Shown: positions 1 through 64,000 of the stretch, piece after piece | How positions within the stretch are numbered: position 1 is the stretch's first letter | How the letters are laid out: every line of letters starts with the position of its first letter | DNA from: Candidatus Bathyarchaeota archaeon | Lineage (GTDB): Archaea; Thermoproteota; Bathyarchaeia; 40CM-2-53-6; DTDX01 | NCBI GenBank assembly: GCA_018396775.1 | Contig: JAGTRF010000009.1 | Location: 1-64,000, forward strand | DNA length: 64,000 nt | Direction: 5' to 3' | Notes under the pieces: generated by a model | The model's input: the letters and a program-made list of their open reading frames with translations, nothing else | What the model was told of the DNA's origin: nothing | Databases searched by the model: none | Program-made: the position numbers and the translations under genes

Positions 1-231
1 ATGGTCGAAGTTATTAAGGCAGAGGTTTCGGAAGCTTTAGCGAAAAAATTTAGGAAGCGGGCTATGGAGATATACGGCTATAGGAAGGGGGCGGTGAAGG
101 CTGCGTTGGAAAACTTGTTAGCACGCTTTATATCTTCAGGTGAAGCTGATTGGAGTATGTTGAGGGGATGCATTCGATCTAAATTAACCTCTGTGGAATT
201 ACAACATAGGGTATGGAGAAGGATCGATTAA
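1..231 (+). CDS. VapB-like antitoxin (may be 5' partial)
   Basis: This 76-residue protein is rich in basic and helical residues, with a ribbon-helix-helix-like N-terminus (VIKAEVSEALAKKFRKRA) followed by a helix containing GYRKGAVKAALE. That is the look of VapB-type antitoxins that repress their own operon and neutralise a PIN toxin. The ATG sits on the first base of the window, so an upstream start cannot be excluded. Its 3' end overlaps the start of the following PIN toxin frame by 19 nt, the usual antitoxin-toxin arrangement. The toxin is frameshifted, so the antitoxin may now be an orphan. The subfamily assignment is uncertain; position is the main support. Confidence 0.6.
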   Translation: MVEVIKAEVSEALAKKFRKRAMEIYGYRKGAVKAALENLLARFISSGEADWSMLRGCIRSKLTSVELQHRVWRRID

Positions 232-637
232 CATTGCTCCTAATAGATACAAACGTTTTCCTTGAACTTTTTTAGGACAAAGGAAAGCTGAAGATTGCAA
301 GAGGTTTCTGGAAAAAGTTTCTAAAGGTGAAATTGAAGCTGTAGTTACGAAATTCACGATTCATGCAGCTGAAGTTATCCTTAACGATGCTTCTCTAATC
401 CTCTCCTTCATAAGAAATTTACAAAATTCGCTAGGGTTAAACATATATGAAACTAGTTTAGAAGATGAGATGGCTTCATCAATGCTAATGAATAGAATAA
501 AACTCGATTTTGATGATGCCCTGCAATATTATATCGCTAAGAAATTAGGTGTAGAGGCGATAATCAGCTATGATAAGCATTTCGATAAATTAGATGTAAC
601 GAGGAAGGAGCCGGCGGATCTCTTAAGGGCACCCTAA
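213..637 (+). pseudogene. Frameshifted VapC PIN-domain toxin
   Basis: Read from ATG 213, the frame begins MEKDRLTLLLIDTNVFLELF, a PIN nuclease start with its first catalytic aspartate, then hits TAG at 273-275 inside a run of six T (268-273). Adding one T restores an open frame to the TAA at 635-637. That frame continues with GQRKAEDCKRFLEKV, the acidic core KLDFDDALQYY and the C-terminal ISYDKHFDKLD, so all PIN acidic positions are present. The encoded protein would be a single-domain RNase toxin of about 140 residues. It clearly belongs to the same subfamily as the PIN gene at 40322-40729. Either the gene is inactivated, the homopolymer count is wrong in the assembly, or slippage occurs on the T run. 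Confidence 0.8.
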
Positions 638-1020
638 ATCCCCTTAATAGGAGAAAGGCTTAACTAATGAAGTGAAACACTATACTGCTAAACCTATGCC
701 CATAGTTTAGGCGGATTATTCTTCCATATGAGTTACTATATTTTTAGCATCTATTGCTCTAAAACAAGGGGGCTCTCACATTAGTTCTCTATTAACAGTT
801 TTAATTGTTTTTCTTTCTGTTAAGATTTAGAAATATTTACATTCGGCTGAGAGGGTAACTTATGTTTAATGGTTTAAAAAGCATCGTATATGAAACCTAT
901 TAACTTAAAATATTCTATGTTTTAGCTGCTTCATTAAAAGTTTTTCTCATGACAACCCTAGTTATCGTTAGAATCCAACTAATATAGGATTGAAATTAAT
1001 ACGCTGAAAAATCCTTTCTG
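638..1020. other. Intergenic, no gene recognised
   Basis: These 383 bp lie between the converging PIN pseudogene and the glycosyltransferase gene. No reading frame with a recognisable product, no tRNA fold and no clear repeat was seen on either strand. It probably contains the 3' ends of both transcripts. Confidence 0.4.
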
Positions 1021-3150
1021 TCAGCGCTGTTTCTTCAGTAGGCTGTGAAGCTTTGAAATGCCGTGTTCAGTCTTCTCCCAGTAAAAAGGTTTCCTCATCA
1101 GTTGCAGCAATCCTCTCCAGCATCCAATGCTGATGAGGACCCAGTATAATGGGATCGCTAAGGCTAAGGGTATTGAGGTGTAGTTCTTCTTTAAGATGAA
1201 GGGGCCCATGTGCAATCCGATGTAGACAAGGTTCCCGATCAGTAAATTCGTCGCGCATATGTAATTGAGCGGATAGAAGAATAGGAATTGGAATAAGCCT
1301 GGTACGAGGAGTGTGGAGATCGTGACCGCCCACAGAAGCGGGTTGATGAGTGGAAGATATATGTTTCCTCCGAAGGTCAGTTGAAACAGAAGGAACTTCC
1401 GCCATCCCAGATCTTTTATAAGCTTTCGTGGGTGTCTCATATGAACAAGATATGTTTGAATGTACCCCTTATTCCACCTTGATCTCTGGCGTATCCAACT
1501 TCCAAGCCTGCTGTTTGCTTCTTCATATGTATAGGAGTTGAGCATAGCAGTCTTCTTCCCCCTCCTAGAGATCCTTACACCGAGATCTGCATCTTCAGTC
1601 ATGTTATAAGGATCCCAGCCACCTAACTCCTTTAGTTGTTGTGTTCTGAAATGGTTGCTTGTTCCTCCAAGGGGTATAACGCCATCTACTTGATCTAGGC
1701 CTTCAAGATAGTAATCATACCAGAATGAATACTCAAGAGAGAACCACCTAGTCAATAGATTCTCTTTAGGGTTATAGTAATTCAACCGCGACTGAAGGCA
1801 AATAACATCCATCGATGCTCTAGAGAATGCGATCACCGCTTTTTTCAATTGGTCTGGTTCAGGGTCATCCTCCGCGTCGTAGATTACGCAGTACTCCCCT
1901 CTCGCCCTGAGTAAACCATAGTTGCACGCCCTCGGTTTCGTCCTTATGTCAGCATCAGGTACAATCACGGGGTCAAATATCTTCAGGAACTCCTTGTAAC
2001 GCCATGTCAGCCTATCGATGGAATCCTTGAGTAAAATAACGTCTCGAACTTTTCCTACAAAACTTAGAGGAATCTCCATCGCTCTTCCGGATGCTGTTCT
2101 TAATTTCAGAAACGTTTCAGAAGGGTCTTCGCTTAGGATGACTTCCTCTAGGGTTCCGATTAAGAATCCACTCGGATCTAATATTCTCATTGAAGGCGAT
2201 AAGCTATTTGCATCCATCGCCGTCCTACCAAATAAACCAGGTGGAGCCACTATGACTTCAGGGTTCCCAAAGAGACCTAGCTTTCTAGCCTCTCCAAGTG
2301 TTTCATCATCCTTCTCTTCTATAAGAATCTTGACATCTAACTTCTCTTTAGGGTAATCAAGGTTATAAATGTTCTTTAATACGTGGCGCAGAGCCTTCGC
2401 CTCTCTATAGACAGGAACCAGAATCGTGTAGACAGGCAAATCCTTCTCCCGCAGGTTCTTAACATCCTTACTGGAGACGTTCACAACTCTGCGTGAGCCC
2501 CTGAAACCCTTAAAGGCTATGTAAAATTTCACCGGGTTCACGCAGAAGTATACTATGTTGATAAGAGAAAAGAGAATGATGAATGATAGAGGATAATTTA
2601 AAACGAAGAGCACTGAAAAGAGGATTATGAAGCATAAGATCAGCACCCTCTGCCATGGATACAACACTCTATAAGCGGACTCGTCAGGGCTTCGATAACG
2701 CAGTTCCTTCAAAGCCCTGCGCTCGTGAATTTCACTATAACCTTTATCAATAGCCTCTTCAACTGCTTCAATTGAGGCTACGCAAACTTCCACCCCCGCT
2801 CCGAAGAGGCTTTCCAGTACTTTGAAGAAATCGCTGTTAAATGGATTAGCCGTCGCGATCTTAACTTTTCCTTTGGAGATCGAGAACGGTAGGAGGAGGT
2901 TTTCTTTCAAGAGCAAATAAGGAATTGTTACAGCCAGATCGGTTTTCAACTCCTCTCTTGGAATGTACTGTAATCCCAAAGCATCAGCTAACTCTGTGAA
3001 GAAACCTTCATCAACTTCATACCTATTCTCTCTTAGTTTGAAGATGAAGTTCTGAAAAGTTACCTGCGGGGATTCAAGTTTGGTAGCATCCGCTACACCA
3101 TGCTTCTTCGCAAGCTGTATCAACCATTCTTTAGTGATGGTCAACCCCAC
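1021..3150 (-). CDS. MshEN (GspE_N)-glycosyltransferase family 2 fusion with internal PRC-barrel-like insert
   Basis: This 709-residue membrane protein probably polymerises or transfers sugars across the membrane. Residues about 20-140 resemble the N-terminal MshEN/GspE_N domain. Two membrane segments lie at about 167-207. A GT2 catalytic domain spans about 240-575, with ILVPVYRE, the acidic motif YDAEDDPEPDQL (about 424-435), TED (518-520) and RQRSRW (554-559), the Q/RxxRW motif of processive synthases. Several more membrane helices follow 590. Inside the GT domain, residues about 320-376 (ILDPSGFLIGTLEEVIL ... IPLSFVGKVRDVILL) look like a PRC-barrel inserted between VIVAPPG and VIVPDADIRTKPRACNYG, where ordinary GT2 proteins run straight on. 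In bacterial NfrB a GT2 is joined to an MshEN domain that binds c-di-GMP. The gene is last in a kinase-receiver-GT unit and is clearly GC-richer than most of the window. The GT2 call is firm; the PRC call is moderate. Confidence 0.85.
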   Translation of the reverse strand: MGLTITKEWLIQLAKKHGVADATKLESPQVTFQNFIFKLRENRYEVDEGFFTELADALGLQYIPREELKTDLAVTIPYLLLKENLLLPFSISKGKVKIATANPFNSDFFKVLESLFGAGVEVCVASIEAVEEAIDKGYSEIHERRALKELRYRSPDESAYRVLYPWQRVLILCFIILFSVLFVLNYPLSFIILFSLINIVYFCVNPVKFYIAFKGFRGSRRVVNVSSKDVKNLREKDLPVYTILVPVYREAKALRHVLKNIYNLDYPKEKLDVKILIEEKDDETLGEARKLGLFGNPEVIVAPPGLFGRTAMDANSLSPSMRILDPSGFLIGTLEEVILSEDPSETFLKLRTASGRAMEIPLSFVGKVRDVILLKDSIDRLTWRYKEFLKIFDPVIVPDADIRTKPRACNYGLLRARGEYCVIYDAEDDPEPDQLKKAVIAFSRASMDVICLQSRLNYYNPKENLLTRWFSLEYSFWYDYYLEGLDQVDGVIPLGGTSNHFRTQQLKELGGWDPYNMTEDADLGVRISRRGKKTAMLNSYTYEEANSRLGSWIRQRSRWNKGYIQTYLVHMRHPRKLIKDLGWRKFLLFQLTFGGNIYLPLINPLLWAVTISTLLVPGLFQFLFFYPLNYICATNLLIGNLVYIGLHMGPFILKKNYTSIPLALAIPLYWVLISIGCWRGLLQLMRKPFYWEKTEHGISKLHSLLKKQR

Positions 3151-3218
3151 ATCATTTCAGGGAGAGTTAAATTAGCATCTTTCAACCTTAGTTTGTTAGT
3201 TTATTCATGGATTACGTC

Positions 3219-3674
3219 TCACAACTCCTCCTGTTGTCTAAGTTTCTTCATCCGCGTTTCTATCCACTGTTTGACCTTATCTTCACTCAGCATCTCAATT
3301 TCAGTTTGCTCTCGGAGTTTTTCCTCCACAACCTTTAGAAGCTCTTTAGGGTTTACAGGCTTCATGAGAAATGCGTCCGCTCCCAAGTTTAGGGATTTCA
3401 CAGCGTTTTCTAGGCTTGGGTAACCTGTAAGCATGATCTTCATCATCCTCGGCATAGTTTCATGCATCTTCACAAGTAGCTCGGTCCCCTCCATATCTGG
3501 GAGTTTTATGTCAAGGATGGCTAAGTTGTAAATTTTTTTTCTAGACTTCTCTATGGCCTCCTTGCCGGTTTCTGCGGTTTCAACCTTATAGCCTTTCATC
3601 TCCAGAATAGCCTTTAAACTCTGCAGTATTGCCTCATCATCATCGACGATTAAAATAGTCTTAACTTCCTCCAA
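3219..3674 (-). CDS. Stand-alone receiver (response regulator) protein
   Basis: This 151-residue CheY-like receiver has the acidic pocket D11-D12, phospho-acceptor D55 in LAILDIKLPD, T83 and K105 (LMKP). After the receiver (about 5-120) there is only a charged helical tail, so no DNA-binding or enzymatic output is encoded. It starts 6 nt after the stop of the histidine kinase upstream and is followed 68 nt later by the glycosyltransferase gene, all on the same strand. The phosphorylated receiver is therefore likely to act by protein contact, plausibly on the glycosyltransferase. That target is an inference from the neighbourhood only. Confidence 0.92.
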   Translation of the reverse strand: MEEVKTILIVDDDEAILQSLKAILEMKGYKVETAETGKEAIEKSRKKIYNLAILDIKLPDMEGTELLVKMHETMPRMMKIMLTGYPSLENAVKSLNLGADAFLMKPVNPKELLKVVEEKLREQTEIEMLSEDKVKQWIETRMKKLRQQEEL

Positions 3675-3680
3675 ACATCC

Positions 3681-5489
3681 TCACCCCTCTTTTAACGGCA
3701 ACTCTATCGTGAAAGTTGTTCCAACTCCAACTTTACTCTCAACTTTTATCGCACCTCCATGCGCCTCAACTATTCGTTTGGTAACTGTCAGCCCTAATCC
3801 TTGACCCTTAGCCTTAGTGGTGAAGAAGGGTTTGAAGAGCTTATCCAGTTTCTCCTCCGGTATCCCTTCTCCTGTATCCTGTACGTTTATCAACGCGATA
3901 TCTCCCCTCCTTAAAGTCATTATCGTGATCCTTCCTCCCTTAGGCATAGCTTGGATTGCATTTGTGATCAGGTTTGTGAGCGCTCGTTGAATCATTACGC
4001 CATCAATCTTTAGATTTGGAAACTCATCTTTAAAATTTAATGAGATTTTCACAGTTTCTGGTTTCCTTATGTTTGAAACCGTGTTTTCGATCAGTCGCAT
4101 TAAGTTCGTTGGTTGGAATTGAGGTTGTAAAGGTCTTCCAAAGTCTTGGAGATCTGAAACGATCTTATTCATATACTCAATCTGCTCCTCCATGCTGGAG
4201 CATAACTCCCTGATCTGCTCAGCTTTATCATGGTCAGGGACGTTTGGCAAGATAGATTTTAAATACTCACCAGCTAGATAAACAATGTTCATCATAACTT
4301 GGAGTGGGTTACGGAGATCGTGGCCTACCATCATCGCGACCTCTCCTATAGTTGCAAGTTTTTCATACTCCAGCAGCTTCTTCGTCCGCTCCTCCACCAA
4401 CTCCTCCAGATGTTCGAGATAGTGTCGAATCTGCCGTTGATGTTCTTCCAGTTGTTCCAGCATGCTGTTCACGTTTTCAGTCAGACTTGATATCTCATCC
4501 TTTCCAGTAACAGGTATGCGGACAGCCACATTTTTCGTCCTCCCAATTTCATCCACCATTCTTTCTAACCTAATCACTCTTGAAGTGATCGATCTTTCAA
4601 CAAGAAGTATAATGGCTACGGCGTAAGCTGAAGCGCTGAGGAGCATGGAATAAATAAAGTAAGCAGTGTTCTGCTTAGCCTCGTTGTAAACGTTCCTTGG
4701 TAGGTCAACTCTCAAAATAAGGGCAGGCTCGCCGTATATGTCGTTTATTAACGAGTAGCCAGCTATCGACTTTTCGTTCAAAGGTTTGATGAAGATCTCG
4801 CTCCGATTCGTTAACAGGAATGTGGTTGCTGTTTGAAAATCCGAAGGAAGTTTTGAATCATCGACTTGAAAAATATTGATTAAGAGATGCGTTGTTTGGC
4901 TTAGACGCGACACCTCATCCGAGTTAAGATATCTTCCCATAATCAAAGTTCCGCGAATCGGTCCCGTATATCTGCTGGTCAGGATCGGAGCTGAAGTTAC
5001 GATTAATGGGCCTTCAGGAAGGATGAGGATCCCTGCTACTGCGTTTCGCTCATTAGAGTGATGTAAGAGGGGGCTATTCGGATTGATATGCTCCAACATA
5101 CTTGGAGGTATCTGCGTTTCGCATCCTTTCCTTAAATCGAATCCTCTCTGAAACACTATTTGACCATCCGTGTTGACGAACAACATTAAATTCAACCTCA
5201 GGTTGAGGAAAGTCTCGTCGACAAGGTTTGTTTTGACATACTTCTCGTTTCTATCAATCATAAACGCGTAAGTGTCATCCCAAGACGCGTAGTCACGAGT
5301 CATAGAAAGCATTTTTTCCAACTCATCTGAAAAAGCGTTGAGAGCTCGTCTAACATTTTGCCTCGTGTCATCCTCCTCTATCTTAACAGCTGTTCTAACC
5401 ATGGCCACTTGCGCAAATCCATATAGTATGATAATTAACGCAAGGGTGGTTAAAGACATGATCAGCATGATCTTTGTTCTAAGCTTCAT
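3681..5489 (-). CDS. Membrane sensor histidine kinase with CHASE4-type sensor, HAMP, HisKA and HATPase
   Basis: This 602-residue kinase is the first gene of a kinase-receiver-glycosyltransferase unit. The N-terminal helix at about 8-30 and a second at about 276-297 bracket an extracellular region (about 45-270) resembling CHASE4, with DYASWDDTY near residue 70. HAMP follows (about 298-350), then a coiled stretch, then HisKA with the phospho-acceptor H390 in VGHDLRNPLQ. The ATPase domain has N510 (NLITNAIQAM), the G1 box DTGEGIP (538-544) and the G2 box GQGLGL (562-567). All catalytic motifs are intact, so it should autophosphorylate and pass phosphate to D55 of the next protein. The ligand is unknown. 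Codon use is GC-richer than that of the core genes. Confidence 0.93.
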   Translation of the reverse strand: MKLRTKIMLIMSLTTLALIIILYGFAQVAMVRTAVKIEEDDTRQNVRRALNAFSDELEKMLSMTRDYASWDDTYAFMIDRNEKYVKTNLVDETFLNLRLNLMLFVNTDGQIVFQRGFDLRKGCETQIPPSMLEHINPNSPLLHHSNERNAVAGILILPEGPLIVTSAPILTSRYTGPIRGTLIMGRYLNSDEVSRLSQTTHLLINIFQVDDSKLPSDFQTATTFLLTNRSEIFIKPLNEKSIAGYSLINDIYGEPALILRVDLPRNVYNEAKQNTAYFIYSMLLSASAYAVAIILLVERSITSRVIRLERMVDEIGRTKNVAVRIPVTGKDEISSLTENVNSMLEQLEEHQRQIRHYLEHLEELVEERTKKLLEYEKLATIGEVAMMVGHDLRNPLQVMMNIVYLAGEYLKSILPNVPDHDKAEQIRELCSSMEEQIEYMNKIVSDLQDFGRPLQPQFQPTNLMRLIENTVSNIRKPETVKISLNFKDEFPNLKIDGVMIQRALTNLITNAIQAMPKGGRITIMTLRRGDIALINVQDTGEGIPEEKLDKLFKPFFTTKAKGQGLGLTVTKRIVEAHGGAIKVESKVGVGTTFTIELPLKEG

Positions 5490-5620
5490 ATACTGAAAAT
5501 CTCCTAATAAATAGAACTATTTAATTAAATTAGCAAGTTTAACTATTAATTATTAATTTATAAATTTATATTTTATAATTTTGCAATTTTTAATTTTGAT
5601 AATTGATATTTAATTAATAC

Positions 5621-6042
5621 TTACATTTTAATATATTTATCTGGTAAACTATGCGTTAACTCTTTCACTTTTGTATATTCTTTGTTATAGCTTACAAGCT
5701 TTATATTCTCGATTATTCCAACAGCTGCATAAAGGCTATCAAAATATGTTAACCCTTCATATTTCTTCCTAAGCTTAAAAGCTTCACGATGATACTCAGG
5801 TTTTATTGGAAAAGTAATTATTCTTCTGTATTTAAAGAAGTTGCTAAGAGCATCATAGAAAGCCGTAACTTCCTTAACGATTATTTCTCCAGATTTTAGG
5901 AGTAGATTAAGCTCTATAAGTGAATATGGAGATAACTTCACTTCTCCGAAAGATTTATCAAAAACTTTTTTACCTCAGCGTGATGCTTATCTTCAACCGA
6001 TATAAGAGCTAATAGAATATCTGTCTCTATAAGTATGGGCAG
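5621..6042 (-). pseudogene. Frameshifted PIN-domain toxin (VapC family) lacking a normal start
   Basis: Two frames together give a PIN protein. The 5' part reads LPILIETDILLALISVEDKH and onward from about 6042. The 3' part begins at GTG 5941 (VKLSPYSLIELNLLLKSG) and runs to the stop at 5621. The two frames differ by one base and the 5' frame stops (TGA) around 5940, so one nucleotide has been gained or two lost there. The 5' frame has only a CTG (6042-6040) as a possible start, just after an AGGAGG sequence. The last PIN acidic position is Asn (SYNKEY) instead of Asp. The gene follows an AbrB-type antitoxin that also carries a stop, so the whole pair looks dead. Confidence 0.75.
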
Positions 6043-6045
6043 GTT

Positions 6046-6303
6046 TTAAGCCTCCTTTTGAAGTTCACGCTCCGCTGCTTTACGCATCTTTCGAATCTCC
6101 TTTTCTACATTTCTTGTGCCCTTAACTACTAATTCCTCTAGAGATTTTAAAGGATCTTCTACAGGTTTTAAAACAACTTCTCTTTCTTTAACGCTGATCT
6201 CCACTATATTCTTTATGTTAAGCTACCTTCTAATATTTGATGGTATAAGAACTCTTCCTTTCTCATCAACTCTTAATATTATTTTAGCCAATTTTACTAC
6301 CAA
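6046..6303 (-). pseudogene. AbrB-type (SpoVT-fold) antitoxin interrupted by an in-frame TAG
   Basis: From TTG 6303 the frame reads KIILRVDEKGRVLIPSNIRR, the swapped-hairpin signature of AbrB/MazE-like antitoxins. It then meets TAG at 6225-6223 and continues in the same frame for 58 codons to TAA at 6048-6046, including EISVKEREVVLKPVEDPLKS and a charged helical tail. The stop replaces a single residue of the conserved RR-x-LNI stretch. The gene directly precedes the broken PIN frame, as an antitoxin should. Both partners carrying lesions argues for decay of the locus rather than for a recoded stop. Confidence 0.75.
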
Positions 6304-6473
6304 ATAAAAATTCTCACTTCCCACTATATAAGCTACAGCCTTAAACAATAATACTCCAAAGTTGTATCTAACAACAAGCATATGAAAAAACAGCTAAAAA
6401 TAAAAATATAGGTTAAAAAAGAAAAATGAAGTGAGTTAATGAAAACTTATGTGAAATAATTTTTTAGCTTTAA

Positions 6474-6914
6474 TTAACTGTTGTTAATGTTTATATTATA
6501 AAGTTCAGAAAGAAGTTTAACGCAAGCTTCATAATGTTTTTTAGCTATTTCATAAGCTTTAGGCGCATAATCTTTAAAGTAGTTTACGTCTAAACCTTTT
6601 TCATAGCCATAGCTGGCTAATCCTCTAAGCTCCGCAAGCTCAGAAATGTTGCTAGCTAATTCATTAAGCATGGATAAAAACCATATTGGAACATTTTTCT
6701 TTTTAGAAATTTGTTTAAAAACGAAGCTTATATCATGTGCTTTTGGATATTCTACTCCAAACGCTATTAAAACAGCTTTAGAAGCATGCTCAACAACCAT
6801 TTGCGAAGAATAAACAACGTCATCCCATCTTTCCTCTTCTAAAGCTCTTAAAGCGTTCGTCAACCATCTGCTGCTTCTTTTTAAAGCTGATTTAGCAATT
6901 TCAATGTTCGTCAT
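6474..6914 (-). CDS. HEPN-domain protein (toxin of a HEPN/MNT pair)
   Basis: Starting at ATG 6914 this is a 146-residue all-helical protein of the HEPN family (SSQMVVEHASKAVLIAFGVE ... LRGLASYGYEKG). HEPN proteins in this arrangement are often RNases silenced by a partner nucleotidyltransferase. The frame is open further upstream to 6959, but ATG 6914 overlaps the TGA of the nucleotidyltransferase gene by one base (TGATG), the typical coupled start, so I prefer it. The usual RxxxxH catalytic motif is not clear: the equivalent stretch is RGLASYG, without the histidine. It may be a non-catalytic or divergent member. Confidence 0.78.
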   Translation of the reverse strand: MTNIEIAKSALKRSSRWLTNALRALEEERWDDVVYSSQMVVEHASKAVLIAFGVEYPKAHDISFVFKQISKKKNVPIWFLSMLNELASNISELAELRGLASYGYEKGLDVNYFKDYAPKAYEIAKKHYEACVKLLSELYNININNS

Positions 6915-7672
6915 CAAAATTCTATAATCTCTCCTGGTTTTATATCTTTCAAAACCCAATAAGACTTTCGATTTGAAAAAGTAACTCTTATAGAACCCAT
7001 TTCTTCCAGCTTTCTTCTTAAGGATTGAAGTTGTTGCGTTAAAAAATTGTTTTTATCGTATAAAATTATTCCATCTATTATCGCGTCTAAATATATTTTA
7101 TTAAATTTTTTAGCTTCCTCTATGCTTAATTCATAATTTTGAATTATCGGCCAATAACCTGCTTTTACAGCTTCTAAATATTCTAAGCTTTCTTCAAGCT
7201 CTTCTTTAGCTTTCCTAAGCTCTTTAATTCTTTCCCAAGCAGGTTTATCATTCCATCCTTCAGCTACTACAAGAATATCTATATCGCTATTTTTATTCCA
7301 GTCTCCTCTAGCTATAGAACCGAAAAGCATTACGCTTATTAACCTATCTCCTAAAATCTTACTCAGTAGTTCGCAATATTTTTTAATTACAGGCGCAAAA
7401 TGTATATGCGGTATTCTCTCTATATTTTCAACCTTAAACATTGAATAATGCAAAACTTTATTCAATTCTTCAAATATTTTAGCCGCTTCAAAACCTCTTT
7501 GAGTTAATTCATAATTTTTACTGCTATCCTCTATAAGCTTTAAATGCTTAAGCTTTTTCAGCTTAATTGAAAGTGTTCTAGGATTTTTAACAATAGATTT
7601 CAAGTCTTTAAATCTAGCAGCTCCTTTCTTTCTTAGCAAAACCAAAATCTCAAAAGAAGCTTCATCAATCAT
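6914..7672 (-). CDS. Winged-helix + MNT nucleotidyltransferase fusion (antitoxin of HEPN/MNT pair)
   Basis: This 252-residue protein has an N-terminal winged helix (about 1-75: LRKKGAARFKDLKSIVKNPR and LIEDSSKNYELTQRG) and then a minimal nucleotidyltransferase domain with GSIARGDWNKNSDIDILV at 118-135. The catalytic GS and DxD residues are kept. Minimal nucleotidyltransferases of this kind can AMPylate and silence their HEPN partner, which is encoded next with a one-base overlap. The winged helix suggests that the same protein also represses the operon. Upstream is an AT-rich promoter region. The domain calls are solid; the antitoxin role is inferred from context. Confidence 0.85.
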   Translation of the reverse strand: MIDEASFEILVLLRKKGAARFKDLKSIVKNPRTLSIKLKKLKHLKLIEDSSKNYELTQRGFEAAKIFEELNKVLHYSMFKVENIERIPHIHFAPVIKKYCELLSKILGDRLISVMLFGSIARGDWNKNSDIDILVVAEGWNDKPAWERIKELRKAKEELEESLEYLEAVKAGYWPIIQNYELSIEEAKKFNKIYLDAIIDGIILYDKNNFLTQQLQSLRRKLEEMGSIRVTFSNRKSYWVLKDIKPGEIIEF

Positions 7673-7921
7673 TCTAAAATTTAACTATCTTTAATTATAT
7701 TTAAAGTTTACTATTTTATAGTATATTTATATATAGAAATTCAATATTTTAGTGAAGCTTATAAATTTAACAATCAAAGTTGATAACAAAGGTTTTTATT
7801 CAAAAAATAAGAGAAGAAGCGAGCATAAAAAAGAGGGAGAATAAAAATAAAGGCTAAAAAAGAACGAAAGAAGGGGAAATAGCGAAATTCTTTGATTTAA
7901 ATAAAATTATTAATATATAAT

Positions 7922-8746
7922 TTAAAATATTTTCTTATTTAAGCAAACTCCATTAAATATTTTTTCTCCTTTAAAAAAGATTTCGCTGTTTTTAATTTTT
8001 ATTTCATTTTCCGCAATCATTTTTATGGTTTCTATTAAAAGCGGGATCTCCCTCTTCTCTTCCTCACTCCTAATTTTTTTGAAAAGCAAATTTTCTTCTC
8101 CTTCTTCTTGAAAAACTTTATTAAAGCCTCCCTCTTTTACCTTCATCCAAAGTTTTTCATAGTCTTCACCGATTATTGGGAATGTAAAATATGTTATTGG
8201 TGGGCCTTCATCTAATTTTTCTGTAACCAAGTGAATCATCGCTCCAGTTTCTTTAGCTTCTTTTTCAATTAACTTCCAGATTACTTCTTGCCATGTTCCT
8301 TTTGGGCCTCCTGGGGGAGCTGGATGCAAATTTATCATAGGGTATTTTTTGCATAATTCATCTCCAATAATAAGCATATATCCAGCTAAAACAATTAAAT
8401 TTGGATTATAATCTTTAATTCTTTTGTAAACTTCTTTATCGTATTCTCTTCTCCAAGCTTTTAAAGTTTCAGAATCTTCTCCAATAATTTTTGTTTCTTC
8501 AAGCCCTTTCTTCCGCATTTCAGGCTTAAATTTTCTATGCGAAAAACAAATCAACTCTATTCCATAGCTTTTAACTAAATTAAAGAAGAGATCGCTTTCT
8601 TTAAATTCTCCAGGCTCTCTATTGCTGAAAACAAAAGCTATTCTAGAGTTTTTTATATATCCAGATTTTATTTTTTCTTGAGCAGCTTTAAGCAACTCTC
8701 TAGCAGCTGCATCTCTTCCTGTAGAAAACCATCCTATTTGAAACAT
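7922..8746 (-). CDS. purN: Phosphoribosylglycinamide formyltransferase (PurN-like)
   Basis: This protein transfers a formyl group to GAR in purine synthesis, normally from 10-formyl-tetrahydrofolate. It has the formyltransferase fold with the catalytic Asn and His in INLHPAPPGGPKGTW and the catalytic Asp in KLDEGPPI. The annotated open frame extends upstream to 8821 inside purD, but ATG 8746 begins 5 nt after the purD stop and gives the expected N-terminus (MFQIGWFSTGRDAAARELL), so I use it; the protein is about 274 residues. It is last in purF-purD-purN. The loop GGPKGTWQEVIW differs from typical bacterial PurN. The formyl donor in this archaeon may be a modified folate. Confidence 0.87.
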   Translation of the reverse strand: MFQIGWFSTGRDAAARELLKAAQEKIKSGYIKNSRIAFVFSNREPGEFKESDLFFNLVKSYGIELICFSHRKFKPEMRKKGLEETKIIGEDSETLKAWRREYDKEVYKRIKDYNPNLIVLAGYMLIIGDELCKKYPMINLHPAPPGGPKGTWQEVIWKLIEKEAKETGAMIHLVTEKLDEGPPITYFTFPIIGEDYEKLWMKVKEGGFNKVFQEEGEENLLFKKIRSEEEKREIPLLIETIKMIAENEIKIKNSEIFFKGEKIFNGVCLNKKIF

Positions 8747-8751
8747 TTCTC

Positions 8752-10146
8752 TTAGCTTGCTCTCATCTTCTTCATGTGAACAATGCTGTTTTCTATATGC
8801 TTTTCGCTTGCTATATCCCATCTATTCCATAACGGTCCATCTATATTTTTAATTCCTTCTAAAGATATTTCTCTCGCCTCTTTTATTGTATCAGCTATTC
8901 CAACTATAGCTACGCTTCTAGAGCTTAAAGCATAAGTTTTCCCGTTTTTAAGCTCCATAGAAGCTGGATACACTTTAATTTTATCTTTATACTTTTCTTT
9001 CAGCTTATAGACTTCGCTTAAATCTACAAGCCTCTCCATAGAAAACTTGCTTCTATAACCGCCGTAAGTTAAAGGAACAGCATAAGTCACAACAGATGCT
9101 TTTTCTTCAAAGCTTAATGAATTTAATTTTCCATCAATCATATTGAAGCAAACATCAACAAAATCCTCTTGGATTAAAGGCATAATGTTAATTATTTCTG
9201 GGTCGCCGGGTCTACTGTTTATTTCAAGAATTTTTACTCCTTGCTTAGTATGAATAAAGGCTACGTAAAATGGCATTCCTCTCAATTCAGGGTTGCTTCC
9301 TAACCCCTTTAACTTATTAAATATTTTTTTAACAACTTCTATTTCATTTATCCAATCGCTTTCATTCATGAAAGGCAGCCAGTTTCCTTCGCTTTTATAA
9401 GAACCCATTCCACCTGTATTTACGCCTAAATCACCGTCAAAAGCTCTTTTATAATCTCTAGTTTCTGGAAGAGGGATAATTGTTCTTCCATCGCACCAAG
9501 CTTGAAAGCTTGATTCTTCGCCTTCTATTTTCTCCTCTATTAAAACTCTAGTATTCTTGCTGTAAATAGAGAGAAAATGCTCAACAGCTTGATTTATATT
9601 AAAGAAGTGTTCTCCACCTACTCCAACCCCTTTACCAAACCCTGGTTTATCAGGTTTTATAACGGATTTCTCTATTCCCCCTAACTCGTTAATCCATTTT
9701 TCAACTTCTTCAATAACTTTTCCTTCTCCTTTGTAATCTTTTGGATCAAAAACTTTAAATTCAGGGTTAACATCTGGAGAAACTTGTTTAAGCAAAAGCC
9801 TTTGCTCAACTTTGCTTTTTTCAAGAGCGTATTTTCTTGTTGGGCAAATCATAGGTATTTCAGCTTCTTTTTCTATAAGCTCTCTAACGCCTTCAATAAT
9901 TGGGTTTTCAGGGCCAACTATTCCAAAATCTATTTCATTTCTATTTTCTTTAGCGAATTCGCAAACCTTCTTTATATTTAAATCTGGGATAACTAAATGT
10001 TTTTTAGCGATTTTAGCATGGAAAGGGTTTCGTTGTTTATCAGCTATATAAAGGTTTACTTTATATTTTTTGCTTTTAATAAATGCGTCAGCTATAGCTG
10101 CTTCTCTAGCTCCATAAGCAATTATTAAGATGCCTATTTTATCCAA
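8752..10146 (-). CDS. purD: Phosphoribosylamine-glycine ligase (GAR synthetase)
   Basis: This 464-residue ATP-grasp ligase joins glycine to phosphoribosylamine. The N-terminal domain begins IGILIIAYGAREAAIADAF. The ATP-grasp part contains VIKPDKPGFGKGVGVGG, the hallmark DGDLGVNTGGMGSY and EINSRPGDPE. Its ATG abuts the purF stop with no gap, and purN follows after 5 nt, so the three genes are almost certainly one transcript. Length and motifs fit the archaeal PurD group. Nothing looks damaged. Confidence 0.95.
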   Translation of the reverse strand: MDKIGILIIAYGAREAAIADAFIKSKKYKVNLYIADKQRNPFHAKIAKKHLVIPDLNIKKVCEFAKENRNEIDFGIVGPENPIIEGVRELIEKEAEIPMICPTRKYALEKSKVEQRLLLKQVSPDVNPEFKVFDPKDYKGEGKVIEEVEKWINELGGIEKSVIKPDKPGFGKGVGVGGEHFFNINQAVEHFLSIYSKNTRVLIEEKIEGEESSFQAWCDGRTIIPLPETRDYKRAFDGDLGVNTGGMGSYKSEGNWLPFMNESDWINEIEVVKKIFNKLKGLGSNPELRGMPFYVAFIHTKQGVKILEINSRPGDPEIINIMPLIQEDFVDVCFNMIDGKLNSLSFEEKASVVTYAVPLTYGGYRSKFSMERLVDLSEVYKLKEKYKDKIKVYPASMELKNGKTYALSSRSVAIVGIADTIKEAREISLEGIKNIDGPLWNRWDIASEKHIENSIVHMKKMRAS

Positions 10147-11631
10147 TTATCTTCCCTTCATTTCGCTCCTAGATTTAAATTCAATTTTATGCTTTAAACA
10201 ACTGTAATCGCCTGTTGTGCAAGCTAAGCAAAGCTCATTTTTAGGTAAGCCTACTCCTTTGCTTAATTCATCTAAACCATTATATCCTAATAAATCCACT
10301 CCCATATATTCCCCAACTTTCTCGTTAACTTTATTTAAGTCGCATTCTTCTTTGCATACGCTTGCTGCAATTAACTCTTCTCTAGTTGGAAAATCTATTC
10401 CTTGATAGCAAGGGTAAAGAATTGGTGGAAAAGTTACAAACCATTGAATTTTCTTTGCTCCAGCATTTTTAAGCCTTCTAACAATTTCTCGTGAGGTTGT
10501 TCCTCTAACTATGCTATCATCTATAACAACAAGTTTTTTCCCAGCTATAACAGGTTTTATAGGAATCATTTCTCTAATTATTCTTTCTCTTTTTGAAGGT
10601 TCAATAAAACTTCTTAAGCTTCCTCTTCGCCTATACCTATCTTTCATTAAGCCTTCCCTATACGGTAAACCTATTTCCTCAGCAAAACCTATAGATGCAG
10701 GTTTAGATGTATCAGGCACAGGAATAACTACATCACCATCAATTTCGCTTCCATATTTTTTAGCCAATTCTCTTCCACAATTTTCTCTAGCTAAATAAAC
10801 GTTTATTCCTTCAATAAAGGAGCTGGGGTTAGCGAAGTAAGTATATTCAAAAGGACAATGAGCATGATTTCCTTCATCAATAAACTTACATTTCTCTAAG
10901 CCTTCATCATTAATTTTTATAACTGTTCCAGGTTCTACATCAATAAAATTCATGCTTCTATTAAATCTAGCATTTAAATAATCTATTACACAACTTTCAG
11001 ATGCGATTGAGAAAAAGCTGCTTTTCGCTACATCATTATTTTCCCAACCTAAGCATAAAGGTCTAAAGCCTTTACCATCTCTACCAGCAATCAACTCACC
11101 TGAATCAGATATTATCGTAAAAGAAAATGAGCCATCAACCTCTCTTCCTAAAGCTTTAAAAGCTTCAAACCAATCTTTCTCCTCTTTTAAAAGCTGAAAA
11201 AGCCTATAAGCCATTATTTCAGTATCAGTTTTTGAAGCGTCAAGCGATAAACCATTTTTTCTAACTTGATTAAGCAACTCCTTAAAGTTTGGTATAGTTC
11301 CATTATGAGCTATAGAAAAACTTTTAACTTTTATCGGATGAGCATTGCTTAATGTGGTATCTCCTTTAGTTGAATAGCGGACATGTCCTATTCCAGCTTT
11401 CCCTTTAAACCTATCGATTAAAGCGCTTCCTTCAGCTTGAAAAGCTTCAATAACTAAACCTAGTTTTTTATAAATTTTTTTAGGAAAAGCTATTCCCCAA
11501 GCTTCTTGACCTCTATGCTGCTGGCTTTGCAAACCGCTAATCAACATTGTAGAAACGTTAAAATTTTTTTTAGAGTATACTCCTAACACGCCGCAAGATT
11601 CTTTAATTTGCTTCATACAAATTAAACGCAT
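10147..11631 (-). CDS. purF: Amidophosphoribosyltransferase
   Basis: This is the first committed enzyme of purine synthesis, making phosphoribosylamine from PRPP and glutamine. It is 494 residues. The glutaminase nucleophile is the Cys of KESCGVLGVY at position 13, so about 12 residues must be removed; a second ATG five codons in (11616) would give a shorter propeptide and is a reasonable alternative start. QQHRGQEAWG and GHVRYSTKG mark the Ntn domain and LVVIDDSIVRGTTSREIV the PRPP site. Cysteines in SVCKEECD and CLACTTGDYSC are consistent with the iron-sulfur cluster of class I enzymes. It leads the purF-purD-purN operon. Confidence 0.95.
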   Translation of the reverse strand: MRLICMKQIKESCGVLGVYSKKNFNVSTMLISGLQSQQHRGQEAWGIAFPKKIYKKLGLVIEAFQAEGSALIDRFKGKAGIGHVRYSTKGDTTLSNAHPIKVKSFSIAHNGTIPNFKELLNQVRKNGLSLDASKTDTEIMAYRLFQLLKEEKDWFEAFKALGREVDGSFSFTIISDSGELIAGRDGKGFRPLCLGWENNDVAKSSFFSIASESCVIDYLNARFNRSMNFIDVEPGTVIKINDEGLEKCKFIDEGNHAHCPFEYTYFANPSSFIEGINVYLARENCGRELAKKYGSEIDGDVVIPVPDTSKPASIGFAEEIGLPYREGLMKDRYRRRGSLRSFIEPSKRERIIREMIPIKPVIAGKKLVVIDDSIVRGTTSREIVRRLKNAGAKKIQWFVTFPPILYPCYQGIDFPTREELIAASVCKEECDLNKVNEKVGEYMGVDLLGYNGLDELSKGVGLPKNELCLACTTGDYSCLKHKIEFKSRSEMKGR

Positions 11632-12286
11632 TCGCTTTTTAGCTTATAATTCTTTCTTGTAAAAATCTTGTAAAAATATCTTTCTTTAAATTAAGAATTT
11701 CTCTAACGCTTCTAATGATTTACGCGATTTGCCTCTATAATTGAATGTCAAAAGCTTTAAGAATATTAATAAGCTTTATTTAGGCATGAAAAAACCCTTC
11801 ATAATCCTTAACCATAAATATTTAACTTGCAACTTACCTTTTAAAAAAGGGTTATTAAAAATTAAAAGCTGAGAAAGCTTTAATTTTAATTTCCGGTAGT
11901 GTAATAGAGCATTCTTCACCTTCAATTTATAAGCTTTGCCAGATTTAATAGCAGCTTCATCATCTTGGAACTATATTTTCTCAAGAATTTTATTTAGGAA
12001 GTAACGCTAAAAAGATTTTTATTAAGCTTATGCTTTTATTTCTTGCTATAACATCTCTTTTATTTGCTTTATATAGTAACTTTAAACTGGTTCGGGTAGA
12101 TTTCATCCAGGTTTAGCCTTCAAGCTTTCTTCGATGAAAGTTTTTTTAGAAAAATTAAGCTTATTTTTAATCCCTATCTGTAGCCTAAATAAGGTATGGA
12201 AATTTGCTTTTTCTCAATTCCTGGTTGCTTCCCTTACTTCTTTAGCTTCATTAATAAAAGGTTTGCTAATTAAGCGGAAACTTCGT
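11632..12286. other. 655-bp gap with only fragmentary frames
   Basis: No intact gene is visible. On the plus strand a short frame around 11995-12115 starts with a membrane-helix-like stretch (IKLMLLFLAITSLLFALYS) and then stops; a second frame to about 12300 shows no recognisable domain. On the minus strand a 60-codon frame near 11790-11970 lacks a credible start. These may be decayed genes, but nothing can be named. The purF promoter should lie at the left edge, where an 11-nt unit is directly repeated at 11656-11666 and 11667-11677. Confidence 0.4.
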
Positions 12287-13588
12287 TTAATCATTTATTT
12301 TCCAAAGTTTTGAAGGAAGGCTTTCAGCTGAGATAGCTGAAAACTCTTCAAAAGCCTTTTCAATATCCTCTAGCTTTAAATGCTTTGTTTCAATTACAGG
12401 ATTCTCTAAATTAAATTTATCTGTATCTTTAGTTAAAAATTTTATTCCAAGATTTTCAGCATGAGTGTATAGGAATGTTCCAGGAAAAGGTGTAGTAAAG
12501 GATATGAATAAATATACGCCATAATTTTTTAACTCCTTCATAAATTCTCTTGTTTCTTCTATTGTTTCATGAGTGTCTTCTGGATGAGGAATCATAAAGC
12601 TGCATACAGGTTTAATACCAAATTCTATGCACCATTTTACCCCCTTTCTCACTTGATTTATGGTTATCCCTTTCTTAATAGAGTTTAGGATTTTTTGCGA
12701 TCCTGATTCAACACCAAATTGAAGCAAAAAACATCCAGACTCCGCCATACTCTTTATAATTTCTCGATTCACTAAGTTGGCTCTAGCAGCGCATACCCAT
12801 TTTACTCCTAAATTTTTAAATTCTTGACATATTTTCTTCGTTCGCTCAGGATTTATTGTGAAAGTATCATCGGATATAAAAAAGAAGTCAGGATTCATGG
12901 AATTTAGAATATGGTTTACTTCTAGTATAACATTCTTTGGGTTTCTAACTCTATAGCTTCCTCCAAACATAGCTCCAGCAGAGCAGAAAATGCATTTATA
13001 TGGACAACCTCTGCTAGTTATTAGTGAGGCAGGTATCTTATAAAGATGCGGTGAATCACGAATTGGAAAAGGAATCGCATCTAAATCCTTTATTAAAGGC
13101 CTAGAAGGATTATGAATTATCCTATCGCCAATTCTATAGGATAATCCTTCGATCGAGTTTACTTCTTTAAATCCTCTTAAAATACTTTCAGTCAATTCCG
13201 TCATAGTAACCTCTCCTTCTTCACGAATTACAAAGTCAACTTCCTTATGAGCTAAAGTTTCTTCAATAGCAAATGTTACATGAGGACCACCAAACACAGT
13301 AATTATTTGCTGGTCTCCTTCCTTAACTTCTTTAGCAATCTTTAAAGCATTCTTATAGCCAGGAGTGCTAACAGAGATTCCCAAGATTTTAGGGTTTTCC
13401 TTTTTAATTTCTAATACTGCCTCATCTATCTTCATGCCTAGCGCTGAAAAATCTAAAATTTTAACGCTGAATCCTTTTAAGATTAAGAAAGAGCCTATAT
13501 ATCCTAAACCTAATGGCTGACAAAGAGGCTTTTCAATATGTTCACTTTCAAATGGTAATGGTGGTTGAATTAAAAGAATGTCCACCAT
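12287..13588 (-). CDS. B12-binding-domain radical SAM protein
   Basis: This 433-residue enzyme has an N-terminal cobalamin-binding-type Rossmann domain (about 1-140, GLGYIGSFLILKGFSV, VFGGPHVTFA) and a radical SAM barrel with C195-x3-C199-x2-C202 in SRGCPYKCIFC. The cobalamin domain lacks the DxHxxG lower-ligand motif, as is usual in this class. Family members carry out methylations, cyclisations and ring rearrangements; nothing here identifies the substrate. The gene stands alone, just downstream of a truncated PfkB remnant on the same strand. SFMIPHPEDTHETIEETREF is the typical C-terminal stretch of the barrel. Confidence 0.88.
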   Translation of the reverse strand: MVDILLIQPPLPFESEHIEKPLCQPLGLGYIGSFLILKGFSVKILDFSALGMKIDEAVLEIKKENPKILGISVSTPGYKNALKIAKEVKEGDQQIITVFGGPHVTFAIEETLAHKEVDFVIREEGEVTMTELTESILRGFKEVNSIEGLSYRIGDRIIHNPSRPLIKDLDAIPFPIRDSPHLYKIPASLITSRGCPYKCIFCSAGAMFGGSYRVRNPKNVILEVNHILNSMNPDFFFISDDTFTINPERTKKICQEFKNLGVKWVCAARANLVNREIIKSMAESGCFLLQFGVESGSQKILNSIKKGITINQVRKGVKWCIEFGIKPVCSFMIPHPEDTHETIEETREFMKELKNYGVYLFISFTTPFPGTFLYTHAENLGIKFLTKDTDKFNLENPVIETKHLKLEDIEKAFEEFSAISAESLPSKLWKIND

Positions 13589-13656
13589 TCTTCCTTCATC
13601 GCTTATTTATCAAATTTAAGCTAATAAGCATTCTTGAAATTTAAGATGAATTTAGC

Positions 13657-13860
13657 TTAAGCATCTTTGTCAACGCCAATTTTTAGCTTCCATCCTAATG
13701 TATAGCTAGAAGCTCCAACAATAATGTTAGCAGTGAATCCTCCACCATGAATGCAAAGCTTTTTTGTTTTAACTTCTTCCTCAGGTTTTGGAAATTTTCT
13801 CAATTTTACAATTAAATCCATATTTGCAGCTTCAGCTCCGATTAAATCTAAAGCCTTCAC
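13657..13860 (-). pseudogene. 5' remnant of a PfkB-family sugar kinase
   Basis: The GTG-started frame encodes 67 residues matching only the beginning of a ribokinase/PfkB kinase: DLIGAEAANMDLIVKLRKFP, then the substrate-binding GG motif in HGGGFTANIIVGASS and a final GVDKDA. The family is normally about 300 residues, and the ATP-binding and catalytic GAGD parts are missing. The stop follows the point where a kinase would read GxDxxG, and no continuation in any frame was found in the 70 bp before the radical SAM gene. It sits 51 nt downstream of cooC. A functional mini-protein cannot be excluded but seems unlikely. Confidence 0.72.
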
Positions 13861-13911
13861 CCTACTTCGCCAATTCTTCCTTCTCTAACCTTCTTCCTAT
13901 GTGCTAAGCTT

Positions 13912-14688
13912 TTAAAGATTTAAAAATTTAACAATTTTTTCCATAGCTTTTAAAGCTGGAGAATCTTCAGGTAAAGAGAGAAGCGATTTACCCATTACGC
14001 TAAACTCTATAACGTTTTTATCTGTTGGAAGCGTTCCAGCAGTTTTTAAACCAAGCTTTTCAGCTTCAACCCTAAATTTCTCTTCATATTCAGCTGGAAT
14101 TCTATTTCCTATAATAAACATTTCTTTAAAGCCTATATGAACTTCTTTAGCTAACTCTTTTATTCTAGCTGCAGTCATTAAACCCATTTTAGTTAAATCA
14201 GCTACAATAAGCATAACATCAACATCTCTATCGGTTCTTCTGCTTAAATGCTCTAATCCAGCCTCCATATCCATAATCGTAACATCATAATTTTTAGATA
14301 TAGCGTCAATAATTTTGGTTAGCATATGGTTAACCATGCAATAGCAGCCTTCGCCTTCAGATCTACCCATAGCTAATAAATCAAATTGAGGGGCTTCAAC
14401 TAAAACCTCGTAAATCCAAGCTTCAAGAAGGCTTTCTCTAGAAATCGCGGCGGATAAGCTTCCATTAGAAATTTTCTCTTTAAGCTTATCTACAACCATT
14501 CCAACAGTTTTCTCGATTTTAACCCCTAAAACATCTGGAAGATTTGTTGCTGGATCAGCGTCTACAACAAGAATTGTTCGATTAAAGTTTTTAAGCAAAA
14601 TCTTTAAAAGTAAAGCTGCAACTGTTGTTTTTCCAACTCCCCCTTTCCCAGATATAGAAATAACTTTTTTCTCCTTCATTTCAATCAA
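13912..14688 (-). CDS. cooC: CooC-type nickel-insertion ATPase for CO dehydrogenase
   Basis: This 258-residue MinD/Mrp-family ATPase has the deviant Walker A GKGGVGKTT (14-22), DADP near 43-46 and the metal-binding C115-x-C117 in GEGCYCMVNHML that is diagnostic for CooC/AcsF. CooC dimers bind nickel through these cysteines and use ATP to load the C-cluster of CO dehydrogenase or the A-cluster of acetyl-CoA synthase. It is divergent from cdhDE, with about 50 bp between the starts, which supports a role with that complex. The CO dehydrogenase catalytic subunits themselves are not in this window. Confidence 0.93.
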   Translation of the reverse strand: MIEMKEKKVISISGKGGVGKTTVAALLLKILLKNFNRTILVVDADPATNLPDVLGVKIEKTVGMVVDKLKEKISNGSLSAAISRESLLEAWIYEVLVEAPQFDLLAMGRSEGEGCYCMVNHMLTKIIDAISKNYDVTIMDMEAGLEHLSRRTDRDVDVMLIVADLTKMGLMTAARIKELAKEVHIGFKEMFIIGNRIPAEYEEKFRVEAEKLGLKTAGTLPTDKNVIEFSVMGKSLLSLPEDSPALKAMEKIVKFLNL

Positions 14689-14740
14689 CTTAAAGAAAAA
14701 AGATAGCTTTAAAGCCTTGAGGTTAATGAATTAATTTAAT

Positions 14741-15724
14741 ATGGAAGATTTATATAAGCTTTTGAAAATTAAATTTGAAGCGCCTGAAGCTTCTTATCCA
14801 GGATCTATAGTTAAAGTTAAAATTGGAGCTCTTAAAGATGAGGGTGGAACAAGAAGAAAAACAGTTGTTATAGGTGGAGAAAAAAGCTTTCCTTTTTTCT
14901 CTAGCGAAGAAAATAAACCTGTTTTAGCGCTTCAAGTTTTAGATAAACCATTAAATATTCCTAAGCAAGTTTTAATGGAATTTAAAGAGATTGTTAATAA
15001 TCCTGTTGAATGGGCTGAAGCTTGCGTAAAAAAATTTAAAGCTGAAGTTTTAGCTGTTAAATTTATTAGCGCTCACTCAAGCTACGGCGTTAAATCTAAA
15101 GTTGAATTTAAGGAAACTTTAAGAAAAATTTTAAATGCGGTGGATGTGCCTTTAATTTTATGCGCTCCTGGAAGCCAGGAAAAAGATGCTGAAATTCTTG
15201 AGGAAGCTGCTGAAATTGCTAAAGGTGAAAAATGCATTTTAGCTTCAGCAACTTTAACAAATAATTATAAAAGAATTGTTGATGCAGCTTTAAGAAATAA
15301 TCATTTAGTTGCAGCTGAGACTGATTGCGATCCAGCTTTACAAAAATCTTTAAATGAAAGATTGTTAAGCGAAGGCTTACCCATAAACCAATTAGTGATA
15401 GATCCTACATCAGCTGCTTTAAGTTTAGGAATAGAATATTCAATCTCAATTATTGAGCAGCTTAAGTTAAATGCTTTAAAAGGTGATGAAGCTTTGCAAG
15501 CGCCTATAGCTTGCATTAGAGCTGCGCCATATAGCTTAACTGCTAGAGAAGCTTGGGTTGAAGATTTAAAGCTTGGGTTAACTGAAGTTAGAGGAGTATT
15601 ATGGGAAGCTTTAACAGCTTTATCATTGATTGTTTCTGGAGCAAATTTAGTGGTTATGATGAATCCTAAAGCCTTTACGCAATTAAAAGAGTTTCTTAAT
15701 TTTGGAGGATTAAAAATTGAGTAA
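14741..15724 (+). CDS. cdhD: Acetyl-CoA decarbonylase/synthase delta subunit (corrinoid protein small subunit)
   Basis: This 327-residue TIM-barrel protein matches CdhD: FPFFSSEENKPVLALQVLD near the N-terminus, VKFISAHSSYGVKS, ETDCDPALQKSLNERLL and DPTSAALSLGIEYSISI. With the gamma subunit it forms the corrinoid iron-sulfur protein that carries the methyl group between the tetrahydropterin or folate pool and acetyl-CoA synthase. It overlaps the next gene by 8 nt, and the TTG start of that gene is served by a GGAGG inside this one. It is at the short end for archaeal CdhD. Confidence 0.9.
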   Translation: MEDLYKLLKIKFEAPEASYPGSIVKVKIGALKDEGGTRRKTVVIGGEKSFPFFSSEENKPVLALQVLDKPLNIPKQVLMEFKEIVNNPVEWAEACVKKFKAEVLAVKFISAHSSYGVKSKVEFKETLRKILNAVDVPLILCAPGSQEKDAEILEEAAEIAKGEKCILASATLTNNYKRIVDAALRNNHLVAAETDCDPALQKSLNERLLSEGLPINQLVIDPTSAALSLGIEYSISIIEQLKLNALKGDEALQAPIACIRAAPYSLTAREAWVEDLKLGLTEVRGVLWEALTALSLIVSGANLVVMMNPKAFTQLKEFLNFGGLKIE

Positions 15725-17060
15725 ACCATCTCCAATCATAGTTTATAATCTTTTACCTAAAAAAAACTGTGGTGAATGCAAAGTTGCAACATGCATGGCT
15801 TTTGCTTTAAAATTGATTGAAGGGGAAGCTGAATTTGAAGAATGCCCATATTTAACTGAAGAGCAGAAAATAAAGCTTTCTTCATTAATTTCTCCTCCTA
15901 TAAAAATTGTTTCTTTTGGAAAAAAGAAATTGATTGTTGGAGGGGAAAGAGTTCTTTTCCGCCATGAATTAAGATTTCTTCATCCAGCAGTTTTATCAAT
16001 TAACATAAGCGATTCCTTAAATGAAGAAGCAATTAAAGAAAAAACTTTTTATATAAAAAATTTTATTGTTGAAAGAGCTGGTGAAAAATTTTCAATAGAT
16101 AGCATAACTATAACTTCAGATTCTGGAGATTACGAGAAATTTAGGAAAACAGTTAAGCTTGTTATGGATATTTCAGATTTACCTTTAATTTTATATTCTT
16201 TAAATCCTAAAGTAATTCAAGCAGGGTTAAATGAGGCTGTTGATAATAAACCAATTTTATGCTCAGCTAAACCTGATACATTAGAAAGCTTTATTGAAAT
16301 TTCAAAACGTTATTCATGCCCGTTAACTTTAGAGTCAAGCGATTTAAACGAGCTTAAAATTATGGCTGAGAAAGCTGAAGGATTAGAGGTTTTGCTTAAC
16401 CCTTGGAGCCCATCAATTAAGCCATTCAAGCTTCTCTCAAATGTTATAACTATTAGAAGATGTGGAATAGAGTTGAAAATGAAAGAGTTTTCGCATCCTA
16501 TTTTAGTTGCATTAAATCTTATTGCTAAAGATGCTTGGATAGAGCCTTTTTTAGCCTCAATGCTTATAACCAGATATGCTAATGTAGTGATTTTAAATTC
16601 AACTGCTGTAGAAGCTTTGCTTCCATTATTTATTCTTAGGCAAAGCGTATACTCTAACCCAAGGATTCCAGCAACTGTTTCTCCAGGGCTTTATGAAGCT
16701 GGTAAACCAAACAAGAATTCTCCAGTTATCTTAACAACAAACTATGCTTTAACTTATTATTTAGTAACAGGAGATTTAGAAAATGCAGGTGTTAACTGCT
16801 ATATTTTAATTTTAGATTCTCAAGGAATGTCTGTTTTAAACGCTTTAGCTGGAGGTTTTCTTTCTTCTGAAGCAATTAAAAAGTTAATTCAAAATTCTAA
16901 AATTGAAGAGAAGGTGTCTCATAGAAAGTTAATTATTCCAGGTGGGATAGCTAAGCTTAAATGGGAGATAGAAGAAGCTTTAGGTTGGGAAGTAATTGTT
17001 GGACCTGAAGAATCCTCTGAGCTTCCAGCTTTCTTGAGAAAAGAGTGGTCTTCACCTTAA
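15717..17060 (+). CDS. cdhE: Acetyl-CoA decarbonylase/synthase gamma subunit (corrinoid iron-sulfur protein)
   Basis: This 447-residue subunit begins at TTG 15717. Its N-terminal module carries C18-x2-C21-x4-C26 and C43 (KKNCGECKVATC ... EECPY), the 4Fe-4S cluster that reduces the cobalamin. A TIM barrel follows, and the C-terminal part (GVNCYILILDSQGMSVLNAL) is the cobalamin-binding domain. It accepts the methyl group from a methyltransferase and gives it to acetyl-CoA synthase. It pairs with cdhD upstream (8-nt overlap). It ends 12 nt before the converging tungstate transporter operon. Confidence 0.93.
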   Translation: MSKPSPIIVYNLLPKKNCGECKVATCMAFALKLIEGEAEFEECPYLTEEQKIKLSSLISPPIKIVSFGKKKLIVGGERVLFRHELRFLHPAVLSINISDSLNEEAIKEKTFYIKNFIVERAGEKFSIDSITITSDSGDYEKFRKTVKLVMDISDLPLILYSLNPKVIQAGLNEAVDNKPILCSAKPDTLESFIEISKRYSCPLTLESSDLNELKIMAEKAEGLEVLLNPWSPSIKPFKLLSNVITIRRCGIELKMKEFSHPILVALNLIAKDAWIEPFLASMLITRYANVVILNSTAVEALLPLFILRQSVYSNPRIPATVSPGLYEAGKPNKNSPVILTTNYALTYYLVTGDLENAGVNCYILILDSQGMSVLNALAGGFLSSEAIKKLIQNSKIEEKVSHRKLIIPGGIAKLKWEIEEALGWEVIVGPEESSELPAFLRKEWSSP

Positions 17061-17072
17061 AGATTTAAGCCT

Positions 17073-18134
17073 TTAAATAACGCGAATTGATGAAGCTTTA
17101 AAGCTTAAGTAAACTTGAGAATCAAGATTAAGCTTCATATCTTTAAAAGATTTCTTCGTTAATATAGCTGTAATTTCTTTTCCAGCGTTTACTTTAATTT
17201 GAACTTGATTATTTAAATCTATTATTTCAGCTATCTTCCCTTTTAAAACATTTCTGGCGCTGCTTTGAATTGGAACAGTTGAAACTATAATTTCATCAGG
17301 TTTAATGAATACGGTTACAGCTCCCTTTTTTTGAGTTAAAGCTTCAATTTTAACGCCTTCCCCTAAATCTATTAAGGAAATTCCTTCTTCAAGTGAAGTA
17401 GCTTCACCTGAATAAACATTCCATAAATTAGCGAAGCTTGCTAAAAAATCTGATGGCTTTATAAACGCTTCTTTCGCATCTTTAACTTCAACAATTTTCC
17501 CCTCATAAAGAATAGCTATTTTAAATGCTAAACGTTCAGCTTGAGAAAGATTATGCGTAGCCATAATCACTGTAACTTTATGCTCACGATTAACTTTCGA
17601 TATTATCTCCTCAATTATAGATGTGTTTCTAGGATCTAAATTAGCAGTAGGCTCATCTAAAAGCAATAGTTCAGGTTCAAAAACTAAAGCTTGAGCTAAA
17701 GAAACCCTCTGCATTTCTCCACCTGAAAGAGTTAAAGCTTTCCTTTTTTCAAAACCTTTTAAACCAACCAACTCAAGAGCTTCCTTCACTTTTTCATTTA
17801 CATTATTTTTTATTCCCCTAACTTGAAGAGGATACGCAACATTATTGTATACTGTAGTGTTAAACATTACGCTTTGCTGAAAAACCATTCCTATTCTTCT
17901 ACGCAAACTTAGTTTTTCTTTTTCAGAGCATAAAGCATTAACGCCATCAAAAATTATTTCGCCGCTTGTTGGTTCTTCAAGAAAATCTAAAAGCTTTAGA
18001 AGCGTGGTTTTACCGCTTCCGCTTGGTCCTGCAAGAGCAAGAAACTCTCCCCGATTAACTTTTATATTAACGTTTTTTAAAGCATATTTTTCGCCATATT
18101 TTTTTGTTAAATCTTGAGTTTCAATATATGCCAT
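17073..18134 (-). CDS. tupC: Tungstate/molybdate ABC transporter ATPase
   Basis: This 353-residue ATPase has Walker A GPSGSGKTT (36-44), the signature LSGGEMQR and Walker B LLLLDEPT. The C-terminal third (from about 245) looks like a TOBE/MOP-type domain with SSARNVLKGKIAEIIDLNNQ, which senses oxyanions in this family. It begins 1 nt after the permease gene ends and completes a binding protein-permease-ATPase operon. TupC and WtpC families are close; the binding protein favours tungstate. Confidence 0.9.
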   Translation of the reverse strand: MAYIETQDLTKKYGEKYALKNVNIKVNRGEFLALAGPSGSGKTTLLKLLDFLEEPTSGEIIFDGVNALCSEKEKLSLRRRIGMVFQQSVMFNTTVYNNVAYPLQVRGIKNNVNEKVKEALELVGLKGFEKRKALTLSGGEMQRVSLAQALVFEPELLLLDEPTANLDPRNTSIIEEIISKVNREHKVTVIMATHNLSQAERLAFKIAILYEGKIVEVKDAKEAFIKPSDFLASFANLWNVYSGEATSLEEGISLIDLGEGVKIEALTQKKGAVTVFIKPDEIIVSTVPIQSSARNVLKGKIAEIIDLNNQVQIKVNAGKEITAILTKKSFKDMKLNLDSQVYLSFKASSIRVI

Positions 18135-18135
18135 T

Positions 18136-18834
18136 TTATCTTTTCAACCCACTCCATTGCATTTGCGTTAAAACCCAGTTTATTATAAACGCTAGTAAAA
18201 GCAAAATTACTCCAAGCGCTATAGCAACATCAAATTTTCCAAGCTCTGTTTCAATAACTATAGCTGTAGTTAAAACTCTTGTCGCCCATCTAATATTTCC
18301 TCCAACAATCATTACTGCACCTACTTCAGAAATAGCTCCACCAAACGCAGCTATTACTGCTGTTAAAAACCCAGCTTTAGCCTCCTTTAAAATTGTGATT
18401 ATAAGCTGCATTTTTGTGGCGCCAAGCGATAAAGCTTTATCACGGATAGTTTTATCTATAGAGCTTACCGATGAAATTGTTACACCAACAACAATTGGCA
18501 CAACCATAATTAACTGAGCTATTATCATCGCGGTTGGAGTATATAAAAGCTGAAGTGCACCTAAAGGCCCTGATGTTGAAAGAATTAAATAAACAAATAA
18601 CCCAACTACAACTGGAGGTAAACCCATTAAAGTATTAATCACGCTTATAAGAAAGCGTTTTCCAAAAAAATCTTTAAGCCCTATTCCAGCGCCTAAAGGT
18701 ATACCGATTAATGCTCCAATAGCAACAGCTGTACCTGAAACTCTTAAAGTTAAAAACATAATGCTGTAAACTTCTTGATCAAAAGAAGCTATTAACCAAA
18801 ACGCTTTAATTAAACCCTCAAGAATAAGATTCAA
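18136..18834 (-). CDS. tupB: Tungstate ABC transporter permease
   Basis: This 232-residue inner-membrane permease has about five or six hydrophobic helices and the ABC coupling loop DKALSLGATKMQLIITILKEA, the EAA motif that contacts the ATPase. It belongs to the TupB/ModB type. It lies between the binding protein and ATPase genes on the same strand, with gaps of 30 and 1 nt. TupB members are shorter than most sugar permeases, which fits. Confidence 0.9.
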   Translation of the reverse strand: MNLILEGLIKAFWLIASFDQEVYSIMFLTLRVSGTAVAIGALIGIPLGAGIGLKDFFGKRFLISVINTLMGLPPVVVGLFVYLILSTSGPLGALQLLYTPTAMIIAQLIMVVPIVVGVTISSVSSIDKTIRDKALSLGATKMQLIITILKEAKAGFLTAVIAAFGGAISEVGAVMIVGGNIRWATRVLTTAIVIETELGKFDVAIALGVILLLLAFIINWVLTQMQWSGLKR

Positions 18835-18864
18835 CTCTCTTTTTCACCTAAAAAAGAGGTTAAA

Positions 18865-19857
18865 TTAACAAATATAAAATCTTTGTTTAAATAAAATTTT
18901 AGCTGCAGTAAAAGGTGAAGTTAACAAGCTGTAAGGATTTATTGAATCATACCATGCTATTTCCAATTCTTGGTTTGGAAAGCCTAATTCATAAGCTTTA
19001 TTAAAATCCCTCGCCATCGGATAAAACAAGGTTTCCCCATCTTTTTTAAACGATTCTATAAGTTTTTGCCCTTTCTCTGAAACTAAAAATTTCGCAAAAG
19101 CAACTGCCATTTTATAGTTTCTTTGAGGATATTTTTCAGGGTTAACAGGTATAATAGAGTAAGGATTCATTAAAATAAGATCCCCCTCCACTAAAACCTC
19201 TAAGTTATTTAATTGATTTTTAAAAGATAACCATGTCCCTCTATCTGTTAAAGTGTAACCTTGCTTTTCATTCGTCATTCGTAACACAGCACCCATACCA
19301 GCTCCCGCTTCAATATACCATTTAAAATTTTTATCTGAAGGCTTAACATTAATTTCGCTCCAAATGCTTAACTCCTTAATATGAGTTCCAGATTTATCTG
19401 CGCGAGAAATAAAAACAGTTTTTTCCCTCATTCCAGCTTCAAAAATTTTTTGAAAAGCGTAAGACGCATTTGATAACCCCTTTACTTTTGCAGGATCATT
19501 TTTTGGACCTATTAATACAAAGTCATTATACATTACACCAACTCTATGAACTCCATACCCATCATTTACGAATGAATCCTCCAACTGTTTCACATGCATT
19601 AAAACTACGTCAGCATCCCCTCTTTTAGCTATTTCTATTGCTTCACCGCTACCTTTAGCTAAAACCTTAACTTTCACATCATACTCTTTCTCGAAAAATG
19701 GCAATAAGTAATCTAAAAGCCCGCTATCAAAAGTGCTTGTAGTTGTAGCGAGAATAAGCGTTTGCTGCTTTTGAATAGTCAAATATTCATAAACAAGAAA
19801 TCCACAAACAATTATGATGCATAATATTAAAGGAATTAAAATCTCTTTTAACTTCAT
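18865..19857 (-). CDS. tupA: Tungstate-binding lipoprotein-like periplasmic protein
   Basis: This 330-residue extracytoplasmic binding protein has an N-terminal membrane anchor (about 7-27) and then LILATTTSTFDSGLLDYLLP. The TTTS motif is the oxyanion-binding signature of TupA. Further family stretches are AKGSGEAIEIAKRGDADVVL, RADKSGTHIKE and IPVNPEKYP. Tungsten uptake fits the nickel and corrinoid C1 enzymes nearby, since tungsten formate and formylmethanofuran dehydrogenases and aldehyde oxidoreductases are common in such archaea; that use is inferred. Confidence 0.92.
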   Translation of the reverse strand: MKLKEILIPLILCIIIVCGFLVYEYLTIQKQQTLILATTTSTFDSGLLDYLLPFFEKEYDVKVKVLAKGSGEAIEIAKRGDADVVLMHVKQLEDSFVNDGYGVHRVGVMYNDFVLIGPKNDPAKVKGLSNASYAFQKIFEAGMREKTVFISRADKSGTHIKELSIWSEINVKPSDKNFKWYIEAGAGMGAVLRMTNEKQGYTLTDRGTWLSFKNQLNNLEVLVEGDLILMNPYSIIPVNPEKYPQRNYKMAVAFAKFLVSEKGQKLIESFKKDGETLFYPMARDFNKAYELGFPNQELEIAWYDSINPYSLLTSPFTAAKILFKQRFYIC

Positions 19858-19913
19858 ATTTTCTTCCCTTTTTCTCCATTCACTTGTATATCATCATGTT
19901 TAGTTAAAGTCCT

Positions 19914-19927
19914 CTTAAATATAAATT
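19914..19927 (-). promoter_or_regulatory. Candidate TATA box of the tup operon
   Basis: Read on the minus strand, an ATTTATATTTAAG-like A/T box lies about 57-70 nt upstream of the tupA start. Spacing would allow a leader of some 30 nt. Assigned by inspection only, in a generally AT-rich background. Confidence 0.3.
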
Positions 19928-20170
19928 AAAATCATATTTTGTGAATGGTTTTTAATATGCTTATGAATTATTGCTTGCTTCTATAAAAGTATTGAAAACT
20001 GAAAAGCGTTAAGTAAGCATCTACCTCGTACAGTAATCCCTTACTAAATTCTTTAAAAAGCTTTAAGGTTTCTGTATGAAGTAAATCCTTAAATCATATA
20101 ACTTAATTATAACAAGTTGCTATTTTAAAAGCAAGTTTAACGTTAAAATAAATTATGGTGAAAACTATTG
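19928..20170. other. Intergenic between divergent tupA and DUF2330 genes
   Basis: No intact gene is seen. A minus-strand frame of about 41 codons around 19970-20095 (with HTETLKLFKEFSKGLLYEV) has no start and no recognised family; it may be a decayed fragment. Promoters for both divergent genes must lie here. Confidence 0.35.
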
Positions 20171-21541
20171 ATGAAAAAAACTATTTTTATAATCGTTTTT
20201 ATAATTGTTTTAGCTTTTGCTTCGTTAGCTTATGCTGATAGAGGCGTTTTCCCGATAATGGATGCTGATGTTTATGGGCCTGGGCAAAAAGCTATAATAG
20301 CTTGGAATGGCGAAATTGAACGGTTAATTCTTTCAACAGATCTTTATTCAAATAGGGAAGTTAAAGTTTTAGAAGTTATTCCTTTTCCTTCAAAACCTAA
20401 AGTTGAAGCTGGAAGCTTTTCAGCTTTTGAAGTTATTCAAAATTTAATGAAAGAAAAAGCTCCTAGAGCACCTATTGAAAAAACTATGTTGGAAATTGTT
20501 TTTCATGAAAAAATTGGTGTTCACGACGTAACGATTGTTAAAGCTGAAAATAAAGAAGAATTAATTAACTTCATGTTTAATTATATAAGCGAATTTAATG
20601 TTCCTCAATCGTTATTTACTCGTGGAGAAACGGTTTTAGAAGATTATTTAAATAGAGGTTTTCATTACTGGGTTTTTGATTTAATAGATTTAAATCTTGA
20701 AGCTAGAAGCATAGAACCTTTAGTTTATGAGTTTCAAAGTTCATTTCTTTATTATCCAATGAAGATTTCAAGCTTAGCTGAAGGCTCAACAAAAATAACC
20801 CTCTACTTAATAACTAGCGAGCCTATAAATGAAGATGATCTTCCAGCTAAAATGAGTTTAGCAAAATATTTTCCAATTAACCAACCGATTCAATTTCAGC
20901 TTTCAAAAGAAGAATTAAGTAGAATAGATGTAGGCTGCTTTAATCTCTTCGCATCTTTAAACAATGAATTTCAAGCATGGTTAACAGTTATTAAATATGA
21001 AGGGGAATTAAACAATTTAGATTTTGATTTGGAAATTTTTAAATCGCAGCTTCAATGCCGTTTAATAAAAGTAGCCGTTGATAAAAATCAATATAAACTT
21101 AGAGAAACAGTTAATATAACTGTTAATTTTACGCATTTAACGCCTGGCTGCTTTGAAATTCAAGTTCTTCATTTTCATTTAATAAATCTTGAAGTATATG
21201 ATTCAGCTGGTAAATTAATTCAATCTTGGAGTTGGAAGGTAAACGAAGATTTTTATAAAGTTGTTTTTTGGAAGCCTGATAAATCTGGAAACTATACTAT
21301 AAAAGCTGCTTCATTCTGGAATGGGGAAAAACTAGAAGTTGAAGACCAATTAAATATTACTGTTTTAGATTTAAGTGAACCAGGTTTAAAGCTTCAAATG
21401 AACCTATATGCTGGTATTACATTTATTGTAGGCATGCTTATAGGTTTTGGGGTTGCTTATCTGTTTTTTAAGCGTAAAAAGAAAGAGGAGACTAAAAAAC
21501 TTAATAAAGCGTTTAATGCTATTTTAACGTTTTCCTTATAA
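20171..21541 (+). CDS. DUF2330-type exported protein with C-terminal membrane anchor
   Basis: This 456-residue surface protein is of unknown function. It starts with a signal helix (IFIIVFIIVLAFASLAYA) and then ADRGVFPIMDADVYGPGQKA and IAWNGEIERLILSTDL, the opening typical of DUF2330 proteins. A predicted beta-sandwich follows at about 300-400 (LRETVNITVNFTHL ... GNYTIKAASF), then a single membrane helix (ITFIVGMLIGFGVAYLFF) and a lysine-rich tail inside. ATG 20171 is preferred over TTG 20168 because a GGTG lies at suitable distance. It stands alone between divergent and downstream housekeeping genes. Confidence 0.75.
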   Translation: MKKTIFIIVFIIVLAFASLAYADRGVFPIMDADVYGPGQKAIIAWNGEIERLILSTDLYSNREVKVLEVIPFPSKPKVEAGSFSAFEVIQNLMKEKAPRAPIEKTMLEIVFHEKIGVHDVTIVKAENKEELINFMFNYISEFNVPQSLFTRGETVLEDYLNRGFHYWVFDLIDLNLEARSIEPLVYEFQSSFLYYPMKISSLAEGSTKITLYLITSEPINEDDLPAKMSLAKYFPINQPIQFQLSKEELSRIDVGCFNLFASLNNEFQAWLTVIKYEGELNNLDFDLEIFKSQLQCRLIKVAVDKNQYKLRETVNITVNFTHLTPGCFEIQVLHFHLINLEVYDSAGKLIQSWSWKVNEDFYKVVFWKPDKSGNYTIKAASFWNGEKLEVEDQLNITVLDLSEPGLKLQMNLYAGITFIVGMLIGFGVAYLFFKRKKKEETKKLNKAFNAILTFSL

Positions 21542-21618
21542 ATGAAAAAGTAAATGTTAAATAGGAGCTTTTATATTAGCCTTCTAAAAAAAGAGGTTTA
21601 TCATCGAGGGAATAAGCT

Positions 21619-22254
21619 TTGCCAAAGCCGTCTAAACGAATAAAAGATAAATGGAGGATGAAAAGCTGGTTTAATGTAACTGCCCCCTCATGTTTTGGAG
21701 AATTAAATATTGCTTCTATACCTTGTGAAGAAGAAAATAAATTAATTGGGAGAGTTGTTGAAGCTACGCTTTATGATATAACTAATGATTTTTCTCATCA
21801 AACAATTAAGCTTTATTTTTTAATTACTGGTTTAGAGGGTAAAAAAGCGAAAACTATAATGAAGGGGCATGAATATTCACCAGATTATCTTAGAAGCTTG
21901 ATTAGAAGAGGGGCAAGCAGAGTTGATGGAATATTTAATGTTACCACAAAGGATGGTTTTTCATCTAGAGTTTCAATAGTAGCTTTTTCTAAGGGTAGAT
22001 TAAACACTGCTCAAAAAAAAGCTTTAAGAAAAATAATGAAGGATGTTATTGAAGAGAAAGCTGAAAAACTGAATTATGAACAGTTATGTCAAGAAATGGT
22101 TCTTGGAAAAATTGGGTCAGAAATATATAATTTAGCGAAAAAAATCAATCAATTAAGGCATGTTGGAGTTAGAAAATCAAAGCTTTTGTTTACGCCTCAA
22201 AAACCTGCTGAAAAAATTGAAGCTGAAGAAAAAGAGGTTGTTCCAGCTCAGTAA
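21619..22254 (+). CDS. rps3ae: Small-subunit ribosomal protein S3Ae (eS1)
   Basis: This 211-residue archaeal/eukaryotic ribosomal protein eS1 begins at TTG 21619 behind a GAGGG sequence. Recognised by KDKWRMKSWFNVTAPSCFGE near the N-terminus, LIGRVVEATLYDITNDFSHQ and the RRGASRVDGIFNVTTKDGF stretch. It binds near the platform of the 30S subunit. The C-terminal 15 residues are acidic, as in other archaea. The gene is not in a larger ribosomal operon here; a sugar-nucleotide gene follows closely. Confidence 0.95.
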   Translation: MPKPSKRIKDKWRMKSWFNVTAPSCFGELNIASIPCEEENKLIGRVVEATLYDITNDFSHQTIKLYFLITGLEGKKAKTIMKGHEYSPDYLRSLIRRGASRVDGIFNVTTKDGFSSRVSIVAFSKGRLNTAQKKALRKIMKDVIEEKAEKLNYEQLCQEMVLGKIGSEIYNLAKKINQLRHVGVRKSKLLFTPQKPAEKIEAEEKEVVPAQ

Positions 22255-22277
22255 TTTAATCAATTTATAAATTGGAA

Positions 22278-23546
22278 ATGAAAGGAATTGTTTTAGCTGC
22301 TGGATTAGGAAGCAGATTAACACCTATTACAGATAATAAACCTAAGCATATGATTTCTTTATGCGGTCAACCTTTAATAAACTATGTTTTAACGGCAATT
22401 AAATTAAATGAAGTTAAAGATTTAATTTTAGTTGTTAGAAAAGGAGAAAATTTTACAAAAAATTTTTTAGACAACGGGGAAAAGCTTGGTTTAAAGCTAA
22501 AATATTCAATTCAAGAGAAGCCTTTAGGAACAGCTGACGCTCTTAAATCAGCTTTAAAGTTTATAGATGAAGATCAATTTTTAGTTGTTTATGGAGATAT
22601 TTTATTAAGCAGTAAAGTAATTCAGGAAGCGTTAAATTGTTTTAAAGAATTTGGAGAAAACGTTATTACAGTTGCTCCTGTTAAAAATGCACGGGAATAT
22701 GGGGTAATTAAAGAAAAAAATGGAAAACTTGTTAAATTAATTGAGAAACCGAAAGATGTTTCAGGAGAAATTCTCGTTAACGCTGGAGTTTATATACTTA
22801 AAAAAGAAGTTTTTAACGCTATTAAAGAGACTAAAAAATCGATTCGCGGAGAGTTTGAGTTAACGGATTCAATAAAAATATTATTAAGGAAAGGCATTTC
22901 TATAAGAGTGGTTAAAGTAGCTTATGATGAATGGATGGATGTAGGTAGGCCTTGGGATATTTTAGAAGCTAATAAAAGAGTTTTAAGCTGGGTTAAAGCT
23001 GAAGTTCTTGGAGAAATATCTGAAAAAGCAACTTTAATTGGTAAAGTTCATGTAGCTAAAAACGCTAAAGTAAAGGCAGGTTCAATAATTGAAGGTCCAG
23101 CATTTATCGATGAAGAAGCTGAAGTGGGACCTAACAGTTTAATTCGCCCATATACAAGCTTAGGGAAAAAAACCAGGGTTGGAAGTTGTTGCGAAGTAAA
23201 AAACAGTGTAATAATGGATAATGCTAAAATTGCTCATTTATCTTATGTCGGCGACAGTGTTATAGGTGAATTTTGTAATATAGGTGCAGGGGTTAAAATA
23301 GCTAATTTAAAATTAGATGAAAAAAACGTAAAAATGATTGTTAAAGGAAAAAAGATTGATACAGGTAGAAGAAAGCTTGGGGCATTTCTAGGAGATAACG
23401 TTAAAGTTGGAGTTAATGCAAGCATTATGCCAGGTGTTAAAATAGGGTCCTCAACGATGATAGGGCCAAATGTAATTGTTTATAAAGATGTGCAGAGTAA
23501 AAAAATGATTTTATTAAAGCAAGAGTTAATTAAGAAAAAGGTTTAA
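22278..23546 (+). CDS. Bifunctional sugar-1-phosphate nucleotidyltransferase/acetyltransferase (GlmU-like)
   Basis: This protein of about 422 residues has an N-terminal nucleotidyltransferase domain, VLAAGLGSRLTPITDNKPKH, with VYGDILLSS in the middle and WMDVGRPWDILEANK at its end. A left-handed beta-helix follows (about 250-410, hexapeptide stretches such as GSIIEGPAFIDEEAEVGPNS). Archaeal enzymes of this design make UDP-GlcNAc or dTDP-glucose type precursors; together with glmS in the window, UDP-GlcNAc is plausible. ATG 22278 is chosen over TTG 22272. The gene converges on ychF, and the stops overlap by 4 nt. Confidence 0.9.
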   Translation: MKGIVLAAGLGSRLTPITDNKPKHMISLCGQPLINYVLTAIKLNEVKDLILVVRKGENFTKNFLDNGEKLGLKLKYSIQEKPLGTADALKSALKFIDEDQFLVVYGDILLSSKVIQEALNCFKEFGENVITVAPVKNAREYGVIKEKNGKLVKLIEKPKDVSGEILVNAGVYILKKEVFNAIKETKKSIRGEFELTDSIKILLRKGISIRVVKVAYDEWMDVGRPWDILEANKRVLSWVKAEVLGEISEKATLIGKVHVAKNAKVKAGSIIEGPAFIDEEAEVGPNSLIRPYTSLGKKTRVGSCCEVKNSVIMDNAKIAHLSYVGDSVIGEFCNIGAGVKIANLKLDEKNVKMIVKGKKIDTGRRKLGAFLGDNVKVGVNASIMPGVKIGSSTMIGPNVIVYKDVQSKKMILLKQELIKKKV

Positions 23547-24754
23547 GCTCTTTTTCTAGCGCTAACTATAGATATTACATCATTATTTTTAAGTATATAA
23601 TCTTCTCCAATTCTTTTTCCTGTTCTAGCTTCAATAGCGTAAATAAAGCTTTCTTCAAGCTCTGAATGAATTATTCCAGCGAATTTTTTAGCTGTTGTCC
23701 CATATGGAACTAGAAAAGCATCTGGCAAAACTTTACCAACATGATTAGTAAGCTTTTCAGGATCTTCAACTGGATAAACAACAATCATATTTAAAAGCTT
23801 AAAGAAAGCTGCATTTATAGCGTTTTGAACCCCTGTGGAACCCCATATTTTTAAAACTTTTTCTTTAATAAAATTTAATGCATCCTTTTGTTTTTGCTGT
23901 AAAGCTTCTTCATTTAAAATCTCGAAATCTGAATCTCCAGGAAGATATTTTATAAAGCCTTTTTCAGCAGCTTTTCTAAGAGCTAACTCTGCTTCAGCGC
24001 TGCAAGGCATTGTTAAATAACCTTGATTTTTAAGCTTTTCAATATTGCTTGCAGCTATGGGTAAATCAGCTTTATTAGCAGCCAGCATTATAGGTTTAGT
24101 TAAAGCCCTTAACTCGCGAGTAAAATTTAAAAGAGATTCATCACTCCATTTACTTGATTCTTTAGGGTTTAAACCACACTTCCTTATAGCTTCATTAATT
24201 TGATCTTTTCTTATAGCTAAACCGCTTAATCTCTTCTCCAACTCTAAAGATAAATCAGCTTTAACAGTTTCAACAGATTTAGAAATTTTACTCCAATCTT
24301 TGCTTATTATTTGATAAAGCCACATATCAAACTCTCTTTCTAAAAAACGAACATCCTCTAAAGGATTATGAACTCCTAACTCGCATAATCTTCCCTCTTC
24401 ATCTGTTCCTCCAGAAGCGTCAACAACATGAATTAAAGCATCAGCTTGTCTAATCTCATCTAAAAACTGGTTTCCTAAGCCTCTACCTTTCCAAGCGTCT
24501 GGAACAAGCCCTGCGCAATCAATTAACTCTACTGGAATAAATCTATAACCATTTATGCAAGTTGAGTTTACAGGATTATCTTTAACATTAAACTCTTGGC
24601 ATACACATTTAACTTTAACATACCCTATCCCTCTATTAGGTTTAATCGTTGTAAAAGGGTAATTAGCTATTGGAACAGGAATTAAAGTTGCAGCTGAAAA
24701 AAATGTTGATTTTCCAACGTTAGGTTTTCCAACAATTCCAACTAAATAGCCCAT
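23543..24754 (-). CDS. ychF: YchF/OLA1-type translation-associated GTPase
   Basis: This Obg-family P-loop protein of about 403 residues has G1 GIVGKPNVGKST, G3 DCAGLV and G4 AANKAD, and ends with a TGS domain (IEARTGKRIGEDYILKNNDV). Family members associate with ribosomes and hydrolyse ATP or GTP. An insertion between G1 and G3 holds cysteines (KCVCQEFNVKDNPVNSTC), commonly seen in archaeal members. ATG 24754 is preferred over TTG 24766 because it gives the canonical MGYLVGIVGKPNVGK start. Confidence 0.9.
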   Translation of the reverse strand: MGYLVGIVGKPNVGKSTFFSAATLIPVPIANYPFTTIKPNRGIGYVKVKCVCQEFNVKDNPVNSTCINGYRFIPVELIDCAGLVPDAWKGRGLGNQFLDEIRQADALIHVVDASGGTDEEGRLCELGVHNPLEDVRFLEREFDMWLYQIISKDWSKISKSVETVKADLSLELEKRLSGLAIRKDQINEAIRKCGLNPKESSKWSDESLLNFTRELRALTKPIMLAANKADLPIAASNIEKLKNQGYLTMPCSAEAELALRKAAEKGFIKYLPGDSDFEILNEEALQQKQKDALNFIKEKVLKIWGSTGVQNAINAAFFKLLNMIVVYPVEDPEKLTNHVGKVLPDAFLVPYGTTAKKFAGIIHSELEESFIYAIEARTGKRIGEDYILKNNDVISIVSARKRA

Positions 24755-24825
24755 AAATTCTTTCAAGCTTTGCTTTCAAAAATACTTTACGGTTTTAAAT
24801 TCTTTTTTAAGCGAAATAAAGAATT

Positions 24826-26457
24826 TTAATTGTTTTTAATTAATATAGCTTTGTTAAGCTCTTCAATTTCCTCTTTAGAAAGCGGATTTAACTTTGGTTT
24901 TTCACCTAATCTTTGAGCAGGCTTTAAAATTTTATTAAGACGGCTTATAATATGCTTCATTTTTTCTACTTTACGTTTGCTAGCATAAAGGTAAGCCATA
25001 TCATAAGTGTTTTTAGCAGCTAGAATCACAACTTTTCCAGCTGATTTTCTTCCAGTTCGACCTTTCCTTTGAATATATCTAATTTCGCTTGGAATAGGTT
25101 CATAAAAAATTACTAAATCTACGCTTGGAATATCTAATCCCTCTTCAGCTATGCATGTAGCTATTAAAACATTTGTTTTTCCATTTCGAAATCGATTTAA
25201 AATTTCAGCTTGCTTATCTTGAGTAAGCCCTAAATCTCCATTTTTAGAAGCTTGACCAACAAATCTTTCAACAAAATAATTTTGTTTCAATTGTTCTACA
25301 ATATATGAAGCGGTATCTCTATATTGAGTAAATATTAATATTTTTGAGTTTGGTTTAGCTTTAAGCTGTTTTTCCACTTCATTTTTTAATAATTGAATTT
25401 TAGGATGAAATTTATCGCTGTAAATTTTTAAAAGTTGTGAAAGCTTAAAGTATCTTAAATCATTAACTATAGTTTTAAAGCTTTTTTTGCTCAAATCTTC
25501 TTTTTTAATTTTTTCTAAAAAAGCTTTAAGAGTTTGAATTCCCTGTGTTTCAAGAAGCTCTAAAGCATGAAATAATGTTAAAGCAGCTGATTGATTAATT
25601 ATCGCGCTATAAATAAATCCTTTATCAATTGAACTTTCTAATCTAGCGTGAAGCTCAACTCCAAGCTTAAGTAAATCCTTACGCGTAATATAATTAAGAT
25701 TCTTTTTAATTAAACCGTTTTTGTTAAGCCAAAGCAGTTTTTCATTAAGCATATCTTTTATTAAGCTAGATAACTCAATATACTCGCTGGGCATATCGAT
25801 AAATTTCCATTCAACATTAATAGGGTTAATATATGAAGCTACATCAGGATCGCTTTCAACACGAAATTCAATTTGCTCAATAAATAAAGCTTCGCAAATT
25901 TCTTTAACTTTCATTTCATCAGCTCCTGGGCTGGCTGTTAATCCAAGAATTATAGGCCAAGAGCATTGCTCTATATATTTTTTCGCTATATAAGTGTAAG
26001 CGTAATCTTTTCTAGCTCTATGGCATTCATCAAAAATTAATAAGCTAAAATCTTTAAGAGAGAAAAAATTTTTTTCTAAATCGTTTTTAACAACTTGTGG
26101 AGTTGCAAATATGATTTTAAAATTGCTATTCCAAATGCGTTTTCGATAAAGGCTTTGAGTCTTTCCAGTTAATAAGATAGAATCTGAATCTTTAAGCTTT
26201 AAAATATTCATAAAGCTTTCTTTATGCTGCATAACTAAAGGTCTTGTTGGAGCCATAACTAAAACTCGTAAATGTTTATAATTGTATAAGAAATGCGCAG
26301 CTGCTAAAGCTGAAATAACAGTTTTACCTAAAGCTGTAGGTAAAACAACAAGCGTGTTTTTTAAGCAAGCTTTTTCAGCTATATTTAATTGATAAGCTCT
26401 TGCTTCAATTTTGTTAGGCCAAATTAATGGGTGCTCAATAAACTTTACCATATTCAA
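24826..26457 (-). CDS. Hef-type SF2 DNA helicase (helicase part only)
   Basis: This 543-residue superfamily 2 helicase resembles the N-terminal half of archaeal Hef and eukaryotic FANCM/Mph1. It has ATP-binding LPTALGKT, the DECH box (LIFDECHRARKDYAYT), motif III LTASPG and motif VI YIQRKGRTGRKSAGKVV. Euryarchaeal Hef carries an additional XPF-type nuclease; here the protein stops at about 543 residues after a basic tail, so no nuclease is encoded. It should remodel stalled forks or branched DNA. Walker A has Ala where Gly is usual in LPTGxGKT. Confidence 0.88.
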   Translation of the reverse strand: MNMVKFIEHPLIWPNKIEARAYQLNIAEKACLKNTLVVLPTALGKTVISALAAAHFLYNYKHLRVLVMAPTRPLVMQHKESFMNILKLKDSDSILLTGKTQSLYRKRIWNSNFKIIFATPQVVKNDLEKNFFSLKDFSLLIFDECHRARKDYAYTYIAKKYIEQCSWPIILGLTASPGADEMKVKEICEALFIEQIEFRVESDPDVASYINPINVEWKFIDMPSEYIELSSLIKDMLNEKLLWLNKNGLIKKNLNYITRKDLLKLGVELHARLESSIDKGFIYSAIINQSAALTLFHALELLETQGIQTLKAFLEKIKKEDLSKKSFKTIVNDLRYFKLSQLLKIYSDKFHPKIQLLKNEVEKQLKAKPNSKILIFTQYRDTASYIVEQLKQNYFVERFVGQASKNGDLGLTQDKQAEILNRFRNGKTNVLIATCIAEEGLDIPSVDLVIFYEPIPSEIRYIQRKGRTGRKSAGKVVILAAKNTYDMAYLYASKRKVEKMKHIISRLNKILKPAQRLGEKPKLNPLSKEEIEELNKAILIKNN

Positions 26458-26592
26458 TTTAAATAACCACTTGAAAGTAAGGCATTAATTTAAACTTTTA
26501 AAAATCGATAAACTTAATTATATTCGCTTAAGCTAGTAAATTTTATTATTTTTATATTAAAGATTTAATGATTTATTTTATTAAAAGCTTTA

Positions 26593-27393
26593 TTACACGA
26601 TGTAATCAGGCTCTTTTTTAGAAAGCTTGTATTCAAGCTCAAGTTGATTAATAAACTTTGCGAAAGACTGGTTTTTACTCATTAAATCGTTTAATATTTT
26701 TTGAAGGTTATTTTCTTCAGCTTTAACTTTTGTTAAATTAACATTTAAATTTAAAATAGCGTTAATTATGCGCAGAAGTTTATGCGCAGCTCTATAATCA
26801 ACCCCAGTTATATAATCTTGTGTATGCCCCCAAATGCTTAATGCTGAAATATCTTTTTTAATGCATTCGTTTAAAATTAAACTGTGAATGCTGCTTGGCC
26901 CAATATAATTAACTGGTTCAACATCGTTTTCTTTCATTTTTTTAATTAAATCCATTCTTGTAGCTACACATGATACTATTGGCTCAATTGTATGAGGAAC
27001 CTTATCAATTAAACTTCCAATTAAGCATATAAGATTCGCTTTAGAAAACAATTGAAGAATTAAATTAACGTAGTTAAACCAATTTAAATGAGGTTCATCC
27101 CCTATTAAAACCAATAAATCATTATATTTATCGTTTAAAGCATACAATTCATTTTTTGGAAGCTTAAAATCCTTTATTAACCCCCCTTCAATAGTGACGA
27201 TGGGACGATTTAACGAAAAGTTATAAAAACCTTCTAAATTTATTTCTCCAATTTTCTTCATTTTAAGATTATCCTTCAAGTATTTAACAGAGTAAGTAGC
27301 TGCTTGATTTGCATCAGACCAACCTGAAAAAGCTATAACAACATTAAAATTTTGTAATTCAAGTTTTTTCAAAAATAAACTATTAACTTGCAT
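26593..27393 (-). CDS. PAC2-family protein (proteasome assembly chaperone-like)
   Basis: This 266-residue protein has the PAC2 fold: VVIAFSGWSDANQAATYSVK at the start, ALNDKYNDLLVLIGDEPHLN, and the IYGHT-like SIWGHTQDYITGVDYRAA. Archaeal relatives include PbaB, an activator/chaperone homologue for the 20S proteasome. No proteasome gene is adjacent, so a proteasome role is family-based only. An intergenic stretch of about 130 bp separates it from the helicase gene. Confidence 0.8.
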   Translation of the reverse strand: MQVNSLFLKKLELQNFNVVIAFSGWSDANQAATYSVKYLKDNLKMKKIGEINLEGFYNFSLNRPIVTIEGGLIKDFKLPKNELYALNDKYNDLLVLIGDEPHLNWFNYVNLILQLFSKANLICLIGSLIDKVPHTIEPIVSCVATRMDLIKKMKENDVEPVNYIGPSSIHSLILNECIKKDISALSIWGHTQDYITGVDYRAAHKLLRIINAILNLNVNLTKVKAEENNLQKILNDLMSKNQSFAKFINQLELEYKLSKKEPDYIV

Positions 27394-27526
27394 AAACCCT
27401 TCTAAAATAAACTTTTAATTTACATCTTAAAAAACATTTCTAAATTTAAAGCTATAAAGCGAAGAGATTAAACAAGCTTAATTACGTATTAAAAATATTT
27501 TAAGAAACATATGAGAAATAAAATTT

Positions 27527-28006
27527 TTAATCAATTTTTCCCTTTCTAACTTTAACCGCAACTCCAATTTTAAATGCCTTCATTTCTTCACCGCTTAAAA
27601 CCGCTTTTCCAACAGCTATTAAATTTCCATCTTCATCTACAACTATAACTTCATCTTGAGGCCTTAACTCTTCATCCGCTTCAATAACATGTTTTGCGAA
27701 AACATTTTTTCCTTCAGCTATATGCTTAGCAACATCCCTTCTAACTTTCACTTTGCAATGAAGATTTTTAGCTTTTAAAATCCTTTCAGCTCCATTTAAA
27801 GTTAACGCTAATAACCCATCTTTAGCTCTTAAAGTAGCTAAAAGCTTATTATCATAGTAAATATATCTTATTTTACCTGTATTTTTAGATTTTATTATTA
27901 CAGAATCTTTAGGAAAAAGAATTTCCCCAACATTTTTACCAAATTGATAATTAGCAATACTTCTTATTTTAATTAAATCTTCACTTAAATTTTTATTCTT
28001 CCTCAA
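27527..28006 (-). CDS. PUA-domain RNA-binding protein
   Basis: This 159-residue protein carries a C-terminal PUA domain (about 78-150: KVKVRRDVAKHIAEGKNVFA ... LIAVGKAVLSGEEM). The N-terminal part (FGKNVGEILFPKDSVIIKSK) resembles the domain preceding PUA in archaeosine tRNA-guanine transglycosylase-related proteins. It probably binds tRNA or rRNA. Its start overlaps the end of the homoserine kinase gene by 14 nt, so the two are co-transcribed. No catalytic domain is present. Confidence 0.82.
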   Translation of the reverse strand: MRKNKNLSEDLIKIRSIANYQFGKNVGEILFPKDSVIIKSKNTGKIRYIYYDNKLLATLRAKDGLLALTLNGAERILKAKNLHCKVKVRRDVAKHIAEGKNVFAKHVIEADEELRPQDEVIVVDEDGNLIAVGKAVLSGEEMKAFKIGVAVKVRKGKID

Positions 28007-28937
28007 TTACTTCAGCTCCTTTGCCCGCTTCAGAAACATAAACTTCACATTGAATCCCTTCAATTTTAAAAGCTCTTCTCATAGCTTCAACCACTCTAGT
28101 AACATTATATTCCTTAAAGTTAACAATTGCTATAATTGATGGTCCAGCGCCGCTTAAAGCAACGCCTAAGGCTCCAGATTTTAAAGCTTCAAATTTAACT
28201 CTATTAAAGTAAGGGTATAAGCTTGCTCTAGCAACTTCAACAATTTTATCCATTCGCATTCCAAAACCAATTAGCTGTGGATTAGAAAGAATAATTCCAG
28301 CAGTTACCGCTGAGGCACCGCTAACATTAGAAACAACATTTTTTAATTCAACTTCCTTTGGTAAAACTTCTCTTGCTTTTTTAGTGCTTTCCTTAGGAAA
28401 ATCTGGAACAGCTAAAATAAACTTTAACTTTTTTGATGGAAAAAAACTAAATATTTTCATAGGCTTATAAGATAAAATTATTGTAAATCCCCCGTAAATT
28501 GCTGGCGCAACATTATCTGCATGAGCAGCCCCAGCTGAAGCAATTTCTCCAAATGAAGCAAGCTCAGTAAGCTTTTCTTTATTAAAATTAAGCTTAAATA
28601 AACGGTTTATAGCTAAAGCAACACCAGCAGCATCAGCTCCGCTGCTGCCTAACCCTGAACCAGGTGGAATACCCTTAAAAATTTTAATTTTAACTCCGCA
28701 ATCCAGCTTCTTTTGAAGCATTAAAGCAACTTTTCCAGCAGAGTTTTCTTCAGGCTTTACAGGAATTCTATCAGCGTATTTACCTTCAACTTCAATTAAA
28801 ATTTTTTTCCCACTTATCTTCTCTACTTCTATAATATCATACATAACATTTAAAGCTAAACCATGAGCGTCGAAACCAGGACCTAAATTTGCTGTAGTAG
28901 CTGGAGCCTTAACAACTACTCTTAAAATATTATTCAT
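27993..28937 (-). CDS. thrB: Homoserine kinase
   Basis: This 314-residue GHMP kinase phosphorylates homoserine in threonine synthesis. KAPATTANLGPGFDAHGLAL at the N-terminus and the ATP-binding PPGSGLGSSGADAAGVALA loop are specific for ThrB, as are HADNVAPAIYGGF and the C-terminal SGAGPSIIAI. No other threonine genes are adjacent. The downstream PUA gene overlaps it. Confidence 0.92.
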   Translation of the reverse strand: MNNILRVVVKAPATTANLGPGFDAHGLALNVMYDIIEVEKISGKKILIEVEGKYADRIPVKPEENSAGKVALMLQKKLDCGVKIKIFKGIPPGSGLGSSGADAAGVALAINRLFKLNFNKEKLTELASFGEIASAGAAHADNVAPAIYGGFTIILSYKPMKIFSFFPSKKLKFILAVPDFPKESTKKAREVLPKEVELKNVVSNVSGASAVTAGIILSNPQLIGFGMRMDKIVEVARASLYPYFNRVKFEALKSGALGVALSGAGPSIIAIVNFKEYNVTRVVEAMRRAFKIEGIQCEVYVSEAGKGAEVIEEE

Positions 28938-28962
28938 TGCTCTTTCATTTTTTATTTAGTAA

Positions 28963-29094
28963 TTATAATAGTTTTTGTTCAGCTTGTTTTATAATATTTT
29001 CTAATTTTTCTTCAACTTTCTCTAAAGGCGGAACTGTATGAGTTTCTAGAATTCGTTTAACTTTTTCTTCTGCTCTTTGATTTAAACTTTTTAA
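28963..29094 (-). pseudogene. C-terminal remnant of an MttB-family methyltransferase
   Basis: An open frame of 43 codons without a start reads NQRAEEKVKRILETHTVPPL and then EKVEEKLENIIKQAEQKLL to the stop at 28963. This pattern (KVKxILETHxPPPL followed by a charged helix) is how MttB/trimethylamine methyltransferase-type proteins end. About 90% of such a gene (normally 450-500 residues) is missing upstream. It therefore looks like a deletion scar of a methylamine or related corrinoid methyltransferase. The similarity rests on a short stretch. Confidence 0.5.
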
Positions 29095-29268
29095 TTAATT
29101 ATTTTTGAAGTTAGAAGCTCAAAAGATTTTAAAAGCTTAAAAATATACCGTTATGAAGTAATTCATGGCAGAAATAAAGCCATTTGAGAAGCTAATAAAA
29201 CTTTCTGGCAGCAACGTTGATATCAAAAGGCTTAAATAATTTTGAAATAATTTTTTTAATGAAGAATC

Positions 29269-29499
29269 ATGAAAGCATTCATTTTGTTAAAAGTAAAGGG
29301 GGATCATAGAAGTTTCATGGAAAAACTCTCAAAATTTGATAAAATCGAGCATGTTTATAATATTGCAGGAGATAACGATGTTTTAATTGAAGCTAAAACC
29401 AAGAATTTAGGTGATTTTAAAGATTTAATAAATAGAATTCGCTCTATGGAAAATGCGTTACAGACAACCTCTTATATAGTGCTTTCTCGCTACAAATAA
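29269..29499 (+). CDS. Stand-alone Lrp/AsnC ligand-binding (RAM) domain protein
   Basis: This 76-residue protein consists only of the alpha-beta RAM domain found at the C-terminus of Lrp regulators: AFILLKVKGDHRSFMEKLSK, HVYNIAGDNDVLIEAKTKNL and ALQTTSYIVLSRYK. Lacking an HTH, it may form mixed oligomers with full-length Lrp proteins or bind amino acids. It converges on a full-length Lrp gene, overlapping it by 10 nt. Confidence 0.85.
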   Translation: MKAFILLKVKGDHRSFMEKLSKFDKIEHVYNIAGDNDVLIEAKTKNLGDFKDLINRIRSMENALQTTSYIVLSRYK

Positions 29500-29969
29500 T
29501 GTCTTGGAATATAATTTAATTCGCTCTTAAGAGTAGATAACAATAAAATAGTATTGGTGCGAATAACCCCTTTTAAGCCTCTAATTTTATCCATAATTAT
29601 TTGTTGCAATTCATTTACATCACTTGCTACAATTTTTATTAAAAGATCAAAATCTCCAGTTGTAGTAACAACTTCTAAAACTTCATGAATTTTAGCTATA
29701 GATTCTCCAATATTTTTTTCTTGACCAGGAGCTACAGAAACTTGTACAAATGCTGTGACATTCTTTCCAAATATTTTAGGAGGTATAATAATTGCTTCTT
29801 TTAAAACCTCTTTTTCTTTCATCTTCTTTATTCTATTATGAATAGTAACAGGGGTTGTTTTAAGTTTTTCAGCGATTTCAGTATAAGTTAATCCTGGATT
29901 TTTATATATTAAACTTAAAATGTTGACGTCTACCTTATCGATGGCAGTGCTTTTTCTCTTCAAAATCAA
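29490..29969 (-). CDS. Lrp/AsnC-family transcription regulator
   Basis: This 159-residue regulator has an N-terminal helix-turn-helix (VDVNILSLIYKNPGLTYTEI and TTPVTIHNRIKKMKEK) and a C-terminal RAM domain (FVQVSVAPGQEKNIGESIAK ... VTTTGDFDLLIKI). It probably controls amino-acid metabolism or its own promoter in the 300-bp space toward mbf1. The stand-alone RAM protein at 29269-29499 may be its partner. The ligand is not predictable. Confidence 0.88.
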   Translation of the reverse strand: MILKRKSTAIDKVDVNILSLIYKNPGLTYTEIAEKLKTTPVTIHNRIKKMKEKEVLKEAIIIPPKIFGKNVTAFVQVSVAPGQEKNIGESIAKIHEVLEVVTTTGDFDLLIKIVASDVNELQQIIMDKIRGLKGVIRTNTILLLSTLKSELNYIPRHYL

Positions 29970-30268
29970 ATAACTCCTAACTTTTAATTATAAACTTTTG
30001 TTAAACCATTTAAAATCTTTTCTTCAGAATTTAATAAAAGAATTTATTATAAAGCTTTTTTGATGAAAAAGGTTTAAGCCTATAATATGAAGATCCTATT
30101 GAATAAGCTATATAAAACTGAACAGTTAAGCTTAAAGAATTAAATTGAATAAATAAAAATAAATTTGATTCATCTTAGCTTAATTGTTAATTATTAAAAA
30201 TTGAATTAATGTAAAGCAGCAAACATTATATTTTTATGTGAATATTTCTTTCTTAAAGGGGGATTTCT

Positions 30269-30778
30269 TTGAATTGTGAAATCTGTGGGAAAGAAATTCT
30301 TAGTAAACGATATGAAAAAATTGTTGAAGGTGTAAAAATGATTTTATGCGAGAAATGTGCTTCTCACGGTGAATCTCATTTTCAACCTATTGCTTCAAGC
30401 AATCTAGCTAAACCTGTTAAATTAAAACCAATTGTTAAGCCTAAGCCTTTAGCTGCTATTAATAAGGAATATTTAGAGTTAGAAGTTGTTCAAGATTACT
30501 ATAAAAAGGTTAAATCAGCTAGAGAGAAAGCAGGTTTAACTCAAGAAGATTTTGCTAAAATGCTGAAAGAAAAGCTTTCTGTAATTCAAAAAATTGAAAC
30601 AGGGAAAATTATTCCAGATATTAATTTAGCGAAGAGAATGGAGCATTTACTAAAGATTAAGCTTTTAGCTCCTGTTAAAAAAGAGCAAGTTTATAAAGCT
30701 GCAGCTGAAAAACCAGTTTTAACTTTAGGTGATTTAGCTAAAATAAAATATAAATCTGAAGAGAAAAAAGAGCTTTAA
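30269..30778 (+). CDS. mbf1: Archaeal multiprotein-bridging factor MBF1
   Basis: This 169-residue protein has an N-terminal zinc ribbon (CEICGKEI ... ILCEKCASHG) and a Cro-type helix-turn-helix at about 80-135 (REKAGLTQEDFAKMLKEK, VIQKIETGKIIPDINLAKR), the architecture of aMBF1. TTG 30269 is served by GGGGGAT about 8 nt upstream. Downstream are trm56, tfe and an HD gene, a neighbourhood typical of TACK archaea. It associates with translating 30S subunits or the basal machinery in characterised archaea. Confidence 0.92.
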   Translation: MNCEICGKEILSKRYEKIVEGVKMILCEKCASHGESHFQPIASSNLAKPVKLKPIVKPKPLAAINKEYLELEVVQDYYKKVKSAREKAGLTQEDFAKMLKEKLSVIQKIETGKIIPDINLAKRMEHLLKIKLLAPVKKEQVYKAAAEKPVLTLGDLAKIKYKSEEKKEL

Positions 30779-30792
30779 AAGGAAGACTTATT

Positions 30793-31344
30793 TTGCAAGA
30801 AGTAGTTGTGCTACGTTGGGGTCATAGATCTAGAGATTTAAGAGTGACAACGCATTTAGCTTTAACAGCTAGAGCTTTCGGAGCTTCAGGTTTAATTCTC
30901 TCTGATGTTAAAGATGAGAAAATTGAAAAATCAATTATGAAAGTTAACGAGTTGTGGGGTGGAAAATTCTTTTTTAAAATGGGGATTCCATGGAGAAAAG
31001 TTGTTGAAGAATGGAGAAAAAACAATGGTATAATTGTTCATCTTACAATGTATGGAGAAAACATAGAATCGAGCAATCTTCAAAAAATAAAAGAAACTGG
31101 AAGAAATGTTTTGCTTATAGTTGGAAGTCAAAAAGTTCCTCGAATCTTTTTTTCACCAGAAATCTCAGATTTTAACGTAGCTGTTGGAAATCAACCGCAT
31201 TCTGAAGTAGCTGCTATAGCTGTTTTTCTAGATAGGTTTTTTAATGGGAAAGAGTTGATTAAAGAGTTTGAAAACGCTAAAATTCGCATAATCCCATCTA
31301 AAAGATCTAAAAAAGTTTTAAGATTAAAAGCGAATTTTTCCTAA
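30793..31344 (+). CDS. trm56: tRNA (cytidine-56 2'-O)-methyltransferase aTrm56
   Basis: This 183-residue SPOUT methyltransferase modifies C56 in the T-loop of archaeal tRNAs. The start VVLRWGHRSRDLRVTTHLAL and the SAM-binding knot VGSQKVPRIFFSPEISDFN and VGNQPHSEVAAIAVFLDR are diagnostic. The TTG start follows AAGGAAG. It is 14 nt downstream of mbf1, so probably co-transcribed. The T-loop it modifies in tRNA-Pro at 42112-42229 is interrupted by an intron in this genome. Confidence 0.93.
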   Translation: MQEVVVLRWGHRSRDLRVTTHLALTARAFGASGLILSDVKDEKIEKSIMKVNELWGGKFFFKMGIPWRKVVEEWRKNNGIIVHLTMYGENIESSNLQKIKETGRNVLLIVGSQKVPRIFFSPEISDFNVAVGNQPHSEVAAIAVFLDRFFNGKELIKEFENAKIRIIPSKRSKKVLRLKANFS

Positions 31345-31425
31345 ACTTTTTATTTATCTAACGCCTTATATTATAATAAATTGATGAAAGAGAAGGCGAG
31401 AAGGTTAAACTTTGGAGGCTAAACC

Positions 31426-31935
31426 TTGTCGGTTATAGATGAGCAATTGCTTGAGGTTGCAAAGTTTTTTGGCGGTGAAGAAGGTGTAAAAATAATTCAA
31501 GCTTTAAATAAACTTGGAGAAGCTACGGATGAAGCTATAGCATTAGAATCTGGAGTAAAACTAAATATCGTAAGAAAGTTTCTGTATAAAATGTATACTC
31601 ATGGGTTAATTTCAGCTATTAGAGCTAGAGACGAAGAAAAAGGCTGGTTTATTTTTTATTGGAGAATCCAAAAAGATCAATTAAACGCGTTTATAAGAGA
31701 TAGAAAAAGAAAAACTTTAGAAAAGCTTAAAAAAAGGCTTGAATATGAAAAGCTTCATGAATTCTTTATTTGCGAGAAATGCTCTAATATTAGAGTTAGC
31801 TTTGAAGAGGCTATGGAGTCAGCTTTCAAATGCTTAAATTGCGGAGAGCAATTAAAAAGCTTTGATAACAGCGGAATCATTGAGTTTTTAATAAAGAAAA
31901 TTCAGCAGTTAGAGGAGGAATTAAAAAATGAGTAA
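31426..31935 (+). CDS. tfe: Transcription initiation factor E subunit alpha
   Basis: This 169-residue TFE-alpha has an extended winged helix (about 1-85, FFGGEEGVKIIQALNKLG ... KFLYKMYTHGLISAIRARDE), a coiled stretch and a zinc ribbon (FICEKCSNIRV ... KCLNCGEQL). It stabilises open complexes with TBP and TFB. TTG 31426 lies behind GGAGG. It overlaps the HD gene by 8 nt. Confidence 0.94.
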   Translation: MSVIDEQLLEVAKFFGGEEGVKIIQALNKLGEATDEAIALESGVKLNIVRKFLYKMYTHGLISAIRARDEEKGWFIFYWRIQKDQLNAFIRDRKRKTLEKLKKRLEYEKLHEFFICEKCSNIRVSFEEAMESAFKCLNCGEQLKSFDNSGIIEFLIKKIQQLEEELKNE

Positions 31936-32461
31936 CCATTCTTTAAGCTATGAAGAAGCTTTAAATCTTCTTAAAAAAGCTGGCTGTAGCAATTCAGTTA
32001 TTGAACATTGCATTGCTGTTTCAAAAACAGCTGTTGAAATAGCAGAATCATGTTTAAGAAAAGGAAAAAAACTTGATTTAGAAACTATTAAGATTGGTGC
32101 TCTTCTTCACGATATTGGAAGAGCATTCACTCATGATGTAAAGCATGGCGTTATGGGTGCAGCGTTAGCTAAATCAATGAATCTTCCCATTTCAATAGTG
32201 AGAATAATAGAAACTCATATAGGAGCTGGAATTCCCGCTGAAGAAGCTGAAGAATTAGGGTTACCTAAAAAAGATTACATGCCTTTAACTTTAGAAGAAA
32301 AAATTGTTTGTTACGCAGATAAATTAACTAAAGGAAACAGTAGAGTGGATTTTTCTCAAGCATTAAAAGATTTAACTGAAACCTTAGGAAAAAATCATCC
32401 AGCTTTAACTAGATTAAATCTTCTTAAAGAAGAAATTTTAACTTCATGCTCTGAAATCTAA
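31928..32461 (+). CDS. HD-domain phosphohydrolase
   Basis: This 177-residue metal-dependent hydrolase has GALLHDIGRAFTHDVKHGVM, the HD metal motif, preceded by H26 (VIEHCIAVSKTA) and followed by THIGAGI and CYADKLTK. This is the small archaeal HDIG type often linked to nucleotide or RNA metabolism; the substrate is unknown. ATG 31928 is preceded by GAGGAGG inside tfe, so translation is coupled. Confidence 0.88.
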   Translation: MSNHSLSYEEALNLLKKAGCSNSVIEHCIAVSKTAVEIAESCLRKGKKLDLETIKIGALLHDIGRAFTHDVKHGVMGAALAKSMNLPISIVRIIETHIGAGIPAEEAEELGLPKKDYMPLTLEEKIVCYADKLTKGNSRVDFSQALKDLTETLGKNHPALTRLNLLKEEILTSCSEI

Positions 32462-32476
32462 CTTTTCCATAAATCT

Positions 32477-33400
32477 TTATAAGCTAATTGAAATAAAAGG
32501 CTCCATAATTTTAACTGAAGTTAAAGATAAATCGCTTAAAATAATTTTGTTGCTTGGCATAAATTTTTTAAAGGCTGCTAAAACCATCGGTAAATCCTTT
32601 TCTTCAACTATCGCGTGAACGCCTTCTCCTATCATGTTTTGAGCTGCACCTAAAGCTCCAGATTTCTCAGCAGCGTCAATTAACTTTAAAACTCTTTCGC
32701 TAACTAATTTAGTTTTAATAGCGAATTGCTTAGCTGATTCAAGAAAGTTTTCTAAGCAAGGATTATCAAGAATTTTTATTAAAGTTTCTCTTCCAACCTT
32801 ATTTATTTCTTTAAGCTTTGCTTTAGAAAGAAAAGCTTTAGTTTTAATAGGTTTAAAAACTCCGGAAACAAGTTTAAAGCTTTGTTTTACAGGTATTTTT
32901 CTTATGGCAGCTATTCCTGGTCCACCAGGTTTTATTATTAATACGCAACCTCCACCAGAAGTCAACCCTGAAACAGTGCCTAATCCAGTTTTACAATCAA
33001 TTTCAGCTTTATGAGCAATCATTCCCGCCTCATTTAAGCTTAAGTTTAAACCTAAAATTTTTGATAAAGCTATTGAAGTTGTTAATGCTCCTGCAGCGCT
33101 TGTCCCAAATCCAGCAGCAATCGGAACATCTATTTTATGCTTAATAATTACTTTAAATGGTTTATTAATTAATTGAAGAATGTTTAAAGCTGCTTTCTTT
33201 GATGTTAAAGCATTTGGTGTATACTCGTTATTAATGTGAACTTCAATAAAATTTTGTTTAGCAGGCTCAACTGTCACCTCAGTTATTACTCCACGAGAAA
33301 GTAGGAAACCCCCTCCTCTAGCGCCTATAAATTTAAAATCTTCACCATTATTAAAAGCTTCAAAAAAACTTGATAAACCAGATGGACAATAAACTTTCAT
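32477..33400 (-). CDS. Pantoate kinase (archaeal GHMP kinase, CoA pathway)
   Basis: This GHMP kinase of about 307 residues matches archaeal pantoate kinase: CPSGLSSFFEAF at the N-terminus, the ATP loop DVPIAAGFGTSAAGALTTSI, and AEIDCKTGLGTVSGLTSGGG. It makes 4-phosphopantoate in the archaeal CoA route. ATG 33400 shares a base with the TAA of the upstream membrane gene (TAATG) and gives the family-typical start; ATG 33412 is also possible. Coupling to a transporter S-component gene suggests uptake of pantoate, pantothenate or a precursor. Confidence 0.87.
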   Translation of the reverse strand: MKVYCPSGLSSFFEAFNNGEDFKFIGARGGGFLLSRGVITEVTVEPAKQNFIEVHINNEYTPNALTSKKAALNILQLINKPFKVIIKHKIDVPIAAGFGTSAAGALTTSIALSKILGLNLSLNEAGMIAHKAEIDCKTGLGTVSGLTSGGGCVLIIKPGGPGIAAIRKIPVKQSFKLVSGVFKPIKTKAFLSKAKLKEINKVGRETLIKILDNPCLENFLESAKQFAIKTKLVSERVLKLIDAAEKSGALGAAQNMIGEGVHAIVEEKDLPMVLAAFKKFMPSNKIILSDLSLTSVKIMEPFISISL

Positions 33401-34131
33401 TATTTCCGCCATCCTTTAAGCGATGGAAAAACTTTATACGCGATTGAAAGAATTGGTGGACCTAAAGCTATTAGAAAAGGTATTTCAGTTAAGAAAGTCC
33501 AAATAAACCATATTACGCTGGCGTAAATAGGCATTTTATAACCGCCTCCAGCAGATTGAGGTAAAATCAAAAATTGACTAAAGCCCCAGACGCCAAAACC
33601 TATTATTAAACTGCCAATAATTAAACCGAAGAAACAAGCAATAGTATAGCTTCTCCATTCAGCTTTAAACCAGCTAATAAATAAAAGAAGTAAACAGCTT
33701 AAGATAGATACACCTATAAAAATTAATGCCACTTCAAAAGATAATAAATTAAAAGCATGAAAACTAAAAATTGTTAGAATTAAAAAAAGAAATAAAATTA
33801 TTGAAGTGACGATTGTTTTTTTCCAAGTGAATTTTCGTTGAGCAAGTAAACCGATTAAATAAAAACATGTGAAGTTAGCTGGAACCCCTACAGTTAAACT
33901 TAAAAGTGGGTTCCCATGAATCATTAAATCACTTAAAAATATTCCTATAGCGGCTCCTAAACCACCGATTAAAGGTTTAAAAAGAACTGAAAAAACCGCT
34001 GGTATAACGACTACAGGCCAAAATCTAACAACGCCTATAACTGGCGTGAATATGCCTAAATAAGTTAAATAGCCAAAGCTTGCATATAGAGTTGCGCAAA
34101 CGCTTGTTAAAACAATATCTAAAGACTTCAT
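33400..34131 (-). CDS. ECF-transporter S-component-like membrane protein
   Basis: This 243-residue protein has six or seven hydrophobic helices. The region VVVIPAVFSVLFKPLIGGLG AAIG and SDLMIHGNPLLSLTVGVPAN has the look of ECF vitamin-transporter substrate-binding subunits. It is the first gene of a two-gene unit with pantoate kinase, with start and stop overlapping. I infer a substrate in the pantothenate/CoA pathway. No energising ATPases or T component are in the window, so they would be shared and encoded elsewhere. Confidence 0.65.
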   Translation of the reverse strand: MKSLDIVLTSVCATLYASFGYLTYLGIFTPVIGVVRFWPVVVIPAVFSVLFKPLIGGLGAAIGIFLSDLMIHGNPLLSLTVGVPANFTCFYLIGLLAQRKFTWKKTIVTSIILFLFLILTIFSFHAFNLLSFEVALIFIGVSILSCLLLLFISWFKAEWRSYTIACFFGLIIGSLIIGFGVWGFSQFLILPQSAGGGYKMPIYASVIWFIWTFLTEIPFLIALGPPILSIAYKVFPSLKGWRK

Positions 34132-34273
34132 TAGATATAGGCCTTCTTTAATTATTTAAGGGAATGCTTACATTAAAGATGGTTTTATAAAATTTCTCTA
34201 TATAATCCTGCAATTGTTTAAAGTCTTTAAAGGTTTAAAGCTTTAAATCTTAAAATCTATTGTTAAATTTGAA

Positions 34274-35014
34274 ATGGAAATTTTAATTTCAGAAAAAATT
34301 AATAGAAAAACTCAAGCTTTAAACTTCTTTAAAGCTTTAATTCGAGATTTAAGCAAGGGTCTAGCTGTAAAAATAAATGATGTAAACGAGAAAAATGGGT
34401 TTATAAACTTGGTTGTTGAAGGTGAAGATTTAGAAGCTTTTATAAGTTTTCTTAAAAAAACTTTTGGTTTAGCGCCAAGTCGTATCGATGACATAAAATT
34501 AAATCCAATATTTAAAGCTTTTATTTCACGCATTGAAAATGGAATTCAATTGGATACTGGAATAATGCACCCTAAACTTGTTAAAGTTTATATACCAATT
34601 GAAACTCTTTGGACTCAATTAGCTTATGGAAAAAGAGAAAGGATAGAAACCATTACAACGCAATATTGTTTATTTAAAGATTTTCCTTTAGAGGTTAGAG
34701 CTGTACGCTTAAAGGAGGATGAGGTTGAAGCAATGCTTTCAGATAAACAACTTCAACTTTTTTGGGAGTGGCAAACACTCCCTTTTGAAAGAGTGATCAT
34801 AGGAGACGTATTAATAAATGAAGTTAAAAAAGCTATTAACTTAACGAATGCTAAAAAAGAAATAATCGAAATTAAATCTTTAAGTTTGTTTACGCACTCT
34901 TTAACTTGCAAGCTTGGGTTATCAAGTAAACTTATAGCTTTTAAACTGCAAAAACAGCTTCCAGCATCCCGTATATTAAGCTTTACACCTAAAAATTTTA
35001 AAGTTGATTGTTAA
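34274..35014 (+). CDS. Conserved archaeal protein, DUF2110-like
   Basis: This 246-residue cytoplasmic protein shows no catalytic motif that I recognise. It resembles the archaeal DUF2110 family in length and in stretches such as YIPIETLWTQLAYGKRE and LPFERVIIGDVLINEVKK. The last third has several cysteine and serine residues (HSLTCKLGLSS). It is monocistronic, between the divergent S-component gene and the convergent YjbQ gene. Function unknown; family name given with reserve. Confidence 0.55.
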   Translation: MEILISEKINRKTQALNFFKALIRDLSKGLAVKINDVNEKNGFINLVVEGEDLEAFISFLKKTFGLAPSRIDDIKLNPIFKAFISRIENGIQLDTGIMHPKLVKVYIPIETLWTQLAYGKRERIETITTQYCLFKDFPLEVRAVRLKEDEVEAMLSDKQLQLFWEWQTLPFERVIIGDVLINEVKKAINLTNAKKEIIEIKSLSLFTHSLTCKLGLSSKLIAFKLQKQLPASRILSFTPKNFKVDC

Positions 35015-35017
35015 ATT

Positions 35018-35437
35018 TTAATCGCCAATTATCTGAAGAATTAACTCGCGCTCCCGTTTTCTAACATCTAACTCTAAAAAAACTATTTGTTGCCAAGTTC
35101 CAAGAAGCAATTGCTTATTTTCAAATGGAACAGTTAAGCTTGACCCAATTAAAGCTGCTCTAACATGAGAATGCCCATTTCCATCATGCCACATTTCCTC
35201 ATGCCTATAATAAATGTTTTTAGGGGCAATTCTTTCAAGCATGGCTGGAAGATCCTTAAGCAAACCAGGTTCATATTCAATTGTTGTGACTGCGCCTGTT
35301 GAACCTGGAACAAAAACAGTTACTATACCATTTTTTAAATCGATGCTTTTAATAACTTCCTCAATTTTTTCAGTAATATCTATTATATCGCCTTCCCCAT
35401 TAGTTTTAAATTTTATTCTTTTAGTTTCAACTTTCAA
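35018..35437 (-). CDS. YjbQ/UPF0047 family protein
   Basis: This 139-residue member of the YjbQ family shows VTVFVPGSTGAVTTIEYEPG, the HDGNGHSHVRAALIGSSLTV block with conserved Asp and His residues, and LLGTWQQIVFLELD. Family proteins form trimers and have been reported with weak thiamine-phosphate synthase activity; the true role is uncertain. It converges on the DUF2110-like gene with only 3 bp between. Confidence 0.9.
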   Translation of the reverse strand: MKVETKRIKFKTNGEGDIIDITEKIEEVIKSIDLKNGIVTVFVPGSTGAVTTIEYEPGLLKDLPAMLERIAPKNIYYRHEEMWHDGNGHSHVRAALIGSSLTVPFENKQLLLGTWQQIVFLELDVRKRERELILQIIGD

Positions 35438-35498
35438 TTTAAATTAATCTCCTCCATTAAACTTTAAATAGAAAACTTTAACAAAAATTTAACTTCAA

Positions 35499-36179
35499 AT
35501 GAAAACTTTAAAAAGAATACATTTAATAATTATTAGGCTTCTCCTGCTTTTATGGCATAAAATTCATTTTAAACCTATAAAAATAAAGATTTTAGGGAGA
35601 AAATTTATTGTTATTCCTGGGGTTTTTTTACCTTATGGGGTGGTTACAAGCAAATTTTTAGCTAAAAGATTAAATGTTAAAAAGGGCGATAATGTTTTAG
35701 ATCTTGGAACAGGCTCTGGAATTCAAGCTGTTTTTGCAGCTGAAAAAGCTGGAAAAGTTGTTGCAATAGATATAAATCCTAAAAGCGTTATTTGCGCTAA
35801 AATAAATGCTCAATTAAATAATTTTGAAGGTAAAATTGAAGTTAGGAAGGGAGATTTATTTACTCCTGTGAAAAATGAAAAGTTTAATTTAATAATTTTT
35901 AACCTGCCTTACCTACCATTTAAATCTGAAAGTTTTCTTGAAAAAGCTTGGTGCAGCGGAGAAAAAAATGAATTAATTAAGCATTTTTTACGCGAAGCTG
36001 GAAGCTTTTTAGTTGAAAGGGGAAAGCTTCAATTAGTTTATTCTTCTATAGCAGGCGATTTAAATAAGCTTATAAAAATGCTTGAAGAGTTAGGGTTTAA
36101 CGCGAAGATTTCAGCTTATAAAATTCTCCCTTTTGAAAAGATAGTTTTAATAAACGCGGTTAAAAGAAGGATTAAATAA
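35499..36179 (+). CDS. HemK/PrmC-like SAM-dependent methyltransferase
   Basis: This 226-residue methyltransferase has a basic, hydrophobic N-terminus, the SAM site VLDLGTGSGIQAVFAA, the acidic strand end VVAIDINPKS and the catalytic NLPYLPF in place of the usual NPPY. The motif suggests methylation of an amide or amine nitrogen, as in release-factor glutamine methylation (archaeal aRF1 with Mtq2-like enzymes). The Leu in place of Pro is also seen in some archaeal members. Substrate not proven. Confidence 0.8.
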   Translation: MKTLKRIHLIIIRLLLLLWHKIHFKPIKIKILGRKFIVIPGVFLPYGVVTSKFLAKRLNVKKGDNVLDLGTGSGIQAVFAAEKAGKVVAIDINPKSVICAKINAQLNNFEGKIEVRKGDLFTPVKNEKFNLIIFNLPYLPFKSESFLEKAWCSGEKNELIKHFLREAGSFLVERGKLQLVYSSIAGDLNKLIKMLEELGFNAKISAYKILPFEKIVLINAVKRRIK

Positions 36180-36188
36180 AATATTAAA

Positions 36189-36731
36189 CTAGAAAATACC
36201 TCCTTTATGAGATTTAGCTAACTCATAATATTGTTGAGCATGCTTTTTTATTCTTAAATAGGTTAAATCATCAATGGTTTTTATAACTTTACCCGGAGTT
36301 CCAACAACAATTGATTTTGGTGGAACTTTTGTGTTTTCAAGAAGCGTCGAATTCATTCCTATTATAGATCCCTCCCCAATAACTGAGCCTTCAAAAATTA
36401 TTGCTCTTATTCCAATTAATACTATATTTCCAATTTTACAACCATGAATTACAGCTCCATGCGCAACAGTTACATAATCACCTATTTCAACAGGTAAATG
36501 ACCTTTTAATTCATCCCCTTCATATATATCGCCGCCATGAATTATAACATTTTCTTGGATATTTGAGTATTTACCTATAGTGATTTTCGCTACGTCTCCT
36601 CGAAGAATAGCTCCTGGGAAAATTGAGGCGCCTTCAGAAACTTCAACATCCCCGATAATTATAGCTAAAGGAGAAACAATCGCATCTTTATGGATTTTTG
36701 GGGTTTCATCTTTATATGGAATGATAGGCAA
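36189..36731 (-). CDS. Gamma-carbonic anhydrase-like hexapeptide protein
   Basis: This 180-residue left-handed beta-helix protein has conserved His residues in QENVIIHGG, TVAHGAVIHGCKIG, and R49-D51-type residues in FPGAILRGDVAKI. This is the gamma-class carbonic anhydrase or ferripyochelin-binding-like family, with three zinc-binding His between subunits of a trimer. In a CO2-fixing archaeon, bicarbonate interconversion would be useful; activity is not certain since many members are inactive. Confidence 0.87.
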   Translation of the reverse strand: MPIIPYKDETPKIHKDAIVSPLAIIIGDVEVSEGASIFPGAILRGDVAKITIGKYSNIQENVIIHGGDIYEGDELKGHLPVEIGDYVTVAHGAVIHGCKIGNIVLIGIRAIIFEGSVIGEGSIIGMNSTLLENTKVPPKSIVVGTPGKVIKTIDDLTYLRIKKHAQQYYELAKSHKGGIF

Positions 36732-36761
36732 TCAAGGGCACCTTCATGATATTTTACATTT

Positions 36762-37508
36762 TTAAATTAATTTTTCAATCTCTTTATTTTCGTCAATATT
36801 TTTCTCTATTATTTTTATTGATCCGTCAGTAAATAAATCAATTATATTATATGAGTGTCCAAATCGTCCCCTAGTCCTAATGCTTGAAACCGTCCCAGCA
36901 TTAACTAAAACAGTATTATATATTTTTAAAGCCCTTGCAACATGTCTATGACCCATTAAAACAAAATTAACTTTTCTAGTTAAGACCGTTTCTAAGATGT
37001 CTCCAGCATCCTCTAAAACGTTTGTTTCTCTTCCAGAATGTGGAACTGGAATTAAATGATGATGAAATACAACAATTTTTATAGCATCTTTAGATAAGCT
37101 TTTTAATTTTTTATCTAAAAGATCCTGTCTTCTTCGGCCTAATCTTCCATCATCTCTATCAGGTTCAGGGCTATTCATTACAAAAATAGCTGCTTTTCCA
37201 ACATGAGCTTCATAATCCATTGGTCCAATAACTTCTTTAAAAAGAGATTGACCATAATTTCTTTCATCATGATTACCTGGTGCAACAATTATTTTGCTAT
37301 CAAAAAGGTTAATTTTCTCTAATGCAAATTCATAATCTGGAAGAACACCATTATCAGTTAAATCCCCGCTATGCACAATAACATCTGGTTTAGGTTCCAG
37401 CATATTAATCTCTTTAATAGTTTTATCTAAAAGAGTTTCCATGAAATGTCCAAACTTAGATATATGAGTGTCAGAAACGTGAATTACTCTAAAAGCTAAA
37501 TCCTTCAA
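36762..37508 (-). CDS. Calcineurin-like metallophosphoesterase
   Basis: This 248-residue enzyme has the full motif set: HVSDTHIS, HSGDLTDNG, APGNHDER, VVFHHHLIP and LMGHRHVAR. The layout is like the cAMP phosphodiesterase CpdA/Icc group. The substrate is unknown. About 250 bp upstream on the same strand is the small zinc protein at 37605-37778. Confidence 0.9.
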   Translation of the reverse strand: MKDLAFRVIHVSDTHISKFGHFMETLLDKTIKEINMLEPKPDVIVHSGDLTDNGVLPDYEFALEKINLFDSKIIVAPGNHDERNYGQSLFKEVIGPMDYEAHVGKAAIFVMNSPEPDRDDGRLGRRRQDLLDKKLKSLSKDAIKIVVFHHHLIPVPHSGRETNVLEDAGDILETVLTRKVNFVLMGHRHVARALKIYNTVLVNAGTVSSIRTRGRFGHSYNIIDLFTDGSIKIIEKNIDENKEIEKLI

Positions 37509-37604
37509 TTTTAAAACCCCCTATTCTAAAGCTTTCAAATTTATAGCTTACTAATGAAGATAAAAAGCTTTATCAAAATAGTTTATTAAATTAATAAACA
37601 GATT

Positions 37605-37778
37605 TTATGCAGAAAACTCCTTGCTGCATTTAGGGCATTTAATTAAACCACAGCTTCCTAAAGCAGCTGAATCGCATCCAGCGCAAGCAAAAGCTCTAGC
37701 GTAAGAAACATCAAATTTAAAGCCGCAATAAGGGCAAGTAATAATATTTTTTGTTCTTGAAAAAATAGATTTAGCCAT
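37605..37778 (-). CDS. 57-residue zinc-ribbon protein
   Basis: A small gene not usually called by length filters: ATG 37778 to TAA 37605 encodes 57 residues with seven cysteines arranged as TCPYCGFKFDVSYA, FACAGCDSAALGSCG and KCPKCSKEF. Two CPxC knuckles flank a CxxC and one more Cys, suitable for one or two zinc ions. The strong Cys spacing and normal codon use indicate a real gene. Function unknown; small archaeal zinc ribbons often join transcription or RNA-processing complexes. It lies between the metallophosphoesterase and NUDIX genes on the same strand. Confidence 0.82.
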   Translation of the reverse strand: MAKSIFSRTKNIITCPYCGFKFDVSYARAFACAGCDSAALGSCGLIKCPKCSKEFSA

Positions 37779-37849
37779 TAAATCACCTTCTATTTAAAGG
37801 AAGTTAAATTAAATATTTTCAAGCTTATAAACTCATTTAAACTTTAATT

Positions 37850-38260
37850 TTAAAGAACTTTTTCTAAAGCTTCCTTTAACTTAGGAACAGTTTGATAAAA
37901 ATTTATCTCTTCAAAATTTATCCATTTCATATCTACATTTTCCCAATCTAACCTAATTTTTTCCGGCTGCTTAACTTTAAAAAGATATGGATAAACAATC
38001 CATTTCACTTTTTTAGCTTCATCTAAAACCTCAAGCGCTTCACCTTTTTTAATTAACTCTACATCACCTTCATTTAATCCAGCTTCCTCTTTTATTTCTT
38101 TGAAAGCTTGTTTATCTGGGTTTTCTTCATCTAAATAACCGCTTATTCCAGACCATTTCCCTCTGTAAGTTCCAACTTTCCTGCTTCTCTTAACTAAAAG
38201 AATTTTTTCACCACTTTTCAAAAAGCAAGTAACAACTTTTCTTTCATCAAAACATGTCAT
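37850..38260 (-). CDS. NUDIX hydrolase
   Basis: This 136-residue hydrolase carries the Nudix box GYLDEENPDKQAFKEIKEEAGL, with the metal-binding EExG, preceded by RGKWSGISG. It likely cleaves a nucleoside diphosphate derivative (house-cleaning or IPP isomerase-like shape), but the substrate cannot be told. Monocistronic or with the small zinc gene downstream. Confidence 0.88.
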   Translation of the reverse strand: MTCFDERKVVTCFLKSGEKILLVKRSRKVGTYRGKWSGISGYLDEENPDKQAFKEIKEEAGLNEGDVELIKKGEALEVLDEAKKVKWIVYPYLFKVKQPEKIRLDWENVDMKWINFEEINFYQTVPKLKEALEKVL

Positions 38261-38376
38261 TTAAACGCCACCATTAATTTTATGTAAAAATATTTAAAAT
38301 TTTTTATTGTTTTCTATCGTTTAACTATTCCATTACGTTTATTTTTATTAAAACCTGCATGTTTAAATTATCGAGC

Positions 38377-39234
38377 TTAAGCCGGCTTAATCTTTTTTGT
38401 ATTGCTGCATATAATTTTGTAAAGTTTTGAGCGTCTATCTTTAAAGCAGTCAACTTCCCATAATCCAGGAATCCTAACAATATGCTTATTGCGTGCTTTA
38501 TTTAAATCAACTTCAGCGACAATAACTTCTTCTTTCCCATCGCTTTTAGCTAAAACTTTACCAGAACAGTCGATAATCATGCTTTTTCCATAAAATTTAA
38601 ATTCTTTTTCTTCACCAACTCTATTAACCGCTATGATGTTAATGTGATTTTCTATAGCTCTAGCTTGAATCAGATAGTCTGTATAAAATTCAACTCCTTC
38701 AGCCCAATTAGCTGGAATAGCTAATAATTCAGCTCCCATTAAAGCTAAAACACGTGTAACTTCAGGGAAAAATATATCATAGCATATCGCTAAACCTAAT
38801 TTTCCAATACTAGTATTTACCGGTTGAATTGACATGTTACCCTTGTTAATAAATCTATCAAGCCCTAAATATGGTAAATGAGCTTTCCTATATTTATATT
38901 CAACACCATTAGGGCTTATTAATAAAGCAGCATTATAATAGTATTTATATGACTTTTCCACTAACCCAACGATAAGCCAACATTTTAAACGCTTGCAAAT
39001 CTCTTCAAGCCTTTTAGTAGATGAGCCAGGAATAGATTCAGCTATCTTCTTAACCTCCTTAATATTTGAGAAAACATAACCTGTTAAAGCGCATTCAGGA
39101 AACACAATTAATTTGGCGCTTTCCTCTTTAACAGCTTTCTCTGCGAAATATTCAATTTTATTAAGATTACCCTTAATATCCATTAAAATTGGATTTATTT
39201 GAGCTGCAGCCACTCTTAATTTATTAACTCTCAT
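38377..39234 (-). CDS. Carbon-nitrogen hydrolase (nitrilase superfamily)
   Basis: This 285-residue amidase has the Glu-Lys-Cys triad: FPECALTGY (Glu), YRKAHLPYLGLDRF (Lys) and LAICYDIFFPE (Cys). The family includes omega-amidase, N-carbamoylputrescine amidase and NAD synthetase-type amidases; the sequence does not discriminate. It stands alone on the minus strand. Confidence 0.9.
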   Translation of the reverse strand: MRVNKLRVAAAQINPILMDIKGNLNKIEYFAEKAVKEESAKLIVFPECALTGYVFSNIKEVKKIAESIPGSSTKRLEEICKRLKCWLIVGLVEKSYKYYYNAALLISPNGVEYKYRKAHLPYLGLDRFINKGNMSIQPVNTSIGKLGLAICYDIFFPEVTRVLALMGAELLAIPANWAEGVEFYTDYLIQARAIENHINIIAVNRVGEEKEFKFYGKSMIIDCSGKVLAKSDGKEEVIVAEVDLNKARNKHIVRIPGLWEVDCFKDRRSKLYKIICSNTKKIKPA

Positions 39235-39308
39235 AAATTAAAAAAGTAAAATTATTCTTATTTAAATTCTTTTTATTTAGCATAACTGCTTTTACTTAAG
39301 TTGATTAC

Positions 39309-40151
39309 TCATAATTTCTTTGTAAAAATTGGTTTAAGAATATCCTCGACAAACGCGTTCATTACAACGTTAAAGTTATGGAAAGTATCGTCAATCATTA
39401 TTTGCGGAAGTTTATTCATAAAAAATAGTATTTTTTCCAAGATATTATGTGGAATATAGGATAAACTCTCCATTATTTTAATTTCAGGATGGTTAAGCGT
39501 TGATTGTAAAGCAGTTAAGCAAGCTAAATCCTTTAATCTTCCAGCCAAACATAAAACTATAGCGGCAGGGTTATCTTTAGAAAGCTTCCATGCAATTAAA
39601 TCATCGCTTGATGGTTTCAACAAATACTGTAAATAAGCGATTTGATCCTCAATATATCCTGCTTTCAATAATAATTTTGTAGCTTCAAAATCTTTCACAG
39701 CAATGGAAATAAGATATATAAGATTAACACAGTATTGCTTAGAAAGGTTAAATTTTATTGAGGCTTCTGCAAGAGCCTTTGTAATTGGAAACATATAACA
39801 TTCTATAGAGCCGTGGAGAATTGAATGAGCCACTTCATGCCTTAAAGCACCTACTTGAATAAGCTTTGATACCTTTTTCATATTTTCTAAGCATATAGCT
39901 ATTCTAGATGTGCCTCTCCAAGCATCATGCTTTGCAAGAAAAGAATTATCGAAATCGCCTGTAACTACACCTACATCCATCATTTCCTGCTGGTAAAAGC
40001 TTTTCATAACTAATAAATTTTCAAATAAAAAAATCTCCACAATCTCTACGCTATGAGGAATCCTTTCATAACATTCCTTAACTACAGCAATTATGTCCTC
40101 CTCTACTTCTTCAGGTATTTTACCAAATCTTCTTAAAACAATTCTCACCAA
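39309..40151 (-). CDS. Putative zincin-like metalloprotease, archaeal
   Basis: This 280-residue protein is not clearly assigned to a named family. It contains GALRHEVAHSILHGS at about 102-116, an HExxH zinc motif, preceded by strands such as SRIAICLENM. A long helical C-terminal half follows with no second motif that I can identify as the third zinc ligand; Glu residues after HGSIE are candidates. No signal peptide or membrane helix is seen, so it would act in the cytoplasm. It is flanked by the amidase gene and a PIN toxin locus. Confidence 0.6.
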   Translation of the reverse strand: MVRIVLRRFGKIPEEVEEDIIAVVKECYERIPHSVEIVEIFLFENLLVMKSFYQQEMMDVGVVTGDFDNSFLAKHDAWRGTSRIAICLENMKKVSKLIQVGALRHEVAHSILHGSIECYMFPITKALAEASIKFNLSKQYCVNLIYLISIAVKDFEATKLLLKAGYIEDQIAYLQYLLKPSSDDLIAWKLSKDNPAAIVLCLAGRLKDLACLTALQSTLNHPEIKIMESLSYIPHNILEKILFFMNKLPQIMIDDTFHNFNVVMNAFVEDILKPIFTKKL

Positions 40152-40321
40152 CTTATCTAAACCTTTCTTAACTCTAAAATAAAACTAAAAATAATACAAA
40201 TATTTTTCCATTTATATTTTAACTAAACCCTTTAAAATTTCTAGGTTGGGAAGCAACCTTAGCTAAGCAGGGAATTCTTATTTTCTTCTCAAAGATGCTG
40301 AGTTTGCTTTAATAGAAACTG

Positions 40322-40729
40322 TTAAAGCAAATCTTCAGGAGCTTGTCTTTTAATCCAATCTACAGAATTAAAGTCCTCATCGTAAGAGACTATAGTATCT
40401 GCGGAAAGATCAAGAGCTTGAGCTGCAAGTGTACCATCGTAATCTAAACCGTAATCTTTCATAAAGGATGTAGCTTTTATACGGTTGCCTAAGCTTATTT
40501 GATGAATTGTTAATCCTTTATAGCGGAGAAGTGAAGCTAAAAATAATGCTAACTCTTTCCAGTTCTTACCATAATTTTTCATAACTACAGCTATAGAGTC
40601 GATATGAAACTCTGTGACAGCTGATTTAATTACGCCATCCCTTACTTTTCTTAAAAAGCGTTTACATGCTTCTGCATGCTGCTCCGCTAATTCAACTTCA
40701 AGAAATATATTAGAATCAAGTAATATTAT
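40322..40729 (-). CDS. PIN-domain protein (VapC family) without a canonical start codon
   Basis: The continuous frame from about 40741 to the stop at 40322 encodes a full PIN domain: LLDSNIFLEV, ACKRFLRKVRDG, GLDYDGTLAAQAL and VSYDEDFNSVD, with all acidic residues. It is homologous to the broken PIN gene at 213-637. However, no ATG, GTG or TTG lies between the upstream stop and LLDSN; only ATA (40729, 40726) or CTC/ATT triplets are available. The frame follows the antitoxin gene by overlap at its stop (40735). Either the start has been lost, a non-standard start is used by coupling, or an ATG far inside (40582, 86 residues) makes a truncated protein without the first Asp. Confidence 0.65.
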   Translation of the reverse strand: MILLDSNIFLEVELAEQHAEACKRFLRKVRDGVIKSAVTEFHIDSIAVVMKNYGKNWKELALFLASLLRYKGLTIHQISLGNRIKATSFMKDYGLDYDGTLAAQALDLSADTIVSYDEDFNSVDWIKRQAPEDLL

Positions 40730-40734
40730 GGTAT

Positions 40735-40935
40735 TTAAGAGTTTTTTGCTTTGAATTCTCGAGCTTCATGCTGCAATTCTACTCCAGTTTTTTTAACATG
40801 AGAAAGCGTACCATGAATTGCTTCTACAGAATCTTCAATAGATTCCGCGATCTCTAAAACTTCTGAAACTTGAGAAACCCAGGCTGTAAATGCTTTTTCT
40901 GAAGCTATGCTTAACGAACCTTTACCATAACTCAT
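40735..40935 (-). CDS. Probable VapB-type antitoxin upstream of the PIN gene
   Basis: This 66-residue protein reads SLSIASEKAFTAWVSQVSEV then a long helix (IAESIEDSVEAIHGTLSHVK). I do not recognise the DNA-binding fold, but its size and its position immediately before a PIN toxin frame, with contact at the stop codon, make it the likely antitoxin. Function otherwise unknown. Confidence 0.55.
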   Translation of the reverse strand: MSYGKGSLSIASEKAFTAWVSQVSEVLEIAESIEDSVEAIHGTLSHVKKTGVELQHEAREFKAKNS

Positions 40936-41030
40936 AATCCTCTTTTATGGATAATTAAGCCTTTTATGCTCTATCAAAATAAATTGCAAGAGCCTAAAAT
41001 TAGACCTTAAGTATAAATAATGTATGGAAA

Positions 41031-41040
41031 AATTTATATA
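41031..41040 (+). promoter_or_regulatory. TATA box of the intact AbrB/PIN operon
   Basis: AATTTATATA preceded by a purine-rich GGAAAA stretch resembles an archaeal BRE-TATA pair. It ends 31 nt before ATG 41072, giving a transcription start roughly 5-10 nt before the ATG, consistent with a nearly leaderless mRNA. Confidence 0.5.
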
Positions 41041-41071
41041 CTACCAATAAAATGTAATACAATGAAAAAGC

Positions 41072-41302
41072 ATGAAAAATGAGGTAGTAGTAACAAGAAA
41101 AGGTCAAACTACAATTCCAGCTAAATTTCGTATGAAATATAAAATTGAGGAGGGCACTAGGCTTAAAGTTATTGAAACTGAAGAAGGCATTCTTCTTAAA
41201 CCAGAAAAGTCGACAATCGATCTTACCGGTTCTGGAGCAAAATATGCAACTCCAGAAGAAATGAAGAAGATTTTAGATAAGCTTAGGGAAGAAGATGTCT
41301 AA
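41072..41302 (+). CDS. vapB: AbrB-family antitoxin
   Basis: This 76-residue protein starts KNEVVVTRKGQTTIPAKFRM, the swapped-hairpin AbrB/MazE fold, followed by KYKIEEGTRLKVIETEEG and a helical toxin-binding tail (ATPEEMKKILDKLREED). It should repress its own promoter and neutralise the PIN toxin encoded next, with which it overlaps by 8 nt. This is the only toxin-antitoxin pair of PIN type in the window that is fully intact. Confidence 0.9.
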   Translation: MKNEVVVTRKGQTTIPAKFRMKYKIEEGTRLKVIETEEGILLKPEKSTIDLTGSGAKYATPEEMKKILDKLREEDV

Positions 41303-41681
41303 AACTGTTTATGATACAAGATTTTTCATTGAACATTACTACTCTAAGGATAGAGAAATCCTTCAAAAAACCAAGGAAGAAATAAGAAAAACCAAAAAAA
41401 GGTATATCTCAGTTATAACAATTCATGAAATATACAAGCTTACACTTGAATTGGAAGGGCGGGAAACTGCAATCTTAAGAGTAAGCTTGCTAGAAAAAGA
41501 CTTCAAAGTAGTAAATATAGATTCGGAAATTGCAAAAAACTCAGCTGAATTAAGACATAAATATAAAATCCCGCTGGTTGACAGTATAATAGCAGCTACA
41601 AGCCTGCTTTTAAATGCTGTATGCGTTTCAGATGACCCTCACTTTAAAGCCATCAAAGAAATTAAAACTAAATGGATTTAA
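41295..41681 (+). CDS. vapC: PIN-domain RNase toxin (VapC)
   Basis: This 128-residue PIN nuclease has Asp in VYDTRFFIEHYY, Glu in ISVITIHEIYKL, Asp in PLVDSIIAATSLLL and Asp in CVSDDPHFKAI, so the metal site is complete. VapC toxins cut tRNA or rRNA. It is translationally coupled to the AbrB antitoxin. The pair lies about 180 bp from an integrase remnant and 430 bp from a tRNA gene, suggesting acquisition with a mobile element. Confidence 0.9.
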   Translation: MSKTVYDTRFFIEHYYSKDREILQKTKEEIRKTKKRYISVITIHEIYKLTLELEGRETAILRVSLLEKDFKVVNIDSEIAKNSAELRHKYKIPLVDSIIAATSLLLNAVCVSDDPHFKAIKEIKTKWI

Positions 41682-42111
41682 TGAAGAAAATAATGGAAAT
41701 TGATTTTATTTTGCGTTTAAAAGCATTAACTATTGGTTTATTAAAGCAATATTGAGTTGCCTTATAGCAATCCATCTCTATAAAGTTATTATTAGCAAAA
41801 CTCACTTCAAAGTTTCAGAAGCATGAAAGGGAGAGCCATCGCATCATTAAAATAAGGAATGTTCTTAAAAAGCTGAAATGAGTTTATTCAATATAGAATC
41901 AACTATAAAGTAAATTCCATGCTTTTCGCAGAGCCTAAACCATCTTAAATAAACATCAATTGTTATTTTAGAGCCTCTAGCCAAATTCCTAAACCAAAGC
42001 TTAACATCGCTATCTTCAAGCAGAAAAGCATAGCTTTATTAGACATAAGAAGTTTTCCAAAACCCTTTTTTAAAAGAGTAAAATCGATCTTTAGGACCCG
42101 CCTCAAAATCG
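41682..42111. other. Gene-poor stretch between vapC and tRNA-Pro
   Basis: Apart from the integrase remnant at 41865-42035, no frame could be recognised. The 75 nt between remnant and tRNA contain a GC-richer segment (42090-42112). An intact att repeat could not be found by eye. Confidence 0.4.
41865..42035 (-). pseudogene. Remnant of a tyrosine recombinase (integrase) N-terminal domain
   Basis: A 56-codon frame with no start, bounded by stops, reads LLEDSDVKLWFRNLARGSKI then TIDVYLRWFRLCEKHGI. This matches the SAM-like core-binding domain of archaeal XerC/phage-type integrases (DPDVRRWxxNLARGSxxTAxVYLRRLGxFC). The catalytic C-terminal half is absent. It begins 77 nt downstream of the 3' end of a tRNA-Pro gene and points the same way, the classical place for integrase sequences. 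I read it as the scar of an integrated element. Confidence 0.7.
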
Positions 42112-42128
42112 TGGTGGGGCAGACGGGA

Positions 42129-42150
42129 TTTTCATGGTCTAAATAACCAT
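42129..42150 (-). other. T-loop intron of tRNA-Pro (position 59/60)
   Basis: The precursor folds as the T-stem, then TTCA pairing with TGAA (4-bp central helix), 3-nt bulges AAA and AAT on opposite strands, and an inner helix TGGT/ACCA closing loop TATTTAG. Cutting after the second base of each bulge removes exactly 22 nt and restores TTCAAAT. This is a textbook strict BHB motif. Confidence 0.9.
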
Positions 42151-42172
42151 TTTGAACCCGTGACCACCAGCG

Positions 42173-42189
42173 GTCTAAGCTTAGCAGCT
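42173..42189 (-). other. Anticodon-loop intron of tRNA-Pro (position 37/38)
   Basis: The anticodon stem is followed by CTGG pairing with TTAG (two G-U pairs), bulges GGA and ACC, and an inner GCT/AGC helix with loop GCTA. Cutting after the second base of each bulge removes 17 nt and leaves the loop CTGGGGC with anticodon GGG and G37, as expected for proline. Confidence 0.88.
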
Positions 42190-42369
42190 CCCCAGGCTGG
42201 TATCCTAGACCAAGCTAGACGACTGCCCCACCCTATTTTTATTGATATAATAATCTCTAAAGTTATCTTATTTAAGCGTTTTTAAACTTTTATTTTTAAG
42301 TTGCCTTCATTATAAACTGTTAAAAAGCTTTAGATAATTCTCTAGCTTATTTTATTATTTAGGAGAGGA

Positions 42370-43854
42370 ATGAAATTGAAGTTTATTGGTAGAGTTGCTG
42401 ATGGTGCTACAGAAACCTCTGCTAGAGTGATTTTGCTTAAAGGGTTAGAAAGTGAAGTGGTTGCTGAAGAGCTTGTTCTTATTAAAAATGGTGGGGAAGA
42501 TAACCCTTCAAGCCAGTTGCTAGGAGTTCTTAGAGGAGGCTTAGGTAAAAATGAGTTTTTAAGTTACACCTCCTATAAACCAGATGTAGCTTATATGAAG
42601 TATGGTGGTGAGCCTTCAGCTGCTAGAGAAGTTTACTCTTTTTTAATTAAGCCTATAGGTGTAATTACTAAAGAGGGGTTAACACCTAATTTAGCTATAA
42701 TTCAACCTAAATCACCGGTTTACCTTTTAGAAGAAAACGAAAATCCTTTTAAATGGATAGCTTTAGGAAAAGAAGTAGTTTGGATGAATGCTTATATAGA
42801 AGATCATGAGTCATGGAAGATACCTGTAGATAAAACGTTTATTTCATATCATGTTGGGGTTTATGGAAGCACAGGTAGCGGGAAATCTTGGTTTACCCGC
42901 TTTATTCTTATACCGTTATATATTAATGCAGGTTATAAAGTGATTGTTTTAGATTGGAGTGGAACAGATTACGCGCCTTATTATAAAAGCTTGAAAAACT
43001 CTAAAGTAATTAAAATAGTTGATATAGCTTTAGATGAGCTTTCAATTTTTAGTTATTTAAAAAATAAAACTAGCAACTTCAGCGGAAACGAGAATATCGC
43101 GAATGCTTTTGACGAGTTTATAGAAGGTTGGATAGAGAAAGTTGAAAATGCGTTTAACGAAAAAAATGTTGATGCAACTGAAGTATTATATAAGCAGCTT
43201 GAAGCGCATATATTGAAGGCTGTATCTCAAATTTCAAGAAGCGACTGGAGAGAATCTGCTGAGCGAGCTAGAAGAAGAATTTTTAGAAGATTTAAAGCTC
43301 AAGATTTAAAGCCTATAATGGGAACAATAAATATTGAAGAGATATTAAATGAAATGAGTGAATTGCTTGTTATAGATATGGGTGGTGCTTTAACCGAAGC
43401 GAAATTAGGCTTCTTTCTCTCCTTCTCTAAATACCTATATAATTTAATGGAGGCTGGGAAAGATTTAAGATTGGCTTTAATTATAGATGAGGCGCCTCAA
43501 TATGCTCCTTGGGAGCCTAGAGGAATTCAAAGTGAAACAACAGAGATGATAAAGAATTTAGCTGCTTTAGGTAGAAAACGAATGCTTAATTTAACGCTTA
43601 TAGCGCAAGGTGTGAAAGGCGAGATAGGAATTAACGCGTCTGTAAGAAGAAATCTTAACACGCATTTTTTTGGTAGAATTCATCCTTTAGATGCTGGAGG
43701 CGAGGGAGGAGCTTCAGAATGGCTTTCACCTTACGGCATAAACCCTGATCAACTTCTTCAACTTAAGCCTGGAAGATTCTATTTTTCAGGTGCAATGAAT
43801 CCTTCACCAATTCCTTTATTTATTACTTATAAACCATTCAGCGAAAGTGTTTAA
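42370..43854 (+). CDS. herA: HerA hexameric DNA translocase
   Basis: This 494-residue ATPase has an N-terminal HAS-barrel-like region, Walker A GSTGSGKS (166-173), Walker B LALIIDEAPQYAP and the LGRKRMLNLTLIAQG sensor region. HerA pumps DNA and works with the NurA nuclease in end resection before recombination. nurA overlaps its end by 8 nt. Mre11 and Rad50, often next door, are not in the window. The gene is divergent from the tRNA-Pro gene. Confidence 0.93.
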   Translation: MKLKFIGRVADGATETSARVILLKGLESEVVAEELVLIKNGGEDNPSSQLLGVLRGGLGKNEFLSYTSYKPDVAYMKYGGEPSAAREVYSFLIKPIGVITKEGLTPNLAIIQPKSPVYLLEENENPFKWIALGKEVVWMNAYIEDHESWKIPVDKTFISYHVGVYGSTGSGKSWFTRFILIPLYINAGYKVIVLDWSGTDYAPYYKSLKNSKVIKIVDIALDELSIFSYLKNKTSNFSGNENIANAFDEFIEGWIEKVENAFNEKNVDATEVLYKQLEAHILKAVSQISRSDWRESAERARRRIFRRFKAQDLKPIMGTINIEEILNEMSELLVIDMGGALTEAKLGFFLSFSKYLYNLMEAGKDLRLALIIDEAPQYAPWEPRGIQSETTEMIKNLAALGRKRMLNLTLIAQGVKGEIGINASVRRNLNTHFFGRIHPLDAGGEGGASEWLSPYGINPDQLLQLKPGRFYFSGAMNPSPIPLFITYKPFSESV

Positions 43855-45025
43855 ATTGATTGAAGAGTTAATTGAATGGATAAAGCTTCCTCAAGATCTT
43901 CAACATAGATTTTTTGAGCTTGCAGAGCAAGAGGCTAAAAGTTTAACAGAAACAATTCATCAATTAAATCTTCAACTTAAAAATTTGAAGGATACGCTTT
44001 ATTCTTATATTAGAAAGTTGCCAAGCTTAAATGAAGCATTTACTGTTGCAGCTGTTGACAGTTCTAGATCTCCAAAGCTAAGCGAAAGGCTTGGCGTAAG
44101 ATATGGAGTTTTCGCAGCTGGAACTATTTTTTTAAGGGGAATAGAAAGAAGAGAAGAGGTTTTTAAAGCTGGAGTATTTAAAAGAAAGCAAGCTTTATCG
44201 CAGGATAAAAGCAAATTTCTTTTCGGTTTATTAGCAACTTGCGTTGAAAGAAAAATGGGTTTAGAAGCGTTAGATAAATGCGATTTACTAATTTTAGATG
44301 GGAGCTTTTATGGATTTGTAGATGAAGCTTATTTAATAAAGAAGTCAGGGTTATTTAACTCTTATGAAAAGCGAGTTTTAAATGAAGCTTTTGAAGCGAC
44401 TGAAGAGTTGAGAAAAAGTGGGAAAGCTATAGGTGTGATTAAAAGAAGCCATACAAGAGTTATAGGTGGATATTTAGCTTTAAAAAACAAAAATAATCCA
44501 TTCACAACTATAATAGATAAACTTATTCTTTCAATGCTTATGCCTGAAAAATCCTATTTTAACTATGGAGATTTAATAGGCGATAAACCCCCTCAAATTT
44601 ATACGCGTTTAGCAACTTTAGCTTCTATGGGTTGGCCTGAAAGCGATTTAATGAATGAAGCTGAAAAAAGAATTTTTATACCTTTCGATTATTTAAGCTT
44701 AGATAAAAAAGGTTTTAAAGAAATGAAGCGGATTCAAATTAAATTTCAAAAGGATCTGCCTCCATGCGAAATCGAATATCCGTCATCGATGCCTTTAACT
44801 AAGCTTTTAGAGTTTTTAGGGCAAAAAAACTTCTTTAACGAAGCTACAAACCTTCCTATAGCTTTAGATATAATTGATGACATGGTTGGTTTATCAACAA
44901 AATTCACTGAAGAGTTTGTTTCTGAAATAGAGGGGAGAGTTTTAGAAGAAATAATTAAAAAACATGGAGGCAAAGATGCGGTAAAAATGTTTTTTACGCT
45001 GCTTAATCCGCAAAAGCTTTATTAA
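43847..45025 (+). CDS. nurA: NurA 5'-3' nuclease
   Basis: This 392-residue nuclease has the NurA motifs AVDSSRSPKLSERLGVRYG with the first catalytic Asp, LLILDGSFYGF with the second, and AIGVIKRSH. NurA resects DNA ends together with HerA, whose gene overlaps by 8 nt. The C-terminal region (ALDIIDDMVGLS) contacts HerA in characterised pairs. The gene converges on the COG2112 kinase gene. Confidence 0.92.
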   Translation: MFKLIEELIEWIKLPQDLQHRFFELAEQEAKSLTETIHQLNLQLKNLKDTLYSYIRKLPSLNEAFTVAAVDSSRSPKLSERLGVRYGVFAAGTIFLRGIERREEVFKAGVFKRKQALSQDKSKFLFGLLATCVERKMGLEALDKCDLLILDGSFYGFVDEAYLIKKSGLFNSYEKRVLNEAFEATEELRKSGKAIGVIKRSHTRVIGGYLALKNKNNPFTTIIDKLILSMLMPEKSYFNYGDLIGDKPPQIYTRLATLASMGWPESDLMNEAEKRIFIPFDYLSLDKKGFKEMKRIQIKFQKDLPPCEIEYPSSMPLTKLLEFLGQKNFFNEATNLPIALDIIDDMVGLSTKFTEEFVSEIEGRVLEEIIKKHGGKDAVKMFFTLLNPQKLY

Positions 45026-45034
45026 AAAAGCATT

Positions 45035-45868
45035 TTAAGGTTTTAAACCGCATGAGTTAAGGAGTAATTCAAAATTCTCTTGGGTTTTATTAATTTTATA
45101 AGCTTTTAAAGCTTCACGTAAATCCTCTAAGGAAATATTAAGAATTTTATTTATTTTGAAGGCTATTTCACTTTGAAAAAATAAGAAGTGGCATATTTTA
45201 GTTAAATTTGACGGTTTTCTTTTGTTGCTGGCTGTTTCAAAATCAACTATTATAGGCGTATCATATTCATTTATTAATATATGTTTATGAGCTCTGCTTA
45301 ATTCACCATGATCTAAACCAAGATTATCAAGCTTAAAGCATTCCTCAAGAATTTTCATTAAAACCTTCTTAAGCTTTTTCCCATAATTATCTTGCAGTTT
45401 TTTAACCCATTCAATTATAGATTGCCCATTTATAAACTCCATTAAAATAAAGTTTTTTGTAAATCCATAAAGCTTTGGACCTATATTATGCATGTTAACT
45501 TTTTTTAACATAAAGGCTTCATGAGTTAAATCAGCTCTATCAGCATCTACTCTTCTAATTTTTAATGCAGCTTTGTTGCCATTAAAATAAGTTTTAACAA
45601 CTATTCCTACGCATCCTTTTCCAAGAACTTTTAATCCATAAACCTCTTTTTCACCAGAAAATTCAATTTTAGAAATATTTAAGCTTTGAAGTTCTTTAAC
45701 TCTTTTTTCAGCTTCCTCAATAGTTGGTTTAGGGTAACATAAAATTTGAATGTAAGGTTGAAGAAATAACTCTTTTAAAGTTGCTAAGCATAAAGTTTTA
45801 CTCAAGCCAAATGGGCCTACCTTCAATAAATCTTGAAATAAACTGAGCGAAATCCATTCTTTTTTCAT
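45035..45868 (-). CDS. COG2112-type predicted Ser/Thr protein kinase
   Basis: This archaeal protein kinase of up to 277 residues has an ATP loop LGKGCVGIVVKTYF, Lys in AALKIRRVDADRAD, Glu in THEAFML, catalytic DHGELSRAHKHILI and IVDFETAS in place of HRD and DFG. The longest frame overlaps cca by 71 nt; a TTG at 45805 would cut this to 8 nt and gives a more usual arrangement, so the first 21 residues are doubtful. Related to the RIO/Bud32 group. Substrate unknown. Confidence 0.85.
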   Translation of the reverse strand: MKKEWISLSLFQDLLKVGPFGLSKTLCLATLKELFLQPYIQILCYPKPTIEEAEKRVKELQSLNISKIEFSGEKEVYGLKVLGKGCVGIVVKTYFNGNKAALKIRRVDADRADLTHEAFMLKKVNMHNIGPKLYGFTKNFILMEFINGQSIIEWVKKLQDNYGKKLKKVLMKILEECFKLDNLGLDHGELSRAHKHILINEYDTPIIVDFETASNKRKPSNLTKICHFLFFQSEIAFKINKILNISLEDLREALKAYKINKTQENFELLLNSCGLKP

Positions 45869-47225
45869 AAAATTTTCTCGCTTCCACCCAGAAAAATATT
45901 TGGAAGCCGTTTTTCTTTAGTTTCTCAGCTATTTTACTTGCCACACCTATACTTCGTCCACCGTTATTAGATAAATAAAAACTTAAAAGCTTTTTAGCGT
46001 CATCCCATCTTCTTTTCTTTTCAACGAACCATCTATCACCTTCAATCCAAGGTCCAGCTACAGTATCCTCAGCGTAAAGATGCTTAAAAAGAAAGTTTTC
46101 AGCTTCTTTACGTTTTTCAACAGGTGGACCCATATGCTTTTTTGGAGAAGAAATGCTTTTTCTTTCCAGTTCAAATAAAATTATGTTTAATTCTTTTTCA
46201 TCGCTCCAAGAAGCTGATCTAATTACTTCAAAACTGTTAGTCTTTAAAAAGTTTTTTAAGGCATTTTCTGTTTTATAAAGCTGCCCCCACAAAACATCAA
46301 CTACAGTATCGATTCTGCTGAAAACTAAAAAAAGAAGATCCAAATTAGCTTTTAATAATTTTTCAGAAGCTTCTTTTTCGCTTAAAATTCTTTGTGAAGG
46401 GGGATAAAAAAACTTTAAGCTTGGTTTTTTTAAGAATATTCTTGAAGCTGAAACAAACTCCCAAAGTTTATTTTCGAAAATTGAGGCTGCAGCATTTCTG
46501 CTTTTATCTACAGGATCAACTACAATTAAGTTTTCATCAAATAAATCGTAAGCTTCTTCTTCTCTTCCTTTAAACCATTCAGCAACATCTATAAGCTGCC
46601 TTCTTCTCCAGTTTGAAGCAGCCTCTAAAACATTTTTAAACGAGCCGTAATAAAGCGTTAAAATTTCGCATAAAAAACCGCTAAAACCCCCAATTTTTAT
46701 TTCAGCACCATATAAGCCTGTTCCTTTCATAAACTTTTTTAAAATCCTAACTTCTTTTCTTAATGCTTCATTTAATTTTTCTTTCATGAAATCTGTGTGA
46801 AATGGAGTCCTATCAGTAGCGCTTAACCATCTTCCTTTTTCAACTTTAAAGCATGGAACAATATTTACTCTAGTTTCTTTAATCCAAACTTCAAGATACG
46901 GATGCTCCGCATATCTTTCCACAATTTTATATTCCTTAAATGCTTCTCTCGCTACATTTAAACATTTAACCTCTAAATCCTCTTTAGTTAATGATAGTGG
47001 CACTCTCATGAAAATATCTATATCAGCCTCCCCTTTAAGCCAAGTATCTTTAGCTATAGAACCTTCAATTCTAATTTCCGCTTTAATATTTTCTCTTTCA
47101 GCTTCAACGCTTAATTTAGAAATTATTTCTTTAGTTAAACTCATAATTTTTTCTCTTTCTTGTTGAGATGGAGTAACTTTACTCGTCACTTCAAAACAGA
47201 CTTTTTCTATAGAGCTCAAAGGCAT
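45798..47225 (-). CDS. cca: Archaeal (class I) CCA-adding enzyme
   Basis: This 475-residue nucleotidyltransferase repairs or adds the tRNA 3' CCA. IEGSIAKDTWLKGEADIDIF carries the catalytic carboxylates, HPYLEVWIKETRVNIVP the third, and FSGFLCEILTLYYG lies in the central domain. Length and order match the archaeal class I enzyme. It is followed by the kinase gene and preceded by thpR with a 20-nt gap, all on the minus strand. Confidence 0.94.
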   Translation of the reverse strand: MPLSSIEKVCFEVTSKVTPSQQEREKIMSLTKEIISKLSVEAERENIKAEIRIEGSIAKDTWLKGEADIDIFMRVPLSLTKEDLEVKCLNVAREAFKEYKIVERYAEHPYLEVWIKETRVNIVPCFKVEKGRWLSATDRTPFHTDFMKEKLNEALRKEVRILKKFMKGTGLYGAEIKIGGFSGFLCEILTLYYGSFKNVLEAASNWRRRQLIDVAEWFKGREEEAYDLFDENLIVVDPVDKSRNAAASIFENKLWEFVSASRIFLKKPSLKFFYPPSQRILSEKEASEKLLKANLDLLFLVFSRIDTVVDVLWGQLYKTENALKNFLKTNSFEVIRSASWSDEKELNIILFELERKSISSPKKHMGPPVEKRKEAENFLFKHLYAEDTVAGPWIEGDRWFVEKKRRWDDAKKLLSFYLSNNGGRSIGVASKIAEKLKKNGFQIFFWVEARKFYEKRMDFAQFISRFIEGRPIWLE

Positions 47226-47245
47226 CTTTCACCAACCAGTTTAAA

Positions 47246-47812
47246 TTAAAGAGGTTTAATTTCAAATAGAGTTGAGTAAATTGGTCCTTTAGATGTTAAA
47301 TCGCTTCTTTTTAACTTCACGCTTTCCACAGTTATTTCCCCAAATTCTTCATTTTTAAATTCTTGAAGAATTTTTATTAATTCGCTTTTTCCTCTTCCGC
47401 TTTTAACTCTAGCTATTGTAATATGAGGGCTAAAACCTCTTTCCTCTTTTGGAAAACCAAGCTTAACCAGCTTTTCTTCTAATTGAGTGAAAATTAATGA
47501 AGATTCCTTAAAACCGTTTGCCATACCAATCCATAAAACTCTAGGATAATTAATTGTTGGAAAAGCGCCTAACCCTTTAAGGTTAATTTTAAAAGATTTA
47601 AATTGAATAGTTTTCAGCGCTTCAATAACTTTATTAACTTTTGCTTCTTCAATTTCTCCAAGAAACTTTAAAGTTACATGAATGTTTTGAGGTTCAACAA
47701 GCTTTAAATCAGCGTTGCTTCTCTCTAAAACTTTTTGAATTTTCAAAATTTTTTCTAAAATGTTTTCTTGATCTATATCGATTGCAATAAAACATCTTAT
47801 AGCTTTATTCAA
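47246..47812 (-). CDS. thpR: RNA 2',3'-cyclic phosphodiesterase (2H family)
   Basis: This 188-residue 2H phosphoesterase has the two catalytic motifs HVTLKFLGE and HITIARVKS, and LPRVLWIGM-like PRVLWIGMANG between them. It opens 2',3'-cyclic phosphates, such as those left by tRNA intron cleavage, and sits directly upstream of cca in the same direction. This genome has at least one tRNA with two introns. Confidence 0.92.
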   Translation of the reverse strand: MNKAIRCFIAIDIDQENILEKILKIQKVLERSNADLKLVEPQNIHVTLKFLGEIEEAKVNKVIEALKTIQFKSFKINLKGLGAFPTINYPRVLWIGMANGFKESSLIFTQLEEKLVKLGFPKEERGFSPHITIARVKSGRGKSELIKILQEFKNEEFGEITVESVKLKRSDLTSKGPIYSTLFEIKPL

Positions 47813-47839
47813 CTTTTATTCCTTCAACTTATTTTATTT

Positions 47840-48865
47840 TCATGAATAAATTAATACTTTAAGAGTTTTATCGCTTTCAGCTGCAAGCTTTAAAGCTTTT
47901 TCAGCTTCCTCAAGCTTAAATCTATGCGAAATCATTTTTAAAGCATCAATTTTCTTAAGCTTTAAAAGCTTTAAAACAATATTTGTTTCTATTTCGGTTG
48001 TAGAGTAGCTTGGAATAATTTTTAATTCTTTTAAAAATATTTTGTTAGCATCATAAACAAGCATGCTTCCAGTTGGTGGTGAACCAAACAATAAAAGTTG
48101 CCCCCCTTTCCTTAATGCATCTAAAGCTTGAGAAACAGCTTTAACACTTCCAACAGCTACCACAGCTAAATCTACACCTCGACCATCAGTAACTTTATGA
48201 ACGGTTTCCTCAAGATTTTCTTTAATCGGGTTTAAAGCAAGATCAGCACCAAGCTTTTTAGCGGTTGAAAGCCTAAATTGAGCGATCTCGCTAACTATAA
48301 TGCTTCCAGCTCCAAGCATTTTTAAAAGAGAAATCATTATTAAACCTATTGGTCCAGCTCCAACAATTAATACATCATCACCAACATTAAATTTTACCTT
48401 ATTTAATCCTCTAATGCAGCAGGCAATAGGCTCTATTAAAGCAGCTTCATCAAATCCAACTTCACTAGGCAATTTAAGAACAGCATTTTTCTCAATATTT
48501 GTTTCAGGAACCCTAAAGTATTCAGCCATTCCACATGGATCTAAATTGCTTTTAGGAAATTCATCGCACATAGTGTAATCTCCACGCCTACAATAATAAC
48601 AAGTATAGCATGGAACATGATGATGAATAAAAACTCTATCTCCAACTTTAAATTCAGTAACTTTTTCCCCCACATCAGCTATAACTCCTGCTGCTTCATG
48701 TCCAAGCTTTAATGGAGTAGCAGATTCTCCTTTAATTTTCTCTATATCTGTTCCACAAATTCCGCAAACCTTCATTTTTACTAAAACTTCTTTAGAGTTA
48801 ATTTTTGGAATGGGGACATCCTTAACTTCTATTTCACCAAATTTTTTAATGAATGCAGCTTTCAA
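47840..48865 (-). CDS. Zinc-dependent medium-chain alcohol/polyol dehydrogenase
   Basis: This 341-residue MDR enzyme has the catalytic zinc site CGICGTD and GHEAAGVIADVG, the structural zinc cysteines PCYTCYYCRRGDYTMC and the NAD(P) fold VLIVGAGPIGLIMISLL. The closest overall look is to sorbitol/threonine dehydrogenase-like polyol enzymes; the substrate is unproven. The gene is monocistronic. Confidence 0.88.
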   Translation of the reverse strand: MKAAFIKKFGEIEVKDVPIPKINSKEVLVKMKVCGICGTDIEKIKGESATPLKLGHEAAGVIADVGEKVTEFKVGDRVFIHHHVPCYTCYYCRRGDYTMCDEFPKSNLDPCGMAEYFRVPETNIEKNAVLKLPSEVGFDEAALIEPIACCIRGLNKVKFNVGDDVLIVGAGPIGLIMISLLKMLGAGSIIVSEIAQFRLSTAKKLGADLALNPIKENLEETVHKVTDGRGVDLAVVAVGSVKAVSQALDALRKGGQLLLFGSPPTGSMLVYDANKIFLKELKIIPSYSTTEIETNIVLKLLKLKKIDALKMISHRFKLEEAEKALKLAAESDKTLKVLIYS

Positions 48866-48968
48866 TTTAAATCCACTTCTTTAAATTATGTTTAGCTTAT
48901 AAGTTTAAAAAAATTAATTAAAAAGTAAGCTGTCAATAAACTTTGTTGAAAAATTAGAGGAAATTTAA

Positions 48969-49556
48969 ATGAGAAAGATTAAAATCGATAGAGAATCAGC
49001 GCTTATAATTGTTGATGTTCAAAACGATTTTCTTCCTGAAGGAGCTTTACCTGTTCCGAAAGGAGATGAAGTAATCCCGGTGCTTAATAAATATATTAAT
49101 TTATTTAATAAAGTTGGGGCTTCAATCTTTGCTACTAGAGATTGGCATCCTTTAAACCACGCCTCTTTTAATACGCAAGGTGGAATATGGCCCCCTCATT
49201 GCATTCAAAACACTAAAGGAGCAGAATTTCCATCAAGCTTAAAGCTTCCGGAAAACGCTATTGTGATATCTAAAGCAACAAACCCTAATGCTGAAGCTTA
49301 TTCAGGTTTTGAAGGAACAGATTTAGCTATAAAGCTTAAAAAGCTTGGCGTTAAAAAAGTTTTCATAGGTGGTTTAGCTACAGATTATTGCGTAAAAAAT
49401 ACTGTGTTAGACGCTTTAAAAGAAGGTTTTAAAACCTTTCTTCTTGAAGATGCCTCTCGTGGAGTAAATTTAAAGCCTGAAGATTCAAAAAACGCTATTA
49501 AAGAAATGGTTATTAAAGGAGCGTTAAAAATAAAGATTTTTGATTTAACCTTTTGA
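48969..49556 (+). CDS. pncA: Nicotinamidase
   Basis: This 195-residue cysteine hydrolase converts nicotinamide to nicotinate. Catalytic Asp lies in LIIVDVQNDFLPEG, the metal site in ATRDWHPLNHASF, Lys in VISKATNPNAEAYSGF and the nucleophile in LATDYCVKNTVLDAL. argS follows closely, possibly co-transcribed. Confidence 0.93.
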   Translation: MRKIKIDRESALIIVDVQNDFLPEGALPVPKGDEVIPVLNKYINLFNKVGASIFATRDWHPLNHASFNTQGGIWPPHCIQNTKGAEFPSSLKLPENAIVISKATNPNAEAYSGFEGTDLAIKLKKLGVKKVFIGGLATDYCVKNTVLDALKEGFKTFLLEDASRGVNLKPEDSKNAIKEMVIKGALKIKIFDLTF

Positions 49557-49567
49557 GGTTTAACTTT

Positions 49568-51523
49568 TTGAGTGTAAATATATTTAATGAATTTAAAGCT
49601 CAATGCAGGCAAGTTTTAGAAAAAGCTTTAGAAAAGCTTGGTTTAATAGGTGATGTTGAAGCTTTAATTTTAGGCGAACCGCCATCATTAAAGTTTGGCG
49701 AGTTATCAAGCTCAATTTGTTTTGAGTTAGGTAAAAAATTAAATGTTAACCCAATGGAGCTGGCTGAAAAAATAGTGGCTAATATTAATTTGAGTGAGAG
49801 TGAATTTGATTTAATTAGTGAAGTAGAACAAGCTGGTGGAGGATACATAAACTTTAAGTTAAATTATTCTTTAGCCACTCAAAAGGTTGCAGAAGCTTTA
49901 ATTAAAGAGAGAGAAAATTATGGGCTTATAAAAACAGTTAACCCTAAAAGAATTATTGTTGAGCATACAAGCGTTAACCCTGTGCATCCAATTCATATAG
50001 GCCAAGCTAGAAATTCTATTATTGGAGATGCTATTTCAAGAATGCTTAAAGCAAGAGGGCATCAAGTTTTTCGGCATTATTATATAGATGATATGGGTAG
50101 ACAAACAGCTATAGCAGCTTATGGATATAAAAAACTTGGTGAACCTGAAATATTAGAGAAGCCTGATTTATTTTTTGGGAAAATCTATAGCATAACAAAT
50201 TGTTTATTGGAAGTTCAAAAGATTAAGTTAGCTATGGAAAATGTAAAGACTCAACCTGAAAAAAGCGAAGAATATATAGAGCTTAATCGTAAGTTAAGCG
50301 AGTGGATTTCTATAGCTTTAGAGCTGGAAGAAAAATATCCTAACATATTTGATAAGCTTAGCGAAGCTATTGTTAAATCTAAAGTTTCAGCTGAAGAAGA
50401 AGTGAATAGATTAATTAAAAAATATGAGGAGAGCGATTTGGAAGCTAAAAAACTTATTAGAAAAGTAAGCCAGCTTTGCCTTAATGGTTTTAAAGAAACC
50501 TTAACTAAAATAGAGGTTGAGTTTGATAGCTGGGATTGGGAAAGCGATTTAGTTTGGAGTGGTGAAGTTAAAAAAATTTTAGCTCAAATAGCAGCCACAA
50601 TTTACGCGTTTAAATCTAATGGTGCCCTTGAACTTGATATAGAAAAAGTGGTTGAAGAATTTTCCTTAAGAAGCTTATTAAACATCAGTCCAGGTTACCA
50701 TCTGCCTTCATTAACCTTATCTAGATCTGATGGGACAACTCTTTATATAACAAGGGATATAGCTTATACGATTAAAAAATTTAGCTTAGCTGATGAAGTT
50801 ATAAATGTTGTAGGTGCTGAACAAAGCTTAGCTCAGCTTCAACTTAAAATAGCTTTATTCTGTTTAAATAAAGGTGAGTTAGCTTTAAAGCTTAAGCATT
50901 TAGCTTTCGGTCTTGTAGAGTTGCCTGGATTTAAAATGTCAAGTAGAAGAGGGAGGCTTGTAACTTTAGATGAGGTTATAGATGAAGCTGTAAAAAGAGC
51001 TTATCAAGAGGTTTCAAAAAGATTCTCTCTTTCTGAAGAAGAAAAGGTGAATATAGCTAAGAAGATTGGAATCGCATCAATTAAATACGCGCTTTTATCT
51101 ATTGAGCCTTTAAAAACAGTTACTTTCACTTGGGATAAAATATTAAACTTTGAAAGAAACAGCGCACCATTTATAAATTACGCTTATACCAGAGCAAATG
51201 GAATTTTAAAGAAAGCTGGTGGAATACCTGAGAAAATTGATGCAAGTAAGTTAACGCATCCATTAGAAAAGGAAATACTTTTAAAAATAATAAAGTTTCC
51301 TGAAGTTTTTACAACTTCAGTTGATAATTTAAAACCTGAAGATTTAGTTAACTTCGCAAACTCTTTAGCTGAAAAACTTCATGAGTATTATGAAAAAATT
51401 GATGTAATTCATGTTCCAGAAAAAGAATTAAAGGAAGCGAGAGTATTTTTAATCTACGCTATTAAAGTGATAATTAAAAATGTTATGGAGCTTGTTGGAA
51501 TAAAACTTGCTGAAAAAATGTAA
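49568..51523 (+). CDS. argS: Arginyl-tRNA synthetase
   Basis: This class I synthetase of about 651 residues has the HIGH region HTSVNPVHPIHIGQARN and the KMSKS-like FKMSSRRGRLVT, plus an N-terminal Add-1 domain and a C-terminal anticodon-binding DALR domain (INYAYTRANGILKKAG). TTG 49568 is chosen because a GAGGT lies 8 nt upstream; the frame is also open from TTG 49553. It is followed by the ogg2 gene after 3 nt. Confidence 0.94.
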   Translation: MSVNIFNEFKAQCRQVLEKALEKLGLIGDVEALILGEPPSLKFGELSSSICFELGKKLNVNPMELAEKIVANINLSESEFDLISEVEQAGGGYINFKLNYSLATQKVAEALIKERENYGLIKTVNPKRIIVEHTSVNPVHPIHIGQARNSIIGDAISRMLKARGHQVFRHYYIDDMGRQTAIAAYGYKKLGEPEILEKPDLFFGKIYSITNCLLEVQKIKLAMENVKTQPEKSEEYIELNRKLSEWISIALELEEKYPNIFDKLSEAIVKSKVSAEEEVNRLIKKYEESDLEAKKLIRKVSQLCLNGFKETLTKIEVEFDSWDWESDLVWSGEVKKILAQIAATIYAFKSNGALELDIEKVVEEFSLRSLLNISPGYHLPSLTLSRSDGTTLYITRDIAYTIKKFSLADEVINVVGAEQSLAQLQLKIALFCLNKGELALKLKHLAFGLVELPGFKMSSRRGRLVTLDEVIDEAVKRAYQEVSKRFSLSEEEKVNIAKKIGIASIKYALLSIEPLKTVTFTWDKILNFERNSAPFINYAYTRANGILKKAGGIPEKIDASKLTHPLEKEILLKIIKFPEVFTTSVDNLKPEDLVNFANSLAEKLHEYYEKIDVIHVPEKELKEARVFLIYAIKVIIKNVMELVGIKLAEKM

Positions 51524-51526
51524 GAT

Positions 51527-52159
51527 ATGAAAGAAAATTTAATTAAAAAAATTATTAGTTTAAAGCAAACTGAAATAAAACAGCTGGTTGAAAAAAGAGT
51601 TAAAGAATTTAAAGATTTTTATTTAAAACCTAATGAAGAATGGTTTTCAGAGCTTTGCTTTTGCATTTTAACAGCTAATTCATCAGCTGAGTTAGGAATT
51701 AAAATTCAAAAAGAAATTAAAGCTGAAGGTTTTCTAACTCTTTCAAAAGAAGAGTTGGCTTTAAAGCTTAAAGCTTTCGGTCACAGATTTTACTTTAAAA
51801 GAGCTGAATTTATAGTTGAAGCTAGAAAATATAAAAATATTAAGGATTTAATCTTGAGCTTCTCTAATATTAAAGCCTGTAGAGAGTGGTTGGTGAAAAA
51901 TATTAAAGGGTTATGGTTTAAGGAGGCAAGTCATTTTTTAAGAAACGTTGGCTACTTTAACTTTGCAATTTTAGATAGGCATATCTTAAAAATTCTTAAA
52001 GAATATTATTTAATAAGCTTTATTCCAAAAACTTTAACTAAACGAAAATATCTTGAAATAGAAAATATTTTAAAAAAGTTAGCTGATGAAACAGAGTTGA
52101 CGTTAGGTGAGTTGGATTTATACCTTTGGTTTATGGAAACTGGAAAAATTCTGAAGTAG
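51527..52159 (+). CDS. ogg: Ogg2-type 8-oxoguanine N-glycosylase/DNA lyase
   Basis: This 210-residue HhH glycosylase removes oxidised guanine and nicks the DNA. CFCILTANSSAELGIKI, LWFKEASHFLRNVGY with the catalytic Lys region and FAILDRHILKIL with the catalytic Asp are typical of archaeal Ogg2. It is translated directly after argS and converges with tbp, with no intergenic space. Confidence 0.9.
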   Translation: MKENLIKKIISLKQTEIKQLVEKRVKEFKDFYLKPNEEWFSELCFCILTANSSAELGIKIQKEIKAEGFLTLSKEELALKLKAFGHRFYFKRAEFIVEARKYKNIKDLILSFSNIKACREWLVKNIKGLWFKEASHFLRNVGYFNFAILDRHILKILKEYYLISFIPKTLTKRKYLEIENILKKLADETELTLGELDLYLWFMETGKILK

Positions 52160-52744
52160 TTAAGCTGGTAAAGAAATTACTTCATTATAATAGGATATAA
52201 TTTTTCTTTTTTCAAGTGTTTCCTTAAGCTTTTTTACAGCTTCTCTCACTTCAGATTCTTTTCTTCCTCCAGCGCATATAAGTTTTCCTCGAGAAAAGAG
52301 AAGAATAACAACTTTAGGTTCAACCATTTTATAGATTAAAGCTGGAAATTGATCAGGTTCATAAATTGTTCTTTCAAGAAAGTTTGCTGCATGCTCTAAA
52401 TCTATTTCACCTTGCAAGTCAGCTGAAGCAACAATATTTTGAATTTTAACTTCAGGTTTCCCAATTATAACTACTCCATTATTTCTTAAGGTTTCAATAA
52501 CTTTCATGATTGCTTTCTTAGCTTGAATCTCCGATTTTGCACCTGTGCAAATCATTTTCCCAGAGCTGAAAATTAAAGTTGAAGTTCTAGGTTTTCTCAA
52601 TTTGTAAATCAAACCTGGAAAATGTTCAGGTCTATATTCAACATTTGGGAAAGCTTTTGAAATTGACTCTAAATCTAACCTTTGGTTAAGAGATGTTGAA
52701 GCAACAACATTCTCTATTGCTACAATATCTTTTTTAGGTTCCAT
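52160..52744 (-). CDS. tbp: TATA-box binding protein
   Basis: This 194-residue TBP consists of two direct repeats, each with the saddle signature: VEYRPEHFPGLIYKLRKPR with STLIFSSGKMICTGAKSE, and YEPDQFPALIYKMVEP with VILLFSRGKLICAGGRKE. ATG 52744 is preferred over TTG 52759. It ends next to the ogg2 stop. General transcription factor; single copy in this window. Confidence 0.95.
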   Translation of the reverse strand: MEPKKDIVAIENVVASTSLNQRLDLESISKAFPNVEYRPEHFPGLIYKLRKPRTSTLIFSSGKMICTGAKSEIQAKKAIMKVIETLRNNGVVIIGKPEVKIQNIVASADLQGEIDLEHAANFLERTIYEPDQFPALIYKMVEPKVVILLFSRGKLICAGGRKESEVREAVKKLKETLEKRKIISYYNEVISLPA

Positions 52745-52862
52745 TTTTAATCTGACCAAAGCTTTCTTGAAAACCTTACTAATAAACTGAATTTAATTAA
52801 GTATTGAAAAAACAGTAAACGTTTTATTTAATTTTTTAGACGAAAAATGCTTTATAACGTTA

Positions 52863-53807
52863 TTACTCCAAAAACTCTACATCATCAATTACTCCATCGC
52901 TGTTTAAATCTATCCCACTAACAACTTTTGCAATAATTTTTTCACTCCATAAATTCCCTTCAACAACTTTAGATAAATGCTTTATAAAACCAACAATTGA
53001 AGCTTTTGTTCCAACATGCGTGTTTCCAGCTAAAACTAAAATTTTAGAGTTTAAATTAAATGGGTTTTGAATTAATTGAATAGATCCTTCTTCTTCCCCC
53101 CTAAAAATTTTTCCTGAAATTTTAGATACCATAGCATTTCCTTCAGATAAATCAAAAAATACAGGTAGAAACTTGTTAATTTTTAAAGTAACCATATTTA
53201 CTCTAGGACCACCAACTAAAATTAGGTTTTCTTCAACATCTTTTTCACTCACTTCTGTATCTAATTTTGTTGCTAACTCATTGTTCACTGGTAAAAGTGA
53301 ACCTAGAAACAAAGCTAAATCTATAGCGTAGCCGCTGCATCTAGCTCTAGCTTTATATTCGCCATGAATATCTGGACTGCCAACAATTATTTTCGCGTTA
53401 AATTTTCCATCTTTTAATAATGGATTTAGAAAATTAACCCATTTATTTAATGCTTCAATATTAATTGTTAAAACGTTGCTTGTTAACAACGTTGAAGAGT
53501 TAAATATTATGGTTAAAGCATTTAATTCTGTTGAATAGTATTTAGCAATCGCTCCTCTTTTATCTACAGTTTTAACCAGCTTTATTAAACCAACTTTGCT
53601 AAGTTTTTTTAAATGATAAGAAACCCTTTGCTCTGTTACATTTAAGGTAGCGGCTAACTCTTTTGCGCATAAAGGTTTACTCGATAATTCACTTAAAATT
53701 CTCCATCTTAAAGGCTGCAAGGCTTCTAAAGCTGGTTTAGGCTCTGTTAAAACTTGCGTTGAAACAATATGCTTATCGCTTTGAGTTTTTAAAATAATAT
53801 AAGACAT
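52863..53807 (-). CDS. ArsR-type regulator fused to an S-layer-like domain with an EF-hand-like C-terminus
   Basis: This 314-residue protein has a winged helix at about 25-95 (ILSELSSKPLCAKELAATLN, QRVSYHLKKLSKVGLIKLV). The remaining two thirds are unusual for a regulator: EENLILVGGPRVNMVTLKIN looks like the LVGGP-x-N segment of archaeal S-layer and cell-surface proteins, and the last residues GIDLNSDGVIDDVEFLE resemble a calcium-binding dockerin/EF-hand loop. No membrane helix is present. It could sense calcium or a surface-protein state. Divergent from glmS. Confidence 0.72.
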   Translation of the reverse strand: MSYIILKTQSDKHIVSTQVLTEPKPALEALQPLRWRILSELSSKPLCAKELAATLNVTEQRVSYHLKKLSKVGLIKLVKTVDKRGAIAKYYSTELNALTIIFNSSTLLTSNVLTINIEALNKWVNFLNPLLKDGKFNAKIIVGSPDIHGEYKARARCSGYAIDLALFLGSLLPVNNELATKLDTEVSEKDVEENLILVGGPRVNMVTLKINKFLPVFFDLSEGNAMVSKISGKIFRGEEEGSIQLIQNPFNLNSKILVLAGNTHVGTKASIVGFIKHLSKVVEGNLWSEKIIAKVVSGIDLNSDGVIDDVEFLE

Positions 53808-53864
53808 TATTAATCAAATATATAATAATTCTTTTTTAATATTAAAATTTTCATTTTACTAATT

Positions 53865-53877
53865 AATATTTAAATTA
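53865..53877 (-). promoter_or_regulatory. Candidate TATA box of the ArsR-like gene
   Basis: The 13-nt sequence AATATTTAAATTA occurs here and again at 53927-53939. Its distance of about 60 nt from the regulator start suits a promoter with a short leader. Assigned by inspection. Confidence 0.3.
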
Positions 53878-53926
53878 AAGTTAAAACCATAAGCTTAAAA
53901 CATATTAATAAAAAAATGTTTTTAGC

Positions 53927-53939
53927 AATATTTAAATTA
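53927..53939 (+). promoter_or_regulatory. Candidate TATA box of glmS
   Basis: Second copy of AATATTTAAATTA, preceded by GC. It lies about 80 nt before the glmS TTG start. The exact repeat on both sides of the divergent intergenic region could be shared promoter architecture or a binding site. Confidence 0.3.
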
Positions 53940-54017
53940 GCTTGCTAAAGAAATCGCTTACATCCATTTGATAAAAAAAGCTCTTTAGCTTGAAAACTTT
54001 AGCTTGGTGTTAAAATT

Positions 54018-55790
54018 TTGTGTGGAATAGCAGGTTACATAGGTTTAGAGGAAGCAAGCAAAATCTTGTTGGCTTCGCTTAAAAGCCTAGAGTATAGAGG
54101 CTACGATTCATGCGGAATGGCGACAGTTTTTAATAGTCAAATAATAGTGAAGAAAGATGTTGGGAAAGTTGATGAAGTTAACTTAAAATTAAATTTTACT
54201 CAGCTTCCAGGAAATATTGGAGTAGCGCATACACGTTGGGGCACTCATGGTGCAATTACTAAAGAAAACGCGCATCCTCACCTTTCTAATAATAAAGAAA
54301 TCGCTGTAGTTCATAATGGTATAATAGAAAACTATGAAGAATTAAAAAATACTCTTAAAAATGAAGGTTTTAAATTCTTTAGCGAAACAGATACGGAAGT
54401 TATTCCAAACTTAATTGAGCTTGAAATGAGAAGCGGAAAGTCATTTGAGAAAGCAGCTATTGAAGCTGTAAAAAAACTTGAAGGAAGCTACGCTATACTA
54501 GCAATTCATGCTAACGAAAGAAAAATTATTGCAGCTAGAAGTAAATCTCCGCTTGTTATAGGTGTTGGAGAGAATTTTTATTTTGCTGCTAGCGATATTC
54601 CAGCTTTCTTAAAATATACGAAGAAGGTTGTTTATCTTCATGATAAAGACTTAGCTGTTTTAAGTAATCATCAATTAAAAATTTATAATTTAAATGAAAA
54701 CAAAGAAGTTAAAAGAGAAGTTTACACAATTGATTGGAGTTTAAATCAGGTGGAGAAAGGAGACTTTAATCACTTTATGATTAAAGAAATCTTAGAGCAG
54801 GTGGAAACAATTCAAAAAGCGGTAGAACAAAATGAAGAAGTTCTTTTTGAAGTAGCTGAAGAAGTAAAAAATGCGAGTAAAATATTCTTAGTTGCTTGTG
54901 GAAGCTCTTATCACGCCTGCTTAATTGCAAGTTACCTTCTATCTAAAATATCTAAAATTTATGCTTTCGCAATTTTAGCTTCAGAACTTTCAAATTACCT
55001 ATATCTACTTAATAAAGATACTTTAGTTATAGCAGTTTCTCAAAGTGGAGAAACAGCTGATGTTCTAGAGGCGGTGGATTTAGCAAAAAAGAAAGGGGGC
55101 AAAGTAATTTCTATAGTAAATATTGTAGGTTCATCTCTTTATAGAAACTCTGATAAATCTTTATTAATGCGTTCTGGACCTGAAATCTCTGTTTTATCAA
55201 CTAAAACTTACACTTCTCAACTAGCCATTTTTCTTCTTATAGCTTACACTATAGCTGGAAAATATGAAGAGGGAAAAAGAAAATTAAAATATTTATGGAA
55301 TGTAATTTATAATTTAACTTCAGAAACAACTAGAAATTATATTAAAAAATTAGCTGAAAAATTAAAGAATGAAGATCATATATTTCTTATTGGTAGAGGC
55401 TTATCATATCCAACAGCTTTAGAAGCAGCGTTAAAAATTAAGGAAGTTGCGTATATACATGCTGAGGGTTTTGCTGGAGGCGAATTAAAGCATGGACCAA
55501 TAGCTTTAATCGAAAAAAATACGCCTTGCATAGTTTTTATTTCGAAAGATACTGAAAAAGAAATTTTAGCTAACGTTATGGAGGTTAAAAGTAGAGGCGG
55601 ATATATAATTGGGGTAGCTTCAGAAAAATATGAGCCGTTAGATTTTTTAATTAAAGTTCCTGATGTAAATGATGCGAACCCTATATGCCAAATAATTCCA
55701 ATTCAAATTTTAGCTTATCAATTAGCTTTATTAAGAGGGTTAGATCCAGATAAGCCTAGAAACTTAGCAAAATCTGTAACTGTAAAGTAA
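54018..55790 (+). CDS. glmS: Glutamine-fructose-6-phosphate aminotransferase
   Basis: This 590-residue enzyme makes glucosamine-6-phosphate. The TTG start is followed at once by the nucleophile (CGIAGYIG), then YRGYDSCGMATV and HTRWGTHGAITKENAHPH in the glutaminase domain. Two SIS domains follow (VACGSSYHACLIA, VSQSGETADVLEAV, LSTKTYTSQLA) and the C-terminus ends DPDKPRNLAKSVTVK. With the GlmU-like gene at 22 kb it supplies UDP-GlcNAc for glycan synthesis. Confidence 0.96.
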   Translation: MCGIAGYIGLEEASKILLASLKSLEYRGYDSCGMATVFNSQIIVKKDVGKVDEVNLKLNFTQLPGNIGVAHTRWGTHGAITKENAHPHLSNNKEIAVVHNGIIENYEELKNTLKNEGFKFFSETDTEVIPNLIELEMRSGKSFEKAAIEAVKKLEGSYAILAIHANERKIIAARSKSPLVIGVGENFYFAASDIPAFLKYTKKVVYLHDKDLAVLSNHQLKIYNLNENKEVKREVYTIDWSLNQVEKGDFNHFMIKEILEQVETIQKAVEQNEEVLFEVAEEVKNASKIFLVACGSSYHACLIASYLLSKISKIYAFAILASELSNYLYLLNKDTLVIAVSQSGETADVLEAVDLAKKKGGKVISIVNIVGSSLYRNSDKSLLMRSGPEISVLSTKTYTSQLAIFLLIAYTIAGKYEEGKRKLKYLWNVIYNLTSETTRNYIKKLAEKLKNEDHIFLIGRGLSYPTALEAALKIKEVAYIHAEGFAGGELKHGPIALIEKNTPCIVFISKDTEKEILANVMEVKSRGGYIIGVASEKYEPLDFLIKVPDVNDANPICQIIPIQILAYQLALLRGLDPDKPRNLAKSVTVK

Positions 55791-55838
55791 ACTCAAAATT
55801 TTACTTCTTTAGATTACTAAAAGTAAGGGTGTCATTTA

Positions 55839-56168
55839 TTGAAGAGCAGCGTCGAAGCCATTAATTTAAGCATAAAACTGTTAAATGAAGCTATTCAAAA
55901 CGTTAAAAATGAAAAGGTTTTAAAGTTTAATCTTTGGATGGTTGGTTCAGAATTAGATTACGCTGCGCTTGCTTTATCATTATTTAATAATTTAATTGAT
56001 TTTAACCCAAGCTTAAACAGCTTCTCCTTTAACTCTATTGAAGAAGCCTTAATTAAAGCTCAAAGCTTGCTTAAAGAAGCTTTATTAAATATTCAAGAAC
56101 CGAAGACTGCTTATGAAAAAATTAAGCAAGCAATTAAATTGGTTAAAGAAGTAAATGCAATAATTTAA
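55839..56168 (+). CDS. Small helical protein of unknown function
   Basis: This 109-residue protein starts at TTG 55839 and is almost entirely alpha-helical (AINLSIKLLNEAIQNVKNEK, KAQSLLKEALLNIQEPKTAY). No metal or catalytic motif is seen. It follows glmS by 48 bp in the same direction and converges with purA with a 4-nt overlap. It may be a helical-bundle accessory protein; nothing further can be said. Confidence 0.6.
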   Translation: MKSSVEAINLSIKLLNEAIQNVKNEKVLKFNLWMVGSELDYAALALSLFNNLIDFNPSLNSFSFNSIEEALIKAQSLLKEALLNIQEPKTAYEKIKQAIKLVKEVNAII

Positions 56169-57169
56169 TCTCGTCTATCCACCATATCTTCAGCATCTGG
56201 ACCAGTGCTTATTAAGGTTACTGGAACACCTAATTTTTTTTCAACCTCTTTTATAAAAGATTTAGCTTCCATAGTTAATTCACCATAATTTTTTGCTCCA
56301 GCGCAATCTGGATAAACTACATCAATCTTTGTTATAGCCGCTTCTGTTGCTCCATTTAATAAAACAGCCCTTTTAGCTAACTCAAAATTAAATGGGGCAG
56401 CTCTCCGCTCTCTTCGAGTAACAGTTCCATATTCAAGCCATCCTCTTTTAATCGTTTCTTCCCTATTTAATTCTCCTTCTAAAGGGCCTTCACCAACTCT
56501 TGTTACATAAGCTTTAAAAACAACTATAACTTTATCCACATTGGTTGGACCGACTCCAACATCTGAACAAATAGCTGAAGCGCAAACATCTTTAGAAGTA
56601 CAATATGGGTAAGTGCCATGATATAAAGAGAGAAAAGTGCCTTGAGTTCCTTCAATTAAAATTTTTTCGTTATTTTTTAAAGCATTCCAAAGCTCTAATG
56701 GAACATCGGTAATGTAAGGTTTAAGCTCTGTTAAATCTTTAGCTAACTTCACCAACCTTAATGCTCTTTCAGAATTGCAAGCGCCAACCCCGCTTTTAGT
56801 TGAACCTATCTTTTTAGATAAGTGGTTTGATTGAACTTCTTGCTGAATATGCTTTTCCTCGATGATTGCGCATTGTTTATCGATGCCAACCCTGTTTTGA
56901 CATCCAGTTTCTTCAACCTCCTTTAATAAAATACTTGGGTTTACTAAAACTCCAGGGCCTATCAAAAGTTTAGCCTCTTCATAAACTACTCCACTTGGAA
57001 TCATACGTAAAAAAAAGGTTTTATCCTTAAATTTCACAGTATGCCCCGCGTTTGGTCCTACGCCTCCTCTAGCTATTAAAGCAGGTTTATCATGCAAAGC
57101 TAAGTAGGAAATAAGCTTTCCTTTACCTTCATCACCAAAAAATCCTCCAACAACCACTGTAGACGGCAT
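56165..57169 (-). CDS. purA: Adenylosuccinate synthetase, short archaeal form
   Basis: This enzyme of about 334 residues makes adenylosuccinate from IMP and aspartate. STVVVGGFFGDEGKGKLISY carries the P-loop, GGVGPNAGHTVKF the catalytic His, and GTQGTFLSLYHG the IMP site. Bacterial enzymes have about 430 residues; archaeal ones lack internal loops, as here. ATG 57169 is preceded by GGTGA and preferred over 57187. Confidence 0.94.
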   Translation of the reverse strand: MPSTVVVGGFFGDEGKGKLISYLALHDKPALIARGGVGPNAGHTVKFKDKTFFLRMIPSGVVYEEAKLLIGPGVLVNPSILLKEVEETGCQNRVGIDKQCAIIEEKHIQQEVQSNHLSKKIGSTKSGVGACNSERALRLVKLAKDLTELKPYITDVPLELWNALKNNEKILIEGTQGTFLSLYHGTYPYCTSKDVCASAICSDVGVGPTNVDKVIVVFKAYVTRVGEGPLEGELNREETIKRGWLEYGTVTRRERRAAPFNFELAKRAVLLNGATEAAITKIDVVYPDCAGAKNYGELTMEAKSFIKEVEKKLGVPVTLISTGPDAEDMVDRRD

Positions 57170-57394
57170 TTTTCGCTCACCAAACATTTTATTTAATTAC
57201 ATAACAGTTATAAAAACTATTTCCTTATATTAAAAAAGCTTGTTTAAGCTTGGTTTAACCTGTTTAAAAGTTTAAAATGGTAAAAAAATAAATAAATATT
57301 AAATAAAAAGAATGGTAAAGCTTAAATAATATTAACGTTAATACAACTTGAATATTAAAACTTGCTAGAAAATAATCTAGGAGGTGGCTGATGC

Positions 57395-57715
57395 ATGACT
57401 GAAGCAGAAGAAAAACCTATAGAAAGACCTAGAGCACCAATTCCACCGAACACAATTTTAATTGGAAAGAAGCCATTAATGAGTTACGCAACTGCTGTTA
57501 TGATGCACTTCCACAGTGGAGCAAAAGAGTTAACAGTTAAGGCTAGAGGAAGAGCTATAAGTAGAGCTGTAGATGTTGTAGAAGTTGTTAGAAGGCGATT
57601 CTTTGCTGGAAAACTTGATATAAAAAATGTTTGCATAGGAACCGAAACTGTTGGCGAAGGCGAAGATGTGAGAAATGTTTCAACAATAGAAATACAGCTT
57701 GAGCTAAAAGAATAA
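57395..57715 (+). CDS. albA: Alba chromatin protein
   Basis: This 106-residue DNA/RNA-binding protein has NTILIGKKPLMSYATAVMMH, with the lysine pair that is acetylated in Sulfolobus, then KARGRAISRAVDVVEVVRR and GTETVGEGEDVRNVSTIEI. The gene has one of the strongest Shine-Dalgarno sequences in the window (AGGAGGTG, 57379-57386). A long GAAA hairpin lies 20 nt after its stop. It is probably highly expressed. Confidence 0.95.
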   Translation: MTEAEEKPIERPRAPIPPNTILIGKKPLMSYATAVMMHFHSGAKELTVKARGRAISRAVDVVEVVRRRFFAGKLDIKNVCIGTETVGEGEDVRNVSTIEIQLELKE

Positions 57716-57735
57716 AGATTTAAAAATTAGTGAAT

Positions 57736-57775
57736 TCTTGGTTAATTTAAGGGGAAACCCTTAAATTAACTAAGG
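57736..57775 (+). terminator. Long perfect hairpin with GAAA tetraloop after alba
   Basis: The arms 57741-57753 and 57758-57770 are perfectly complementary over 13 bp around the loop GAAA (57754-57757). Five further pairs, two of them G-U, extend the stem to 18 bp. A T-run (57787-57792) follows. It is either the alba transcription terminator or a 3'-UTR stability element. Confidence 0.75.
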
Positions 57776-57847
57776 TTAAACCTCAAATTTTTTATTAAAC
57801 TATTTCTCTTTATTGCATTACAAAACTAAAAGTTAAAGGAGATTCTT

Positions 57848-59104
57848 ATGAAAAGTAAAGTTAAAGATTTATCGTTAGCTGGAGAGGGAAGAAAAATTGT
57901 TGAGTGGGCTGAAGCTAAAATGCCTGTTTTAATGAAGATTAGGGAAAAATTTGAAAGGGAGAAGCCTTTAGATGGGATAAAAGTAGGAGCATGCTTACAT
58001 GTGACAAAGGAAACAGCAGTATTAACTAGAACTTTAATCGCTGGTGGAGGAGAAGTTTTTCTTTGCGCTTCAAATCCTCTTTCAACTCAAGATGAGGTAG
58101 CTGCAGCTTTAGCTAGCGAGGGAATAAACGTTTATGCTTGGCGAGGAGAAACAACAAAAGAATATTATGAAAATTTAAATATCGTACTTGATAATAAACC
58201 TGAAGTTACAATTGATGATGGAGCAGATTTAGTTGCGACCATTCATAAAGAAAGATTAGATTTAATTGAAAATATTATTGGTGGAACAGAAGAAACAACA
58301 ACTGGAGTTGTTAGGCTTAAAGCTTTAGCTGAAAAGGGTGAATTAAAGTATCCAATCATAGCTGTGAATGAAGCAAAAAGTAAAAGCTTATTTGATAATC
58401 CTATAGGCACTGGCCAATCAGCTGTAGATGGTGTGATAAGAGCTACAAACATTCTTTTAGCTGGAAAAAATGTTGTTGTAGTTGGGTATGGAAGAGTAGG
58501 CTCTGGAATAGCTGAAAAAGCTAGAGGGCTTGGAGCTAAAGTTACAATTGTTGAAGTTGACCCTATAAAAGCTCTTAAAGCAGCCATGAGTGGTTATAAT
58601 GTAACATCTATGAATAAAGCCTCATCTTATGGAGATATATTTATAACAGCTACTGGAGATGTGAACGTGATTAGAGGAGAGCATATAGAGAAAATGAAGG
58701 AGGGTGCAATATTAGCTAACGCTGGGCACTTCGATGTTGAAATATCTAAACCAGATTTAAACAAAATTTCCATTAAAAAAGAAGGAATTTCAAGCTGTGT
58801 GGAACGATTTACACTTAAAAATGGAAGAAAAATCTATTTATTAGCTGAAGGGCGATTAGTAAATTTAGGATGCGCTGAAGGGCATCCAAGCGAAGTTATG
58901 GATTTATCCTTTTCTATTCAAGCATTAAGCGTTGAGTATATTATTAAAAATAAAGGTAAATTACCGTGTAAAGTTATTGATGTGCCTCAAGATATAGATT
59001 TTGAAGTGGCTAAATTAAAGCTTAAATCTATGAATATAGAACTTGAAGAATTAACTGAAGAGCAAAAAAGATATTTATCCAGCTGGGAGTTGGGAACTAT
59101 TTAA
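57848..59104 (+). CDS. ahcY: S-adenosylhomocysteine hydrolase
   Basis: This 418-residue enzyme splits S-adenosylhomocysteine to adenosine and homocysteine. DGIKVGACLHVTKETAVL, TTGVVRLKALAEKGELKYP, the NAD fold VVVGYGRVGSGIAEKARGLG and the C-terminal region LGCAEGHPSEVMDLSFSIQA are diagnostic. It ends inside the last 30 nt of the converging core-MetE gene. Together they would recycle homocysteine to methionine. Confidence 0.95.
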   Translation: MKSKVKDLSLAGEGRKIVEWAEAKMPVLMKIREKFEREKPLDGIKVGACLHVTKETAVLTRTLIAGGGEVFLCASNPLSTQDEVAAALASEGINVYAWRGETTKEYYENLNIVLDNKPEVTIDDGADLVATIHKERLDLIENIIGGTEETTTGVVRLKALAEKGELKYPIIAVNEAKSKSLFDNPIGTGQSAVDGVIRATNILLAGKNVVVVGYGRVGSGIAEKARGLGAKVTIVEVDPIKALKAAMSGYNVTSMNKASSYGDIFITATGDVNVIRGEHIEKMKEGAILANAGHFDVEISKPDLNKISIKKEGISSCVERFTLKNGRKIYLLAEGRLVNLGCAEGHPSEVMDLSFSIQALSVEYIIKNKGKLPCKVIDVPQDIDFEVAKLKLKSMNIELEELTEEQKRYLSSWELGTI

Positions 59105-60034
59105 CTTTTCAGTTGCTATTTTAACTCTATAAAGTATCTCCTCAGCGACATCAATAGAAACTTCTTTTAACCCGCAATCTGGATGAAAATACGCTATATT
59201 GCTTAATCCAGTTTTAACTGCCACAGCTTTAGCTAAATTAAAAATTTGATCTATTGAATCCACTTCACTTAAGGTTCTTGCAGTAACAGAAGCGCAACCA
59301 ACCCCTAAAGCTTTATTAAATAACTTAAATTTCTCTTTGTTAATTAAATCAATATTCCCTCTTTCTTTTCGCCCGCTAAAAGCTAAACTTAAAGTTTTAA
59401 CCTTTAACTTTAAAATTTCATTTATTAAATTGGGGATGCGAGTTAAATCACCGCATATATGAATGCTTAATTTCTCAAGATTATTTGCATTAAAAGTTAA
59501 ATCTGAAATCATATAATTTAATATTTCAGTAGCTTTTTTAGGGTTTATAAATCCACCAGATACACCAGGTTCATCTATTTGAACAAAAGAATTTAACTCT
59601 AATAGCCTGCTTATAATAGGTTTTAAAGCGTTGGAGAGATCATAATAAATTTCTTGATCAAAAATGCTAGAATAATATTTAATTTTGTTAATTGCGCAAG
59701 TTAACCCTAAAGTTACAGGTCCAGTAACAGCTGTTTTAATGTTTACATCGCTTTTACCAATTTTATTAATATAGTTTTTAAGAATTTTAAAATCTGCTAT
59801 CTTATAGAATTCATCAATATTTTTCATTGGTTTAATTTTACCACCTATATAAAGCTTATCTTCCCCTTTTAAGCCTGGAATTTGCTTAAAATAATTTATC
59901 ATGTCAAATCTTTGTTCTCCATCAGAAATTATGTGAATGCCGTTTTTAAGTTGAAAGTTTGCAGCAAGCTTAATAGCTTCCTTAATGCTACTTGAAAACT
60001 TAGGAAAGCTTCCAATAACAGTTCTTTTAATCAA
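59075..60034 (-). CDS. Core-type MetE methionine synthase (C-terminal domain only)
   Basis: This 319-residue protein corresponds to the catalytic half of cobalamin-independent methionine synthase, without the N-terminal folate-binding half. ISDGEQRFDM and VQIDEPGVSGGF mark the homocysteine side. Zinc ligands are H192 and C194 (IHICGD) and C287 (HPDCGL). The Glu that is the other zinc ligand in MetE seems replaced (LSLAFSG). Core MetE proteins take methyl groups from corrinoid proteins; one bacterial member uses the corrinoid iron-sulfur protein, which CdhDE here would supply. Confidence 0.85.
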   Translation of the reverse strand: MIKRTVIGSFPKFSSSIKEAIKLAANFQLKNGIHIISDGEQRFDMINYFKQIPGLKGEDKLYIGGKIKPMKNIDEFYKIADFKILKNYINKIGKSDVNIKTAVTGPVTLGLTCAINKIKYYSSIFDQEIYYDLSNALKPIISRLLELNSFVQIDEPGVSGGFINPKKATEILNYMISDLTFNANNLEKLSIHICGDLTRIPNLINEILKLKVKTLSLAFSGRKERGNIDLINKEKFKLFNKALGVGCASVTARTLSEVDSIDQIFNLAKAVAVKTGLSNIAYFHPDCGLKEVSIDVAEEILYRVKIATEKLNSSQLPAG

Positions 60035-60061
60035 AAAAACACCTCTATAATAAAATGAATT

Positions 60062-61321
60062 TTAGGGAATAGCTTTAAATGGAAATAGAAAAGCAAAACC
60101 TGCTACAACAGCCATTGAATAAATTAAAATAATTATCCAAGGAGGTTTTTGATCGAGAAATAAATAAGATATAGCTATGCAAACACTTGGAATCGTATTT
60201 AAAAAATAGAAAATATACATTATTCTATGAAGAATAAGAGACATAGGATAAAATGGAAGGTAAGTTGCTGCAAACAAAATGACTGAAAACAACGTGATTT
60301 CTTCACTTTTTTCATAAAAAGAGTAAGCTGAGTAAACTATAGCTGGAATGCATAAATATATTATTGCCGGATTCATAGCCCCAACAAAATAGATTGAAGT
60401 AAAAGTTTTTATTATTGTTTCATTTGAGTAAACGTTTACATCAACTTTAAGATATGGAATTTCAACTTGATTTAAAAGCCATTGCCAGGGGTAGCTTTCA
60501 ATTCCTTCAGGCACAAGTCTAGTTAAGGATTTAGTGTAATTATATATATAAGCCATATGCTCGAATGGATTGCTGTAGCCAACCCATATTCTATCCATTA
60601 AAGTTAATAAAGCTATACCAAAAACTATGTAAGAAATAGTAAATTTCTCCAGCCAACTAGCGAAATTATACCAGTTGAGCTTTTTGTTTTTATACTCCTT
60701 TATGAAATGGAAGATTATTATCGTTAAAAAACCGTATAAACCTCCAAGCTTGCATAAAGTGCTTAAGGATAAAGCTAAAGCGCTTAAAACAATTTTATTT
60801 TTAAAGTAAAGATAAAACCCAAACAACATGAAAAATAGCATAAATATATCTAAAGTTGCTATTCTGCTATGAACAAATATTAAATTATCAAAGCTTAATA
60901 GGAAAGTTGAAAACAAAGCTAAAAAATCTTTTTTCGAGATTTCTTTAATTAAAAGATAAAAAATAAATATTGTTAATGCGCCAAAAATAACGCTTGGAAG
61001 ACGCCATCCCCAAGCATTATCCCCAAGTAAAGCCGTGGATAAAGCTATAATTCCTTTAGCTAGAAAGGGGTGTTCTTTATTCGGATCAAACCCTAATGGT
61101 GCATTTTGATATACATCTGGGTCATGTGGAAGCTTAAGAATAATTCTAACAACATTAACATAGTATTTTTCATCAAATATTAATGAACCTAAAGGTTTAT
61201 CAAGCCATATAACTCTTAAAGCTAAAGATATAAATAAAAGATAAAGAAAAGCTCTATCAAATTTATTGGTTAATGGGTGGAAGTTTATTTTGTCAAGATT
61301 TAGTTTAATAATGTTTTTCAT
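60062..61321 (-). CDS. GT39-type dolichyl-phosphate-mannose glycosyltransferase
   Basis: This 419-residue membrane enzyme has about nine hydrophobic helices. After the first helix comes IFDEKYYVNVVR, with the catalytic Asp-Glu of protein O-mannosyltransferases, and NKEHPFLAKGIIALS in loop 1. LVPEGIESYPWQWLLNQ lies in the long loop. It would transfer a lipid-linked sugar to surface proteins. It shares a divergent promoter region of about 115 bp with the HTH gene. Confidence 0.87.
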   Translation of the reverse strand: MKNIIKLNLDKINFHPLTNKFDRAFLYLLFISLALRVIWLDKPLGSLIFDEKYYVNVVRIILKLPHDPDVYQNAPLGFDPNKEHPFLAKGIIALSTALLGDNAWGWRLPSVIFGALTIFIFYLLIKEISKKDFLALFSTFLLSFDNLIFVHSRIATLDIFMLFFMLFGFYLYFKNKIVLSALALSLSTLCKLGGLYGFLTIIIFHFIKEYKNKKLNWYNFASWLEKFTISYIVFGIALLTLMDRIWVGYSNPFEHMAYIYNYTKSLTRLVPEGIESYPWQWLLNQVEIPYLKVDVNVYSNETIIKTFTSIYFVGAMNPAIIYLCIPAIVYSAYSFYEKSEEITLFSVILFAATYLPFYPMSLILHRIMYIFYFLNTIPSVCIAISYLFLDQKPPWIIILIYSMAVVAGFAFLFPFKAIP

Positions 61322-61392
61322 TTTGAATTCCTTATTAAAAAAGGTTTTTGAATTATTTTAGATTTTCCCTTTATTTTTAATTTAAGCGGAAA

Positions 61393-61400
61393 GTTTATAA
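61393..61400 (+). promoter_or_regulatory. Candidate TATA box upstream of the HTH regulator
   Basis: GTTTATAA lies about 40 nt before the start codon, and a start site 25 nt downstream would fall inside the palindrome at 61409-61425. By inspection only. Confidence 0.45.
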
Positions 61401-61408
61401 CTTAATTT

Positions 61409-61425
61409 TAATAACATTGTTATTA
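61409..61425. promoter_or_regulatory. Perfect 17-bp palindrome, candidate autoregulatory operator
   Basis: TAATAAC-ATT-GTTATTA is a perfect inverted repeat with 7-bp arms and a 3-bp spacer, ending exactly where the AGGAGGAG ribosome site begins. Its position over the expected transcription start would block transcription or translation initiation when bound. The downstream gene encodes a helix-turn-helix protein. Confidence 0.6.
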
Positions 61426-61438
61426 GGAGGAGAATTTT

Positions 61439-61759
61439 TTGTCTCTTAAATGCGAAAGCTTTGTTAAAAAGTTTCTTCCAGCCTTTAGATCTTTAGTTGT
61501 TAAAGAGCTTATTGAAAAATATAAGTTTTCTCAAATTGAAGCTGCCGATAAGCTTAGAGTAACTCAAGCTGCTATAAGCCAATATTTTCACTCAAAAAGG
61601 GGAGGGAAAAAAATTAAAGAATTAGAAGCCGCTCAGTTATTTAAGCCTTTAATCGAGGAGGTAGCGCGTAAAATAGCTGAAGATAAGCTCTTAGAAGTGG
61701 ATGTGGAGTTTTGTAAATTTTGCAAAGCTTTAAGAGATTTTAAGCTTGAAAAAACGTGA
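61439..61759 (+). CDS. HTH transcription regulator (COG2522-like)
   Basis: This 106-residue regulator starts at TTG 61439 behind AGGAGGAG. The helix-turn-helix is at about 25-50 (KYKFSQIEAADKLRVTQAAI SQYF). The C-terminus has C95 and C98 (FCKFCKAL), which could bind a metal or an Fe-S cluster. It is followed 37 bp later by sufS in the same direction, so it could regulate sulfur/Fe-S supply in response to Fe-S status. That link is inferred from position. Confidence 0.83.
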   Translation: MSLKCESFVKKFLPAFRSLVVKELIEKYKFSQIEAADKLRVTQAAISQYFHSKRGGKKIKELEAAQLFKPLIEEVARKIAEDKLLEVDVEFCKFCKALRDFKLEKT

Positions 61760-61796
61760 ACTATTTCCATTAATTTAATATTTAAAATTTTATAAT

Positions 61797-63014
61797 GTGA
61801 TTAATTTGTTTAACGTTGAAGAGATTAGAAAAGATTTTCCAATTCTTAACTCAGGTTTAATATATTTTGATAATGCTGCAAGCAGTTTAACTCCTGAACC
61901 AGTAATTCAAAAAATGCTTGAGTTTTACAGATGGTATAGAGCTAATGTTGAAAGAAGTGTCCACAAACTTTCTCAAAAAGCAAGTAAAGCATATGAAGAG
62001 GCTCGAGTTAAAATTGCTAAATTCATAAATGCTAATGCTGAAAATGAAATAATAATCACTAAGAACACGACTGAAGGAATAAATCTTGTTGCTAATGGAA
62101 TAAACTGGCGAAAAGGCGATAAAATAGTGACTACGCTTATAGAGCATCACTCAAACTTCATAGTTTGGTTAAGGCTTAAACAAAGGTTTGGCGTGAAAAT
62201 TGAAATAATTAAACCAGATAAAGAAGGAAAATTTAACATTAAAGATTTTGAGAACGCTGTAGATGAAAAAACAAAGCTTTTAGCAATTACTCACACCTCA
62301 AATGTTTTAGGTTCAATAACACCTGTAAAAGAATTAGCTAAAATAGCTCATAACGTTAAAGCTCAAATATTAATTGATGGAGCCCAATCAACTCCTCATA
62401 TGCCTATTAACGTTAAGGAGATTAACTGTGATTATTTCGCTTTTTCAGGCCATAAAATGCTTGGCCCAACAGGAATAGGCGTATTATATATTGAGGAGGA
62501 GCACCTTAAAGAAGTTGAACCATTAGCTATAGGAGGAGGAACTATAAGCGAAGTTTCATCAAATTTCTATGCTCTTAATGAAAGCCCAATGCGTTTTGAA
62601 GCTGGAACACCGCCTATAGCTGAAGCTATAGGGTTAGGAGCAGCAATAGATTACTTAATGAAAATTGGCTTAGGAGATGTTGAAGCATATGAAAAAAAAC
62701 TAATTGAAAAAATTGATTCAGAATTAAGAAAAATAGATAAAGTTGAAGTTTATGGACCAAAAGAACCTAATAAAAAAATTGGAATAACATCATTTAATAT
62801 TAAAGGTTTAAATCCTCATGATGTAGCTTTAACTCTTGACGCTTCAGCTAATATAATGGTTAGATCAGGTTATCATTGCGCTATGCCATTAACTAAAGAG
62901 TTGCTAGGGTTAAGCGAAGGCTCTGTTAGAGCAAGCCTTTACCTTTATAATACTATAGAAGAAATTGAAAAATTTATTTCAATAATCAATGAAATTAGTA
63001 AAACTTTAGCATAA
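61797..63014 (+). CDS. sufS: SufS-type (class II) cysteine desulfurase
   Basis: This 405-residue PLP enzyme begins at GTG 61797. IYFDNAASSLTPEPVIQKML, TTEGINLVANGINW, the PLP lysine K220 (FSGHKMLGPTGIG) and the persulfide cysteine C361 (RSGYHCAMP) are all in place. It mobilises sulfur for Fe-S clusters and tRNA thiolation. Followed 26 bp later by a class I-type paralogue. Confidence 0.93.
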   Translation: MINLFNVEEIRKDFPILNSGLIYFDNAASSLTPEPVIQKMLEFYRWYRANVERSVHKLSQKASKAYEEARVKIAKFINANAENEIIITKNTTEGINLVANGINWRKGDKIVTTLIEHHSNFIVWLRLKQRFGVKIEIIKPDKEGKFNIKDFENAVDEKTKLLAITHTSNVLGSITPVKELAKIAHNVKAQILIDGAQSTPHMPINVKEINCDYFAFSGHKMLGPTGIGVLYIEEEHLKEVEPLAIGGGTISEVSSNFYALNESPMRFEAGTPPIAEAIGLGAAIDYLMKIGLGDVEAYEKKLIEKIDSELRKIDKVEVYGPKEPNKKIGITSFNIKGLNPHDVALTLDASANIMVRSGYHCAMPLTKELLGLSEGSVRASLYLYNTIEEIEKFISIINEISKTLA

Positions 63015-63040
63015 AATAACTGTTGAATGGTGATTTAATT

Positions 63041-64000
63041 TTGAAGGTTTATTTAGATAATGGATCTACCACACCTGTTTTAAAAGAAGTTGTTGAGGCT
63101 ATGCTTCCTTATTTTACAGAAAAATATGGTCATCCATTATTTATTTACTCTCTTGGAAGAGAAAGCTATGATGCTGTTGAAGCTGCTAAAGAAATTATCG
63201 CGAATACAGTTAATGCCTCTCCTGAAGGAGTAATTTTTACTTCAAGCGGTACAGAAGCTAACGATATAGCTATTCGAGGTGTAGCTTACGCTAATAAAAT
63301 GAAAGGTAATCATATAATTACAACTAAAATTGAAAATCCATCGGTATTAAGAGTTATGGAGGCTTTAGAAAAAGAGGGATTTAAAATAGATTATTTAAAT
63401 GTTGATAAAGAAGGTTTTGTAGATTTAAATCAGCTTAAAGAAAAGTTAAGCAATAAAACAATACTGGTTAGCGTTATGCATGTTAATGATGAAATAGGCA
63501 CAATAGAACCTATAAAAGCTATTGGAGAAACATTAAAAACGTTAAAAAGTAAAGTGTATTTTCATGTGGATGCAGCAGCTTCTTATGGCAAAGTTCCAAT
63601 AGATTTTGAAGATATGAATATAGATTTGCTTAGCATTAGCGCTCATAAAATTCATGGACCGAAAGGTGTAGGTGCATTAATTATAAGAGAGGATGTAAAA
63701 ATAACTCCAACGCAACATGGATACATATCATTATTTAATTTAAAACCTGGAACAGAAAATGTTCCTGGCATAGTTGGATTTAGCAAGGCAGCTGAATTAG
63801 CTTTTAAAGATTTTAACTCTAATACAGCCTATATGGTTAAGCTTAGAGATAAGTTAATTAAGGGAATTCAGGAAACTATTCCAGATGTAATTCTTCATGG
63901 TCCAATTGGAGATAAAAGAAGCCCTGCAAACGTAAATTTCTCTTTTAAATATGTTGAAGGAGAATCGATTATGCTTCATTTAGATTTGCGAGGAATTGCT
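63041..64000 (+). CDS. NifS/IscS-like aminotransferase class V protein, 3' truncated by window end
   Basis: The TTG-started frame runs 320 codons to the window end. MKVYLDNGSTTPVLKEVVEA, TSSGTEANDIAIRG, the PLP lysine K203 (SAHKIHGPKGVGAL) and GTENVPGIVGFSKAAEL place it with class I cysteine desulfurases. Two normally invariant features differ: the PLP-stacking His in E-H-x-(S/A)-V is Asn (IENPSVL), and the GGGQE segment is absent (TQHGYISLFNLKPGTENVPG). The active-site Cys would lie beyond the window. It may have a changed reaction. Confidence 0.85.
   Translation, partial: MKVYLDNGSTTPVLKEVVEAMLPYFTEKYGHPLFIYSLGRESYDAVEAAKEIIANTVNASPEGVIFTSSGTEANDIAIRGVAYANKMKGNHIITTKIENPSVLRVMEALEKEGFKIDYLNVDKEGFVDLNQLKEKLSNKTILVSVMHVNDEIGTIEPIKAIGETLKTLKSKVYFHVDAAASYGKVPIDFEDMNIDLLSISAHKIHGPKGVGALIIREDVKITPTQHGYISLFNLKPGTENVPGIVGFSKAAELAFKDFNSNTAYMVKLRDKLIKGIQETIPDVILHGPIGDKRSPANVNFSFKYVEGESIMLHLDLRGIA

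Follow-up and report, generated by a model that had tools for sequence, protein, structure and literature searches.

A candidate archaeal module in which a receiver protein may take the place of c-di-GMP on an MshEN-domain glycan synthase

A sensor histidine kinase (HK), a receiver-only response regulator (RR) and a membrane glycosyltransferase (GT) with an N-terminal MshEN-fold domain lie side by side in a 64,000-nucleotide stretch of archaeal DNA (the window). They probably constitute a self-contained signalling module for the post-translational control of surface-glycan synthesis, with the receiver in the place of c-di-GMP. Post-translational wiring of this kind was proposed in the first-pass annotation and is still the best reading, given a genome without a DNA-binding regulator or GGDEF gene, a conserved gene association and the loss of the MshEN ligand motif. 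A broader proposal seems to us evenly balanced: that this is a conserved archaeal module whose processive glycan synthase is controlled by an MshEN switch that exchanged its ligand c-di-GMP for a phosphorylated single-domain receiver, and that the cassette moved between lineages with interchangeable sensor heads.

The module supplies one receiver-only family with a specific, testable candidate partner. If the proposal is true, the archaeal receiver-only proteins, a large class, would have their first defined direct target outside chemotaxis. It would also offer a possible archaeal route to surface-polymer control without c-di-GMP, and it suggests a way to rewire a nucleotide-sensing domain to a protein signal.

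The cassette and its genome

All three genes of the first-pass annotation are present as open reading frames at the coordinates and on the strand it had given (Table 1), with 6 nt between the HK stop and the receiver TTG and 68 nt between the receiver stop and the GT GTG. The receiver and the GT are thus separate reading frames in the window and not a REC–GT2 fusion. The G+C content, which the first-pass annotation does not mention, is 0.42-0.46 over 1001-5500 vs ~0.31 in the surroundings, and DNA homology to a copy in genome G418 (89%) is confined exactly to 1012..5498. The cassette looks recently acquired. No RNA family, tRNA or flanking repeats, which are possible marks of a mobile element, were found around it. 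Chance is excluded as an explanation for the gene set because both relatives and a second phylum have it too.

Table 1. Coordinates of the cassette and its features in the window
Feature	Position	Strand	Basis
Whole cassette, G+C-rich island	1012..5498	.	Composition; DNA homology to G418 copy
MshEN-GT2 membrane glycan synthase, 709 aa, GTG start	1021..3150	-	ORF, Pfam, AlphaFold2 model
GT-A catalytic domain, aa 236-575	1426..2445	-	MshEN-GT2 alignment
PRC-barrel-like insert, ~75 aa, GT aa ~300-378	2017..2253	-	Strands in model
MshEN-fold N-terminal domain, GT aa 1-142, without c-di-GMP motif	2725..3150	-	Pfam, motif scan, fold search
Receiver-only response regulator, 151 aa, TTG start	3219..3674	-	ORF, Pfam
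Receiver C-terminal tail, aa 120-147, candidate effector-binding helix	3234..3317	-	Alignment
D55 codon, phospho-acceptor aspartate	3510..3512	-	Alignment of relatives
Sensor histidine kinase, 602 aa	3681..5489	-	ORF, Pfam, hydropathy
H390 codon, phospho-acceptor histidine of VGHDLRNP	4320..4322	-	Invariant in 4 aligned HKs
CHASE4 sensor domain, HK aa 52-202	4884..5336	-	Pfam E 1.6e-42

By Pfam and hydropathy, the kinase consists of a transmembrane segment (aa ~3-35), an extracytoplasmic CHASE4 domain, a second transmembrane segment (aa ~276-301), HAMP, HisKA and HATPase_c (E 7.9e-30). Both the H-box histidine and a complete ATPase domain are present. The first-pass annotation had the system respond to a surface signal, which fits the CHASE4 kinases here and does not extend to related cassettes, where cytosolic PAS or REC-like kinases are used.

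The cassette is the sole two-component system of its genome (G000). The only receivers found there are that of the window and a copy on contig C23, and the only HATPases are those of the window and C23 plus TopoVI-B. Kinase and receiver would be partners by default, as the only such pair encoded. A DNA-binding response regulator as the true partner of the kinase, named at the outset as one of two findings that would refute this reading, was looked for across the genome and rejected, none being found. Contig C23 was considered as a second copy of the cassette and also rejected. It matches the G418 chromosomal copy at 99.91% identity across 3368 bp, and the window cassette in turn matches a short contig of G418 (C30) at 99.9-100% identity, so that reciprocal cross-binning is simpler than two copies; the best explanation is that C23 belongs to a co-occurring relative and was cross-binned.

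A receiver family linked to the synthase

Response_reg (E 1e-28) is the only domain of the receiver above its Pfam cut-off, and no output domain is present. Residues D11, D12, D55, T83 and K105 are invariant in 18 relatives. In this respect it resembles CheY/Spo0F-type regulators, which are also single receiver domains with all phosphotransfer residues. It differs in having a conserved, non-chemotaxis neighbourhood, which most archaeal receiver-only proteins do not have (PMC5847659).

A search for co-occurrence, suggested in the first-pass annotation, found the association kept beyond one order and in two archaeal phyla. Within the order, the same receiver subfamily adjoins the GT in 8/8 genomes with an MshEN-GT2 and occurs in 0/30 genomes without the GT (Fisher p ~2e-8, a value that ignores relatedness among the genomes). 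These 8 genomes are exactly those with a receiver scoring at least 259 bits against the GT-linked profile; 0/30 of the others exceed 200. A lack of conserved gene order in relatives was the other finding that would have refuted the proposal, and this test did not overturn it either. The association is conserved in relatives, while the order itself varies (HK-RR-GT, GT-HK-RR or convergent), as does the kinase sensor. Given these differing orders, the receiver–GT linkage is not mere operon inertia. In the Methanomicrobia, seven genomes have HK-RR-GT or GT-HK-RR and an eighth has RR-GT. Among 84-122 receiver candidates in each of five Methanomicrobia genomes searched, the sole receiver with E<1e-20 is the neighbour of the GT. 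The Methanomicrobial GTs have weak MshEN scores (17.7-33.1 bits).

In the RR tree, 16/18 GT-linked receivers from both phyla fall in one group apart from Bathyarchaeial paralogs, with moderate support (86/79). The two outside are L042 and L043; L043 was not counted as the same receiver–GT association, its receiver grouping with non-GT paralogs. GT-linked receivers of the two phyla also have in common a C-terminal tail with the consensus SEEKVxEWxETRLxKL. A diverged form of the tail is found in receiver-only paralogs that do not adjoin a GT, and the conserved tail is for this reason no proof of contact with MshEN.

These paralogs bear on an alternative in which the receiver serves the kinase as a phosphate sink or feedback partner, or signals elsewhere, and the GT is co-transcribed and co-mobilised with the pair but left untouched by it. 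Among archaeal response regulators, the receiver-only type is the commonest (~40%), and most of its members have neither a known target nor a conserved neighbourhood (PMC5847659). In relatives, receivers with similar tails adjoin kinases without any GT. Such an arrangement is nonetheless unlikely here. The GT-linked receivers are mostly a separate lineage whose co-occurrence with the GT within the order is perfect across three arrangements, the neighbour of the GT alone stands out in the five methanogen genomes, and no other two-component component is encoded alongside the window cassette. Control of the GT by its receiver is the preferred reading, with the qualification that the receiver is not universally required, since a further family of the class (f6) has MshEN-GT2s with the same core and no adjoining receiver.

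A glycan synthase with an MshEN fold and no c-di-GMP motif

The GT matches Glyco_trans_2_3 (E 3e-19) and MshEN (E 2.7e-10). The Pfam match to MshEN covers aa 62-140, and the fold extends from aa 1 to ~142. The DxD/TED/QxxRW signature of membrane GT2 enzymes is present, with the first motif reading DAED. DAED (425-428), TED (518-520) and QxxRW (555-559) are invariant or nearly so across the aligned MshEN-GT2s. In the AlphaFold2 model (pLDDT 82), the nearest folds are BcsA and hyaluronan synthase, and these processive synthases are also the best profile matches. Motifs and fold suggest processive polymer synthesis. It is quite unlikely that the GT is instead a lipid-linked sugar transferase of the dolichyl-phosphate mannose synthase kind, through which the system would tune protein or lipid glycosylation: although the Pyrobaculum mannosyltransferase PcManGT is among both the fold (6yv7) and the profile matches, the conserved catalytic motifs and the best matches of both kinds favour a processive synthase.

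Only three families of this order have GTs with the insert seen within the GT-A domain. In L055 and L056, the homologous insert scores above the Pfam cut-off for PRC; in the window GT, PRC is not scored. The GT tree needs two label changes. An actinobacterial homolog (L047) has the GT core with a short N-terminus, no recognised MshEN and no receiver alongside.

A fold search assigns the MshEN fold to the N-terminal domain, its best 20 PDB matches all being MshEN/GSPII domains; the ligand motif is lacking. The NF053729 motif has no match in the window domain; the motif core scores 7/14, within the range of shuffles, where a control scores 12/14. By register, key motif residues are replaced (R9->W, G11->I, Q32->F, R38->K and G40->R). 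The check for GGDEF genes advised in the first-pass annotation found none in the window's genome, in line with its reading, and GGDEF is absent from 20/21 relatives' genomes and from all GT-receiver genomes tested. With the motif lost and GGDEF absent, c-di-GMP control of the window GT was rejected. The more general possibility, that a nucleotide (c-di-GMP, c-di-AMP or another) remains a ligand of the MshEN-like domain and that kinase and receiver act on the GT only indirectly, is very unlikely. The fold itself speaks for it, and c-di-GMP binding is still possible with imperfect motifs (PMC5013675). The replaced residues and the missing GGDEF genes speak against it; in addition, the closest structural match, PilF GSPII-A, does not bind, and the V. 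cholerae MshEN does not bind c-di-AMP (PMC5013675).

Proposed mechanism and known counterparts

The preferred reading, a receiver in the place of the nucleotide, would work as follows. The CHASE4 kinase would sense an extracellular or membrane cue and, judging from its conserved motif, autophosphorylate at H390, from which the phosphoryl group would pass to D55 of the receiver. A phosphorylation-dependent face of the receiver, together with its C-terminal helix, would then dock on the MshEN-fold domain of the GT2. This direct receiver–MshEN contact, which we infer, is the main unproven step. Docking would open or close the BcsA/hyaluronan-synthase-like catalytic and channel unit, with either sign allowed, and coupling may run via the conserved linker H..ALkeL.yR.PDESAYRVLYPWQ into the first membrane helix.

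The receiver would play the role that c-di-GMP plays for NfrB of E. coli (PMC8669469), whose single chain likewise joins a GT2 with membrane helices to a regulatory domain of MshEN fold and has TED and QxxRW. The comparison with NfrB in the first-pass annotation holds for the presence of MshEN on a GT2 chain and fails for its position: the NfrB domain is C-terminal with the motif intact, the reverse of the window protein, where it is N-terminal with the motif lost. NfrB functions together with NfrA and is fed by a diguanylate cyclase, DgcJ, whereas in the window a kinase–receiver pair adjoins the GT and there is no GGDEF. A precedent for protein binding is found in PilB-N/PilZ of Xanthomonas citri (PMC8389850; 7lkm), where a motif-less MshEN-fold domain binds a small regulator and PilZ docks through its conserved C-terminal motif (PMC8389850). 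That system differs in its output, a pilus ATPase, and in using PilZ in place of a phosphorylated receiver.

The statement that no archaeal system of this layout had been described overlooks the REC-BcsA-like GT2 fusions of the Methanobacteriaceae (MTH_548; Galperin et al. 2018, PMC5847659), which have the same logic in one chain. Both types pair an archaeal receiver with a cellulose-synthase-like GT2. In the MTH_548 type, REC and GT form one polypeptide, for which no MshEN is reported, whereas the window has separate proteins and MshEN as the likely dock. No functional test of the Methanobacteriaceae fusions was found in the literature. On an archaeal contig with PCNA and PriL (L048), an MshEN-GT2 is likewise directly preceded by a response regulator gene, in this case a REC-GGDEF-HD gene 140 nt upstream, and the MshEN motif is intact. 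With GGDEF and the c-di-GMP motif retained where the window version has lost them, the L048 pair is a natural counterpart with the opposite pairing.

Genes of the cassette and the proposed switch

As the first-pass annotation had claimed, the cassette is three same-strand genes: the open reading frames confirm their coordinates and gaps of 6 nt between the histidine kinase and the response regulator and 68 nt between the latter and the glycosyltransferase (GT). Hydropathy places the CHASE4 domain of the kinase between two membrane spans. The G+C content of the cassette is 0.42–0.46, against ~0.31 in the remaining window. Nearby are overlapping HEPN and nucleotidyltransferase (MNT) genes, as in the MNT-HEPN toxin-antitoxin pair, and a PIN-domain gene, with remnants at the start of the contig.

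Coordinates of the cassette genes and of other features discussed
Feature	Location	Strand	Description
Histidine kinase (HK)	window 3681-5489	-	602 aa; CHASE4-HAMP-HisKA-HATPase (Pfam)
Response regulator (RR)	window 3219-3674	-	151 aa, TTG start; Response_reg alone (Pfam)
Glycosyltransferase (GT)	window 1021-3150	-	709 aa, GTG start; MshEN + GT2 domains (Pfam)
PRC-barrel-like insert, window GT	window 2017-2253		GT aa ~300-378
PRC-barrel-like insert, relative	L055:8504-8791
PRC-barrel-like insert, relative	L056:8236-8523
HEPN + MNT genes	window 6474-7672
PIN-domain gene	window 5621-5941
REC-GGDEF-HD protein	L048:4070-5602		GGDEF sequence intact, HD-GYP-like motif
MshEN-GT2	L048:5743-7860		intact c-di-GMP motif; 140 nt after REC-GGDEF-HD gene
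GT-core relative	L047:5848-7479		actinobacterial MAG, G+C 0.70
Methanomicrobial MshEN-GT2	L112:1439-3985
Methanomicrobial MshEN-GT2	L115:4813-7350

An AlphaFold2 model of the window GT (pLDDT 82) has BcsA and hyaluronan synthases as its nearest folds, and TED and QxxRW are invariant among the aligned MshEN-GT2s. For a model of residues 1–167 (pLDDT 86), all 20 of the best PDB matches are MshEN/GSPII domains. The tandem c-di-GMP-binding motif (RLG...Q) is degraded, with 7 of 14 core positions kept, inside the range of shuffled sequences, against 12 of 14 in a canonical control; the NCBIfam model of this motif matched the control and gave no match in the window GT. A PRC-barrel-like domain lies inside the GT-A fold. 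This insert occurs only in GTs of three families of the window's order; in L055 and L056 its PRC match scores above the Pfam threshold. The GT-core relative of L047, 53% identical and adjoining another GT2, has no recognizable MshEN.

The N-domain of Xanthomonas citri PilB docks PilZ via conserved C-terminal residues of PilZ (PMC8389850). It has the same fold as the N-domain of the window GT and is also without the c-di-GMP motif. Like PilZ, the GT-linked receivers have a conserved C-terminal element, seen in the alignment as a tail that is also present, diverged, in other receivers. It is fairly probable that the receiver acts directly on the MshEN domain, in a chain in which the kinase would signal to the receiver, and MshEN would pass the signal on to the synthase. 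The parts, residues, folds and co-inheritance of this chain are observed, as is the absence of alternatives in the window's genome. Phosphotransfer, receiver–MshEN contact, the sign of control and the identity of the polymer are inferred. In the GT linker ahead of the first membrane helix, all receiver-linked GTs (17 of 17) have W166, where unlinked GTs mostly have N; it is a candidate coupling residue.

A counterpart is found on L048, a contig labeled as a Halobacteria MAG that encodes an archaeal PCNA and PriL, a subunit of primase; its GGDEF and GT genes lie immediately upstream of PriL. Whereas L048 combines GGDEF with an intact motif, the cassette combines a bare receiver with no motif, so that both features differ together. 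Across 21 genomes, a GGDEF search gave a match in this one only; a 2018 census counted just a single archaeal GGDEF domain (PMC5847659).

Conservation in two archaeal phyla

The order was surveyed across 38 genomes with an MshEN search and a GT-linked receiver profile. MshEN is present in eight, all of which have a receiver scoring at least 259 bits (the best of the other 30 reaches 200) that adjoins the GT or sits one gene away. The co-occurrence for which the first-pass annotation proposed a search is found here and in Methanomicrobia. The layout varies: it is HK-RR-GT in G000 (the window's genome), G213 and G418, GT-HK-RR in G416 and G417, and convergent in G154, G420 and G421. The order's cassette kinases keep their core and vary in sensor: CHASE4-HAMP, CHASE4-HAMP-PAS, or PAS-PAS with no membrane anchor.

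The Methanomicrobia survey started from MshEN matches in 232 genomes. HK-RR-GT operons occur in G628, G631, G632, G638, G639 and G560, GT-HK-RR in G634, and RR-GT in a Methanoregula MAG (G430). The kinases are HisKA-HATPase proteins with a REC-like N-terminal region. Among 84–122 candidates each in G628, G632, G560, G639 and G638, the GT neighbor is the only receiver below 1e-20 with the GT-linked profile. Linkage in G628, inferred to be Methanospirillum hungatei JF1, is notable because the genome paper describes kinases there as generally unlinked genetically. The Methanomicrobial GTs (L112, L115 and kin) carry a C-terminal extension of ~200 aa without a Pfam match.

Of the 18 GT-linked receivers in the receiver tree, 16 form one group (support 86/79) that spans both phyla and is separate from Bathyarchaeial receiver-only paralogs; the L043 receiver falls among the paralogs, and the Methanoregula receiver is without settled placement. 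On the GT tree, having a receiver alongside requires two changes, and in family f6 and its kin, a single Bathyarchaeial lineage, the GT is usually alone. These trees are consistent with an old RR-GT association lost in that lineage.

That no archaeal system of such a layout had been described holds in part: REC-GT2 fusions are known in Methanobacteriaceae (PMC5847659), and no report of a separate receiver with a motif-less MshEN-GT2 in two archaeal phyla was found in the open-licence literature searched. This pairing, kept in both phyla, would be what is new here; the related fusions and NfrB, an MshEN-GT2 (PMC8669469), were already known.

Origin and copy number

Relatives recovered via the GT are mostly Bathyarchaeota MAGs. 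A profile search of G035, a 100% complete genome of the same genus, found neither GT nor receiver. For arginyl-tRNA synthetase, identity with the window protein is 80% in G035 and only 56% in G418, yet the G418 GT is 90% identical to the window GT, and DNA homology between G418 and the window spans exactly 1012–5498, at 89%. An assembly chimera may also produce such a pattern. Given the lack of the cassette in G035, the similar GT in the more distant G418 and the limits of the homology, these data are best explained if the cassette was gained as a whole by horizontal transfer from a G418-like relative.

The window forms the left-hand 64 kb of contig C9 in a 1.33-Mb genome that is 98.5% complete. 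Whole-genome searches found receiver domains only in the cassette and on C23, a 3.4-kb contig, and HATPase domains only in the kinases of these two and in topoisomerase VI-B; no GGDEF was found, answering a check proposed in the first-pass annotation. C23 resembles a second cassette copy but is probably not one: over 3368 bp it shares 99.91% identity with the chromosomal cassette copy of G418, a genome that in turn contains a 3.6-kb contig (C30) 99.9–100% identical to the window cassette. Most simply, the two small contigs were cross-binned reciprocally, a caution against copy-number claims from MAGs. It follows from this pattern that the genome probably has one cassette, which is its only two-component system.

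What the first reader, a model, noticed from the sequence alone, without database searches (positions are those of the whole stretch)
42112..42229. tRNA-Pro(GGG) with two introns, one in the T-loop
Seen directly: a complete minus-strand tRNA interrupted at 37/38 (17 nt) and at 59/60 (22 nt). Each intron folds into a 4-bp central helix with opposite 3-nt bulges, and cutting the bulges after their second base restores a perfect consensus tRNA. T-loop introns are known mainly from Thermoproteales and a few other archaea (established knowledge). Strict BHB geometry outside the anticodon loop suggests a splicing endonuclease of broad specificity. The 22-nt intron also breaks the site of C56 methylation by aTrm56, encoded here.
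Basis: partly seen in the sequence, partly recalled or inferred. Interest (0 to 1): 0.85.

Follow-up and report, generated by a model that had tools for sequence, protein, structure and literature searches.

The report
Proline tRNA gene with two introns
This archaeal proline tRNA gene really is interrupted by two small removable pieces, one inside the usually untouched T-loop; that kind of interruption is already known and turns out to be common among its relatives, but the same lineage also seems to carry a tryptophan tRNA gene cut by five introns, more than the maximum of three given in the papers read.

Summary
Window 42229-42112 (-) is the only tRNA-Pro(GGG) gene found in this 1.33-Mb archaeal MAG. 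It has a 17-nt intron at 37/38 (42189-42173) and a 22-nt intron at 59/60 (42150-42129). Both sit in strict bulge-helix-bulge motifs, and removing them restores a standard tRNA-Pro. The T-loop intron is conserved in four families of the order, in Pro(GGG) and Pro(CGG), with compensatory changes, so this is not a decaying gene. It is not unusual in kind: 59/60 is a listed non-canonical position, a covariance model finds such introns in 37/38 genomes of the order and 82/397 of a phylum sample, and the window's genome has at least five (Pro x2, Glu, Trp, Phe). The expected enzyme is the broad-specificity (alpha-beta)2 endonuclease; beta is in the assembly, alpha (with the Crenarchaea-specific loop region) only in the sister species. 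The aTrm56 point is refined: the insertion does not cut C56, it pairs it inside the splicing helix. Most novel by-product, inferred from comparison only: tRNA-Trp with five introns (10/11, 28/29, 37/38, 45/46, 59/60), against a published maximum of three, two of the five being near-identical copies.

The parts
42190..42229 (-). Exon 1 of tRNA-Pro(GGG): mature positions 1-37; anticodon GGG at 42193-42191
   Evidence: ARAGORN on spliced product
42173..42189 (-). Intron 1, 17 nt, canonical position 37/38. BHB: central helix exon 42195-42192 (CUGG) with intron 42178-42175 (UUAG); bulges 42191-42189 and 42174-42172; 3-bp inner helix
   Evidence: sister species has the orthologous 17-nt intron with one G-U turned to G-C
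42151..42172 (-). Exon 2: mature positions 38-59, including T-stem 5' strand ACGGG and UUCAAA (54-59)
42129..42150 (-). Intron 2, 22 nt, T-loop position 59/60. BHB: central helix exon U54-A57 42156-42153 (UUCA) with intron 42134-42131 (UGAA); bulges 42152-42150 and 42130-42128; 5-pair inner helix
   Evidence: covariation over 15 orthologous/paralogous T-loop introns
42112..42128 (-). Exon 3: mature positions 60-73 plus genome-encoded CCA (42114-42112)
30793..31344 (+). aTrm56, tRNA (cytidine-56)-2'-O-methyltransferase, whose target C56 is base-paired in the precursor
   Evidence: PF01994 E=1.3e-45; NF003048 E=1e-61

Best explanation
This is the working, sole tRNA-Pro(GGG) gene found in the genome of an intron-rich archaeon. 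Shown: the transcript can fold into two strict bulge-helix-bulge motifs, at 37/38 and 59/60, whose removal gives a standard tRNA-Pro. Inferred: the lineage's (alpha-beta)2 splicing endonuclease cuts each 3-nt bulge after its second base, a ligase joins the three exons, and only then does the T-loop take its normal fold so that enzymes such as aTrm56 can modify it. In the precursor the conserved T-loop bases U54-U55-C56-A57 serve as one strand of the splicing helix, paired with UGAA near the 3' end of the intron. Because UUCA is nearly universal in tRNAs, almost any tRNA can host an intron at this point, which would explain why 59/60 introns recur in Pro, Glu, Trp and Phe genes.
For: Solver and ARAGORN agree on the spliced product. 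No second tRNA-Pro(GGG): BLAST of the spliced tRNA finds only this gene at full strength. Same-genus G001 has the orthologue with 17- and 28-nt introns. Pro(GGG) in families f2, f4 and f5 of the order also carries a 59/60 intron with 18-23 nt of different sequence but nearly the same exons. Over 15 T-loop introns 95.8% of cells pair, 5 of 13 pairs show double changes, and sliding the partner by 1-3 columns drops pairing to 38-57%. Model R1 finds 59/60 introns in 37/38 genomes of the order, 69/257 of the class and 82/397 of the phylum sample. Endonuclease: beta-like subunit in the MAG; alpha with the catalytic Tyr/His/Lys region and a segment aligning with the Aeropyrum and Sulfolobus alpha chains, including the crenarchaeal loop, in G001; most relatives have both types.
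Against: No RNA data, so splicing is not shown. The catalytic alpha subunit is not in this assembly; that it lies in an assembly gap is inferred. The G001 T-loop intron has one mismatch (A57-G) in the central helix. The ligase was not looked for.
Confidence: 0.93

Rival explanations
1. A decaying pseudogene with two insertions that are never removed.
For: Standard finders do not call it; alpha endonuclease subunit absent from the assembly.
Against: Perfect acceptor, anticodon and T stems after splicing; only tRNA-Pro(GGG) found; T-loop intron kept in four families with compensatory changes.
Confidence: 0.03
2. The T-loop insert is kept in the mature tRNA as an enlarged T-loop and only the 37/38 intron is spliced.
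For: The insert folds as a stable hairpin on top of the T stem.
Against: Exact BHB geometry with cut sites restoring UUCAAAU; insert length varies from 12 to 28 nt and its sequence is free apart from the BHB bases; T-arm introns are known in other archaea (PMC4090602, PMC6379350).
Confidence: 0.02
3. The T-loop intron of Pro(GGG) was copied recently from Pro(CGG) by gene conversion of the T-arm.
For: Both genes share intron ends and similar 3' halves in this genome.
Against: Pro(GGG) of families f2, f4 and f5 has its own 59/60 intron, so it is as old as those families' split; shared ends follow from BHB constraints.
Confidence: 0.1
4. The introns are kept because they protect the tRNA gene from integration of mobile elements.
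For: About 190 bp beside this gene is shared with the flanks of Pro(TGG) and Arg(CCG) and looks like a partial coding remnant.
Against: The remnant lies next to intron-bearing genes, so protection would be incomplete; no family match for the remnant.
Confidence: 0.15

Closest known systems
Non-canonical BHB tRNA introns of Thermoproteales, e.g. Pyrobaculum islandicum tRNA-Pro(UGG) with introns at 25/26, 37/38 and 56/57 (PMC4090602)
   Same: BHB introns at canonical and T-arm positions in one proline tRNA gene of an archaeon
   Different: Position 59/60 rather than 56/57; anticodon GGG; two introns, not three; a different archaeal group
59/60 introns listed in a review (PMC4090602), and T-loop BHB motifs in general (PMC6379350)
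   Same: Same site and same BHB logic
   Different: The order studied here has them in nearly every genome and in several isotypes
Crenarchaeal (alpha-beta)2 splicing endonuclease (PDB 3ajv, 3p1z, 2cv8)
   Same: Sister-species alpha aligns over its whole length including the crenarchaeal loop region, E=5e-42 to 5e-46; separate beta-like subunit
   Different: Alpha not found in the window's own assembly
Cyanidioschyzon merolae pre-tRNA-Ile(UAU) with a T-arm intron (PMC9602550)
   Same: A T-arm intron that must go before T-loop modification; cmPus4 does not act on precursors with the T-intron
   Different: Eukaryote; Psi55 rather than Cm56; three introns

Membership tests
Archaeal BHB tRNA intron | 4-bp central helix flanked by opposite 3-nt bulges | tested here: met
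   Both introns
Archaeal BHB tRNA intron | Cutting after the second bulge base restores a standard tRNA | tested here: met
   Cloverleaf score 33.2 and ARAGORN tRNA-Pro(ggg)
Archaeal BHB tRNA intron | Removed in vivo | not testable with these tools
   No RNA data
Non-canonical 59/60 (T-loop) intron | Insertion between positions 59 and 60 | tested here: met
   UUCAAA|22 nt|U; homologues
(alpha-beta)2 splicing endonuclease lineage | Two separate subunit genes, catalytic alpha and structural beta | tested here: inconclusive
   Met in G001 and most relatives; own assembly has only beta
(alpha-beta)2 splicing endonuclease lineage | Crenarchaea-specific loop with Lys in alpha | tested here: met
   G001 alpha segment GFYGKPIGIPKPKPNQDFNAPL aligns with the loop region of A. 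pernix and S. tokodaii alpha; sequence alignment only, and in the sister species, not the window's own genome
tRNA pseudogene | Broken stems, or an intact second copy | tested here: not met
   Stems intact; no second copy

The most novel reading that the evidence does not exclude
The lineage carries a tRNA-Trp(CCA) gene split by five introns (10/11, 28/29, 37/38, 45/46, 59/60; 131 nt of intron against 74 nt of exon). This exceeds the published maximum of three introns per tRNA gene, and two of the introns (10/11 and 45/46) are 16/17 identical and follow the same exon motif CCGTAG, i.e. an intron copied within one gene. Sister families keep four of the five introns and an almost identical mature tRNA.
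Probability: 0.75. Interest if true: 0.65.

Novelty: new member of a known kind. Interest (0 to 1): 0.45.

Why it matters
The gene itself adds a clean case to a known class, and the finders used here miss it, so genomes of this order may appear to lack tRNA-Pro(GGG). The wider point is that T-loop introns are a routine feature of this order, in several single-copy tRNAs, and each uses the conserved UUCA of the T-loop as half of the splicing helix. That makes a testable prediction: T-loop modifications, including Cm56 by aTrm56, must wait for splicing. The five-intron tRNA-Trp, if confirmed by RNA, raises the known limit of tRNA gene fragmentation and gives a readable case of intron copying between sites.

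Tried and rejected
ARAGORN and Rfam on the raw window miss the gene; used only as evidence that annotation could lose it. Idea that the Pro(GGG) T-loop intron was a recent transfer from Pro(CGG) in the window's genus: dropped after Pro(GGG) of other families proved to have it. Strict-BHB solver on tRNA-Trp gave no sensible parse because three of its introns have relaxed motifs; the five-intron parse rests on comparison of five genomes instead. In one search the script took the wrong strand for G000 and G002; their introns are read. A coding remnant beside the tRNA resembles the start of an integrase by eye, but Pfam, PHROGs and phage records gave nothing.

Full report
OBSERVATION. Read on the minus strand from 42229, the sequence is GGGGCAG-TC-GTCT-AGCTTGGTCTA-GGAT-A-CCAGC-CTGGGG [AGCTGCTAAGCTTAGAC] C-GCTGG-TGGTC-ACGGG-TTCAAA [ATGGTTATTTAGACCATGAAAA] T-CCCGT-CTGCCCC-A-CCA. 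I wrote a solver that lists all bulge-helix-bulge introns (4-pair central helix, two 3-nt bulges) and scores every spliced product as a cloverleaf. The product is called tRNA-Pro(ggg) by ARAGORN; the unspliced gene and the gene with only the first intron removed are not. Shuffled introns reach the same BHB scores in 387 and 73 of 200,000 trials. The two motifs together with a restored, fully paired tRNA are not chance.

GENE STATUS. A search of the 1.33-Mb genome (98.5% complete, 24 contigs) with the spliced tRNA finds only this gene at full strength. An anticodon-arm pattern finds one gene each for Pro(GGG), Pro(CGG) and Pro(TGG). The gene therefore looks like the sole tRNA with anticodon GGG, and hence probably essential (inference).

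CONSERVATION. The same-genus genome G001 has the orthologue with a 17-nt and a 28-nt intron. Its first intron turns a G-U of the central helix into G-C; its second has a different, longer inner helix and one mismatch in the central helix. Pro(GGG) genes of families f2, f4 and f5 of the order also have the 59/60 intron, with two or three further introns each. Pro(CGG) has it in f1, f2, f4 and f5 but not in the f3 and f6 genes read. Pro(GGG) genes found outside the order with the search pattern have no T-loop intron, though several have a 37/38 intron. Over 15 T-loop introns the BHB plus inner helix pairs in 95.8% of cells, with 17 double-changed cells against 5.6 in shuffles, and collapses when slid.

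HOW COMMON. A covariance model of T-stem plus T-loop intron (R1, built from those 15, the window included) finds matches in 37/38 genomes of the order and 69/257 of the class at E<=0.1, and in 82/397 near-complete genomes of a phylum sample at E<=0.001. Inspected phylum hits are real T-loop introns, for instance tRNA-Glu(UUC) and tRNA-Phe(GAA) in other families. In the window's own genome T-loop introns are in Pro(GGG), Pro(CGG), Glu(CTC), Trp(CCA) and Phe(GAA). Published reviews already list 59/60 among non-canonical positions and report T-loop motifs (PMC4090602; PMC6379350). So the finding is a new member of a known kind.

MECHANISM. In the 59/60 introns examined the central helix is formed by U54-A57 (UUCA) and intron bases three to six from the intron's 3' end, usually UGAA. 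The host sequence is close to universal, so only the intron has to bring the matching four bases. This is what the sequence shows; that it explains why introns recur at this site is inference. The enzyme: relatives carry two endonuclease genes, a catalytic one (E about 1e-27) and a weaker beta-like one. G001's alpha aligns over its whole length with Aeropyrum and Sulfolobus alpha chains, through the loop that gives broad specificity (PMC6379350). The window's MAG has only the beta-like gene, which lacks the catalytic His region; the alpha locus of G001 lies between glyS and a TFB gene, and the best match in the MAG to that TFB is only 44% identical, so an assembly gap over this locus is most likely (inference).

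aTrm56. The gene at 30793-31344 is aTrm56. The intron does not cut C56; it lies three bases downstream and pairs C56 inside the splicing helix. That modification must follow splicing is inference, with a published parallel: in C. merolae, Pus4 does not modify U55 while a T-arm intron is present (PMC9602550).

BY-PRODUCT. The own tRNA-Trp(CCA) gene (L288) parses into five introns at 10/11 (17 nt), 28/29 (18), 37/38 (57), 45/46 (17) and 59/60 (22). G001 and the f4 genome G004 have the same five with other sequences; G010 (f5) and G002 (f2) have four. The mature tRNAs are near-identical and ARAGORN calls all five tRNA-Trp(cca). The 10/11 and 45/46 introns of the window's genome differ in one base of 17. 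The papers read give a maximum of three introns per archaeal tRNA gene (PMC8450103), and full-text searches found no higher count, though most subscription papers are not held. Three of the five motifs are relaxed (a 3-of-4 central helix or no outer helix), so this needs RNA evidence.

LIMITS. No expression data.

Noticed in passing
L288 (G000:C13:25300-25900), gene on + strand; also L293, L292, L291, L253: tRNA-Trp(CCA) parses into five introns in the window's genome, G001 and G004, and four in G010 and G002, with near-identical mature tRNA; the published maximum found is three.
   Followed up: partly
L288, introns at 10/11 and 45/46 of tRNA-Trp: The two introns ACAAAACATTGGCGGAC and ACAAAACATTGGCGGAA are 16/17 identical and both follow CCGTAG: apparent intron copying within one gene.
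   Followed up: partly
L249, L260, L226, L252: tRNA-Pro(GGG) genes of other families in the order have four introns (D-arm, anticodon stem, 37/38, 59/60); the L252 count is read by eye.
   Followed up: partly
window 42112 down to about 41930 (-); L324, L327, L326: About 190 bp just 3' of tRNA-Pro(GGG) is ~80% identical to the 3' flanks of tRNA-Pro(TGG) and tRNA-Arg(CCG), and shorter to tRNA-Trp; it holds the start of a small ORF (MPKKAKYAFLLEDEKARLWFRNLARGSKIT in the Arg copy) that may be an integrase remnant; no family match.
   Followed up: partly
L031:1237-1758 in the window's genome; L295 in G001: The assembly holds only the beta-like splicing endonuclease subunit; the catalytic alpha gene near glyS in G001 is missing from it.
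   Followed up: partly
L182, L289, L008 (upstream gene), L014, L023, L024, L025, L283, L285: Many other tRNA genes of this genome carry non-canonical introns (D-arm, anticodon stem, variable loop, T-loop), often two or three per gene.
   Followed up: partly
L253 (G002) and L234 (G188): tRNA-Trp genes of two genomes placed in different families differ by about one base over the whole gene, introns included, which suggests MAG contamination or recent transfer.
   Followed up: no
window 41295-41681 (+): ORF that looks by eye like a PIN-domain VapC-type toxin near the tRNA flank; no partner gene was looked for.
   Followed up: no
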